DNA of 38,372 nucleotides from a virus: IMG/VR virus record IMGVR_UViG_3300012683_000014, positions 1 to 38,372 of that record; one strand, 5' to 3'. This document shows positions 1-38,372 of this stretch, piece after piece; position 1 is the first letter of the stretch; the number at the start of each line of letters is the position of its first letter. The position numbers and the translations under genes are program-made. The notes below the pieces were generated by a model, which was not told the origin of the DNA, made no database searches, and was given only the letters and a program-made list of their open reading frames with translations.

Positions 1-492
1 AATACTTCGCCTGGCGCTAGCGCTGGCACCTCGATCATGGACAGGCTGGCCCAGACCCCAGGCTATCAATTCGCGCTCCAGCAGGGCCTGCAAGCAACCC
101 AGTCAGGCTTTGCGGCGCAGGGCCTAGGCCAAAGCGGGCCGGCCTTGAAGGGCGCGGCACAGTACGCCGAAGGGCTGGCTAGCACGACCTATCAGCAGCA
201 ACTCTCTAATTTCTTCAACCTCATGTCATCTGGCCAATCGGCGGCTGCTGGGCTCGGAGGCCTCGGCCTACAAAGCGCCGGGCAGGCTGGTGGCTTCAGC
301 ACCTCCGGGGCTGCTGCCTCCGCTGGCGGCCTGGTTGGCGCGACCAATGCCCTTGGCGGTGGAGCGCTGAACTACTCGCTGCTGAACTCGCTCGGGATGT
401 TCAACAGCCCCGCTGGGCCTGCATCGGCTGGGGTCATAACTCCGAGCGCCTACGGAGTCTACGGTGGGTTCCAGCAGTCTGGAGGCGGATAA
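1..492 (+). CDS. DNA-ejection / internal virion-like protein, C-terminal part (5' end outside window)
   Basis: The frame is open from base 1, so the gene starts before the window; the first internal ATG is at 37. The visible part contains a TPGYQFALQQGLQAT stretch, then GLGQSGPALKGAAQYAEGLA and a Gly/Ala/Ser-rich tail. This pattern (TPGYQF, helix, 'GLxxSG..LKGA..YA.GLA..TYQ') is common near the ends of phage internal-virion or DNA-transfer proteins. The next gene starts at its stop codon, and three more virion-like genes follow on the same strand, so it probably belongs to the DNA-ejection apparatus. The family link is recalled from general knowledge and is moderately sure; the partial length is certain. 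Confidence 0.7.
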   Translation, partial: NTSPGASAGTSIMDRLAQTPGYQFALQQGLQATQSGFAAQGLGQSGPALKGAAQYAEGLASTTYQQQLSNFFNLMSSGQSAAAGLGGLGLQSAGQAGGFSTSGAAASAGGLVGATNALGGGALNYSLLNSLGMFNSPAGPASAGVITPSAYGVYGGFQQSGGG

Positions 493-1004
493 TGGACATT
501 AGTCAGATCGCTCAGCCTGCGTCACCGGGACTAGGCCAAGCCTCGGCCTCGCCGTTTCCTCAGCTCCAAATGGCCCACGATGTAGCCAGCGCGAGGCTTG
601 ATAAGCTCGACGCTGCTGGAGCCCTGCTGGGCAAGGTCCGCACGGAGCTCGATTCGCTGGTCAAAATGGGTGACACGGTTTCACAAGATGACGTGATTAA
701 GAGCTCTGGAAAGCTCGTCGCTGCTGGACTGGCTCCGATGGCTGTCGCGGGCCTCTTAGCTGACATGCCCCAGGCTGGCGGGGAGGCTTTGCAAGCCTGG
801 GTCCGACAGCACGACATGCAGGTTCGGCAGCGGGAGCAGCAGCTAGCAACCGTCCATGCCCAAGCCCGGCATCAGGCTGGCATTGCTGGGATGCAACTGC
901 TGGCAGGCCATAGTGCGCTGGAACATATGAGCCAAATGCAGAACCCACAACCGTCGCAGACCAATGGGCTGACGCCTGGCAATGCGCCTGGAACGGAGGC
1001 CTGA
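492..1004 (+). CDS. Small helical virion-associated protein, unknown
   Basis: 170 residues. The ATG overlaps the previous stop and has a GGAGG site at 481-485. The protein is Ala/Gln-rich and mostly helical, with a likely coiled-coil middle (around residues 25-60 and 105-135, with many Gln, Arg and His) and a Pro/Thr/Gly-rich tail. There is no recognised domain. Its position between two ejection-type proteins suggests an internal virion or assembly role; that is context only. A shorter reverse-strand reading exists but lacks codon logic and a ribosome site. Confidence 0.75.
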   Translation: MDISQIAQPASPGLGQASASPFPQLQMAHDVASARLDKLDAAGALLGKVRTELDSLVKMGDTVSQDDVIKSSGKLVAAGLAPMAVAGLLADMPQAGGEALQAWVRQHDMQVRQREQQLATVHAQARHQAGIAGMQLLAGHSALEHMSQMQNPQPSQTNGLTPGNAPGTEA

Positions 1005-1005
1005 G

Positions 1006-2697
1006 ATGCCCGTCGACCCGACAATCTCGCTTCATGCTGAGGTCCCCAATCCGCTCTCGACCATCGGATCGTTCGCGGAGATACAGAATAAGCTGAATCA
1101 GAACAAGCTCTTCCAGCAGACGTTTACTGCTCGCCAGAAAGCCGGCCAGATTCTCGCCGCCGCTCCTGATCTGGAGACTGGCCTCAACCAGCTCTACGGC
1201 GATCCTGATACAGCGGCCTTCGCTGGCGAAATTTCTAACAGCGTTCGACAGGGGCAGCAGACTTTCGCTGAGATCGGCAAGCTTCGAGCTGAAACCCAGG
1301 GCCTGCAGCAGCAGCAGTTCGAGACCGGGATGAAGGCCGTACTAGCAGGCGGGATGCCAGCGATTATTAATGACCCAACTGAGAACTCCTGGAACAACGC
1401 GGTGCAGCCTTATTTGAACGGTCTCACACCCTCGGCGCAGAAATCTGTCGGCTCGGCTATGGACTCGATTAAGCGGGGACTGCTGAGCGGCCTGCCGAGC
1501 GACCCGGTTCAGGCTAGGCTAGTCGTGAAGCAACGGGCTGCGGCCCTAGGGCTTGGAGCAGGGCTGACGCCTGAGGCCCAGAAGCAGATCTCGGGCTGGC
1601 CCGAGCTGATCAACCAGGGCAACGTGCAGCAGCCAGTGATTCAGCAACAGCCGCCCTTTGGGGCAGGGCCAGTGCCTGTTGGTCCGGCGTTTCCAACTGG
1701 GGCTCCGGCTGGCTACCAGCATGGCCCTGGAGAAGTCCCCTTCCCAGTGCCAGGGGTGCCAGGTTCAGCGCCAGCAATCAACGCGCTGGGGGCACCAGGC
1801 CAGACTCCGGCTGCGGCGCCAGCTGGTAATGCTCTCGGAGCTGTGTCTCCGCCTAGGCCTGCAGCCGCACCTAGCACTGGTGGAGCTGTCACGCCTCCGA
1901 CTGCCGCCCCTCCGGCTGGCGACGGGAAGCCCCTGATACCGCCTGGCACAGCCATGGTGAGTCCCTCGGTGGGGACCGGGGCTGGAGGCCTGAAGATCAT
2001 GAGTGCCGCGCAGCAAGCCAACGCAGAGACTCTCCAGAAGGAGTTTTCTGACTCCGGCCTTCGGGCCTTCAACAACGCGACTGCGACTCTTGGCTCGCTG
2101 AACTACATGACCCAGGACCTTGATGCTCTTGCAAAGGCTGGCGGGTTGCTGCAGCCTGGCAGCGGAGCAGCTTGGAGAACTGCTGTAGCAAAAGGCATCA
2201 ACACGATGGCCGAGATGGCCGGGCTGAAAGACGTGTTCGACCCAAAGGCAGTCTCCGCCATCGATGCCTTTAACAAGGAAACGAATAGAATGGGGCTGAC
2301 GGTCCTGACCACCATGCTGGGCAACCAGCGCGAAGCCGCGCAGACCATCAACAATATCACGACCAAGGCTGTCCCTGGCATCGATAACACCTTCATGGGC
2401 GGGAAGCTCGTCATCGAGTCGCTCAAGGCCACCACCCAGCGAGCCATCGACCAGAGGAACTGGGAAAACGCCTGGCAGGCCCGGAACCAGGGCAATCTGA
2501 ACGGGGCTGATGAGGCCTTCAACGCTGCCCATCCGGCCCAGGATTATGCCAATGCTGTACTGGCGAAATTCGGAATGACTCCGAAGGGCTTTGCCTCGCC
2601 CGTCGCGCTCAAGCAGGCTGTCGCGAATGGATTTATGACCCCGAAGCAAGCCGCTGGCATTGGCCGGGAGCAGTTTCCGGACTTCAAGGGCCAATAA
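1006..2697 (+). CDS. Large Pro/Ala-rich internal virion protein
   Basis: 563 residues. I chose ATG 1006 over the in-frame ATG at 982, because GGAGG at 995-999 is correctly spaced only for 1006. Three parts are visible: a helical Gln-rich N-terminus (residues 1-210); a low-complexity Pro/Ala/Gly linker (about 215-325); and a helical C-terminus (about 335-563) with conserved-looking segments such as FNNATATLGSLNYMTQDLDA and NRMGLTVLTTMLGNQREA. This layout is typical of phage internal core or DNA-ejection proteins. The enzymatic role, if any, is unknown. It starts 2 bases after the upstream stop and is followed within 3 bases by the next virion gene. Confidence 0.75.
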   Translation: MPVDPTISLHAEVPNPLSTIGSFAEIQNKLNQNKLFQQTFTARQKAGQILAAAPDLETGLNQLYGDPDTAAFAGEISNSVRQGQQTFAEIGKLRAETQGLQQQQFETGMKAVLAGGMPAIINDPTENSWNNAVQPYLNGLTPSAQKSVGSAMDSIKRGLLSGLPSDPVQARLVVKQRAAALGLGAGLTPEAQKQISGWPELINQGNVQQPVIQQQPPFGAGPVPVGPAFPTGAPAGYQHGPGEVPFPVPGVPGSAPAINALGAPGQTPAAAPAGNALGAVSPPRPAAAPSTGGAVTPPTAAPPAGDGKPLIPPGTAMVSPSVGTGAGGLKIMSAAQQANAETLQKEFSDSGLRAFNNATATLGSLNYMTQDLDALAKAGGLLQPGSGAAWRTAVAKGINTMAEMAGLKDVFDPKAVSAIDAFNKETNRMGLTVLTTMLGNQREAAQTINNITTKAVPGIDNTFMGGKLVIESLKATTQRAIDQRNWENAWQARNQGNLNGADEAFNAAHPAQDYANAVLAKFGMTPKGFASPVALKQAVANGFMTPKQAAGIGREQFPDFKGQ

Positions 2698-2700
2698 CAG

Positions 2701-4317
2701 ATGCCTGACACTGGATTCAACTGGGAAGACTATCTGGCCGAGGGCGCTCCGACTCGGCAGGCTGCTCCGACGGACTCGAACTTCGACTGGGAGGGGTATT
2801 TAGGTGCTCAGGCTGGCGCGAAGCCAGTGGCTGCTGCTGGTCCGCAGTGGGGCGCCTGGCAGCAGTTTGTCTCGGGTAACGAGCTCGGGCTCGGCCCTCG
2901 GGTTGCGGCCCTTGGCTATGCTGCTGCGCATGGCGGGCGATATGCCGAGGGCCTGGAAACCATCCGTGGCCAGAAGCAGGCCTACGAATCTGAGCATCCT
3001 GTCTTGGCTCCTGGGCTGGAGATTGCTGGCAGTATTCCAACTGTTATCGCAGCAAATGCCCTCACTCCAGGCTTGCCCGAGCTTGCTGCCACTGGCACTG
3101 CTGGCAGAATCGGCGCAGGGGCTATCATGGGCGCTGAGGCCGGGGCTCTCCAGACTCCTGTCACCGGCGGAGATCTTGGTCAGAACATCGCTGTCGGAAC
3201 TGGACTCGGCGCGGCCTTTCCAGCTGTGAATGCTGCTGGCCAGCGACTGCTGGCTCCTCGGATCAATCCACTGGTAGCACAAGCCGCCCAGCGTGCTTCT
3301 GCGCAAGGCGTCAAGCTCGATCCGGAGGCCCTTGCCATTAAGACCTCCGGTGACGTGCAACAGATCAAGAACTTTGGTCGTGCACTGTCGCGGACTGCTG
3401 GCGGTGATTTCGAGGATATCACGCCTGATGCAATGGGCACGCTTCGAACCGGGCTGCAGACCAAGCTCAACGATCTGGCGAGCGCTACCAAGATCAACCT
3501 CGATAAGACCTACTACGATGCGCTGGACTCGATCGAGGCCGATGCCAAGGGCATCCCGGAGGAGACCAAAGGCAAAGCGGTGGCCAGGGCTGTTGATATG
3601 CTCCGAAAATCAGAAACGGCCTTTCAGGAAATCGACGGCCAGAAATACCAGAACCTCGTGAAACGCGGCAGCAGCCTTGATTCGCTGATGAACGATCCGA
3701 ACTCGAGTGTCAGAATGTACGGAGCGAAGCTTCGTGACACGGTCGAAGGGGCTCTGGAGCGCTCAAACCCGCAGATTGCCTCGGAGTGGGCGAATACAAG
3801 ACAGCAGTGGAAGAACTCCCTCATCCTGCAACAAATGGCTGAGAAAGCTCAGCCCTCGGGGGTCTTAAACCCAAGCGACCTGCCTGCCAAAGTCCGAGGA
3901 TTTTATAAGGAATACGGTTGGGAGCCACCGAACGAAATCGCGCAGCTGGCTGAGGCCTCCAAGTTCTTGCCGAAGGCGACGGCGCAGGGCGGGGCTAAGG
4001 CTGCTGGCGGACATGGACTGGCGAATTGGCCCTGGCCAGCGAAATATGGGGTCGGCGGGATTGTCGCGCTGGCTGGTGAGAAGGCCCTCGAGCACGCCGG
4101 GTCGATTGCTGCGAGCACCGATCCACTGCTGGCGCTCCAAGCTGGCGGGCTGGCGCTGGGCGCTGGTGGTTTGTATGCAACAGGCCGCGCTTTGCGCGCT
4201 GCTGGGCTTCGGAATCAGCTTGGCATCGCACCGCCGAACTGGGCCACGAATCTGGCCCTCGCTGCCAAGCCCCTGGCGATTGGCGGAGTGAATGAGCTGG
4301 GGGCGCAGAGGCAGTAA
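2701..4317 (+). CDS. DNA-ejection / internal core protein with Gly/Ala-rich hydrophobic segments
   Basis: 538 residues. The N-terminus carries two copies of a short motif (FNWEDYL near residue 6, FDWEGYL near residue 28), perhaps docking peptides. Gly/Ala-rich hydrophobic stretches at about residues 102-165 and 443-500 could insert in a membrane. The middle (about 200-400) is helical and charged. Proteins of this make-up in other phages are carried in the virion and injected to help DNA cross the cell envelope; applying that here is inference. It is the last gene of the left rightward block and ends 2 bases before the stop of a convergent gene, so no room is left for a spacer. Confidence 0.75.
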   Translation: MPDTGFNWEDYLAEGAPTRQAAPTDSNFDWEGYLGAQAGAKPVAAAGPQWGAWQQFVSGNELGLGPRVAALGYAAAHGGRYAEGLETIRGQKQAYESEHPVLAPGLEIAGSIPTVIAANALTPGLPELAATGTAGRIGAGAIMGAEAGALQTPVTGGDLGQNIAVGTGLGAAFPAVNAAGQRLLAPRINPLVAQAAQRASAQGVKLDPEALAIKTSGDVQQIKNFGRALSRTAGGDFEDITPDAMGTLRTGLQTKLNDLASATKINLDKTYYDALDSIEADAKGIPEETKGKAVARAVDMLRKSETAFQEIDGQKYQNLVKRGSSLDSLMNDPNSSVRMYGAKLRDTVEGALERSNPQIASEWANTRQQWKNSLILQQMAEKAQPSGVLNPSDLPAKVRGFYKEYGWEPPNEIAQLAEASKFLPKATAQGGAKAAGGHGLANWPWPAKYGVGGIVALAGEKALEHAGSIAASTDPLLALQAGGLALGAGGLYATGRALRAAGLRNQLGIAPPNWATNLALAAKPLAIGGVNELGAQRQ

Positions 4318-4319
4318 TT

Positions 4320-4604
4320 CTAGTCCAGTGCCGAGTCAATCATGACTTTCCAGACAGTCGTAGCCGAAAGCGTACATGCTGCTGGATCGCTTCCGCCTCG
4401 AATGAACGCAATTCCTGCATTTCGCATGGTTTCTGTTGGCTCGCGTATCGCTGCGACCGCAGCTCTCGCTGCGTCATCGTAGCCGCCATCCCGAACTGGG
4501 CACTGTCGCCTCCCTCGATTCGCGGGCCACTGGCAGCAGCTGGCACCCTCACAGGTCCTGGACTTGCAAATCGCGGTGGCGACTCGGGTGAGAAGGTCGT
4601 TCAT
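4320..4604 (-). CDS. Small Cys-containing protein, unknown
   Basis: 94 residues, ATG start with CAGGAGCC about 8 bases upstream. The N-terminal half has a cysteine cluster (CKSRTCEGASCC, later CPVRDGG) that could bind a metal. The second half is helical (DDAARAAVAAIREPTETM). It is the only gene between the convergent virion block and the sigma-factor gene. The 33-base repeated element at 4627-4659 ends about 22 bases before its start, so it seems to have its own control. The function is not recognised. Confidence 0.7.
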   Translation of the reverse strand: MNDLLTRVATAICKSRTCEGASCCQWPANRGRRQCPVRDGGYDDAARAAVAAIREPTETMRNAGIAFIRGGSDPAACTLSATTVWKVMIDSALD

Positions 4605-4816
4605 GGTGGAGGCTCCTGGTGGATGAAATATTCATGGTGAATGATGGGTGCAGGGATTAGGATTGGCGGGATTTGCCCCGCACCATCGACCGCGACCCTC
4701 CCCCCAAAACCCGCCCACGGCCGTCAATTCGTGGCTCCTGCCAAACCTGCCCGATCCTACCTTTTCCAAACCCAGCATGGGCCGTTGCCACAATCTCCAG
4801 AGCCATGGGCTCAGTT
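4605..4816. other. Intergenic region between sigma-factor gene and 4320-4604 gene
   Basis: About 210 bases with no convincing gene. The right part is pyrimidine-rich on the + strand. A short dyad, GCGGG-N6-CCCGC, lies near 4667-4682. The only strong signal is the repeated element at 4627-4659. I see no good sigma70-type promoter pair here. Confidence 0.6.
4627..4659 (-). promoter_or_regulatory. Conserved 33-base element, copy A
   Basis: One of three copies (others at 19260-19292 and 28348-28380). Read on the + strand, the blocks ATATTCAT, TGAAT, TGGG and AGGGATTA are identical in all three and equally spaced: 25 of 33 positions. The first two blocks form an inverted repeat; the rest is asymmetric, so the element has a direction. 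All copies face the same way, toward leftward genes. Here the end nearest the gene lies about 22 bases from the start codon, so transcription may begin within or just after it. It is a promoter or an activator/repressor site; the sequence alone does not decide. Confidence 0.65.
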
Positions 4817-6028
4817 TCATCTCAACACTTGCTGAATCTCTGCAATCAGTTCATCCGCAGCTGCGCTATGCCTTGGCCCGAGCGACTTGTCGATATCTCT
4901 ACTGACCAGCGCTGACCGAGCCCTTGCAACTCGACTCTTAATCGTTCCCTCGGCAACGCCAAGCTTCTGCGCTGCCTCATCATATGACATACCTGCCGCG
5001 ATCAACAGTAAGGCCTTTCGCTGATCCTCCGGCAACCCTCTCATCGCGGCCATTACATTGGCGAGCTCCTCAGCTTGCTCAGCCCTATCATGCTTCCCAT
5101 CTGGGATAATTGCTGCCTTCTCTTCGCTCCAGTCCACCTTCCTCCACGATCGGCGGCCCTCAGATATCCAGGTGTTTTTCATAATCATGCAGGCCCAAGC
5201 GAAGAGGTTCGAGCCAGGTTTGAACTGGGAACGGGCCTCCAATGCTTTCAACAGCGTGATTGAAATCAGGTCCTCGGCTGCTTCGCTGCTTCGAGCAAGT
5301 TTCCAGGCAAAGCCTTTTAGACGTGGTCGGAGAACTGCTAAGTCTTTATTAAAGATTGCGGCTTTCTCCAGTCTCTGCCTTCGAGTCTTCCAGATCCTCT
5401 GCCCTCGCCCAGCCATCTTGGGCGAGTTCAGCATCGCGAGTCGCATCTTCTCCCGAAACTCTGGGTCAGCCCAAAGGTTCTTAGCACTGAACGAGAGCTT
5501 AGACTTGATACTTGCCTTCCGAGCATTCCTCCGAATCCCAGCAATCAGCTTGAGTCTCGCCAGAGGATCAGCCCAGCGCGCTTTCAACGCTCTGCTCGAA
5601 TTGGCCCTGTAATTTGGATCAGCTTGTCCTGCGACCATCGCGGCCATGATTCGTCTGCGATTCTCAGGATCACGCCAGAACTTCCGTCGGTGCTCAGCGG
5701 CTTTCGCTCGGGCCTCGGGATTGGAGTAGAATTTCCTAATCTTCCGGCCATAGTTTTCTCGAACTGCCGGGTCTCGCCACCGGCGTCGATTCTGCTCGGA
5801 GAGCTTCTCATGCTGCACGGGGTCGCTCCAGCGACGGGCATTGTGAATTGCGAGCCGAGCGAGCGCCTCGGGCGTTGAATGTGCCTTGCCTATGTTAGCC
5901 CGCCGTTGAGCGGCATTCTTAGGATCGCGCCAAGACAAAGTAACAGCACACGACCTCGAGCATGACCGACGAGCTTTGTTTCGAGCTGGAGGCTCGAACT
6001 CCTTCTGACAGGCCTCGCAGATGCTCAC
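4817..6028 (-). CDS. Fusion: zinc knuckle + 17-residue W-x-DP repeat array + ECF sigma factor
   Basis: 403 residues. The GTG start overlaps the upstream stop (GTGA). Residues 4-27 form a Cys knuckle (C4, C7, C23, C27). From residue 33, W-x-D-P or a variant recurs every 17 residues exactly (33, 50, 67, 84, 101, 118, 135, 152, 186, with a degenerate unit at 169). Such Arg-rich units resemble the NUMOD3-like DNA-binding repeats next to phage homing endonucleases, but no HNH or GIY nuclease motif follows. Instead residues ~226-300 match sigma region 2 (AAEDLISITLLKALE, FAWACMIMKNTWI) and ~329-376 region 4, with the helix-turn-helix YDEAAQKLGVAEGTIKSR. It probably directs host RNA polymerase to phage promoters, with the repeats adding DNA contacts. 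Sigma assignment is firm; what the array binds is inferred. Confidence 0.85.
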   Translation of the reverse strand: MSICEACQKEFEPPARNKARRSCSRSCAVTLSWRDPKNAAQRRANIGKAHSTPEALARLAIHNARRWSDPVQHEKLSEQNRRRWRDPAVRENYGRKIRKFYSNPEARAKAAEHRRKFWRDPENRRRIMAAMVAGQADPNYRANSSRALKARWADPLARLKLIAGIRRNARKASIKSKLSFSAKNLWADPEFREKMRLAMLNSPKMAGRGQRIWKTRRQRLEKAAIFNKDLAVLRPRLKGFAWKLARSSEAAEDLISITLLKALEARSQFKPGSNLFAWACMIMKNTWISEGRRSWRKVDWSEEKAAIIPDGKHDRAEQAEELANVMAAMRGLPEDQRKALLLIAAGMSYDEAAQKLGVAEGTIKSRVARARSALVSRDIDKSLGPRHSAAADELIAEIQQVLR

Positions 6029-7254
6029 TCGACGCCTCGTTCGTGGCGAGGGCGCGGTGTCCAGAGGTCCAGTGAATTTGGTACCCGCTGCAGGACATTC
6101 GACCGCTCTGCGACCATCAGGATCTTCTCAATCTTGTCCGAGGGGACTCTCTGCCTCAGCCACTCCCAGATCATCTCCCCGTTCACCGGCTTCTGCTTGG
6201 ACTTGGCCCACAGAGCTGTCACGAAGAAGTGCAGATCGTCGATGACCTGGGAGTCAGATTTGCCGATCATTTCGCGGAAGATATCGGGCATGACACGTTC
6301 AGCATCGGTCAGCCACTCAATCGCCCGCCTGGTATCGATCTCGTCGATGACGGTCATGCCGGTTCGACTGACAGCGCTTACAACAGCCAACTTGGTAGCT
6401 AAGAGCGTCCTCGAGCCCTCGTAGTGAACCAGCTTGCTGTGGGTCGTCTTCGGCGGGCGACCTTCGCGATGCCACTTCGCAAAATGCACGACGGCGGACT
6501 TCGTCCAGCTGGCTTGGCCATACAGAATCGAGATGTCTGTCAGCCTGTGCAGCATGAACTCGGCCGCGACCTCGTGCTCGATCGGCATGTCGGAGAACTC
6601 GCGGAAAGGGGTCTCGTTGGAGTAGACCATTATTAGGCGCCGGCTGATGCCGGTGGACCAGGCATTTTCTGGGAAGACGCTGTAGAGCCAAGCTGGCTGC
6701 GCTCCGCCCAGGATATTGATTTGAGGGTTCTCAATCCTGATCTCCTGCGCCGGGCCGTGTCGACGGGTCTCCTCGTGGACCGGGTCGCAGTTGAAAATCG
6801 CGTTCAAAGTCCCAATGTATTCCAGATCGTAGTCTGGCAATAACACTCCAAACTCCTCCGCGGCGATCAGCAGGGAATGGTAGACCAGTGGAGGCCCCTT
6901 CGGGGTCAACTTCGTGGTCTTGGCTTTTGCCAATCTGTCTATCAGACTCGCCTTCGTCATCGAGCTCGGCGCGACGTGGAAGGCCGGAGCTTTGCTCCCG
7001 GACTGGCAGGCATCGTGCCAGAGCTGGCGAGCGTTCTCGATAATATGCTTCCCGATGCCAGGATTGCCGACGAGCAGCACGTATAGATTGGGGAAGCAGG
7101 TCCCTAGACTCGTGACCGCCCAAACCCTTCTCTCGAGCGCCCCGGCAACGAGCGATATCGCGGCCCATCTTCGAAAGATATCTGGAGACATGGCTCCTTC
7201 TGTGAGGGACATAAAATCCCCGACGAAGTCGGTCCACTCGCCATTCCGCTGCAC
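6025..7254 (-). CDS. Primase/helicase-type P-loop ATPase (DUF3987-like)
   Basis: 409 residues, GTG start. Motifs seen: the N-terminal SPDIFRRWAAISLVAGALE, a P-loop GNPGIGKH at about residues 61-68, and an acidic LLIAAEEFGVLL at about 127-138 in the Walker B place. This is the layout of phage DUF3987 ATPases, usually taken as the replicative helicase or primase-helicase partner. Oddly, the residue after the P-loop Lys is His where Thr or Ser is normal; this could alter ATP use. The gene sits between thyX and the sigma factor (4-base overlap with the latter) in the replication operon. A separate primase was not recognised. Confidence 0.75.
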   Translation of the reverse strand: MQRNGEWTDFVGDFMSLTEGAMSPDIFRRWAAISLVAGALERRVWAVTSLGTCFPNLYVLLVGNPGIGKHIIENARQLWHDACQSGSKAPAFHVAPSSMTKASLIDRLAKAKTTKLTPKGPPLVYHSLLIAAEEFGVLLPDYDLEYIGTLNAIFNCDPVHEETRRHGPAQEIRIENPQINILGGAQPAWLYSVFPENAWSTGISRRLIMVYSNETPFREFSDMPIEHEVAAEFMLHRLTDISILYGQASWTKSAVVHFAKWHREGRPPKTTHSKLVHYEGSRTLLATKLAVVSAVSRTGMTVIDEIDTRRAIEWLTDAERVMPDIFREMIGKSDSQVIDDLHFFVTALWAKSKQKPVNGEMIWEWLRQRVPSDKIEKILMVAERSNVLQRVPNSLDLWTPRPRHERGVE

Positions 7255-7275
7255 GCTGGAGACATTCTCGACTTA

Positions 7276-8211
7276 TTAGGCTTCGGTGAACTCGGCCGGG
7301 AGAGGTGCAACAGCCTCGTTTTGTAACATCTTGCGATATTGTCGCCAACCGGAGAAGTTACCGTGTTCGTTTTGACGTTGCCAGCCTTCGTTGTTGCAAG
7401 GATAGTCCTTGTCAGGATTAACCCAAATGTCTGGTGTTGCTTGGTGCTCGGCAGGGCTCGCATGTAGTGGTTGCGAGCCAAGGAGCCTGTCATACAGCTT
7501 CAAATCTTCTTCGACTATAGATCGCTTGCCGGTCTCGAAGCTCTCGTAAGAGACGCGGGCGCAACGGGCGACGGAGACTTTAATTGCGGCATCAAGATGC
7601 AAAGCGTCACTCAGTCTATAATCAAGATGTAACGCGATGGCTGTACCATCACCCTCATCATTGTAGAACGGCAGGTGCCACTCGTAGGGCTTCAGCAGTC
7701 TTGGCGTGCTCGCCTTCTGCACCTCCCACATGGCGATTGCCAGCGCTCGCATCTCGGGCTGTGCTGCCTTGTCGAGACGCAGGCCGAAGAAGTTGTCCCA
7801 TTCGGTAGCAGAAGCTATTACGTTGATATGCGAGAATGGCTCTAGCAGGCGGTTGACGATTTGCTTGTGGACACCGAGATCAAGCATTTTTTCTGCATGT
7901 TTTGCCACTTCATAAGCAGCATCAGACCAAAGTCTTTGTGCAACACCCTTAAAAGGTGCATCCAGTTCTTGTGCCGCCTGCATACCCTTCTGGTTCGCGC
8001 CCCAGAACACTGGTCCAGCCCGCAACGCGTCGGAGCGGACTTCTTCAAGCAGCTTAGCCGTGGGCACGGCTCGGCTTGAGCTGGCATTTCGGCTGATGAC
8101 CCGATGGGTCATAAACTCCCCGTGGATGAACTTTGGGTAGCGGAGCTTGAACGTTGTCAGTCGCTTGCCATGATCACTAATGCTATCGCAAATAACCTCC
8201 GCGCTGATCAT
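7276..8211 (-). CDS. thyX: FAD-dependent thymidylate synthase
   Basis: 311 residues. The ThyX signature region is seen as FMTHRVISRNASSSRAVP near residue 33. The enzyme methylates dUMP to dTMP with methylene-tetrahydrofolate and FAD. In the usual RHR-x7-S motif the first Arg is Thr here, which fits the longer phage form of ThyX but should be noted. The start ATG overlaps the upstream DUF3310 gene stop (4 bases). It supplies thymidylate for phage DNA synthesis, next to the polymerase and helicase genes. The coding sequence is visibly more A+T-rich than its neighbours, hinting at separate acquisition. Confidence 0.9.
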   Translation of the reverse strand: MISAEVICDSISDHGKRLTTFKLRYPKFIHGEFMTHRVISRNASSSRAVPTAKLLEEVRSDALRAGPVFWGANQKGMQAAQELDAPFKGVAQRLWSDAAYEVAKHAEKMLDLGVHKQIVNRLLEPFSHINVIASATEWDNFFGLRLDKAAQPEMRALAIAMWEVQKASTPRLLKPYEWHLPFYNDEGDGTAIALHLDYRLSDALHLDAAIKVSVARCARVSYESFETGKRSIVEEDLKLYDRLLGSQPLHASPAEHQATPDIWVNPDKDYPCNNEGWQRQNEHGNFSGWRQYRKMLQNEAVAPLPAEFTEA

Positions 8212-8441
8212 TTTCTTGCCTCGAGTTTCTTGAGCCTCTCAATCTCATCGGTCAGATACCAGCGGGCCTTCTCAAGGTCCTCGATTAGCTTGTCTGGGGA
8301 CTTGGAGCCCGCCCGCCAGATGTACTTGACCGCATTGCCGAGATTGAAGTTCATCCAGCGAGTCACCTGGATACACTCGATTCCTGAGGGATGGGCAGTA
8401 TAATGAGCTGGGTGATTGACTGGGTCAGCGCGCTTTGCCAT
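8208..8441 (-). CDS. DUF3310 protein (T7 gp1.7-related family)
   Basis: 77 residues with the classic signature DPVNHPAHYTAHPSGIECIQ followed by GNAVKYIWRAG and DLEKARWYL. In T7 the gp1.7 member of this family is a nucleotide kinase, so a role in nucleotide metabolism beside thyX is plausible. I chose ATG 8441 (CGGAGAA just upstream) over the in-frame ATG at 8456, which has no ribosome site. It overlaps thyX by 4 bases. Confidence 0.9.
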   Translation of the reverse strand: MAKRADPVNHPAHYTAHPSGIECIQVTRWMNFNLGNAVKYIWRAGSKSPDKLIEDLEKARWYLTDEIERLKKLEARK

Positions 8442-8664
8442 ATCTATTCTCCGCATATGAGTTAAGTGAATTGAGCACGAACTGGGCGTCTAGTACGTTC
8501 TTGAGCACCAGGTCAGGAATAATCCCTCGTCGGTCTCTGATAGTCCAACGCTCAGCGCCGCCAGTGCCAAGCGGACTAAACGTCATCGTAAATCGAGCAT
8601 CGGCTAGGCCATAATCCTCTTGATTCCGACTTGGCGCTGCCTTCTGTCCTGTCCTGGTTGCCAT
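8425..8664 (-). CDS. Small protein, unknown
   Basis: 79 residues from ATG 8664, which would overlap the polymerase gene by about 60 bases. An in-frame ATG at 8586, 17 bases after the polymerase stop, gives 53 residues and fits the tight spacing of the operon better. Neither has a strong ribosome site. The C-terminal part (RWTIRDRRGIIPDLVLKNVL) looks like a compact alpha/beta protein. The next gene starts within its last codons. Function unknown. Confidence 0.6.
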   Translation of the reverse strand: MATRTGQKAAPSRNQEDYGLADARFTMTFSPLGTGGAERWTIRDRRGIIPDLVLKNVLDAQFVLNSLNSYAENRYGKAR

Positions 8665-10187
8665 TTGACTAGTCCATCTGGGTTGAACTTATTCCCCTGC
8701 CCAAGGGGCTTCGAGGCATCGTGCATCGAGCCCCAGTTCCAGCCGACCTTGGCCTCGCCAGGGCAGATATATCGACGGCCCTGGTGCTCCAGCGGGACTT
8801 TGATTAGCTCCAGGGCCTCAGCAACGACCTCGTCGAATCGACTGTCGTCCTGGACCTGGAACGTGACCGAGTCGTAGCCCTGGCCAAGTAGCTGGACTTG
8901 GGGCATGTGCTTCCAAATTCGCCACAGTCCAAGGTTCATCCGATCAGCCGTCGTGCTCTGGGGCATATATGCTATCGCCTCGCGAAGCGTCGTGTCGTCG
9001 CCAGGCCGCCCGAAGAAATGCCTCGTCCGGCCGAATGGAGTGGTCAGGCTATGTGGAGGCGTCTGAATCTGCTGCGCGATCCATTGCCACCACCTTGGTA
9101 TGCAGGGAAATGCTGGCACAATCGCCGGATGGAAAGTCCCTTTCTTGTCCGTGAACTGGGCTCGGCCGAGAATATACCGGGCCTGGAACTCTTCCAAGGT
9201 CGCGATCGGCATTTTCATGACTCTGGCGGCGGTCCACGCAGTACCCATGTAATTCGAGAGATGAGCTCCCCGTTTTGACATGAACCTGTAAGAGAAATCT
9301 CGGTAGAATATACTGCTATCGGCCAGCCATTTATCTCGATCTGGCACTCCGGTCCACTTGAGTTCTCGGGGCCAGACGAGCTTGCAGACGCTGGTGTGCA
9401 AGTCACCTGACTCGCAGGCATCGAGATATGACCAGTCATTGAATAGCACTCCGCAAAACCACCCAACGTCTCGGGCCTCGACCTGTTCCAGGTCGATGAC
9501 TACGAGTTTCCAACCAGGATCTGCCACAAAGACGTACCGAAGACCCAGCGCAACATTTTGTAAATTGCCGCCCGTTCCGAAGGCGTTAGATGAGCTGGAA
9601 GGCCGTCCGGTCTCAGTGCCTGCAATGTTGTAAGATGTTCTAATTCGTCCATCACGATCAATTTCAGTCTCAAGTACCTCTCGCTGTTTAGCAAGATCTC
9701 GAAGCCCAAGAACTGCACTGACGAAGGGCCGGGCGTAGAGGTAGGAGTCGAGCTTTTCAAGCGCTTCGCGGTTGGTCGAGAGCTTCCTTTCCCCCTTCTG
9801 CGAGAGCCAGACTTCGGGGAGCTTGAGCGAGCTATAGAAGAAGTCCTTGAGTTGAGCTGGTGAACGTGGATTCAGCGAATGGCCGCAGGCAGCTTGAGCC
9901 ATCTCGTTCAAAGTCGCTTGCAATCGCAGCTCTCTGGCACGCAGCGAGTCGACGGCTTGCCGTCGAGCAAGTTCATCGACTAGAAATCCTCGCTGCATCA
10001 TTTCTAGATATGGGGCCTGCAGCGCTCGCTCGAAGGAGTAGATTTGAGGGGGCTGGTTGAACAGCGACGAGATCTCCTCGAAGACCTCTAACATGACTAG
10101 GCTATCGAGACAGCAGTAAGTCTGTAACGTATCAATCGCTGACAACGGAGTTGTCGGAGTCAGCTCCTCGGTTTTGATCAGAGTCAT
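8604..10187 (-). CDS. DNA polymerase I-type, C-terminal part: exo III motif + polymerase domain (split gene)
   Basis: 527 residues. Residues 24-28 (YCCLD, then SLVMLEVFEEI) are the third 3'-5' exonuclease motif, but exo I and II are absent; they are encoded in the gene at 11231-12397. The polymerase domain is complete: motif A LVVIDLEQVEARDVGW (~residue 225), the O-helix KRGAHLSNYMGT (~306, with His where Pol I has the nucleotide-binding Lys), and motif C GYDSVTFQV (~436, Tyr in place of the usual His; Asp kept). It resembles polymerases of the SPO1 type, where glycosylase-like, exonuclease and polymerase parts form one chain. Here the two proteins must presumably associate. ATG follows the upstream stop by 2 bases. 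Confidence 0.88.
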   Translation of the reverse strand: MTLIKTEELTPTTPLSAIDTLQTYCCLDSLVMLEVFEEISSLFNQPPQIYSFERALQAPYLEMMQRGFLVDELARRQAVDSLRARELRLQATLNEMAQAACGHSLNPRSPAQLKDFFYSSLKLPEVWLSQKGERKLSTNREALEKLDSYLYARPFVSAVLGLRDLAKQREVLETEIDRDGRIRTSYNIAGTETGRPSSSSNAFGTGGNLQNVALGLRYVFVADPGWKLVVIDLEQVEARDVGWFCGVLFNDWSYLDACESGDLHTSVCKLVWPRELKWTGVPDRDKWLADSSIFYRDFSYRFMSKRGAHLSNYMGTAWTAARVMKMPIATLEEFQARYILGRAQFTDKKGTFHPAIVPAFPCIPRWWQWIAQQIQTPPHSLTTPFGRTRHFFGRPGDDTTLREAIAYMPQSTTADRMNLGLWRIWKHMPQVQLLGQGYDSVTFQVQDDSRFDEVVAEALELIKVPLEHQGRRYICPGEAKVGWNWGSMHDASKPLGQGNKFNPDGLVKWQPGQDRRQRQVGIKRIMA

Positions 10188-10189
10188 CT

Positions 10190-10462
10190 TTAATCCGCTG
10201 TTGCTCCGTATGCTACTCTGTTTTCAAGATCATCGAGCTTGTCACAGATCTCATTCACGATCGCGGTTGCTGAGTACCGGCTGCCGTCCGCCGCACCCAG
10301 CACGATGCCGGTGCCAGGGTCGCTAGTCGCCAGCGGCGCGATGCCGAGCCTGCTGGCGACTAGCTTGACCAAGTCCCCGAAGTAGTCCGGAGGAGCAGGC
10401 TGTGCTGGCACATCATTCGCCGGGATCGAAGCTGTCCTAGTAATCTCCATGTCATCGGCCAT
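10190..10462 (-). CDS. Small protein inside the split polymerase locus, unknown
   Basis: 90 residues, ATG with GGAGGACTTTGACC just upstream. Residues 1-27 are Pro/Ala-rich and probably disordered. The rest has a LVKLVASRLGIAPL helix and a C-terminal acidic helix (ICDKLDDLENRVAYG). It is one of three genes between the two polymerase halves. No family recognised. Confidence 0.7.
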   Translation of the reverse strand: MADDMEITRTASIPANDVPAQPAPPDYFGDLVKLVASRLGIAPLATSDPGTGIVLGAADGSRYSATAIVNEICDKLDDLENRVAYGATAD

Positions 10463-10465
10463 CGG

Positions 10466-11014
10466 TCAAAGTCCTCCGGTTAAGTCAATCGAGCTGCGAA
10501 GCAGTGCTAAGGTCTCCCTGGAACAGTCCTGGGGCAGGATCAGGGCTCCGTCCAGGGCTCGAATCTTGAAATCCTTCCCCTCGGCGATCGCGCTGGTGAG
10601 CGCCATGACCATGCCACGGCTCCAGCCTCGGTCGATGTAGAATACCGAGTAAGAGGCGTGGCGTCGCCATGCTAGGCCGAGGCGAGTCCCGAGAGCTCTC
10701 TCGTCGGGGTCGGAGTCGTCAAGGAACTGGGGGAATAGAAGATGACTGGCGAGCACCGACTCGCCCCGGAGGGCGCAGTCCCTCGCAGCTCGCTGGGCGT
10801 ATTTGACATTGGCCTGGACCTCGCCCGCGTAGGGGCTTTCCAATATCACCAGCTTGATGTCACCGAGCATCGACCCGTAGCACTCCCTGTTCCAGATTTT
10901 GTAGACCATGCTGAGCGAGATATGATATAGACCGGCGACTAGCTTCGCGCTTCGGCGATCGGAGAAGATGTGCCGGACCTGGCTGTCGGAGAGCTTGTAC
11001 TGGCCGGATTTCAT
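10466..11014 (-). CDS. DUF7768-like protein with N-terminal helix-turn-helix
   Basis: 182 residues, ATGA overlap with the upstream gene. The N-terminus (residues ~6-45; LSDSQVRHIF, VAGLYHISLSMVYKIWNRE) looks like the helix-turn-helix seen at the ends of phage homing endonucleases. The main domain starts with VILESPYAG (~55) and has RGESVLASHLLFPQFLDD and VFYIDRGWSRGM. That set of motifs marks the DUF7768 family, a Rossmann-like fold possibly related to nucleoside deoxyribosyltransferases; the exact reaction is unknown. The fusion with a DNA-binding domain, and its place between polymerase halves, are unusual. Confidence 0.75.
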   Translation of the reverse strand: MKSGQYKLSDSQVRHIFSDRRSAKLVAGLYHISLSMVYKIWNRECYGSMLGDIKLVILESPYAGEVQANVKYAQRAARDCALRGESVLASHLLFPQFLDDSDPDERALGTRLGLAWRRHASYSVFYIDRGWSRGMVMALTSAIAEGKDFKIRALDGALILPQDCSRETLALLRSSIDLTGGL

Positions 11015-11238
11015 GCCAGCGGGGGCTCCGGAAGAGGCATCCAGTGAGTTGGTTCGATTTCGATGTATAGAGGAGTCTTTGGGCTTCCATCAAAATCCTG
11101 TAAATAGCCTACGATCCAAGCCCAAGTCCCGCGAGAGATCTCAGCCCATTCAGCTTTAACGACTCGTTCTCTGTCCGCGATCAAAATCTCAGTGCCGTTC
11201 ATTGGAGCTGTCTTAATCGGTTGCCACTCGCTACTCAT
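11011..11238 (-). CDS. DUF551-like small protein
   Basis: 75 residues. The pattern EWQPIKTAPMNGTEILIAD followed by VVKAEW and a THWMPLPEPP ending matches the DUF551 type of small phage/prophage protein, which has no known function. Its start overlaps the end of the glycosylase/exonuclease gene by 8 bases and its stop overlaps the next start, so it is translated as part of the same unit. Confidence 0.75.
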   Translation of the reverse strand: MSSEWQPIKTAPMNGTEILIADRERVVKAEWAEISRGTWAWIVGYLQDFDGSPKTPLYIEIEPTHWMPLPEPPLA

Positions 11239-12397
11239 CCCGCTTCTCCGTGTCAGCTTTTCGCCGTCGCATCAGCTTCCATGACTGCTCGCTGGAATAA
11301 ATCGACCCAAGGAACCCGAGGCCTTTCTGAAGCTCCGGGAACAGCGAGTGATGCAATAACATCGTATCCTCTCCCTGGCGCATATCGACCTGCAGACCCA
11401 TCGGCAGGATGTATTGGAGGTCATACAGGCCGTTCTGGAAGACCTTGGGCGCGCTGCAAGCGAGCAGCGACTGGCAGCAGCACCAGGCTGCGTACTCCTC
11501 CCCCTGCGAGGGCCAATAGCTCCAGCCGGGCTTGGTCTCATCCACGAAGGGGACACAGATGGCATCGGACTTCGACCTCGCGAATGAGATACACTTGATC
11601 TGGCCAAATGCCGTCTCGCAGTCTACTCCTAAGTACGCTGGCGGATTGTCGAGAGCCTGGTTAGTCCAATGACCGAGCTCGTCTAGCGAGGGGCTGACCA
11701 GGGCTTGCCTGGCAGGTCGTCTTATCTCTGGATAAGCCAGCTCTCTGGCGGCCTTCATCAAGTCCGCGACCACAATCGGACGCCAGGACCATTGTCTCAA
11801 AACCCCTGCTGGGTGAAAAGTCGCGAGGCTTTTTCGACCAGGACACACACCTTGCTGAACGCCCTCGGCGACAGATCCTCGGACGCTACTGATATTCGTA
11901 ACTCCGAGAACAGCCCAAAGTGCCGTATTGCCGAGGCACAGGACAAGATTAGGCTTAACGAGTTCAATCTCGCGTCGAAGGCGGTCAAGTTCTGGTAGGA
12001 ACTCGGGTAGGAGATACTTTCCCTTGGTAATCGAGGGATATAGATAACGTGCTCCACCGACGGCCTCCTTCTTATCGCATAGCGCTTCGAGCTTGTTCCC
12101 CGGCGGCTGCAGGGCCAGGACGTTGGTCAGGAGTATGCTCGCATCAGAGAGCCATTTGGCTCGCTCTCGGACCCAGGCCAGGCCATACTTATGGAGCTCC
12201 GCTGCCCGGTGCCAGTTGTCGTTGACGAGATGAGGCATGGCTTCGCCAAGACAGAGCCAAAGTTCTTTTCCTGACTCACCTACGAAAGGTTGTCTTAGTT
12301 CTGATTCACCTTGTCCAAAAGCTTCTCCAACGATAACTAGTCTAGCATCGTGAGGACCAGCCGTTGCCGCGAACGGAGGAAGTGGAATATGAGTCAC
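11231..12397 (-). CDS. Uracil-DNA glycosylase-like domain + exonuclease motifs I-II (N-terminal part of split DNA polymerase)
   Basis: 388 residues, GTG start overlapping the HNH gene stop. The first ~215 residues are family 4/5-type uracil glycosylase-like: GEAFGQGESELRQPFVGESG (24-43), TNVLALQPPGN, CLGNTALWAVLG and ATFHPAGVL. Residues ~253-388 start a DnaQ/Pol I-type proofreading domain: exo I LGVDCETAFG and exo II FQNGLYDL, then EDTMLLHHSLFPELQKGLGF. It stops at TEKRDE just before where exo III (YxxxD) should come; that motif opens the polymerase gene at 8604-10187. The domain order is that of the SPO1 polymerase. The glycosylase-like part may recognise uracil or be structural only; not settled by sequence. 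Confidence 0.85.
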   Translation of the reverse strand: MTHIPLPPFAATAGPHDARLVIVGEAFGQGESELRQPFVGESGKELWLCLGEAMPHLVNDNWHRAAELHKYGLAWVRERAKWLSDASILLTNVLALQPPGNKLEALCDKKEAVGGARYLYPSITKGKYLLPEFLPELDRLRREIELVKPNLVLCLGNTALWAVLGVTNISSVRGSVAEGVQQGVCPGRKSLATFHPAGVLRQWSWRPIVVADLMKAARELAYPEIRRPARQALVSPSLDELGHWTNQALDNPPAYLGVDCETAFGQIKCISFARSKSDAICVPFVDETKPGWSYWPSQGEEYAAWCCCQSLLACSAPKVFQNGLYDLQYILPMGLQVDMRQGEDTMLLHHSLFPELQKGLGFLGSIYSSEQSWKLMRRRKADTEKRDE

Positions 12398-12936
12398 GGT
12401 CTGTAGTTCTCTCCGAATAACTCTCGGCCTTTTTCGTCCCGCGCAGTCTTTGCCTCCTCCCAGGTTTCATATCGACCAATATGAATCGACCTGTAATTGT
12501 GCATAATATTGGCGAGCCATTTCTGACGCCCCTCATCCCAGAAGACGCCCTTCACGCCAGACTTTCCTCTGGCACGGCAATTGCCTGCATTTTGCGAGTG
12601 TGTAATATCTCTGAGATTATCGACTCGATTATCTGAAGGATTGAGATTTATATGGTCGATCTCATGCTCAGGCCATTTTCCATAGACATACAACCACACA
12701 AGCCTGTGCATCAAATATAGCTTGTAGTTATAGCCTACAACCCAATAACCGTCCCCGCGATCGCGGCCTGCAAGTTGCCCTGCGCGGACCTTGACTCCTC
12801 GTTGTAACCAATAGAACTTGCCAGTTTCAGGTTCGTACTTGAAAATTTTTCTAATATTCTCGGCGTCCATTGGAAGGAAATTTGAGCCTCTTCCATCGCG
12901 CAAAAAGATGGGAATTATCTCCGGTGTTTCAGTCAT
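12394..12936 (-). CDS. HNH homing endonuclease with AP2-like DNA-binding domain
   Basis: 180 residues. The HNH core is EIDHINLNPSDNRVDNL (~residues 88-105) after LMHRLVWLYVYG; a C-terminal AP2/NUMOD-like segment follows (GVKGVFWDEGRQKWLANI, then GRYETWEEAKTAR). It cuts DNA to spread its own gene. It is free-standing, in the operon by ATGA and GTGA overlaps on both sides, between the ParB-methyltransferase and the first half of the split polymerase. The gene is clearly more A+T-rich than its neighbours, as expected of a mobile element. No intron boundaries are seen. Confidence 0.9.
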   Translation of the reverse strand: MTETPEIIPIFLRDGRGSNFLPMDAENIRKIFKYEPETGKFYWLQRGVKVRAGQLAGRDRGDGYWVVGYNYKLYLMHRLVWLYVYGKWPEHEIDHINLNPSDNRVDNLRDITHSQNAGNCRARGKSGVKGVFWDEGRQKWLANIMHNYRSIHIGRYETWEEAKTARDEKGRELFGENYRP

Positions 12937-14468
12937 TTTCCACCCGCCATCGCACCAACAAGCCTCGGCATGGTCGCGACAGCAGCTGCCCTCCTGGTCT
13001 GCCGTTCTTGTTTGAGTGCTGTCCGAGCGAGCTCGGCTGACACCGGGTCGATCTCCAGCCCTAGCACATGCTTCGCACCGAGTGATTCAGCGGCCCGCAG
13101 AGCTGCCCCACTGCCGCAAGTTGGATCGAGCATCGAGGTCGTCTCATCCACGATCATCGCCATGAAATGCTTCAGCATCGGCGCAGGCTTGGTCGAGACA
13201 TGGAGACGCTTATCGGTGGGGGAGGAGTACGAGTCGGCGACTACGCGGACGATCTGCCTCCGGCCCCTATTCGCAAACAACGCTGTCTCATACGTGTGCC
13301 TTGGCCCCATCCTCGGATCGCTCGCGATCCCTGCTCCATCCGACTTGACCCAGACCAGCGGGTGCAGGTGGAAGCCGAGCGAGGGCGCTCGGCGGCGGAA
13401 TATATCTCGAGTCGCGTCGATGTGCTTGGCAGAGTACCAGAACATCAGATGCCCGGAGACAGACATCAGCCGGTCGATGTTCTGGCAAAGACACTCCAGC
13501 AGCGCGAAGTAGAGATCTGGTTTGTCCTCGTACACGGAGCTCTCGCTCCCGAGACCCTGAGGCCCAGAAGCGAACTCGATCCCGTAGGGGAAGTCGCAGT
13601 GGATGAAGCTGAACTTCGGCCCGCGGTAGCGGGGGGCCCAGTCCAGGAAGCTCTCTAGCAGGATCGACTGCTCGGCCGGGATGATTGGAGGAGGTTCTGC
13701 CGGAGGCAGCGGTGGGTCATATCTGCCGGGCATTGGTTCTGGCAGGCTGTCAAAACTCTCCGACATCGCCGCAATTTGGCTGGGTGGCAGATCAGGGGTT
13801 TCGAGCAACTCCTGCAAGGCATCTCCGGCGGCTCGTTGCTGCCTTCTCAGAATCACGTTATACGCATCTGGCATGGTCTTAGCTTCGCGGATTCTCTCCT
13901 CGCCCAGATACGAAGTCAAAATGATGCATTTGGAGATGAAGTTCTGCGAGAGCGATAGTTGCTCCGCAGTCTCGGAAATGGTCTGATCCGCATTAAGTTC
14001 TCGATAAAGCTGATGAATCTTCGTGATGGCCTGAACGAGGTCCACCCATGGCAGGTCTGTCCGCTTGATATTCTCTTCGAGTTCGATGATGTTCGATTCG
14101 ACTGGCGATAAATCCTCCGCGAAGCGGCAGAGGATGTCGAGGTGGCCGAGGTTTTTGCAAGCTGTCAGCCTTCTCTCCCCGGCCCGAAGCTCGAGCTCGG
14201 AGGTGATAATGATCGGCTGGAGCAGCCCGATCCGCGCGATCGAGCTCTCGAGGGACTTCGTCTCGACCTCGCGTCGCTGACGCTCATCGCGCTTGACTCT
14301 GATATCAGAGATGGGGACCCGAACTGTTCGATCTGTGATTGGCACTGGCGAGTCTCCGTCTTTGATATCTGCATCGGCTTCGGACGGGCAGCGCCCCAGC
14401 CAGCGGGGTACGGGGCAATGGGTCTGGCCGGGGGCCACCGCCAGTGCAATGTCGGCTAGACCCTGCAC
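12933..14468 (-). CDS. ParB-like nuclease/DNA-binding domain fused to DNA methyltransferase
   Basis: 511 residues from GTG 14468. A later GTG at 14345, with GGAGA before it, is an alternative that removes a poorly structured 41-residue leader. The N-terminal ParB/Srx-type domain has LRAGERRLTACKNLG and NIIELEENIKRTDLPW, then a helix-turn-helix (ISETAEQLSLSQNFISKC). A Pro-rich linker near residue 255 leads to the methyltransferase: catalytic motif IV is FIHCDFPYGI (~291), and the SAM-binding motif LDPTCGSGAALRAAE lies near 449. This order, IV before I, is that of beta-class N4/N6 enzymes. Motif IV has DFPY, not DPPY. It may methylate phage DNA against host restriction or guide replication proteins; the target site is unknown. 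Confidence 0.88.
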   Translation of the reverse strand: MQGLADIALAVAPGQTHCPVPRWLGRCPSEADADIKDGDSPVPITDRTVRVPISDIRVKRDERQRREVETKSLESSIARIGLLQPIIITSELELRAGERRLTACKNLGHLDILCRFAEDLSPVESNIIELEENIKRTDLPWVDLVQAITKIHQLYRELNADQTISETAEQLSLSQNFISKCIILTSYLGEERIREAKTMPDAYNVILRRQQRAAGDALQELLETPDLPPSQIAAMSESFDSLPEPMPGRYDPPLPPAEPPPIIPAEQSILLESFLDWAPRYRGPKFSFIHCDFPYGIEFASGPQGLGSESSVYEDKPDLYFALLECLCQNIDRLMSVSGHLMFWYSAKHIDATRDIFRRRAPSLGFHLHPLVWVKSDGAGIASDPRMGPRHTYETALFANRGRRQIVRVVADSYSSPTDKRLHVSTKPAPMLKHFMAMIVDETTSMLDPTCGSGAALRAAESLGAKHVLGLEIDPVSAELARTALKQERQTRRAAAVATMPRLVGAMAGGK

Positions 14469-14482
14469 TGGAGTCTGTTGAA

Positions 14483-14941
14483 CTAGGCTTGGCCGGCGAG
14501 GCGCCCGACCTGGTTCCCGATCTCGTTGGTCCGCTCGTTCATGTATTGCTGGACTTCCACAGTGACCTGTTGGCCGACCGCGTCGGGGATGACTTCCTCG
14601 TAGCTTCGACCGGCAGGCTCGATCCCGCAGCTGCGCAGGAATTCGTCGAGCCTCCAGAACGCATCGTCGGTCAGGAAGAAGTCTCGGCGGGGCTGGCGTT
14701 TCGTGATGTCGACTGGGGCCTTGCCGCCATCGCCGTCGGACTGGAACTTGTCGTCCTCGGACACGTCTGAGGCCCAGCCCAGAAGGCCGAGGTGGAATCT
14801 GACATAAGGGGTCTTGTTTTTGTTCGCGTCGCCGTACTCGAATGATTTGATAATCCCTGGGTAGTCGCCTTGTGGCAGCGCCTCGGGCTTCTTGGCCTTC
14901 CCGGCGGGGCGCTTGAGTAAGTGAGCAAAGTTCGGTGCCAT
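14483..14941 (-). CDS. Single-strand DNA-binding / recombination accessory-like protein
   Basis: 152 residues, ATG with AAAGGACT upstream. LPQGDYPGIIKSFEYGDANK is followed by beta-rich sequence (TPYVRFHLGLLG), as in phage proteins with an OB-like fold that sit next to Sak4 or RecA-like genes; the C-terminus is QVTVEVQQYMNER. It lies directly downstream of the Sak4-like gene, so it probably coats or handles ssDNA. The family assignment is mainly from context and general shape. Confidence 0.6.
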   Translation of the reverse strand: MAPNFAHLLKRPAGKAKKPEALPQGDYPGIIKSFEYGDANKNKTPYVRFHLGLLGWASDVSEDDKFQSDGDGGKAPVDITKRQPRRDFFLTDDAFWRLDEFLRSCGIEPAGRSYEEVIPDAVGQQVTVEVQQYMNERTNEIGNQVGRLAGQA

Positions 14942-14980
14942 CTTGGTAGTCCTTTCAGAGTGAGTGGTTGAGTTGGAAAG

Positions 14981-15883
14981 TTATGCTACTGGTATGCCCA
15001 TTGTGGGCGAGGGGACAGCGGCTTGAGCCGCTGAAACTGGTGCCTGCGGGGCTGGCTGTTGGGCAACGACTGGCGACTGCCGGACATCGCGGAAGAACTC
15101 GGCCAGGCCGAATTGAATATCATACTCCGGCTTGACCATCAGCGGGGCGGAGTTCTTTAATTCCACGACTCCGGAGGTATTGGTGAGAAGCTTCCGCTTC
15201 TGGTTTGCGCCCTGCCCGGTGGTCTTCATCATCAAGGTCGAGTTGAAATACCTCCCGACCTTCGGCGGGAGGGCCTTGCCGAGCGTACTTGGATAACCGT
15301 GCACTGGGCCGTTCTCCTCGCCGATGTAGGCAATGTGAGAGATCACAATGACGTTGCACTTGACTCCGTCATCGTAGAGCATCTGTAATAGACCTTCGAC
15401 CGCGATCTGGCCGTCGTACCAGTCGGATTGATGGGGCTTTTGCCCGAGCCGGGCGTTCAGCGAAAGCTGGAAATTCATCGCGGCGGTGCTCAGAAACGTC
15501 AGCGAGTCGATGACCAGGATATCGGACTGACCCCAGGTGACAATTCCACCCAGCTTCGCGGTCTCGGTGTCCCAGTTGTCCAGAAGCTTAATAACCCGCT
15601 GCCAGACCGTGGCCTTGGCCGGGACTAACTTCCCCCCCATGACTTTCATCTTGTCTGTCACGGTCTCGAACTCGACCCGGCTGACCGCATCTTTCTTATA
15701 CGGGGAGTTCTTCCCAGTTAGCAGGTTACTGAGAACGTCCAGGCCGTTGTCGAGGTCCAGAATCCGGAGATTAAACCCGGCGTCGGCTAGGCTGGCGAGG
15801 GCTCCGGTCTTGCCCGCACCTGAATCCCCGACAAGCAGCAACTTGGTCGTCTGAGCGGACTGATGATCGGCTAATTTGGTCAC
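14981..15883 (-). CDS. RecA-like ATPase (Sak4-type single-strand annealing/recombination protein)
   Basis: 300 residues, GTG start with GTGA overlap. P-loop GDSGAGKT at residues 19-26, followed by LRILDLDNGLDVL; Walker B-like DILVIDSLTFLS near residue 125; VIVISHIAYIG (sensor-type) near 180. This short RecA core is typical of phage Sak4-like recombinases, which pair ssDNA with help from an SSB. The C-terminal 35 residues are Pro/Ala/Gln-rich and disordered. Neighbours (SSB-like downstream, Cas4/RecB-like nuclease upstream) form a recombination module. Confidence 0.85.
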   Translation of the reverse strand: MTKLADHQSAQTTKLLLVGDSGAGKTGALASLADAGFNLRILDLDNGLDVLSNLLTGKNSPYKKDAVSRVEFETVTDKMKVMGGKLVPAKATVWQRVIKLLDNWDTETAKLGGIVTWGQSDILVIDSLTFLSTAAMNFQLSLNARLGQKPHQSDWYDGQIAVEGLLQMLYDDGVKCNVIVISHIAYIGEENGPVHGYPSTLGKALPPKVGRYFNSTLMMKTTGQGANQKRKLLTNTSGVVELKNSAPLMVKPEYDIQFGLAEFFRDVRQSPVVAQQPAPQAPVSAAQAAVPSPTMGIPVA

Positions 15884-16224
15884 TTGTATCTCTCCACCTT
15901 CGAAGGTATTGAAAATTTCTCGTCCAGATTTTTCTTGACCGCTGCGAGTGCATCATCCCAGCCACGTTGATAACTCGGGCCGTCTGCTGCTTCGCCGGGT
16001 TGCTTCTTGCAATTCTCAATATCGCGCATCACCTCGGCATAGTTCGCCTCGACAGCCTGCAGGATCGTAGTATGCGCGCTGCCAGCCGCGAGCCGCTTGA
16101 CCTCGCTTCGCAATCTGCCATATGCCAGAACTATAATCTGGAATTGGTCCAGATCGAGCTGGGTCGGCTCGCGGACTTCGTCGAGCGAGACATCATAGAG
16201 TCTAAGTTTGGTCTGTTCGGCCAT
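15880..16224 (-). CDS. Helical protein between nuclease and Sak4 genes, unknown
   Basis: 114 residues, overlapping both neighbours (TGATG and GTGA). Mostly helical and charged, with one Cys. Middle: FQIIVLAYGRLRSEVKRLAA; the C-terminus carries YQRGWDDALAAVKKNLDEKF. It could be an accessory of the recombination proteins by position. No family recognised. Confidence 0.75.
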   Translation of the reverse strand: MAEQTKLRLYDVSLDEVREPTQLDLDQFQIIVLAYGRLRSEVKRLAAGSAHTTILQAVEANYAEVMRDIENCKKQPGEAADGPSYQRGWDDALAAVKKNLDEKFSIPSKVERYK

Positions 16225-17183
16225 CAGATATCGCCTCGACGATCCAGAGGATTCCAGACTCGTTGCTTAAATTCCGAATCGAGCCACATCTGGCGCGAGG
16301 CGGGGCTTTTGCTGCAAATCGACCTGAATGCGCAGCCCCCATACAGCCCGCAGCTCTTATCATTCTGCGGCCACTTCCCTTGCACTGCACAGCTCTCCAT
16401 CTGGCCAAGCCACTGTCGCGTATCGTCCACGAACTCCTCAATCTGCTGCGCGTCCCGCTGGACGAGGCCGCGCTGGAATCGAGTATCGCTCCCGATGACC
16501 TGCAGCGCATCGACTATGAGGCCCTTAGCTGGCTGGCTAAACGCGATCTGCCCGGCCAGGACGTAGAGCGAGAACTGGTTATCCGGGGAGAACTTGGAGA
16601 AGTAGCCTGCATCTAGCCCGTGCTCGGTGGTCTTCAGATCTGAGATGTAAATCTCATCATTGAGCCTGACCATCCGATCGAGGTGCCCGCAGAGCAAGAT
16701 CGACTCGCCGGTGCTGCCAGCCTTATGGCCGATGTCGAAGCGGAAGCTGAGCTCGACCGCTGGCTTGCCGTTGTCGAGTTGGAGAGTCTCGAGCGGGTCT
16801 CCCTCGCCGTATTTGTCGAGGTAGTAGACTAGGCTGCGAACCAGCGTGAGCCTGTTCTTGGTCGGCGAGCCGGAGCTCCAGCCCCGTCCAAGCTCCTTGA
16901 TCCAGGTCGCTTTGAGAGCCCACAAGACCGTGCTGGCGACTGCATCCTCGTGGCTCGCCCCGTCGAACCTCGCATGGTAATACCGCTCCCGACTGGAATG
17001 CATCAGCAGGCCGAAGGTCAGATGAACCGAGGTCTGGCGTGGCTGGTAGCCGCAGATGATCGAGTAGTAGTAGCGTCTCGGACAGATCTTGAACTCGCCC
17101 AGCGAGGTCGAGTCGACGGCGGTCTGGAGGCCCCAGAGGAGGGTGGAGAAGGAGGAGTTTGAGCTGAGATCAGGCCTCGCCAT
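16224..17183 (-). CDS. PD-(D/E)XK exonuclease, Cas4/RecB-like, with likely 4Fe-4S cluster
   Basis: 319 residues from ATG 17183 (an in-frame start at 17231 lies inside the upstream gene). Catalytic core: CGHLDRMVRL then EIYISDLKTTEHG (D-x-K), followed by FSPDNQFSLYVLAGQIAF (the Q-x3-Y helix). Four cysteines are placed as in Cas4/AddB: C34 (KICPRRYYY) and C278, C284, C290 (SCGLYGGCAFRSIC). It should resect DNA ends to ssDNA for the Sak4-like protein two genes on. A link with CRISPR is not suggested; no array is seen. Confidence 0.88.
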   Translation of the reverse strand: MARPDLSSNSSFSTLLWGLQTAVDSTSLGEFKICPRRYYYSIICGYQPRQTSVHLTFGLLMHSSRERYYHARFDGASHEDAVASTVLWALKATWIKELGRGWSSGSPTKNRLTLVRSLVYYLDKYGEGDPLETLQLDNGKPAVELSFRFDIGHKAGSTGESILLCGHLDRMVRLNDEIYISDLKTTEHGLDAGYFSKFSPDNQFSLYVLAGQIAFSQPAKGLIVDALQVIGSDTRFQRGLVQRDAQQIEEFVDDTRQWLGQMESCAVQGKWPQNDKSCGLYGGCAFRSICSKSPASRQMWLDSEFKQRVWNPLDRRGDI

Positions 17184-17187
17184 CGAA

Positions 17188-17370
17188 CTAGCCCATCTCG
17201 CTTTCGCAGTTCGAGCTCCACCAGTAATCATAGATTACTATCCACTTGATTGCATCCAAAAGCTTCCCGAGCTCCGGATCAAACACACCACCAGAGCCTT
17301 GGTTGGACAAGAATCTTTCGCTGCCATCGAAGTGAACTGCCTTGGCCTTGTAGACTTTCGAGCGGGTCAT
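17188..17370 (-). CDS. Small aromatic-rich protein, unknown
   Basis: 60 residues, ATGA overlap with the gene before; ends 4 bases before the nuclease start. Lys/Arg-rich N-terminus (MTRSKVYKAKAVHFDGSERF), then IKWIVIYDYWWSSNCESEMG. No recognised domain. The ribosome site (GAGGATTTAGACCT) lies within the end of the upstream gene. Confidence 0.65.
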   Translation of the reverse strand: MTRSKVYKAKAVHFDGSERFLSNQGSGGVFDPELGKLLDAIKWIVIYDYWWSSNCESEMG

Positions 17371-17633
17371 AGGTCTAAATCCTCTGCGCTCGATGCCCCT
17401 GCGATGGCCTGTGGCCCGGAGACAGCTCGAGGCCCTCGGGGCTTGCCCGGCTGTGCCGCCTTCTCAGCATTGGCAAGGGCCATTCGAGCCCGCTGCTCCC
17501 GCATCGCGGCGATGACCCGATCCAAGTCCTGCCTGGAGTACCCCTCCGGATCGCGAGATAAAAGCTCGGCGAGCGAATCGACCGAGGCCTCTTTCAGAGC
17601 ATTGGACTGGGGGACCTGCGGGTTGTCACTCAT
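17367..17633 (-). CDS. Small helical protein, unknown
   Basis: 88 residues from ATG 17633, overlapping the upstream stop by 8 bases. N-terminus disordered. Middle helical (SVDSLAELLSRDPEGYSRQD, VIAAMREQRARMALANAEKA), then a Pro/Gly/Arg stretch and an acidic end, AEDLDL. The last codons contain the ribosome site of the next gene. Function unknown. Confidence 0.7.
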   Translation of the reverse strand: MSDNPQVPQSNALKEASVDSLAELLSRDPEGYSRQDLDRVIAAMREQRARMALANAEKAAQPGKPRGPRAVSGPQAIAGASSAEDLDL

Positions 17634-17847
17634 TGTCCAAGTCCTCGGCCTGGCGGAGCCTGTCAAACGCCGCTGTTGCCCTGGCCTTCAGCCCATTGAC
17701 CTTCGCATGCACGATCTTGCGAATCGCATCGCTGACCCCGATCGGCTTGGCCCCGCCAGGACCGTAGTTCTCGGACAGGAACTCCCAGTCTTCTTCAAAT
17801 AGCATCACATGTTTCCGTACCAGTGGTTGCTCCGGCCGTTTGGTCAT
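17626..17847 (-). CDS. Small DNA-binding-like protein (possible ribbon-helix-helix)
   Basis: 73 residues. After a basic start, a short strand-like VRKHVMLFEEDWEFLSENYG is followed by IGVSDAIRKIVHAKVNGLKA. This resembles the strand-helix-helix of ribbon-helix-helix repressors such as those encoded by many phages; the match is by eye. It overlaps both neighbours. If it is a repressor, the palindromes at leftward promoters are candidate targets. Confidence 0.6.
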   Translation of the reverse strand: MTKRPEQPLVRKHVMLFEEDWEFLSENYGPGGAKPIGVSDAIRKIVHAKVNGLKARATAAFDRLRQAEDLDNE

Positions 17848-18131
17848 TCGAGGTCCAAATCCTCCTGGTCAAGTTTCACAACAGCCTGAGTCTCGACCCT
17901 CGGTATCGCACTGGCGGGCAATTCAACCCGGACCTTTGTGATAACAATCTCGCCCTCGGCGATCGGTGAGACTCGAATAATCAACTGGGCCAGTTCTGGG
18001 TCCCGCGCTTCGCGCCTTGCAGCCTGCAGCCTCTGGAGCGCCCTCGGTGGGTCGTTCGATGTCAAGAGAAGCCCGATTGGCTCGGCGAGAGCTTCGTAGA
18101 GAAGAAGCTGCATCTGCTGGGTCTGGGTCAT
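17844..18131 (-). CDS. Small protein, unknown
   Basis: 95 residues, ATGA overlap. An N-terminal helical half (QMQLLLYEALAEPIGLLLTS, PPRALQRLQAARREARD) and a beta-like C-terminal half (GEIVITKVRVELP, TQAVVKLDQEDLDLE). The C-terminal QEDLDLE is encoded by the ribosome site of the next gene (AGGAGGATTTGGAC). No family recognised. Confidence 0.7.
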   Translation of the reverse strand: MTQTQQMQLLLYEALAEPIGLLLTSNDPPRALQRLQAARREARDPELAQLIIRVSPIAEGEIVITKVRVELPASAIPRVETQAVVKLDQEDLDLE

Positions 18132-18298
18132 TGATCCGAGATCTCGTCCAAAGCCTGCGCGGCGTCGGTGGCATCTCGCTCGGCGAGGTCAACATAGCAG
18201 CCATCGCAGATGAAACTCGACTTCCCAATCTGGTAAGCCCCCTCGCGGCCACAGTGGTCACAGATAGTTTTTGGCTTGAACTTGGCGTCGTCGTTCAT
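18128..18298 (-). CDS. Small zinc-ribbon protein
   Basis: 56 residues from ATG 18298 (ATGA overlap; an in-frame upstream start gives a low-complexity leader and is unlikely). Two CxxC pairs, CDHCGREGAYQIGKSSFICDGC, make a treble-clef or zinc-ribbon finger of about 20 residues, followed by an acidic helix. It may bind nucleic acid or protein. The ribosome site is GAGGATTTGC before the start. Confidence 0.75.
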   Translation of the reverse strand: MNDDAKFKPKTICDHCGREGAYQIGKSSFICDGCYVDLAERDATDAAQALDEISDQ

Positions 18299-18768
18299 AG
18301 CAAATCCTCGATCCCTTGACTCACGACCCTCTGCCGCTCCGCGACCCGCAGCCGCGCCTCTTCGACTACCTCCGGGAGCTTCGCCCATTTATCAATAGTC
18401 TCGTCGAGCCAGGCCTGGTCAATCGGGCTGTTGATAAGCCGAGCCTCGAACTCGACCCGTTCTCTGGCCACCCGGCGGGCCTCGATCTCGATAATCCCGA
18501 AGCGTTTTTTGATGGTCGCGGGCTGGAACCTGTAGTCTCGGGCATATCGGGCGACCGTAGCCTGGAGCTCAGCAAGCGCCGCTGGCGACAGAAGTTCCCC
18601 CGGCTCTAGCCTCGCTGCTGCGGCATCGACCCGAGGCTTGACATTGTTCCGGATGTTCTCCGCCCGGAGCCGATTGAGCGCTTCGGCCTCATTATCGTCC
18701 AGGCAGTGGCCGGGTTGATAGACATCGACGAGGTCGAATTGATACTGCCGGACCGTGATTTGGGTCAT
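18295..18768 (-). CDS. Helical protein, unknown
   Basis: 157 residues from ATG 18768 (ATGA overlap with the upstream gene). Almost wholly helical and charged (RVDAAAARLEPGELLSPAAL, KKRFGIIEIEARRVARERVE, WLDETIDKWAKLPEVVEEAR), with likely coiled coils after residue 90. No catalytic motif. Second gene of the 19.1 kb transcription block. Confidence 0.7.
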   Translation of the reverse strand: MTQITVRQYQFDLVDVYQPGHCLDDNEAEALNRLRAENIRNNVKPRVDAAAARLEPGELLSPAALAELQATVARYARDYRFQPATIKKRFGIIEIEARRVARERVEFEARLINSPIDQAWLDETIDKWAKLPEVVEEARLRVAERQRVVSQGIEDLL

Positions 18769-19139
18769 TTCAGCTGATTTACCCCGTACTTGGCCTGGAG
18801 CTCGGCTAGCTTCCGCCGCTCCGAGTCCTCGATTCGCTTTTCGCGAAGCAAAACGTCCTGTCTCTCCGCGTGACATCTGGCCAGGAACTCGTCATCGGTC
18901 TCCTCCCGCCACCAGTAAATCTTAACCTCGGTCGTCTCGTCGCCAGACTCCCAGCCTCGGTCAATATCGAGCATCAGCAAGATGTTATCTCGGAACTCCT
19001 TCGGGGCCTCTCGAACAAGCTTCTCGACCCGAGCCTTGAAATCACTCCAGTTCCAACGATCTGGTGCAAAGTCCTCCGAGTCACTTTCGACAGTCCCGAG
19101 GTCGAAGGTCAGCGTTTCCTTCTCGCGCTTAGGGGTCAT
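18765..19139 (-). CDS. Acidic protein, first gene of the 19.1 kb leftward block, unknown
   Basis: 124 residues. Acidic, with a Trp-rich middle (FAPDRWNWSDFKARVEKLVR, VKIYWWREETDDEFL) and a basic helical end. It is the first gene after the promoter at 19210-19238 and element copy B, with a leader of about 65 bases. First genes of such blocks are often regulators or host-takeover proteins, but nothing in the sequence shows this. Confidence 0.7.
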   Translation of the reverse strand: MTPKREKETLTFDLGTVESDSEDFAPDRWNWSDFKARVEKLVREAPKEFRDNILLMLDIDRGWESGDETTEVKIYWWREETDDEFLARCHAERQDVLLREKRIEDSERRKLAELQAKYGVNQLK

Positions 19140-19201
19140 GGGACAAGCTCGAACTGATGGAATTTGGAAAGCACGCGGTCAGCCCTCCAGAGGCCGTGTG
19201 A

Positions 19202-19222
19202 TTGGGCGCATAATGCGCCCAA
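19202..19222. promoter_or_regulatory. Perfect 21-base palindrome over the 19.2 kb promoter (operator-like)
   Basis: TTGGGCGCAT and its reverse complement ATGCGCCCAA flank a single A. The -10 hexamer of the leftward promoter lies within it. A second, overlapping dyad (GCGCCCA-AA-TGGGCGC, 19215-19230) fills the promoter spacer. A dimeric repressor binding here would block transcription of the 19.1 kb block. There is no T-run, so a terminator is unlikely. Confidence 0.65.
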
Positions 19223-19238
19223 ATGGGCGCGGGGTCAA
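19210..19238 (-). promoter_or_regulatory. Leftward sigma70-type promoter for the 19.1-4.8 kb block
   Basis: On the minus strand: TTGACC (19233-19238), 17-base spacer, CATTAT (19210-19215); 5/6 and 4/6 matches to consensus. The transcript would start near 19203, about 65 bases before the first gene (start 19139). The -10 is inside a perfect palindrome. Element copy B lies about 20 bases upstream of the -35, where an activator could sit. Confidence 0.6.
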
Positions 19239-19259
19239 TGGGGCGAGGCACGATGGGGG

Positions 19260-19292
19260 AATATTCATCATGAATAATGGGCCGAGGGATTA
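19260..19292 (-). promoter_or_regulatory. Conserved 33-base element, copy B
   Basis: Same blocks and spacing as copies A and C; 29 of 33 positions match copy C. Its last three bases are the stop codon of the SLOG-family gene. It lies just upstream of the sigma70-like promoter at 19210-19238 and faces the 19.1 kb leftward block. Possible second promoter or activator site. Confidence 0.65.
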
Positions 19293-19772
19293 CTTATCCC
19301 CAGGAACTGCCGTCGCTTCCGTAAACACTCTCACGAGCCATTTCGTAGCCATAGACTCAATCCCTGGCCACTTGCTCTCTCGATTCCCCGCAACGTTCAG
19401 AACCTCGATCGCCTCTCGTCTCAGCCATTGCAGCAGGCCAAATGCTGTCTCGGCATCGAGCTGAACAACCCCATACCAGGGTTTGCGGAGCTCAAGACAC
19501 AGATTAGCTGTCAGTCTCGAGCCTCCGGACACAGGATACTTGGCGAAAATGACTGTCCCGTCTGCATCTGCCACATTCTGCCGAGTCCTCGGTCCCCAGT
19601 CCCTCCTCGGATGTTCAACCAGTCCGAAGTTCTCGAGCCCTGGCTCCGGGCCACGCTCGGTTCTCCAACCTCTGGGAGCCCAACCACCAGTCGCGATATT
19701 GCACTGGCGAGCGGCGAGCAGCCCAGCTCTGTCCGCGCCGGTCTGGCCGCCGGAGATGACTCTGCGGAGCAT
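19290..19772 (-). CDS. SLOG/YpsA-like 'putative molybdenum carrier' family protein
   Basis: 160 residues. The N-terminal MLRRVISGGQTGADRAGLLA is the signature of the family once annotated as molybdenum carrier and now placed in the SLOG (lysine-decarboxylase-like Rossmann) group. GGWAPRGWRTERGP, RTRQNVADADGTVIFAK and VSGGSRLTA follow in the expected order. These proteins are thought to bind nucleotide derivatives; some are linked to conflict and NAD-type signalling. A metal role is doubtful. Last gene of the 28.0-19.3 kb block; its stop is inside element copy B. Confidence 0.85.
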   Translation of the reverse strand: MLRRVISGGQTGADRAGLLAARQCNIATGGWAPRGWRTERGPEPGLENFGLVEHPRRDWGPRTRQNVADADGTVIFAKYPVSGGSRLTANLCLELRKPWYGVVQLDAETAFGLLQWLRREAIEVLNVAGNRESKWPGIESMATKWLVRVFTEATAVPGDK

Positions 19773-19909
19773 CAGTCCCTCCTCCCACTCGGCCAGCCTC
19801 TGTCTGTCGCATCTCTGATCGACCGCGCGACGACTTGGTCCCAGGTCGAGGGCTCGCCAGTCCAGGCTTGCCAGGCCAGTCGAAGCCTGTAAATCAGCGC
19901 ACGCATCAT
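19772..19909 (-). CDS. Small basic protein, unknown
   Basis: 45 residues from ATG 19909 (ATGA overlap), CGAGGAGGAG ribosome site. Basic amphipathic N-terminus (MMRALIYRLRLAWQAWTG), then TWDQVVARSIRDATDRGWPS. It overlaps the SLOG gene by one base. Too short for a family call, but spacing and ribosome site support expression. Confidence 0.6.
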   Translation of the reverse strand: MMRALIYRLRLAWQAWTGEPSTWDQVVARSIRDATDRGWPSGRRD

Positions 19910-20280
19910 TTTGGCTCCTCCTCGATATATGAGAACCCGCTTGGTTTCATCGCATTGCAATTCGTGCAGCTTACACTCCTCCACCTCTGTCCGACGTGCG
20001 GCGCGAGTTCTCCGACACCGAAGGTCTCCTTCGACCAGTCATGCTGGAGGGCCTTCGGGCAGCCGTCCCACTCCGGGGGTCCGAGGATCTCTTTCTTCTC
20101 GATATCGCTGTCCTGGCAATATCGCATGAGGCCCCCAGGCGGGATTGTCACTCCGAAGAGCGGGTCAAGTCGGTCTCGAACCTGGATGACCTCCGTCAAC
20201 GACAGATTCCGGATAAAGCTGACTGTTCCACCATGCGAAACCGTCACCAGATGCCAGTTCTTGTCCTCGACACTGGCCAT
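19906..20280 (-). CDS. Protein with a possible Cys/His cluster, unknown
   Basis: 124 residues, TGATG start. The N-terminal half is beta-like (HLVTVSHGGTVSFIRNLSL). The C-terminal half has HDW..., HVGQRW and a CTNCNAMKPSGFSYIEE ending, which could hold a metal with the earlier Cys (RYCQD). No family recognised. Confidence 0.7.
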   Translation of the reverse strand: MASVEDKNWHLVTVSHGGTVSFIRNLSLTEVIQVRDRLDPLFGVTIPPGGLMRYCQDSDIEKKEILGPPEWDGCPKALQHDWSKETFGVGELAPHVGQRWRSVSCTNCNAMKPSGFSYIEEEPK

Positions 20281-20651
20281 CAGAGATCAAGCTCCTCGCC
20301 CTCGACCAGCACGACGACTGTCGAGCCGCCATCAGCATCGTCGGCCTCGACCTCGATGGTTTCTAGGCTTAGGCCCTGCTTCGCCTGCTGGGCATCGACC
20401 GGCGCCTGCCACCCGAACCAGCTCTCTAAACAGCTCTCTGGCGAGGCTGCCCAGGCCATCAGGAATCTCTGAACATCATGGGCCCAGATCTTGGCCGAGG
20501 CCCAGGAGCCATTCAGCAGAAGCTCGAGCTCGTATTCGCCTAACGACCCCTCGACTGGAGTGAGGCTTAGAACTGGAAGGACTCGAGCCTGCTGCAACCA
20601 GCACGGCCTGTCGGCAATCCGACGGCGAGCGGGGTCGAAGAAGTTAGCCAT
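20280..20651 (-). CDS. Small protein with acidic tail, unknown
   Basis: 123 residues, ATG 20651 one base after the upstream stop. VLPVLSLTPVEGSLGEYELE, then WASAKIWAHDVQRFLMAW; the C-terminus is strongly acidic (EVEADDADGG, VEGEELDL), like the tips of ssDNA-binding proteins, though an OB fold is not evident. Its last codons carry the GAGGAG ribosome site of the next gene. Confidence 0.7.
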   Translation of the reverse strand: MANFFDPARRRIADRPCWLQQARVLPVLSLTPVEGSLGEYELELLLNGSWASAKIWAHDVQRFLMAWAASPESCLESWFGWQAPVDAQQAKQGLSLETIEVEADDADGGSTVVVLVEGEELDL

Positions 20652-20652
20652 C

Positions 20653-20856
20653 TCAGTAATACCCTCCTACTACCTGTTTCGCGTCGCGCAGCGAGTCCTG
20701 GCACATTGGCAGAGTCTGCCGTCCTCTCACAACGATCTCCCAAACAACCTCGGTCCTGTGGCCTGTCTGGAGACTCTTGACGCGTTTTACCTCGAAGTCC
20801 CCATCGACCGTCGAGTAATGGCCGGCAGAGATCTTCTTCCACCTTGGGTTTGTCAT
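20653..20856 (-). CDS. Small basic beta-rich protein, unknown
   Basis: 67 residues from ATG 20856 (ATGA overlap). WKKISAGHYSTVDGDFEVKR and TEVVWEIVVRGRQTLP look like a small antiparallel beta sheet of the kind seen in many phage proteins of unknown role. Ends QVVGGYY. Confidence 0.65.
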   Translation of the reverse strand: MTNPRWKKISAGHYSTVDGDFEVKRVKSLQTGHRTEVVWEIVVRGRQTLPMCQDSLRDAKQVVGGYY

Positions 20857-21083
20857 CCCAGATCTCCTGTCTTGCCGTCCCAAGGTTGCTTTCCGACGGT
20901 CTCGGCTGTCGGACTGTCGACGAACGGCAGAGGCTTGTCTAGCGACCTCGCAGCCTCGTTGGCCAGGAACACAAAATGTGCCCTGTCTGGTGTCTGGTAT
21001 TTCGCGCACTGCTCGGCATAGCCCAAGACTGTCGATAACGAGCATCGCAGCTTGATGATCTCTCCAAGTTCCTGACTGCTCAT
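20853..21083 (-). CDS. Small helical protein, unknown
   Basis: 76 residues, ATGA overlap with the helicase gene, whose last codons supply GAGGATTTCAACG as ribosome site. One Cys in SLSTVLGYAEQCAKYQ and a helical YQTPDRAHFVFLANEAARSL. No recognised family. Confidence 0.65.
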   Translation of the reverse strand: MSSQELGEIIKLRCSLSTVLGYAEQCAKYQTPDRAHFVFLANEAARSLDKPLPFVDSPTAETVGKQPWDGKTGDLG

Positions 21084-22678
21084 CCGTTGAAATCCTCCAG
21101 GTTGGCGTTTAATAATGTGTGCCGAGTTCGAGTCTCTGCCACGTAGAGTAGATTGTATTCCTGCACCAGCGTCTCGGCGTTACCGGCATCTGCTGCTTTC
21201 TTGGCAAACTTGGAGGGGATTCTCCACGGATCAAGGTTCATGACCAAATCCCACTCCAGCCCCTTGGCCCGGTGGATCGTGCTCAGCGTGACTAGACCCT
21301 GGTCCCTCGCGAACAGCTGTTCAAGCATCACCCTGAGCTGCCCCGCATCCCTGCACTGAGCCCCTGCTAGAACGGCCTGCAGGCACTCCGCTCGGTCATA
21401 TATCCCGGAGACTTTCTCCTCGTGCCCGTTGGCACGGGCCAGCGAGGCCTCGTGCTCCTGCCAGTCATTGATAAGGGCCGCACAAGCTGCTGCAAGCGTC
21501 GAACTGTCTGGCAAAATCTTCTTGGAGAGCGCGATGAGGTTCTTCCCAATATCTCGCCCGAGCATCACCACGCCAACTCTCTGGCGAAGCAGCTTGAAGG
21601 CCAGCCCTAGCAGCGGGGCGTTGTTCCGGCACAGCACGGCAATCTGGCCGTCTGGCGTTGGCAAAAGCTCGGTCACATCACTCCAGTCCCAGCCGCCGAG
21701 CTTCAGAACTGCCTCGCCATCGGACTTCCCATTCAGCCTCGCGAATCGGCCTTCGGCGTTGGTGTGCCAGGCCTTGAATCCTGGCACATGATGTTGCTGC
21801 CTCGCGACGATCGACTTCGGACATCTGAAGGTCGTGTTGAGCGGCCTGTCGATCCAGTTCGGGCGAAGCCTCCTGATCCGAGTCATGGAATCGCTGGCAG
21901 CGCCTCGGAAGGCATAGATCGCCTGCGCTGGATCGCCGACGGCCAGGATTTTGCTATCAGCCCGGCTGCAAAGCTCCAGCATCCGGTGATTTAGCGGACT
22001 GAGATCCTGAGCTTCGTCGACAAAGACTACTGGGTATTTGGGAAAGCTCCCTCCGAGGCAGACGCTGCAATAGATCTGATCATCGAATGAGATAACCCCC
22101 TGCCTCGCGAGCTCGATATCGGCCTGGACCACCATCTTGGCCAGCCCGACTAAGTACTCTGCATCATCAGCCGAGATCCATAAATCTTCCGCGATATCGG
22201 CCCAGGCCTCGGGGGTATCCTCCAGCAAGAAGCCCCCCTCGTTGCCCGGCACTAGGCCTAGCATCATAGCTCTGCTGGCGAGCCTTCGGACCTGATCCCA
22301 CTGCTCTGTCGATAAGTCCATCTTGCGCTCGCGGGCGATCTTGGATACCAACTTCCCGAGCTTCTTGTCATCGAGTTCAAGCCTGGTGATACCGGGCATC
22401 GACCTGGCCCAGGCCCCATGGCCCAGGCCATTGAGCGTCTTGACTGAGAAGTTCCCTGGCAATCTCGGCTCGAGCTCCTTCGCGATCTTCTTGTTAAAAG
22501 CAAGCGCAAGCGCTGGGACCTTGATCTGGGGCGCAGCGAGCTGGAGGGAGGTCGTCTTACTACAACCTGCTCGGGCATTGACCATGACCGATTCGGGCTG
22601 CTTCGCAGCGTCGATAACAGCCTCCTGCTCCTCCGTCGGCTTGAATGAAGGCTTAGCGACTATGGCCTGGGCTGTCAT
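21080..22678 (-). CDS. UvrD/PcrA-like superfamily 1 DNA helicase
   Basis: 532 residues. Helicase motifs in order: Q motif (PTEEQEAVIDA), P-loop ARAGCSKTTSL (~35-45; Ala-Gly-Cys-Ser-Lys-Thr), VVFVDEAQDLSPL (motif II), VGDPAQAIYAFRGA (motif III), TFRCPKSIV (IV), STIHRAKGLEWDLV (V) and LLYVAETRTRHTLL (VI). It is shorter than UvrD (about 720 residues), mainly because subdomain insertions are reduced. It unwinds DNA 3'-5' in replication or recombination. The start overlaps the upstream gene by 4 bases. The Cys in the P-loop (usually Gly-Ser-Gly) is a mild oddity. Confidence 0.9.
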   Translation of the reverse strand: MTAQAIVAKPSFKPTEEQEAVIDAAKQPESVMVNARAGCSKTTSLQLAAPQIKVPALALAFNKKIAKELEPRLPGNFSVKTLNGLGHGAWARSMPGITRLELDDKKLGKLVSKIARERKMDLSTEQWDQVRRLASRAMMLGLVPGNEGGFLLEDTPEAWADIAEDLWISADDAEYLVGLAKMVVQADIELARQGVISFDDQIYCSVCLGGSFPKYPVVFVDEAQDLSPLNHRMLELCSRADSKILAVGDPAQAIYAFRGAASDSMTRIRRLRPNWIDRPLNTTFRCPKSIVARQQHHVPGFKAWHTNAEGRFARLNGKSDGEAVLKLGGWDWSDVTELLPTPDGQIAVLCRNNAPLLGLAFKLLRQRVGVVMLGRDIGKNLIALSKKILPDSSTLAAACAALINDWQEHEASLARANGHEEKVSGIYDRAECLQAVLAGAQCRDAGQLRVMLEQLFARDQGLVTLSTIHRAKGLEWDLVMNLDPWRIPSKFAKKAADAGNAETLVQEYNLLYVAETRTRHTLLNANLEDFNG

Positions 22679-22920
22679 TGTAGCTCACCTGTTTGAATAA
22701 TCACCGTCAGCCTGCGCATCGCGTCATTATTCAGTTCAGTTAATGTCCGGAGCCTTGCGCTAAGTAATTCAAGCTCTCCTGCAAGCTTCATCGGATCGTC
22801 CTTGAGCGTCGCCTTACGACAGCCTCGTGCAGATTCTTTGACCAAGTCCGCGATGATTTCCAGGCTGTTGTATTGACGATTCGATGTCCAGCAACCAATA
22901 GCCTGCTCCAGGGTTTTCAC
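22675..22920 (-). CDS. Small helical protein, unknown
   Basis: 81 residues, overlapping the helicase start. KTLEQAIGCWTSNRQYNSLE, then two long helices (KLAGELELLSARLRTLTELN). It could be a helicase partner by position only. Ends GELQ. Confidence 0.7.
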   Translation of the reverse strand: MKTLEQAIGCWTSNRQYNSLEIIADLVKESARGCRKATLKDDPMKLAGELELLSARLRTLTELNNDAMRRLTVIIQTGELQ

Positions 22921-23141
22921 TTGGAGACTCCTGGCGGATCAAGTGGCCCTGGTACCGTAGCTGTCTGGCAGAGCTCTCTGGCGCGCATCCCCCTCGGCCG
23001 GTAGAGCTGTCCTAGCACCATCTCGACCATGTCCATGATCTGGGCCGAGTGCTCTCGAACCTCGCTGTTGCGCGAACTGGCGTGCAAGAGGCAGGCCAGA
23101 TGGTAGAGCCTGGTGTAGTCCGCCCTGTTAAAAGTCGCCAT
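22917..23141 (-). CDS. Small helical protein, unknown
   Basis: 74 residues, TAATG overlap with the upstream gene. ADYTRLYHLACLLHASSRNS and HSAQIMDMVEMVLGQLYRPR are helical, with several Cys and His but no clear metal pattern. Unknown. Confidence 0.7.
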   Translation of the reverse strand: MATFNRADYTRLYHLACLLHASSRNSEVREHSAQIMDMVEMVLGQLYRPRGMRARELCQTATVPGPLDPPGVSK

Positions 23142-23362
23142 TAGGAGGTCGCTCCTTGCAGTTTGTTGATGGCCGAGATAAATCTATCGGCCTCTTTCTC
23201 AATCCGGAGAATCAGTGCGTCTCGCGCGAGATCATCGACTATTCCATAAACCAGCTCTCGAAGCTCATCGCGAGCAACTTCTGCCTCGGCCTCTTCCTTA
23301 GTCGAGTATTCGATTCCATTGTACTCAAAGCGCGCAACCTCGCTAACGACTTTAGCACTCAT
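23141..23362 (-). CDS. Small acidic helical protein, unknown
   Basis: 73 residues. FEYNGIEYSTKEEAEAEVAR followed by two charged helices (RELVYGIVDDLARDALILRI). Small phage proteins with such a GIEY/STKEEA strand-helix start are common and uncharacterised. Overlaps the HIRAN gene by 4 bases. Confidence 0.7.
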   Translation of the reverse strand: MSAKVVSEVARFEYNGIEYSTKEEAEAEVARDELRELVYGIVDDLARDALILRIEKEADRFISAINKLQGATS

Positions 23363-23838
23363 GTGGGCACCTCGACCACGACCAGCGGACTGCCATCTGG
23401 TCCGAAGCCAAGCTTGGCGAGCCAGTTCCTCTCCGAGTCCGCCACAATTCCTTCATCTCCTGCCATACCACCCGCGTGGACCTGTCGCCCAAGGGCCTCG
23501 AGAATCGCGCTGTTGCAGCTGTACTGCCGCCCCTCGGCCTGCTGCTTCGCAAGCTGCTTATTCCCGGCTGCGGCTAAGTAGCCCAGCTGAATCGGCCAGA
23601 GCTCGTCCAGGTCGAGATATGAGAAACCCGTCCCCTGCAGCCCGGCCTCGATCTGCTCTGCTCGCTCATCTAGCTCCGGCGAGTGAGGCAGCAGGACTTT
23701 GACTGCCGAGGCATCATACGGATTCTCCGGCTCGGGGACGAGCAGCAGCTTCGTGCCACTTGGCAAGGCCGCGAGCAGGAACTTGGCTGGGGGCCGGAAA
23801 TGCGCCCCCACCAGTAGGGTCGTCAGTGTCTTGCTCAT
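23359..23838 (-). CDS. HIRAN-domain-like protein
   Basis: 159 residues. LLVGAHFRPPAKFLLAALPS, then GTKLLLVPEPENPYDASAVK and LGYLAAAGNK match the HIRAN domain, which in HLTF binds 3'-ssDNA ends. A stand-alone HIRAN protein near a helicase could target it to stalled forks. The C-terminus (residues 110-159) is an extra alpha/beta segment ending SPLVVVEVPT. Confidence 0.75.
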   Translation of the reverse strand: MSKTLTTLLVGAHFRPPAKFLLAALPSGTKLLLVPEPENPYDASAVKVLLPHSPELDERAEQIEAGLQGTGFSYLDLDELWPIQLGYLAAAGNKQLAKQQAEGRQYSCNSAILEALGRQVHAGGMAGDEGIVADSERNWLAKLGFGPDGSPLVVVEVPT

Positions 23839-24035
23839 AGCTCATCCTCCACCTTGTTGCTGTCGATAATGGGGCTGTCGATAATGACCGGCAGCTCCGC
23901 GAATGCCCTAAGCGCCGCGACCCGCTTCCGGTCATGATATAGGGATCTGTGCGCCGCGCAGCAAAATCTTTTGTGTGGCGCGTCGGGCGGGGGCTCGAAC
24001 TCGACTTCGCAGCCCTCAAGCTCGCAGCGTTTCAT
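23835..24035 (-). CDS. Small zinc-finger-like protein
   Basis: 66 residues. CELEGCEVEFEPPPDAPHKR then FCCAAHRSLYHDRKR gives a Cys/Cys/Cys/His knuckle similar in pattern to the N-terminus of the sigma fusion (C-x2/3-C, EF-PP, C, C/H). The rest is helical and acidic. It starts 1 base after the membrane mini-gene stop. Confidence 0.7.
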   Translation of the reverse strand: MKRCELEGCEVEFEPPPDAPHKRFCCAAHRSLYHDRKRVAALRAFAELPVIIDSPIIDSNKVEDEL

Positions 24036-24036
24036 G

Positions 24037-24150
24037 TCAGTGCCAGTTCCGAGGCTTGGAGACCCAGAGGATATAAATCCCTAGAACTCCATACCAGATT
24101 GCTAGACTGGCAACCCAGACCATGATATCGGAGTCGCTCCAGGCGGTCAT
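24037..24150 (-). CDS. Single-span membrane mini-protein, 37 residues
   Basis: ATG 24150 overlaps the stop of the gene at 24147-24239 (ATGA). The sequence has a short polar start (MTAWSDSD), one strongly hydrophobic span (IMVWVASLAIWYGVLGIYIL) and a basic tail (WVSKPRNWH). Next to a second tiny membrane protein it may form a two-component unit, for example for membrane targeting. Function unknown. Confidence 0.6.
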   Translation of the reverse strand: MTAWSDSDIMVWVASLAIWYGVLGIYILWVSKPRNWH

Positions 24151-24239
24151 CCGTACCTCGCCCAACTGATGCCAAAGTAAATCGCGAGTCCAAGCACAAC
24201 CCAAAAGGCGATGTCGGAGATCGTATGAAAGGTCGCCAT
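24147..24239 (-). CDS. Single-span membrane mini-protein, 30 residues
   Basis: ATG 24239, with an AGGAG at about 24247-24251 at the end of the previous gene (spacing 7). Sequence begins MATFHTISDI, then a hydrophobic span (AFWVVLGLAIYFGISW) and ends ARYG. It overlaps the next mini-gene by 4 bases, so both are translated together. Confidence 0.55.
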   Translation of the reverse strand: MATFHTISDIAFWVVLGLAIYFGISWARYG

Positions 24240-24248
24240 CGAAAACTC

Positions 24249-24431
24249 CTAATAGTTCATCCGCATGTGGCGTGAGCGAGCACCGGCCCCGCCGTCGGCG
24301 CCATACCAGAACTTCTGCCAAGCGGTTCCCTCGCGCGATTTAGCCTCGGCGCTCGCAGCCAGCATAGCCTGTGAGCGTGCCAGCGATTCGAGGGCCGCGA
24401 CTTCGCGCTCTTTCAGATTAAGCTCTTCCAT
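24249..24431 (-). CDS. Small helical protein, unknown
   Basis: 60 residues; AAGGAG 9 bases upstream. A long charged helix (MEELNLKEREVAALESLARS) followed by WQKFWYGADGGAGARSRHMR. Unknown. Confidence 0.65.
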   Translation of the reverse strand: MEELNLKEREVAALESLARSQAMLAASAEAKSREGTAWQKFWYGADGGAGARSRHMRMNY

Positions 24432-24435
24432 CTAT

Positions 24436-24966
24436 CTACTCCTTGGTGGCGCGGGCGCGGATGGCGTAGCGGGATCGCTGTTCTTCCATTGCGTCGAGCC
24501 GCTTCATAGTTGCAGCCAGCTCACGGTCACTCTCCCCGACATGGGGCCATACCGCCGTGAGAACCGCGCGCATCCCATGTGCGTAGGCGAGGTCATCTTT
24601 CCACGCTTCGCGTTCTTCCGCTTGAGCGGATTGGAGAAGGGCGTTGAGACGGATATTTTCCTCGAAGGCGTTTACAGCGTCATTGTGGCGGCGCATGTAA
24701 TCGTCGTTCACGTCAGCGAGCTTTTGTTCAAGCTCTGCGAGTTCGGCGAGGAGATAGGCGATGTCGGATGGAGCGTGGGCGATGAAGTTTGCATCTTCAG
24801 CCGTGAAGCACTCCGCGATATTCTTCCCGTAGGGCCACGCGCCGCACGCAACCCAGACCTCGCCGTCAAAGCCTTCAGGCACGCCCCAAGCGCCTTGATC
24901 TGTTGTGCTTTCCAGTCTCTTCCTGATCTCCTCCATCCGGGAGAGTAGGGGGCTCGGGGATGTCAT
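24436..24966 (-). CDS. Ead/Ea22-like protein
   Basis: 176 residues. ECFTAEDANFIAHAPSDIAY followed by LLAELAELEQKL is the hallmark of lambda Ea22-like early proteins; the N-terminal part GEVWVACGAW is similar. The role is unknown even in well-studied phages. The C-terminal half is a long coiled coil. Base use is somewhat different from neighbours (fewer CTC/CTG repeats), suggesting a transfer from another phage. Confidence 0.75.
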   Translation of the reverse strand: MTSPSPLLSRMEEIRKRLESTTDQGAWGVPEGFDGEVWVACGAWPYGKNIAECFTAEDANFIAHAPSDIAYLLAELAELEQKLADVNDDYMRRHNDAVNAFEENIRLNALLQSAQAEEREAWKDDLAYAHGMRAVLTAVWPHVGESDRELAATMKRLDAMEEQRSRYAIRARATKE

Positions 24967-25145
24967 ATGGTTAACCTCTGAAGTTCAGCGCGCAAGAGGA
25001 CTTCGAGCGCCGAAGCAATCCAACGCTGTCTGCGGTCATCATCGACGAAGCCATCAACGAGCCTGACCTTGATCTCCAGCATCCCAACGATTTCAGCGCA
25101 CAATGCTGAATCGTCCTCTTTCTTCTGCCTCTTAGAGGCTGTCAT
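24963..25145 (-). CDS. Small acidic helical protein, unknown
   Basis: 60 residues with ATGA overlaps on both sides. MTASKRQKKEDDSALCAEIV and VDGFVDDDRRQRWIASALEV suggest two helices. No recognised domain. Confidence 0.7.
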   Translation of the reverse strand: MTASKRQKKEDDSALCAEIVGMLEIKVRLVDGFVDDDRRQRWIASALEVLLRAELQRLTI

Positions 25146-25774
25146 AAATCAATCTCGGCTGCTGACCCGGCCTGGATCACAACCGGCCCAGCTTTGCCCT
25201 TGGCCTTCGCCGGGATTATCCGGACTACGCAATCCGAGCGATTGATAATGATCCTGACCTTGCTCCGGCTAGATTGGACTAGATATCTGCCTTCGGCCAT
25301 GCAGAATCTACAGCCTTCGGCCGGGAAATCCTGATGCCGTTCCCAATGGCGCACTTGCGCCCCTGTGGGCGCCCCGTCCAGTCCGATCTCGACATCGCCC
25401 AGGAGCTGGGCCTCTAAGATGCGTCGAAGGGTCTCTCCTTCTTCCCCACTTCGCAGCTCTACGACCCGCCGGGTCGCGCTGACGCCAGGGAGTTCGACCT
25501 TGAGGCCTCCGGTGGGAGTCAGCGATACCAGCACCTGCGGGACTCCCGTGGGCTTCGCCTTGCCGACAGGCAAAGGCAAGCTGTCTGGCACTATCCCCTT
25601 GTGGGGCCGCGTCGACTGCTGGGCATCGAATATGGCATCTAAGACCTCGGCCTGGTGTTTCGGCTCCTTGCCTCGTACGAACTTCCCATTCGCTGTCACT
25701 GTCGCGAGCCACTTGCCAGCGGCAAGGATCTCGAAGTGACCTCTGTCATCGGACTGGCGGGCTTTGTAAGTCAT
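25142..25774 (-). CDS. Protein with a small Cys-pair domain, unknown
   Basis: 210 residues, ATGA overlap. Residues 1-50 contain a strand-rich segment (GHFEILAAGKWLATVTANGK). There is then an acidic/Pro linker, a middle beta region and a CRFCMAEGRYLVQSSRSKVR segment near residue 160 that may bind zinc with nearby His (RHWERHQDF). It ends SAAEIDL. No family recognised. Confidence 0.75.
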   Translation of the reverse strand: MTYKARQSDDRGHFEILAAGKWLATVTANGKFVRGKEPKHQAEVLDAIFDAQQSTRPHKGIVPDSLPLPVGKAKPTGVPQVLVSLTPTGGLKVELPGVSATRRVVELRSGEEGETLRRILEAQLLGDVEIGLDGAPTGAQVRHWERHQDFPAEGCRFCMAEGRYLVQSSRSKVRIIINRSDCVVRIIPAKAKGKAGPVVIQAGSAAEIDL

Positions 25775-26046
25775 TCTTCTAACTCCTCATCCTCGTCATC
25801 ATCACCCTCAACCGCCCAGCTCCTGCGCTTGGCAGGCTTGGCTACCAGCGGCAGCTGCTCGGCTGTCAGCTCCTGCCCCTGCTTCGCCATCTCGAGCAGG
25901 CAGAACCCGCAACGAACCGTGCTTGCGACTTCGGATAGCGTGTCGGATTGGATCGCGACTGTTCTCGCTGGATTCGCGCCGTTTCGGCCGCAGAGCGAGC
26001 TTGGCTTGCCTAGCAGCATGATTTTGCTGTGGAGTAATCGGGTCAT
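25771..26046 (-). CDS. Small protein with Cys cluster and acidic tail, unknown
   Basis: 91 residues from ATG 26046 (AAGGAG 7 bases before). One Cys (SSLCGRNGA) and a pair (RCGFCLLEM) may form a zinc site. The C-terminus is very acidic (EGDDDEDEELEE). ATGA overlap with the next gene. Unknown. Confidence 0.7.
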   Translation of the reverse strand: MTRLLHSKIMLLGKPSSLCGRNGANPARTVAIQSDTLSEVASTVRCGFCLLEMAKQGQELTAEQLPLVAKPAKRRSWAVEGDDDEDEELEE

Positions 26047-26147
26047 CTCGATGCTCCTTCCAAGAGCCATTTGTGAATTGTCTGTCGAGCCCAAACCGGC
26101 CCCATTGCCAGCGCGCTGCGGTATTCGAGCATCGGACTGGCGGTCAT
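26043..26147 (-). CDS. 34-residue mini-gene, unknown
   Basis: ATG 26147 overlaps the upstream stop (ATGA) and its own stop overlaps the next start (ATGA), with GATGAGGTG upstream as ribosome site. Begins MTASPMLEYRSALAMGP and ends HKWLLEGASR. The double overlap supports translation; the sequence is otherwise unremarkable. Confidence 0.6.
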   Translation of the reverse strand: MTASPMLEYRSALAMGPVWARQTIHKWLLEGASR

Positions 26148-26485
26148 GAAATCACCTCATCCCGCGACTGCGGTTGATGCTTGGCAGAGGCCTCAAGCGA
26201 AGCTCGGTCGGCGGCATCGACCTCGAGGGACTTGTACCAAAGCAGAGTCCCTGCTGGGAACTCTCCACCTACAAGAGCGCCATATGTCCCGTCTTTGCTT
26301 TGCCAGCCTGCTCTCGTGTCTTCAGCAAGCCAGGCTTGGACCTTGGCCAGCGAGTCCGACGAGCAACGGGCCAAGGTCTCTCGGTTGTTGAACATGCTGA
26401 CGGAGCTGTCATTCCACTCGATTCCGCGCTTCGCCATTGCAACTCTGCTGTCGGCGGGCGAGCCTTTGATAATGAGGGCGATCAT
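26144..26485 (-). CDS. Small protein, unknown
   Basis: 113 residues from ATG 26485 (ATGA overlap). IALIIKGSPADSRVAMAKRG begins an alpha/beta fold; AWLAEDTRAGWQSKDGTYGA and FPAGTLLWYKSLEV follow. Ends with a Gln/Ser-rich tail. Similar small proteins occur in other phages with no known role. Confidence 0.7.
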   Translation of the reverse strand: MIALIIKGSPADSRVAMAKRGIEWNDSSVSMFNNRETLARCSSDSLAKVQAWLAEDTRAGWQSKDGTYGALVGGEFPAGTLLWYKSLEVDAADRASLEASAKHQPQSRDEVIS

Positions 26486-26667
26486 TTCAAGTCTCCTTCG
26501 GCTTTGCGAATATGCCAAGGGGTCTTTCCCGCAGCATCCACGATATAAATTACCTCGTCCTTATTGTGGTCAGGGCTGTAGAGCGTCGCGCGTCTGAATT
26601 TCCATCCAGCATCGCGCATTGCACGAGCCTCGGCCAAGGAAAGGACTGAGGGAGGTTTGGAGGGCAT
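26482..26667 (-). CDS. Small protein, first gene after the 26.7 kb promoter, unknown
   Basis: 61 residues from ATG 26667 (GAGG 10 bases upstream). An upstream in-frame GTG at 26691 lacks a ribosome site and lies in the promoter. VLSLAEARAMRDAGWKFRRA and KDEVIYIVDAAGKTPWHIRK look like an alpha/beta mini-domain. Because it follows a promoter with palindromic sites it might be a regulator, though no DNA-binding motif is evident. Confidence 0.65.
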   Translation of the reverse strand: MPSKPPSVLSLAEARAMRDAGWKFRRATLYSPDHNKDEVIYIVDAAGKTPWHIRKAEGDLK

Positions 26668-26685
26668 TGGCTGGAACCTCGGGAA

Positions 26686-26697
26686 AATCACGTGATT
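26686..26697. promoter_or_regulatory. Perfect 12-base palindrome at the 26.7 kb promoter
   Basis: AATCACGTGATT overlaps the -10 end and start-site region of the promoter at 26695-26723. A second site with the same half-sequence (ATCAC-N6-GTGAT, 26745-26760) lies upstream of the -35. Two sites flanking a promoter are typical of repressor operators. Confidence 0.6.
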
Positions 26698-26723
26698 ATG
26701 GCAGAGGCTGGAGGGATTGTCAA
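26695..26723 (-). promoter_or_regulatory. Leftward sigma70-type promoter before 26482-26667
   Basis: On the minus strand: TTGACA (26718-26723), 17-base spacer, CATAAT (26695-26700). This is one of the best sigma70 matches in the window (6/6 and 5/6). Start expected near 26688. It would drive the genes from 26667 leftward, allowing a separate control from the operon start at 28 kb. Confidence 0.7.
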
Positions 26724-26744
26724 TGGCCGTGGCGATGGCCGTGG

Positions 26745-26760
26745 ATCACATTGTCGTGAT
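26745..26760. promoter_or_regulatory. Second dyad upstream of the 26.7 kb promoter
   Basis: ATCAC, six bases, GTGAT. The half-site is the same as in the 12-base palindrome at 26686-26697. It lies about 22 bases upstream of the -35, in the 110-base gap between the genes at 26667 and 26780. Confidence 0.5.
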
Positions 26761-26779
26761 TTTCATTACAAAAATATCA

Positions 26780-27148
26780 TCAGAGTTCCAGCGCTAAGAG
26801 CAGCCTATCATACCACTCTGCAATCGCTGGAGCCTCTTCTCTCAGCCGTGCTAGACCTGTGCCGATCCCAGCTTCGGGCCATACAACTGTCTTACCATCT
26901 ACAATCGCCGCGATGAGTCTATCACGATCTCGGCTGGTGGCGGCCTCGATTTGCTTCCAGTCTGAGTCTCTGAGGTACTCGTGCGGTGAGCGTTTTGTTG
27001 GAAGGCCTACGGCATTGGGCTCGCCTCGGCACTCGCGGGCTTGGCCGCCGAAGCCGACTCGGGCCAGGTTATCGCCGAAGACAAATAGCACACTCGGATT
27101 CGCGCGGACGAACTCGCGGGTGATCCAGCGTTTGCGGATTAGGGGCAT
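26780..27148 (-). CDS. DUF7831-like protein
   Basis: 122 residues from ATG 27148 (AGGAGAA upstream). VLFVFGDNLARVGFGGQARE followed by RGEPNAVGLPTKRSPHEYL and VVWPEAGIGTGLARL are the hallmarks of a widespread small phage/bacterial family (DUF7831). Its fold is probably macro-like, but the ligand is unknown. Third gene of the 28.0 kb operon. Confidence 0.75.
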   Translation of the reverse strand: MPLIRKRWITREFVRANPSVLFVFGDNLARVGFGGQARECRGEPNAVGLPTKRSPHEYLRDSDWKQIEAATSRDRDRLIAAIVDGKTVVWPEAGIGTGLARLREEAPAIAEWYDRLLLALEL

Positions 27149-27149
27149 G

Positions 27150-27767
27150 TTAGTTCTCCTTGGTCTTTCCATCTGTCTCGGCCTCAGGCTCAATTGGCGC
27201 GGAGAAATCAGCTGTCGAATTAAAGCCCTTGTCCTGCGCGTCGAGCTTCGCCTGCTCCTTTTTCTCCTTCTCAGCGAGCATGTCCTCCGCTGTCTTGAGC
27301 GCGGCGCGCATCCTCGGATCGGTTGAGTTCAGAATCGAGTCCGCAGAAGGCATCGGGCGGCTCGGTCTCGATGTGGTTGGATGAGGTAGCATAGAGACTG
27401 GCGCCGATGATTGACCAGGAATCTCCAGTATTGATAACTCTCCTGGCTGGTGTTGCTCTCTGGCAGGCACTCCTGCAGCTCTGCGGCGCTCGCGGAGCTT
27501 TTGCTTGATTCGGTTGTTTCGGTTCTTGTTTCTGAGAAAATGAATATGCTCCGCTGTCAGGGTCTCAATCGTCACCTTGGCATCTTCCAGCAGCTCCATC
27601 TCGTCGGCGTGGGCGACCAGGATCGAGAAGGCGTACTCGGGGGATTTATCGTCGTATTTGATCTGACGGTCGAGGTCAGTGATCTCCCTGATAAGTCTGT
27701 TGAGGGCTGTCTGGAATCGAATAGCGATATTGATCATCGTGATCATTCTGTCCTGGGTAATGGTCAT
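27150..27767 (-). CDS. Helical protein with basic middle, unknown
   Basis: 205 residues from ATG 27767 (ATGA overlap). The frame is open much further upstream, but that extension is low complexity and overlaps the previous gene. RMITMINIAIRFQTALNRLI and helical EYAFSILVAHADEMELLEDA come first, then a basic KNRNNRIKQKLRERRRAAG. A Pro-rich linker and a charged helix (AEDMLAEKEKKEQAKLDAQD) follow. It may bind nucleic acid through the basic part. Confidence 0.7.
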   Translation of the reverse strand: MTITQDRMITMINIAIRFQTALNRLIREITDLDRQIKYDDKSPEYAFSILVAHADEMELLEDAKVTIETLTAEHIHFLRNKNRNNRIKQKLRERRRAAGVPAREQHQPGELSILEIPGQSSAPVSMLPHPTTSRPSRPMPSADSILNSTDPRMRAALKTAEDMLAEKEKKEQAKLDAQDKGFNSTADFSAPIEPEAETDGKTKEN

Positions 27768-28030
27768 CGACCTGGCCCCTCTTCGTTTGGTCCTTGCTCG
27801 GCGGCTTTGGCCCGCTTCGAGCGCTCGGTTTCCCAGAGGGCGAGGTGAAAACCTGCCCGGAGAGCGTTTTGACGGGCAGATTCTTGGACTGGAGACCAAG
27901 TTCCGCCGTCGTGGCCGTGGCGATGGCACTCCTGGATCTGGTAGCAACGCCAGCCAGCTTGAAAGGCCTCGGCGCGGTATTTGGCGAGCTCGAACTCGAA
28001 GGATAGGATTGTGGGCTTGTGCTTGGGCAT
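27764..28030 (-). CDS. Small protein, first gene of the 28.0 kb leftward operon
   Basis: 88 residues from ATG 28030 (AAAGGA upstream). The frame is open further upstream, but the promoter at 28078-28106 makes that extension untranslated. PTILSFEFELAKYRAEAFQA then a Cys/His-rich stretch (CYQIQECHRHGHDGGTW) that may bind a metal, and a helical basic end. First-expressed gene of the left operon; function unknown. Confidence 0.7.
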   Translation of the reverse strand: MPKHKPTILSFEFELAKYRAEAFQAGWRCYQIQECHRHGHDGGTWSPVQESARQNALRAGFHLALWETERSKRAKAAEQGPNEEGPGR

Positions 28031-28077
28031 TGGTTGAGAGTCCTTTGATGAGGGCGCGGGCGGGCGTATGCAACGGG

Positions 28078-28106
28078 ATTGTAAACGCAATGCGGCCGGG
28101 TGTCAA
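28078..28106 (-). promoter_or_regulatory. Strong leftward sigma70-type promoter
   Basis: Minus strand: TTGACA (28101-28106), 17-base spacer, TACAAT (28078-28083); 6/6 and 5/6 matches. Start near 28071, leader about 40 bases to ATG 28030. Host RNA polymerase could use it at once after infection, so the left operon is probably early. Confidence 0.75.
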
Positions 28107-28141
28107 TACACGGCAATGCAAGGGGAGCCGCCCTCCCCTGG

Positions 28142-28234
28142 TGGGCTCAGCCTGGGTGGGCTCAGGGGTCCACTTTTAAAAGTTTCTATCAAATTTTTTT
28201 TTTTATCAGAACATTAGGGAAATCCCTGAGCCCA
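28142..28234. repeat. AT-rich core flanked by repeats (origin- or terminator-like)
   Basis: TGGGCTCAG occurs at 28142-28150 and again in TGGGCTCAGGG at 28157-28167; the reverse complement CCCTGAGCCCA lies at 28224-28234. Between them are a perfect palindrome ACTTTTAAAAGT (28172-28183) and an 11-T run (28194-28204). An AT-rich unwinding segment between repeats fits an origin. A hairpin plus T-run fits a terminator protecting the divergent region. Undecided. Confidence 0.5.
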
Positions 28235-28347
28235 TCAGGGCCAGCCTGGGAGCCCCCTCTTGCACTGCGGGGTATCAATCCCCGCCAGCATTGGCGTTGC
28301 ATGACACTTCCGGGGCGTATTCGTGGGCCCGGACTGTGGGATTTCGG

Positions 28348-28380
28348 GATATTCATCATGAATGGTGGGCCCAGGGATTA
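28348..28380 (-). promoter_or_regulatory. Conserved 33-base element, copy C
   Basis: Third copy, in the same orientation as A and B, facing the left operon although about 320 bases from its first start codon (28030) and about 240 bases upstream of the leftward -35. If it is a promoter, the transcript has a long leader through the AT-rich repeat region. Confidence 0.6.
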
Positions 28381-28493
28381 GAAAATCAGCCTTTAACCCT
28401 CCGCCGAGTCCCTATCCAATGGCCTCGTCTGACGGCTCGATGGACGACTCATGGAGACTGCATTGCGGGCTGATTGCCGCGAGATTAAAGACT

Positions 28494-28517
28494 GGACTAG
28501 ATTGGTAAGTCTAGTCC
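28494..28517. repeat. Perfect inverted repeat (8-base arms, 8-base loop)
   Basis: GGACTAGA and TCTAGTCC flank TTGGTAAG, followed by ATTATC. It is about 130 bases upstream of the rightward -35. Operator, recombination site or weak terminator for leftward reading; no T-run on either side makes a terminator less likely. Confidence 0.45.
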
Positions 28518-28647
28518 ATTATCATGGCCGACGGCCAACGTATTGATGGCGGGTAGGTGGATTGATAATTTCCAAATTGGTTCCGGTTAATTGCCGTATT
28601 GGTGCCAGATAATTGCTAATTTGTAATAATAATGGATCATTTCCCGT

Positions 28648-28676
28648 TTGACATGTCGCTCGCGGCCGATTACATT
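28648..28676 (+). promoter_or_regulatory. Rightward sigma70-type promoter
   Basis: TTGACA (28648-28653), 17-base spacer, TACATT (28671-28676); 6/6 and 4/6. AT-rich DNA just upstream may act as an UP element. Start near 28683, leader about 40 bases to ATG 28724. Confidence 0.7.
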
Positions 28677-28723
28677 CAGCGCACGGTCAATGACGACCGC
28701 GACACATGAAACGAGGCAATCCA

Positions 28724-29260
28724 ATGACGACTTTCACATACGGCGAATTGTCAATCGATTCCGACAAATTCCACCCGAACGCGGTGCAAGCGCTGCTTCG
28801 ACGGGGCCTGAGCCATCTGCTCGGCAATGAACAGGCGGCGAAAGTCGGGCCGGAGTCCGCTTGGGGCAAGGCGAATGCCAATGCCACGAAGGAGCAGGTT
28901 GCTGCAGCCAAGCTCGCGATGCAGCAATCGGCGATTGCGACCCTCTACGACGGCACGATCGGCGTCCGTGCTTCGAGCGGCCCGAAGGCCGACCCGCTCA
29001 CGAGCGAAATGCGCAAACTGGCCAAGATCGAAATCGTGGCAATCTTGGGCGCTAACAAGGACACCGAAGGCAAGGCTGTCAAGTTCCCGACGGGTGACAA
29101 GACGGTGATCTTGCCGGATGGCACGTCTGCGACCGGCGAGCAGCTTATCGGCCGTCGCCTCGCGAAGCACGGGGAGCGGATCAAGGCCGAGGCATCGCGG
29201 AACATCGCGGCGCAGGCCAAGAAGGCTAAGCAGGTTGTTGAAGCGGGGGTTGATCTGTAA
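28724..29260 (+). CDS. Conserved phage protein of unknown function (monocistronic)
   Basis: 178 residues from ATG 28724, which GAGG at 28712-28715 places better than the in-frame ATG 28706. FTYGELSIDSDKFHPNAVQA begins the protein. HLLGNEQAAKVGPESAWGKA, GTIGVRASSGPKADPLTSEM and LAKIEIVAILGANK follow. The order 'YGELS...LL..GL....GTIGVR..G.....' recalls a family frequent in phages of Proteobacteria; I cannot name a function. C-terminus basic-helical. It has its own promoter and terminator. Confidence 0.75.
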   Translation: MTTFTYGELSIDSDKFHPNAVQALLRRGLSHLLGNEQAAKVGPESAWGKANANATKEQVAAAKLAMQQSAIATLYDGTIGVRASSGPKADPLTSEMRKLAKIEIVAILGANKDTEGKAVKFPTGDKTVILPDGTSATGEQLIGRRLAKHGERIKAEASRNIAAQAKKAKQVVEAGVDL

Positions 29261-29285
29261 CTCAACAGCCGAGGCGTGTGGAATT

Positions 29286-29309
29286 GGGGCGGCGCGAGTC
29301 GCCCCTTTT
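29286..29309 (+). terminator. Rho-independent terminator after 28724-29260
   Basis: Stem GGGGCG/CGCCCC (29286-29291 with 29300-29305), 8-base loop, then TTTT. It starts 25 bases after the stop codon. It is preceded by a GAGGCG ... TG-GAATTGGG leader also seen before the next terminator. Confidence 0.75.
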
Positions 29310-29435
29310 CATCTCTGTAAAACTCCTGATAGCTACTGGAATTACTGCAATCCAGGTGTAATTTGTAATGGTCCGGCAATGACGCGGCGTGTCGTGTGTG
29401 ACATGATTGATCCGCAACCGACGAGGACCAATGCC

Positions 29436-29711
29436 ATGTTACCAGATGATATTGCGGCGCAAGTCGCGACTATGACGGCGGAACAATTTTGTGAACGTAT
29501 GACGATTGTATGGGAGTCGTGGGGTGGCGAAATTTACGATCGGTTCCATGACGCAAACATGCTCGCGAAGGCCATGCAATTAGAACTGGTCAACACCATC
29601 GAATACGCTGAGGATGTTGACCATGCGGCAAATGTCTGGCGGCTGCCGTGCGGGCAATCGGTCATTGTCGCGACACATGGCAATGCGTGCTGTCCAACGG
29701 GATCAAATTGA
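29436..29711 (+). CDS. Small protein, second monocistronic cassette, unknown
   Basis: 91 residues from ATG 29436 (GAGG at 29423-29426). The frame opens earlier, at 29378 and 29403, without ribosome sites. AAQVATMTAEQFCERMTIVW and LAKAMQLELVNTIEYAEDVD are helical; VWRLPCGQSVIVATHGNACC gives a Cys-rich end. No recognised family. It is followed by its own terminator; a clear promoter was not found, only weak TGTAAT -10-like sites near 29360. Confidence 0.65.
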   Translation: MLPDDIAAQVATMTAEQFCERMTIVWESWGGEIYDRFHDANMLAKAMQLELVNTIEYAEDVDHAANVWRLPCGQSVIVATHGNACCPTGSN

Positions 29712-29742
29712 TAGGTTAATCACGAGGCGCCGAATGTGAATT

Positions 29743-29772
29743 GGGTCGGAGTCGTTCCGACCCCTTTCTTTT
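29743..29772 (+). terminator. Rho-independent terminator after 29436-29711
   Basis: Perfect stem GGGTCGGA/TCCGACCC (29743-29750 with 29756-29763), 5-base loop GTCGT, then CTTTCTTTT. Strong. Confidence 0.8.
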
Positions 29773-29782
29773 GCCCTGATGC

Positions 29783-29902
29783 TCCGTACACTGATCATCA
29801 GCCCGCGGATTATTCGTATGCCGACAGTCCGTGTACGGATAGTCATTGGACTGACAGTCCGTATACTGAGCATCGCGCGTCGGACTGGCACCATCCCGAC
29901 CA
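29783..29902. repeat. Degenerate 15-base tandem array, 8 units
   Basis: Eight back-to-back 15-base units with consensus TCCGTATACTGACAG. C at position 9, G at 11 and A at 12 are kept in all eight; T at position 1 in seven. Units at 29783, 29828 and 29858 are closest. The unit equals 5 codons, and one rightward frame shows Asp/Glu every fifth residue, so a decayed or hidden repeat protein cannot be excluded. An iteron-type binding site is the alternative. Confidence 0.5.
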
Positions 29903-30185
29903 GGAACCCGACCATCGACTGGCGAAGGCGGGGGGACTGGCCGAGAGGGGAAGTTGGGAGGGGAGTAGGCGAGCTCCACAGACAGTTTCCTCAAAATCAC
30001 TCAGCCCACTTCTTGTCCATCCTGAGCCCATTCATCCCGTGTCCTTGTCCCGGCCCCTCGCCTCGCCCATTGACTTCGCGCGCAATGCGCGCATCATGAA
30101 GCTCGATGGCTTCCTAGGCCCCTCCTAAGCCCTCCACAGCTTCGGGCGAGGCCCAAGGCCTGGCTATCGAGAAGGAACCGCCGCC

Positions 30186-30836
30186 GTGAATGCCCGCTCG
30201 CCAGTCGCTAGTTCCCAAACTGCCGGTCTGGTCGAGTCGCCAGAGAGCTGCTCAAGCGCGAGCCTCGTCGCCGAGCTTGAGCTCCCTCGGCAACGTGGCA
30301 GACCGGCGGCGGTTCTCTCAGTATCTACAGTCCGGTCTCTGACAGCCGAAGACCTGCCGATGCTGAGGGCTCCGGCTCAGCCGAGTAATAGCGAGCCCTG
30401 GAGGCCGAAACAAATCCGCCACGTTCATCACCAGATCGCGCGGCTTGTATCGCTCGGCCACTCCGATGTCGAGGTGGGGCTCATCACGGGATATACTCCT
30501 GTCCATATCCTGAACCTCAAGGACGACCCGCAGTTCTGCGATTTAGTCAGCTACTACTCCGTCCAAGTCGACGCGATCGCGGTCGAGGCGAGCGAGAGGC
30601 TCAAGACCATGGGACTGTCGGCGCTGGAACTGCTGCAAGAGCGGATTGACGAGGGCAAGCTGACCAGCCGCGAGGCCATGGAGGCCTCAGAACTCGGCCT
30701 GATCAAGCCTCTCCAGGCCCTTCGCGGTGCCAGCGCGATGGCTGGGGGAGCAGCCTCCGTCGCGATCAATGTCAAGTTCGTGAGCTCCAACAGTGAATCA
30801 CCTGTCGTCGATATCACGCCGGGCGAGGCCGATTAG
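30186..30836 (+). CDS. Putative small terminase subunit / helix-turn-helix protein
   Basis: 216 residues, GTG start with AAGGAA about 9 bases upstream. The first ~70 residues are low complexity. Then VHHQIARLVSLGHSDVEVGL, ITGYTPVHILNLKDDPQFCD gives a helix-turn-helix with a DPQF tail, followed by a long helix (LKTMGLSALELLQERIDEGK) and an Ala-rich end. This fits phage small terminases, which bind pac/cos sites. The large subunit is not next to it in this window, so the call is tentative. Confidence 0.6.
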   Translation: MNARSPVASSQTAGLVESPESCSSASLVAELELPRQRGRPAAVLSVSTVRSLTAEDLPMLRAPAQPSNSEPWRPKQIRHVHHQIARLVSLGHSDVEVGLITGYTPVHILNLKDDPQFCDLVSYYSVQVDAIAVEASERLKTMGLSALELLQERIDEGKLTSREAMEASELGLIKPLQALRGASAMAGGAASVAINVKFVSSNSESPVVDITPGEAD

Positions 30837-30839
30837 CAA

Positions 30840-31130
30840 ATGGGCGCTCCGACAACGATTGATTTCCAGGTCAAGAAAACAGCAGTTGCTTTGTATGCCT
30901 CCGGCAAGACCTGCGCCGAGGCCGCTGCGATGCTCGGGGTCAGTACACCAAGTGTCTGGCAATGGGTCAATGCGATGGCCCCGAGCTCGATGCGGCCAAG
31001 TGGCTCCAGACAAGGAGCGAAGCCTGGCTGCGAGGTCGCGAGGTACAAGGCTCGCCAGTGGCAGCCTCCAGTCACGGGGTCGGGGTTTATCCGGCCGCTG
31101 CCGGTCGGCAGACTAATGGCCGGTCGATGA
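30840..31130 (+). CDS. Small helix-turn-helix protein
   Basis: 96 residues, starting 3 bases after the previous stop. KKTAVALYASGKTCAEAAAM then LGVSTPSVWQWVNAM is a transposase-type helix-turn-helix; the rest is a basic, Pro/Gly-rich tail (QPPVTGSGFIRPLP). Stop overlaps the next start (ATGA). May bind DNA at packaging or regulation. Confidence 0.65.
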   Translation: MGAPTTIDFQVKKTAVALYASGKTCAEAAAMLGVSTPSVWQWVNAMAPSSMRPSGSRQGAKPGCEVARYKARQWQPPVTGSGFIRPLPVGRLMAGR

Positions 31131-31642
31131 CCGAGATTCGGAATGTTAAACATCTGGAATGGGCTCGTCAGTGCGCCAGGCCTCAGTGCATTCCCGTCGG
31201 TCGACCTCGCGGGGCGAAGGCCCAGGGGCTTCGGTATGAGAGGCTGCTGGCCAGTCGATTGCCTTTGGCAAAGCACGGGCAGTGGTTTGAGTTCACCGAC
31301 GGCCGATTAGGCCATGGATACTGTCAACCGGACTTCCTGCTGATGCTGCCAGAAGTGACCGTGATCTTGGAGTGCAAATACACCTGGACTGTCGACGGGC
31401 ACCTGCAGATCGAGCGGCTTTACAAGCCGGTCGTTGCCGAAGCGCTTGGCAAGCCCGCGGTTGGCATAGTCGTCTGCAAGAGGCTCGAGGCTGAGATGCG
31501 CGGAGTCAGCATCGTCGGAGATCTCAAGATGGCGATTTCGCTCGCGGTCGCAGGGCACAGGCCGGTATTTCACTGGCTCGGGAAGGCCACGGTCAGTTTG
31601 CCGAGCCCGAGGTATGTCGAGGAGGCAATGTGTGCGGCATGA
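31127..31642 (+). CDS. PD-(D/E)XK nuclease
   Basis: 171 residues from ATG 31127 (ATGA overlap; frame open from 30962 but that part overlaps the previous gene). Motifs: RYERLLASRL, then YCQPDFLLMLPEVTVILECK (P-D and E-x-K), and IERLYKPVVAEALG helix. This is the core of restriction-like or Holliday-resolvase-like nucleases. In a late operon near a small terminase it may resolve DNA for packaging. Confidence 0.75.
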   Translation: MTEIRNVKHLEWARQCARPQCIPVGRPRGAKAQGLRYERLLASRLPLAKHGQWFEFTDGRLGHGYCQPDFLLMLPEVTVILECKYTWTVDGHLQIERLYKPVVAEALGKPAVGIVVCKRLEAEMRGVSIVGDLKMAISLAVAGHRPVFHWLGKATVSLPSPRYVEEAMCAA

Positions 31643-32019
31643 GTATTATCAGCCAGGCTAAGGATGAACTCAGGCGGATCAACTTCGGCGAGGAGGACTC
31701 GGCAGTCATGATCGACCTGCTGGAGCGGTTCTTCGCTCAGTGGGATTCGGGTGGAGCCGTCTGGGCTGTCGCGCCGATTTTGCGACGCCTGATTGCGGGG
31801 AAATGTCTGAGCCCGCTGACAGGAGAGCAAGACGAATGGCTCGATCATGGGCAGGGGGTGCTGCAGAATCGGAGAATTAGTTCAGTCTTCAAAGACCCAA
31901 GGTTTCACGGGGGTGAGAGGGCCTATGATCTAGACAATCCCGCAGGGCCTCGTGAGCCGATCGAGTTTCCATACTTTCCCCAAGATGCTCGGGTTTCGTC
32001 GCCGATTGTTGAGATCTGA
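31639..32019 (+). CDS. Conserved small phage protein, unknown
   Basis: 126 residues from ATG 31639 (ATGA overlap; a GTG at 31630 is in frame). SAVMIDLLERFFAQWDSGGA, PILRRLIAGKCLSPLTGEQD and helical/loop C-terminus rich in aromatic and Pro. Such proteins occur between packaging genes in other phages with no assigned function. Confidence 0.7.
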   Translation: MSIISQAKDELRRINFGEEDSAVMIDLLERFFAQWDSGGAVWAVAPILRRLIAGKCLSPLTGEQDEWLDHGQGVLQNRRISSVFKDPRFHGGERAYDLDNPAGPREPIEFPYFPQDARVSSPIVEI

Positions 32020-32053
32020 CCGCGCCGACAGGCGCATAGCTAAGGAGACCAAG

Positions 32054-32353
32054 ATGCGTGATATGAAGCCTGTTGCGAAGGAAGCCAAGATGAACAAGGC
32101 AGAGGGGCATGAGCCGAAGTCAGGCCACAGCGCGCCAGCGCGGGCATCTGGGCCTGGCCCGGAGAAGAAGGCTGATATGGCAGGAGCTCAGATGGGACAG
32201 CCGACGGACAAGAATCCGCTGACGCATGCCGTACATGAGCTGCATTCGCAGCATCCGCACTCATATCATGATCATGGACCTCATCATGGTACAACGACTC
32301 ACGTTCGGCATCAGCCCCTACACGGCCTGAAACCAAGCGGCTACGGCCGCTAG
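32054..32353 (+). CDS. Small His-rich protein
   Basis: 99 residues from ATG 32054 (AAGGAG at 32042-32047). The first 30 residues are Lys/Met-rich (MRDMKPVAKEAKMNKAEGHE), the middle is Pro/Gly/Ala, and the C-terminus has about a dozen His in 40 residues (HELHSQHPHSYHDHGPHHG). The His run could bind metal. Low complexity throughout; function unknown. Confidence 0.65.
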   Translation: MRDMKPVAKEAKMNKAEGHEPKSGHSAPARASGPGPEKKADMAGAQMGQPTDKNPLTHAVHELHSQHPHSYHDHGPHHGTTTHVRHQPLHGLKPSGYGR

Positions 32354-32373
32354 TCGCCAGCCTGCTAGTGCGA

Positions 32374-32402
32374 AGCGCGGTGCTAGCCGCGCTCTCGTTT
32401 TA
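32374..32402 (+). terminator. Likely rho-independent terminator
   Basis: AGCGCGG/CCGCGCT stem (32374-32380 with 32387-32393), loop TGCTAG, followed by CTCGTTTTA. It would separate the genes ending at 32353 from the fibre genes; the T-run is short and interrupted, so read-through is likely. Confidence 0.55.
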
Positions 32403-32417
32403 TGGGGAGTGCGGAAC

Positions 32418-32624
32418 ATGACCTACAAACGCCTGAACGATACCGAGGCCCTTGCCAAGCGGCAGGTGGACTTTGTCCATGACGTATCTCGAGACCCGAC
32501 TCGGTGCTCGACCTGGCAGCAGCCGAGATGTGTCGATGGCGCAGCGGCGCAGACCACGAAGTCGCCAGATGTCGGGGACGGTGGCCTTGCCACTGCTGTC
32601 AAGCATATTGATGGCAAATGTTGA
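32418..32624 (+). CDS. Small Cys-containing protein, unknown
   Basis: 68 residues from ATG 32418 (GGGGAG upstream). MTYKRLNDTEALAKRQVDFV is helical; then CSTWQQPRCVDGAAA and KHIDGKC. Stop overlaps the start of the membrane mini-gene by one base. Other frames in the region lack a ribosome site. Confidence 0.6.
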   Translation: MTYKRLNDTEALAKRQVDFVHDVSRDPTRCSTWQQPRCVDGAAAQTTKSPDVGDGGLATAVKHIDGKC

Positions 32625-32698
32625 TGCTTGTCGGAGCCCTGGCCTGCTGGGCAGCCGCCCTAGCCGCGATGTTCTATGCAGGCCTGATGTATGACTGA
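32624..32698 (+). CDS. 24-residue membrane mini-protein
   Basis: ATG shares its A with the upstream stop (TGATG), and the end overlaps the fibre gene start by 8 bases. The whole chain, MLVGALACWAAALAAMFYAG then LMYD, is one Ala-rich hydrophobic span. Very short, but the double overlap supports translation. It may act at the membrane or merely couple translation into the fibre gene. Confidence 0.5.
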   Translation: MLVGALACWAAALAAMFYAGLMYD

Positions 32699-34349
32699 CC
32701 TTCGAGTCCAGAGCCTAGTCGGCGTCGTCGACCCGGAGGTACCAGGGCGAGTCCTGAAGCCCTCGGCCGACGGCTCGATGCCAGTGAGCGGGAATCTGAC
32801 TGTCGGGGGCACTGTCGCGATCGCTGACCCGGCGCAGCCGACTCATGTTCTAAGGCCCGAGGCTGATGGCTCGATGCCGATTACAGGCAACGTCACAATC
32901 GAGGTCGGGAATGTTTCAATCGGCGGGGTCTTTATCGAAGATGAAGCCACTGGTCACACTGCGACGGTCTTGGCAAGTGGACTTCTTACTGTGGATGCTT
33001 CGGGGGCTACAGTTCCGATTAGCGCTGTCGCCCTACCTCTCCCCAATCTTGCTGCCACCGCCGCGAATCAGGCGACGGAGATTACGGGGCTCGGGAATAT
33101 CAATACAAGCCTCGGGCTCCAAGCAAAGCTCTCGGATACTCAGCCGGTCAGCCTCGCGAGCATCCCGAATGGGAACACGACGCTCTTAGCGGGGTCGCAA
33201 GTCATCGGGCATGTCATTATCGACAGCGGGAGCGTGACAGTCGCAGGCGCGGTGACCGTTTCCTCAGGAAATGTCACTGTGGCGGGGGCAGTGACAGTTA
33301 GCTCGGGTAATATCGCGATCTCGAATTTTCCGGCCTCGCAGGCCGTAACTGTCACTTCCGGCAATGTCACTGTTGGTGGGGTGGTGACGATAAGCTCCGG
33401 CAATATCGCCATCAGCAATACGCCGTCGGTGACGGTTGCCAGCGGGAATATTGCGATTTCCAATTCGCCAGCGGTGACTGTCACGTCTGGAAATATCGCG
33501 ATCTCGAACTCGCCAGCAGTTACAGTCACGAGCGGCAACGTTGCCATTAGCAACTCCCCGGCTGTCACTGTTACCTCGGGCAATGTGACTGCGACTGTGG
33601 CTTCGACCACGATTTCGAGCGGAAATCTGACGGTCAATAACGGCTCGGGCGCCAGTGCTGTTAATGTCCAGGACGGCGGCAATTCCCTGACGGTGGACTA
33701 CGCGACGACTGGCAGTGGCAACGCTACTGGCGCGCTACGCGTCGAAATCGCGAATAATGGCACAGGGCTTGTCGGGCTGAATGCTGGTACCCAGGTCATT
33801 GGGCATGTCATAGTCGATACCGCGCCGGTGACTCATGTCATCGCAGACAGTGGGACTATTACGACGGTCTCGACAGTGACGGCTGTTACAGCTATCACCA
33901 ATGCCCTTCCAGCCGGGTCAAATGTCATAGGCCATGTGATTGTGGACAGTGGCGCTGTCACAATCAGTGGCCCCGTCACGGTCACGTCCGGCAATATTGC
34001 GGTCAGCAACTTCCCCGCTTCGCAGGCTGTCACCGGGACGTTCTTCCAGCCGACTCAGCCTGTGAGCGCCGTCAGCCTGCCATTGCCTTCCAACGCGGCC
34101 CAGGAGACAGGCGGGAATCTTGCTGCACTCACGACCGGGCAAACAATCGACGATGACTCGATTCGAGGCGCGCTCAGTAACATAGCTGGGCTGCTGGAGG
34201 CGATTGAGTTCCGGCTGAGGGAACTGCCGCTCAATCTGGCGGTTGCCCTGAATCAGACCTTGAATGTTAATGGAGGGCCGATTCGGTTCACGAGCCCGGA
34301 GAGCTTTGAGAGCTACGCGAACGCGACAGCGTATCAGGTTAACAATTAG
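32691..34349 (+). CDS. Tail fibre-like protein with 15-residue beta repeats
   Basis: 552 residues. N-terminus TDLRVQSLVGVVDPEVPGRV followed by LKPSADGSMPVSGNLTV, a module seen again at residues ~48-65 and in the 35014-35817 gene. Residues ~175-320 are repeats of about 15 residues around VTVTSGNIAISNSPA, consistent with a beta-solenoid or triple-beta shaft. VIGHVI(V/I)DSG occurs three times. The C-terminus (from ~480) is helical then beta (DDSIRGALSNIAGLLEAIEF). Likely a trimeric fibre shaft or adaptor. Confidence 0.75.
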   Translation: MTDLRVQSLVGVVDPEVPGRVLKPSADGSMPVSGNLTVGGTVAIADPAQPTHVLRPEADGSMPITGNVTIEVGNVSIGGVFIEDEATGHTATVLASGLLTVDASGATVPISAVALPLPNLAATAANQATEITGLGNINTSLGLQAKLSDTQPVSLASIPNGNTTLLAGSQVIGHVIIDSGSVTVAGAVTVSSGNVTVAGAVTVSSGNIAISNFPASQAVTVTSGNVTVGGVVTISSGNIAISNTPSVTVASGNIAISNSPAVTVTSGNIAISNSPAVTVTSGNVAISNSPAVTVTSGNVTATVASTTISSGNLTVNNGSGASAVNVQDGGNSLTVDYATTGSGNATGALRVEIANNGTGLVGLNAGTQVIGHVIVDTAPVTHVIADSGTITTVSTVTAVTAITNALPAGSNVIGHVIVDSGAVTISGPVTVTSGNIAVSNFPASQAVTGTFFQPTQPVSAVSLPLPSNAAQETGGNLAALTTGQTIDDDSIRGALSNIAGLLEAIEFRLRELPLNLAVALNQTLNVNGGPIRFTSPESFESYANATAYQVNN

Positions 34350-34358
34350 GAAACGACC

Positions 34359-35003
34359 ATGCTGATCCAAGGCCAAGTCGGACAGCCATCGACGACTTCG
34401 ATCGCGGCGGGGACAACCCCGGTTCTGCGCCAGGGTCAACTGGCTGACGTGATCGTGACAGAGCTCCATGGGCGATATTATGAGGGCTCTTATAGAAAGA
34501 GCCGATTTGGTGGGGCGATGCAGGCAGTCATCGCGACGGCGACCATTGGCGGGTTTGCGACTACCATCACTGGTGTGCCGCTTTTATATAATCCTCCTGG
34601 CAGCGCCGTCAACGTCGTGATCGAGACCGTGCAAATCGCGTTTGTCGTGGCCTCGGCCAATGCCCTTGCCTATGGAATCGCTACGGGGTTTTCCAATACG
34701 GCTGTCTCGGGAACGCTGACCTCGCTGACGCCGAAGTCCAAGTTCATCGGGTCGGGAGTGACGCCAGTGGCAGGGCTGGCAGCCTCGGCATCGATCACGT
34801 TGCCAGTGGCGGCGACAGGGGATATGATTCTGGGGAGTCTGAGTACTGCTGCGGTCAGCGTTCCGAACGCAACACCAGGCCTGTTTGATATAGGCGGGGC
34901 GATCATACTGCCGCCTGGTGGGTATTGCCACTTCTACACCTCGGCGATATTGGCGGCCTCCTCGCTGCTCGCGGGGTTCTCGTGGGAAGAAGTTCCGGTT
35001 TGA
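34359..35003 (+). CDS. Conserved structural protein, fibre cluster
   Basis: 214 residues. QGQLADVIVTELHGRYYEGS, then PLLYNPPGSAVNVVIETVQI, and a PPGGYCHFYTSAILAAS / FSWEEVPV end. This beta-rich pattern is known from many phages and prophages next to fibre genes and is probably structural. AGGAAA ribosome site; 10 bases before the next gene. Confidence 0.7.
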   Translation: MLIQGQVGQPSTTSIAAGTTPVLRQGQLADVIVTELHGRYYEGSYRKSRFGGAMQAVIATATIGGFATTITGVPLLYNPPGSAVNVVIETVQIAFVVASANALAYGIATGFSNTAVSGTLTSLTPKSKFIGSGVTPVAGLAASASITLPVAATGDMILGSLSTAAVSVPNATPGLFDIGGAIILPPGGYCHFYTSAILAASSLLAGFSWEEVPV

Positions 35004-35013
35004 GGGGAATGAG

Positions 35014-35817
35014 ATGACCGATTTCAGACCGCAGAGCGTTATTGGGATCGTCGATCCGGAGAGTCCGGGGCACGTGCTGAAGCCACAAGCAGATGGCTCG
35101 ATTCTGGTCAGTGGTTTCAGTGGCAACATCACCGGGAATATCACTGTCAACGACGTGGCCCATGCGACCGCTGCTGACCCGACCCTGATCGAGGGGGCAG
35201 ATACAGAGATCAGCGTGAATTTGACTGGCTATCAGCGGGTCAAGCTGAAGGGCACGATCACGAATGTCAACGTCGGGCAGGGGGCGATGTCTGCCAGCAT
35301 ACCAGTCGTGATCGCGAGCGATCAATCGCCGGTGCCGATTTCAGGCAATCTGACCACGGTATCGACAGTTACTGGCGTTACAACCGTCTCGACTGTGACG
35401 CTGGTCTCAACGGTCACGACTGTTGGAGCTGTGACGGCGATTACCAATCCGCTGCCAGCGGGGACGAATGTCATTGGACATGTCATTGTTGACTCCGGCG
35501 CCATGACTGTCGGTAACGCAGCCTCGAGCGCGGTCAATGTTCAGACCTCGTTTCTGTTCAGCAACATCACGACGGCGACTACGACCACGGTCAAATCCGG
35601 TGCTGGGATTCTACGTGGAGTCACGATCAATACCAAAGGCACGATTGCGTCGGCGGTCACGATATATGACTCGCTGTCTGGCAGTGGCACCAAGATCGGG
35701 ACGATCGATTCGCTGAACCTGGCAGGCCAGTTCGAGTATGACATCGCGTTCTCGACTGGGCTGACCATCGTCACGACTGGCACAGTCGCGCCTGATATTA
35801 CCGTCGCGTATCGCTAG
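35014..35817 (+). CDS. Tail fibre-like protein, paralogue of 32691-34349
   Basis: 267 residues from ATG 35014 (GAGGGG upstream; frame open earlier inside the previous gene). N-terminus MTDFRPQSVIGIVDPESPGH VLKPQADGS is the same module as in the 32691 gene. Later ITNPLPAGTNVIGHVIVDSG is again shared. It lacks the long repeat shaft and ends in a separate beta domain (LRGVTINTKGTIASAVTIYD). Likely a second fibre or the head part of a branched fibre. Confidence 0.75.
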   Translation: MTDFRPQSVIGIVDPESPGHVLKPQADGSILVSGFSGNITGNITVNDVAHATAADPTLIEGADTEISVNLTGYQRVKLKGTITNVNVGQGAMSASIPVVIASDQSPVPISGNLTTVSTVTGVTTVSTVTLVSTVTTVGAVTAITNPLPAGTNVIGHVIVDSGAMTVGNAASSAVNVQTSFLFSNITTATTTTVKSGAGILRGVTINTKGTIASAVTIYDSLSGSGTKIGTIDSLNLAGQFEYDIAFSTGLTIVTTGTVAPDITVAYR

Positions 35818-35828
35818 GAGATCGACCG

Positions 35829-36233
35829 ATGACCCAACCGCCGATTCCAGGATTTATAGCGGGGCCGACTCAGCCTGAGGGGCAGGTTCTCAATAGGATT
35901 ACCGGGCAGCTTAATAGTCAGGGCCTTCGGCAGCGGGACTCGATCACGGCCTCGACCTACACCCTGGCCGCTGGCGACGCGGGCGCCTACCTGCCGATGA
36001 ACTCGAGCGGAGCACAGACGGTGACGGTGCCGCCCAATTCATCTGTTCCCTTTCCGATCATGACTGTTGTGACGTTCGAGCAGCTTGCTGCTGGGGCAAC
36101 GACCTTGGTCGCTGGAGCAGGGGTAACGCTGAATGCAAGCGGCTCGAAAGTCGCCTCCAATGGGGCAAACGCGGTGATGAGCATCGTCCAACGTGACTTG
36201 AATGTCTGGACCTTGATCGGGGACAGGGCTTAG
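35829..36233 (+). CDS. Small fibre/tail-tip domain protein
   Basis: 134 residues, AGGAGA ribosome site. STYTLAAGDAGAYLPMNSSG, then TVTVPPNSSVPFP and TTLVAGAGVTLNASGSKVAS are the repeats of a phage receptor-binding beta domain. Ends NVWTLIGDRA. Located between fibre genes; likely a structural accessory or tip. Confidence 0.7.
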   Translation: MTQPPIPGFIAGPTQPEGQVLNRITGQLNSQGLRQRDSITASTYTLAAGDAGAYLPMNSSGAQTVTVPPNSSVPFPIMTVVTFEQLAAGATTLVAGAGVTLNASGSKVASNGANAVMSIVQRDLNVWTLIGDRA

Positions 36234-36235
36234 CC

Positions 36236-37087
36236 ATGCTAGTGCCGGGGATTGTGGCAGGGAAGGCCTCTGGCGGAGGCTACACAGGCCCGCTTGACCT
36301 GGTGCCCGGCGCTGTCGTGGCGTATGGGCAGAGGGCGCTGAGTGCAGCGAAGCTGGGAACCGCGCTTTATACGATCCGCGAGGATGGCGGGAACACGACG
36401 CAGAGCTTCAACTCCGATGCGACGACGGGGGATGCGCCGGTTGCGGCAATTACCACTTTCCTAAATGGCGCGAATGGTTATGTCACAACGTGGAACGATC
36501 AAAGTGGTAACGCAGTAACGATTGCGCAAGCCACCGCGCTCAATCAACCGTCATGGATTGCCTCGGCCCAGAATAATCGTCCCGCCATTGGCCCCGCTGT
36601 AAATCATGCCTCGCTAGCAAGCACATCTCAGGTGGCAATTAACGGACAATGGACTTCATTCCATGTCGTCAGGTCGCCAGATGCTTTTCTAACACTCTTC
36701 GACAATGCCACCGCCGCCACGTTGGCCTGCTCTTTTGCCGGAAGCGACCCCACGCAAAGCATTTATTTCGACGCCTTCGTCAACGCAGACGAAAACGGGG
36801 ACCAGACCACCGGACAGAGTTTTGGTACCGCCTACCACTTGGTAGAATTTCTCGTTCAGGCAAATTCGGTTGCCGTCAACATAGATGGCGTCAATCAGGT
36901 TATGACCGGACAATTTGGCAACGGTGTTTTCCCTGCGATGTCGATGAATGTTTTTATCCCAGGGTCGGGCAGCTCAGACGTGAATAGATCAGCCGAGCAC
37001 ATCGTTTACGCCTCGCTTCTCTCTGGTGCCAACCGCCTCGCCATCAGGCAGAACATGGCGACTTATTACGGGATTACGCTGGCATGA
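36236..37087 (+). CDS. Receptor-binding protein with concanavalin/LamG-like domain
   Basis: 283 residues, 2 bases after the previous stop. LDLVPGAVVAYGQRALSAAK, TALYTIREDGGNTTQSF, and NGYVTTWNDQSGNAVTIAQA mark the phage lectin-like (concanavalin A/ArAbfB-like) domain that binds sugars; the C-terminal half is beta-rich with AEHIVYASLLSGANRLAIRQ. From about 36440 onward the DNA is more A+T-rich with different codon choice, as expected of an exchanged receptor-binding domain. Confidence 0.75.
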   Translation: MLVPGIVAGKASGGGYTGPLDLVPGAVVAYGQRALSAAKLGTALYTIREDGGNTTQSFNSDATTGDAPVAAITTFLNGANGYVTTWNDQSGNAVTIAQATALNQPSWIASAQNNRPAIGPAVNHASLASTSQVAINGQWTSFHVVRSPDAFLTLFDNATAATLACSFAGSDPTQSIYFDAFVNADENGDQTTGQSFGTAYHLVEFLVQANSVAVNIDGVNQVMTGQFGNGVFPAMSMNVFIPGSGSSDVNRSAEHIVYASLLSGANRLAIRQNMATYYGITLA

Positions 37088-37111
37088 GCGAAGGCTGGGG
37101 AGGGCACTGGC

Positions 37112-37756
37112 ATGGCTGAGATCGCCCAGCTAATGCCGAATGGGGAGCAGACCTTCGTTGATGCCAATGGAGTGCCGCTGGCCGGGGGGACAGTCGGGAT
37201 GTATGTCCCGAACACGGGGAACTCGGTGTTCAAGAACACCTGGCAGGACGAAGGCGAAACAATTCTGAATACCAATCCCATCTTGCTGGACTCCGCCGGT
37301 CGCTGCATCATCTATGGGAATGGCAAGTATCAGCAGCTGGTCAAGGACCGGCTCGGGAATGTGATCTGGAATCAGCTCACGAATTGGGTCGCAGTTCCAG
37401 CCGATACTGATGTCACGCTCTACGACCTGGCTTGGTTCACGAATATCAAGACCGCGAACGGCGAGACCTGCTTCATCTACAACTGCCCAAGGGCTCTTCG
37501 GCTGCCAGCCGGACTGACGGCCTCGATCTTCACTGTTGGGGCCTCTGCACTGCCGACTGGAGCAACGGTCTTCACGCTTTACAAGAACGCAGCAGTGATC
37601 GGGACGATCAGCTTCGCGACGACCGGGGTTGTGACTGTGACGTTTGTGACCCAAGTCGACTTCGCAGCCGCTGATCAATTCAGCATGGTTGGACCGGCTG
37701 TCGCCGATGCGACGGCGAACTTCCTGGCCTTCACGTTCGTGATGACGGTCCCGTAA
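37112..37756 (+). CDS. Tail fibre/tailspike-type head-binding protein
   Basis: 214 residues, GGGAGGG ribosome site. QTFVDANGVPLAGGTVGMYV, then NTWQDEGETILNTNPILLDS and GRCIIYGNGKYQQLVKDRLG followed by NVIWNQLT match the N-terminal adaptor of podovirus and other tailspikes ('NG.PL.GG..YVPNT...T..D......NP..LDS.GR'). The C-terminal ~95 residues are beta-like and unassigned. It is short for a whole spike, so it may be only an anchor. Confidence 0.75.
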   Translation: MAEIAQLMPNGEQTFVDANGVPLAGGTVGMYVPNTGNSVFKNTWQDEGETILNTNPILLDSAGRCIIYGNGKYQQLVKDRLGNVIWNQLTNWVAVPADTDVTLYDLAWFTNIKTANGETCFIYNCPRALRLPAGLTASIFTVGASALPTGATVFTLYKNAAVIGTISFATTGVVTVTFVTQVDFAAADQFSMVGPAVADATANFLAFTFVMTVP

Positions 37757-37768
37757 GGACTTGACTAG

Positions 37769-38372
37769 ATGCTAGACAACTGGTATCCGCTGTTGATAAA
37801 TACCGGCCCGTTGCCGGATGAGGATATCAATGTCGCAGGGAATATTGTGTTGGACTGGGCTCGGAACAGGATTTACTCCTACGGCCGAGTCGCGCCGTTT
37901 GGGAGTGTGAATTATAAATTCTGGGAACACAACGCCTCAGACGGGACGTTTGTCAGCGCGCATACTTTTCCATCGGTCTGTGTAGTAAGCAGCAATGCTT
38001 TTCCGTCGGATGGTGATAATGCTGCGAGGCTTGGGACTGACGGGTTTATTTACATGGTCACCTCGCATGGGAATAACAACGCGGACAAGCTGGCGAATTG
38101 TCGCCTGTCCAAGATAAGTCCCGTGACGTGGCAGGAGGTCGCAGCTGTAGTTCCCTGGGCGGTGGCTCACAACGGAACTTACGGGATTGTCGGGGTCGGA
38201 AGCTGGGCACTGGCTAGTTTCAAGCTGGCGGGGGTTGAGTATATAGGATTGTTGCTGAATGGCCAGCAACCTGCAGCGATGGAGATTTTCAATTCAGCGC
38301 TTAGCTCGCTTTGCCATTATGACTTCACCGTTCCAGCAGGAACAGACGATGTCTTTGTACTAGTGGGCGAGC
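37769..38372 (+). CDS. Fibre-cluster protein, 3' end outside window
   Basis: ATG 37769 (AAGGA upstream), frame open through the last base: at least 201 residues. Begins MLDNWYPLLINTGPLPDEDI; WARNRIYSYGRVAPFG, FIYMVTSHGNNNADKL and SKISPVTWQEVAAVV look like blades of a beta-propeller. Follows the head-binding gene by 12 bases; likely part of the same fibre or spike. Truncated by the window. Confidence 0.6.
   Translation, partial: MLDNWYPLLINTGPLPDEDINVAGNIVLDWARNRIYSYGRVAPFGSVNYKFWEHNASDGTFVSAHTFPSVCVVSSNAFPSDGDNAARLGTDGFIYMVTSHGNNNADKLANCRLSKISPVTWQEVAAVVPWAVAHNGTYGIVGVGSWALASFKLAGVEYIGLLLNGQQPAAMEIFNSALSSLCHYDFTVPAGTDDVFVLVGE

Follow-up and report, generated by a model that had tools for sequence, protein, structure and literature searches.

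The choice of promoters by a sigma factor is generally ascribed to its own regions 2 and 4, with tuning by anti-sigma factors or by extensions. A gene in the virus record analysed here (the window, which is the whole record of 38,372 bases) encodes a single protein in which a Cys knuckle and a tandem repeat array precede an ECF sigma factor, and it raises the question of what such an array does in front of promoter-recognition domains. The reading favoured here, at a probability of roughly one in two, is that the phage acquired an ECF sigma factor that works with the host core polymerase, and that the array at its N-terminus holds on to DNA and thereby shifts the choice of promoters. The source virus infects bacteria, probably Alphaproteobacteria. 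The features on which the argument draws are collected in Table 1.

Table 1. Features of the array–sigma locus and related elements, with positions in the window.
Feature	Position	Residues	Strand	Basis or remark
Array–sigma gene	4817..6028		(-)	403 aa; begins with a GTG that overlaps the upstream stop codon
GAGG, Shine-Dalgarno-like	6035..6038		(-)	Six bases 5' of the GTG; read from sequence
Primase-like gene (PHROG 14296), upstream, overlapping	6025..7254		(-)	PHROG match
Cys knuckle (C4, C7, C23, C27)	5933..6028	1-32	(-)	Sequence; Cys invariant in nuclease-free relatives
Array of ten 17-residue units (that at residue 169 degenerate)	5423..5932	33-202	(-)	Periodicity and one predicted helix per unit
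Continuous helix, array end into region 2	5294..5422	203-245	(-)	Predicted, pLDDT 63-84
Sigma region 2	5141..5329	234-296	(-)	Pfam; 1h3l_B rmsd 1.8 over 78; 5uxx_C 1.6 over 81
Sigma region 4	4907..5059	324-374	(-)	Pfam; 2o8x_A rmsd 1.1 over 60
Repeat element copy 1	4628..4659		(-)	Pattern match; 23 bases upstream of ORF 4320-4604
Repeat element copy 2	19261..19292		(-)	Pattern match
Repeat element copy 3	28349..28380		(-)	Pattern match

The frame is open through all 403 codons without interruption, and the architecture first proposed from the letters alone (a Cys knuckle, about ten 17-residue units and ECF sigma regions 2 and 4 in one protein) was indeed found in a single 403-residue frame. 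The GTG start shares bases with the stop codon of the primase-like gene (GTGA), and this overlap, together with the GAGG motif, argues for expression from the GTG. An internal ATG also exists at residue 195, with an SD-like GGGAG three bases before it. The GC3 values of the two halves of the gene (0.61 and 0.57) are not unusual for the genes of this phage and are even on both sides of the joint. An assembly artefact that joined two genes is extremely unlikely as an explanation of this structure: no second copy of the joint was found, as an artefact would predict, yet the join is in frame, an extra array-like W lies at residue 213, past the array end, a predicted helix runs through the joint, the flanking genes are syntenic with those of relatives and GC3 does not shift across it.

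That the C-terminal part carries complete ECF regions 2 and 4, as had been claimed, was upheld by profile searches and structural superposition alike. Sigma70_r2 (45.8 bits, residues 234-296) and Sigma70_r4_2 (56.7 bits, residues 324-374) both scored above the Pfam cut-off, and the general ECF model TIGR02937 matched with 84.8 bits (cut-off 42.9). Region 3 is absent, with only about 27 residues, most of them modelled at low confidence (pLDDT below 50 at residues 295-313), between the Pfam matches; the 403-residue protein thus has the domain content of an ECF (sigma-70 group 4) factor, regions 2 and 4 and no region 3. Judged by sequence, the sigma part is closest to the alphaproteobacterial EcfG-type factors. 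Identities to plasmid-borne factors reach 38.8% (Sphingobium) and 38.5% (Nitratireductor) and span about 32-44% overall, the best solved sequence relative is the Bartonella EcfG-type RpoE in complex with NepR (5uxx, 83.7 bits), and with the EcfG (ECF15) profiles the best relatives are of the EcfG type, whilst the equivalog cut-offs are missed. None of the plasmid or phage sigma relatives examined carries an array.

Two observations connected with the sigma part count against the favoured reading. In region 2.2 the D-L-V-Q-E-T of most relatives is replaced by D-L-I-S-I-T; the altered residues help to bind core RNA polymerase, and the change could alter core contacts, whilst other ECF factors (L183, L186) also vary in this region. 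Secondly, no EcfG-type promoter stands out in the window, in which the pattern GGAAC-N15-19-CGTT has two weak matches, one of them inside the DNA polymerase gene. An alternative is that the protein is an EcfG mimic aimed at the anti-sigma factor NepR or the host's general stress regulon rather than at phage promoters, in which the array only localises the sigma factor. Such a role would suit a protein whose closest solved relative is an EcfG-type sigma bound to NepR and whose best matches on plasmids are sigma factors of Alphaproteobacteria, but identity to such factors is only about 32-44% and region 2.2 diverges, which makes it very unlikely.

The array has the exact 17-residue period ascribed to it by the sequence-only reading. 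The marker residue (W, H, Y or Q, followed by x-D/N/T-P) stands at residues 33, 50, 67, 84, 101, 118, 135, 152 and 186; the motif is lost in the unit at residue 169, so that nine of ten motifs are kept, and no stop interrupts them. Across residues 30-205 there are 34 identities at lag 17, more than in any of 2000 shuffles (maximum 28), each of which was scored by its best lag from 5 to 39. The array is also rich in Arg and Lys. Viral contigs contained at least 120 stretches with two W-x-D-P units side by side, and over 495 units the consensus is W-x-D-P-E-[YF]-R-x-K-M-S-E-A-x-K, with 17 as the commonest spacing. The consensus of NUMOD3 is H-S-x-E-T-x-x-K-I-S-x-A, which that of the W-x-D-P unit resembles when the two are set side by side, and one GIY-YIG-type protein (L133) has both kinds of unit in a single array and matches the NUMOD3 profile. 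The NUMOD3 profile search (PF07460) that had been proposed for the protein gave no match in the window's own record at E values up to 10; the array is therefore NUMOD3-like and by profile not a member of that family.

Amongst 96 proteins with W-x-D-P arrays, Pfam recognised GIY-YIG in 29, SegE GIY-YIG in 10, Mom in 11, NUMOD3 in five and REase_MTES_1575 in four (members of these groups may overlap). The description of the array as of the homing-endonuclease type therefore stands in so far as its units mostly accompany GIY-YIG nucleases, whilst membership of Pfam NUMOD3 does not. No nuclease domain (GIY-YIG, HNH or EDxHD) was found by Pfam in the 403-residue protein, in agreement with the earlier claim that the nuclease is absent. 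In the homing endonucleases of phages, NUMOD-type modules are DNA-binding parts (reviewed in PMC3943268), and the array of the array–sigma protein may act likewise. The attachment of W-x-D-P arrays to DNA-acting enzymes elsewhere supports the reading in which the array grips DNA. The presence of Mom in 11 of the 96 proteins means that these arrays accompany DNA-modification enzymes too, and very long W-x-D-P arrays were seen in L001 (5221-9039, with a Mom domain after it) and L011 (8817-10802).

The closest relatives of the N-terminal half, which have both the knuckle and the array, are encoded on a few other viral contigs. The knuckle is formed by a C-x2-C and a C-x3-C pair within residues 4-27 and would be suited to metal binding; its four Cys, together with most W and P positions of the array, are invariant among these relatives, whose arrays differ in length. 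In L126, L127 and L128 the identity to the window's protein is 39-45%, with knuckle and array aligned end to end. L126 consists of the array with a short tail only, whereas in L127 and L128/L129 the knuckle is preceded by some 75-80 residues, winged-helix-like by eye, which give no significant match in Pfam. In L130 the knuckle-array is joined to a C-terminal PHROG 24127 domain, which occurs without an array in Ochrobactrum phage POI1126 and in the Brevundimonas phages Leszy and Delta, and L131/L132 are more distant knuckle-array proteins. Among the relatives scanned, neither Pfam nor PHROGs recognised a nuclease domain. On these alignments the window's array belongs to a small, newly described, nuclease-free phage subfamily whose members have varied partners or stand alone. 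The suggestion that the module came directly from a homing endonuclease is thus unsupported, as its nearest array relatives are already nuclease-free and have other partners; because these are phage proteins without a nuclease, the sigma factor may instead have joined, or been joined by, an existing nuclease-free module.

A degenerate sigma domain was considered for the C-terminus of L130 and rejected, as a clean alignment gave an hhalign probability of 3.9%; an apparent 98% match was discarded as circular, since its alignment contained L130 itself. Likewise, a region-4-like match near the L126 array gene is a LuxR/GerE-like HTH by eye and not a sigma region. L130 (5968-7023), L138 (3620-4279) and L139 (3413-4249), from alphaproteobacterial phages, have the C-terminal domain of L130 in common behind three different N-terminal modules. 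It ends in S-[IL]-D-A-x-I-x-G-T-D...H-F-stop, and its likeness to a sigma region is by eye only.

The primase gene is common to 18 viral loci (38-55% identity), and in two relatives the stretch that follows it contains a gene of the endonuclease VII-like (L144) or HNH (L159) kind. Related isolates include Caulobacter phage Kuura (33%) and some Pseudomonas phages, 119X among them, in which the next gene downstream is the hypothetical Kuura_024 or a MazG-like gene. Sixteen records with the shared primase gene were searched whole without a match to the array–sigma protein, their region-4 profile matches were all below cut-off, and in seven of them, where the primase and the opposing structural genes are both visible, neither a sigma factor nor an array lies between them. 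Because relatives lack it and have nuclease genes at this site, the array–sigma gene can be regarded as an accessory gain at an endonuclease-taking hot spot. Elsewhere in the window, a gene for an HNH endonuclease with an AP2 domain (12394-12936, minus strand) overlaps both neighbours at its ends and has a GC content of 0.47, lower than other genes measured, and is probably a recent mobile gene. The gene at 12933-14468 (minus strand) combines a ParB-like N-terminus with an N6/N4 DNA methylase-like domain, and that at 11231-12397 (minus strand) fuses a uracil-DNA glycosylase domain to a stretch matching positions 551-800 of the PHROG 17 DNA polymerase profile; the polymerase domain lies in a separate gene (8604-10187).

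A search for the same domain order in viral contigs, phages, plasmids and genomes, which had been called for, found none. Apart from the window's own, none of the at least 120 W-x-D-P stretches in viral contigs belonged to a sigma factor. No second array–sigma fusion was found when viral contigs and species genomes were scanned with knuckle-array profiles, among the matches of the full protein to phages, plasmids and genomes, or with the array alone in phages and plasmids; four new matches from a knuckle-pattern search were chance reading frames. These scans used short exact peptide patterns or the best matches listed, so 'singleton' is meant within the sequences searched. In that sense the fusion is a singleton, which counts against the favoured reading. 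A literature search found no paper joining sigma factors with NUMOD arrays, and the statement that no described sigma factor has such a module accordingly held in the sequences and the literature searched.

Both its isolation and its site would be expected if a nuclease-free array ORF had been fused by chance to an acquired sigma factor, the sigma factor alone working from an internal start or neither part working at all. The singleton status, the HNH/endonuclease VII hot spot, the 16 of 16 related records without the gene and the internal ATG with its GGGAG all point this way. Neglect, however, should erode the two halves, and both are intact, with nine of ten motifs kept and no stop; GC3 of each half is within the phage's range, and the GAGG and the coupling favour the full-length start. 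A chance fusion is accordingly judged quite unlikely.

The proposed structure prediction of the 403 residues, for which relatives of the array and ECF relatives were aligned, returned helical repeats and sigma domains that match solved ones at 1.1-1.8 Å (mean pLDDT 78.5, pTM 0.34). Each 17-residue unit is modelled as one helix of about 15-16 residues with a break at x-D (pLDDT mostly 84-93), and a single helix, with no loose linker, joins the array to region 2. Region 2 fits SigR (1h3l, 1.8 Å over 78) and the EcfG-type RpoE (5uxx, 1.6 Å over 81), and region 4 fits SigC (2o8x, 1.1 Å over 60); these matches support the favoured reading. How the array and the sigma domains are placed relative to each other is uncertain because the pTM is low, and the rows of the solved-structure comparison that span residues 203-387 list no array match.

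Under the favoured reading, the protein would be made with the replication genes through translational coupling to the primase gene, regions 2 and 4 would bind host core RNA polymerase, as we infer from the sigma part, and the Cys knuckle and row of helices would lie along the DNA beside the promoter. The array would then either stabilise the complex on phage DNA or select promoters with an extra recognition sequence, and it is in this way that the protein may influence promoter choice. The array might alternatively be a DNA tether that reads no sequence, or an N-terminal extension with a regulatory task, by which the sigma factor is masked or localised. Its richness in Arg and Lys and its variable length between relatives would suit such a role, and other ECF factors have N-terminal extensions too, for which no mechanistic data at all have been reported (PMC8103513). 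The reported extensions nevertheless differ in kind, that of ECF36 comprising transmembrane helices and DUF2275 (PMC8999054), and the repeat type of the array accompanies DNA enzymes, so that this alternative is unlikely. Whilst ECF N-terminal extensions as such are known, one of this nature is undescribed as far as the searches reach.

A more specific version of promoter selection is offered by a repeat in the phage's own genome. The existence of a 33-base element was confirmed by three exact matches to TAATCCCTNNNCCCANNATTCANNATGAATAT in the window, where none is expected by chance; all three are intergenic and on the minus strand, and two of the three contain the palindrome ATTCATSATGAAT. 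The element is a candidate leftward promoter or operator. Nineteen related records gave no match to it when up to three mismatches were allowed; that only the sigma-bearing record has it would be compatible with a target site, and equally with any phage-specific element. Its sequence is not ECF-promoter-like, which counts against the favoured reading. A modular, one-helix-per-unit array fused in cis might direct promoter choice through a long extra sequence, besides or instead of the -35 and -10 boxes, and that sequence is possibly the three-copy element; this proposal is put forward tentatively and is rather unlikely.

Through a natural cis fusion of a sigma factor with a homing-endonuclease-type array, promoter choice would be extended or re-aimed by a new route. 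Such a fusion would also show phages making transcription factors out of pieces of mobile elements, and engineers would gain a modular component. As the extension is a clear DNA-related module, it also makes the role of ECF N-terminal extensions testable.

Set against known systems, the protein has the same complete regions 2 and 4 without region 3 as the EcfG-type ECF factors, and differs from these in its Cys knuckle, its ten-unit array, its D-L-I-S-I-T motif and its place in a phage gene. Its sigma domain is related to the phage sigma factors of PHROG 1740 (E 1.5e-24), and the sigma-70 factor of Rhizobium phage RHph_N34, at 29% identity, is a protein of 174 aa with no array. The arrays of phage GIY-YIG homing-type endonucleases have the same period and the same unit, W-x-D-P-E-[YF]-R-x-K-M-S-E-A, but the window's protein has no nuclease and is unmatched by Pfam NUMOD3. 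Knuckle and array align end to end with those of L126, L127, L128 and L130; the partners found across L126-L130 are a winged-helix-like N-terminus, the PHROG 24127 C-terminal domain or none, and the window's partner is a sigma factor. A parallel in concept came from the fold search, in which chain C of PDB 9n9q was matched (E 2.8e-3). This entry is an RNA-guided transcription complex, in which an inactive Cas12f recruits an ECF-type sigma factor, so that a nuclease-derived DNA reader steering a sigma factor is common to both as an analogy only. Were the array to direct promoter choice in cis, the phage protein would be a protein-only parallel to guided sigma recruitment: the reader in 9n9q is a separate RNA-guided protein, whereas that of the window is an array of protein alone, fused to its sigma factor.
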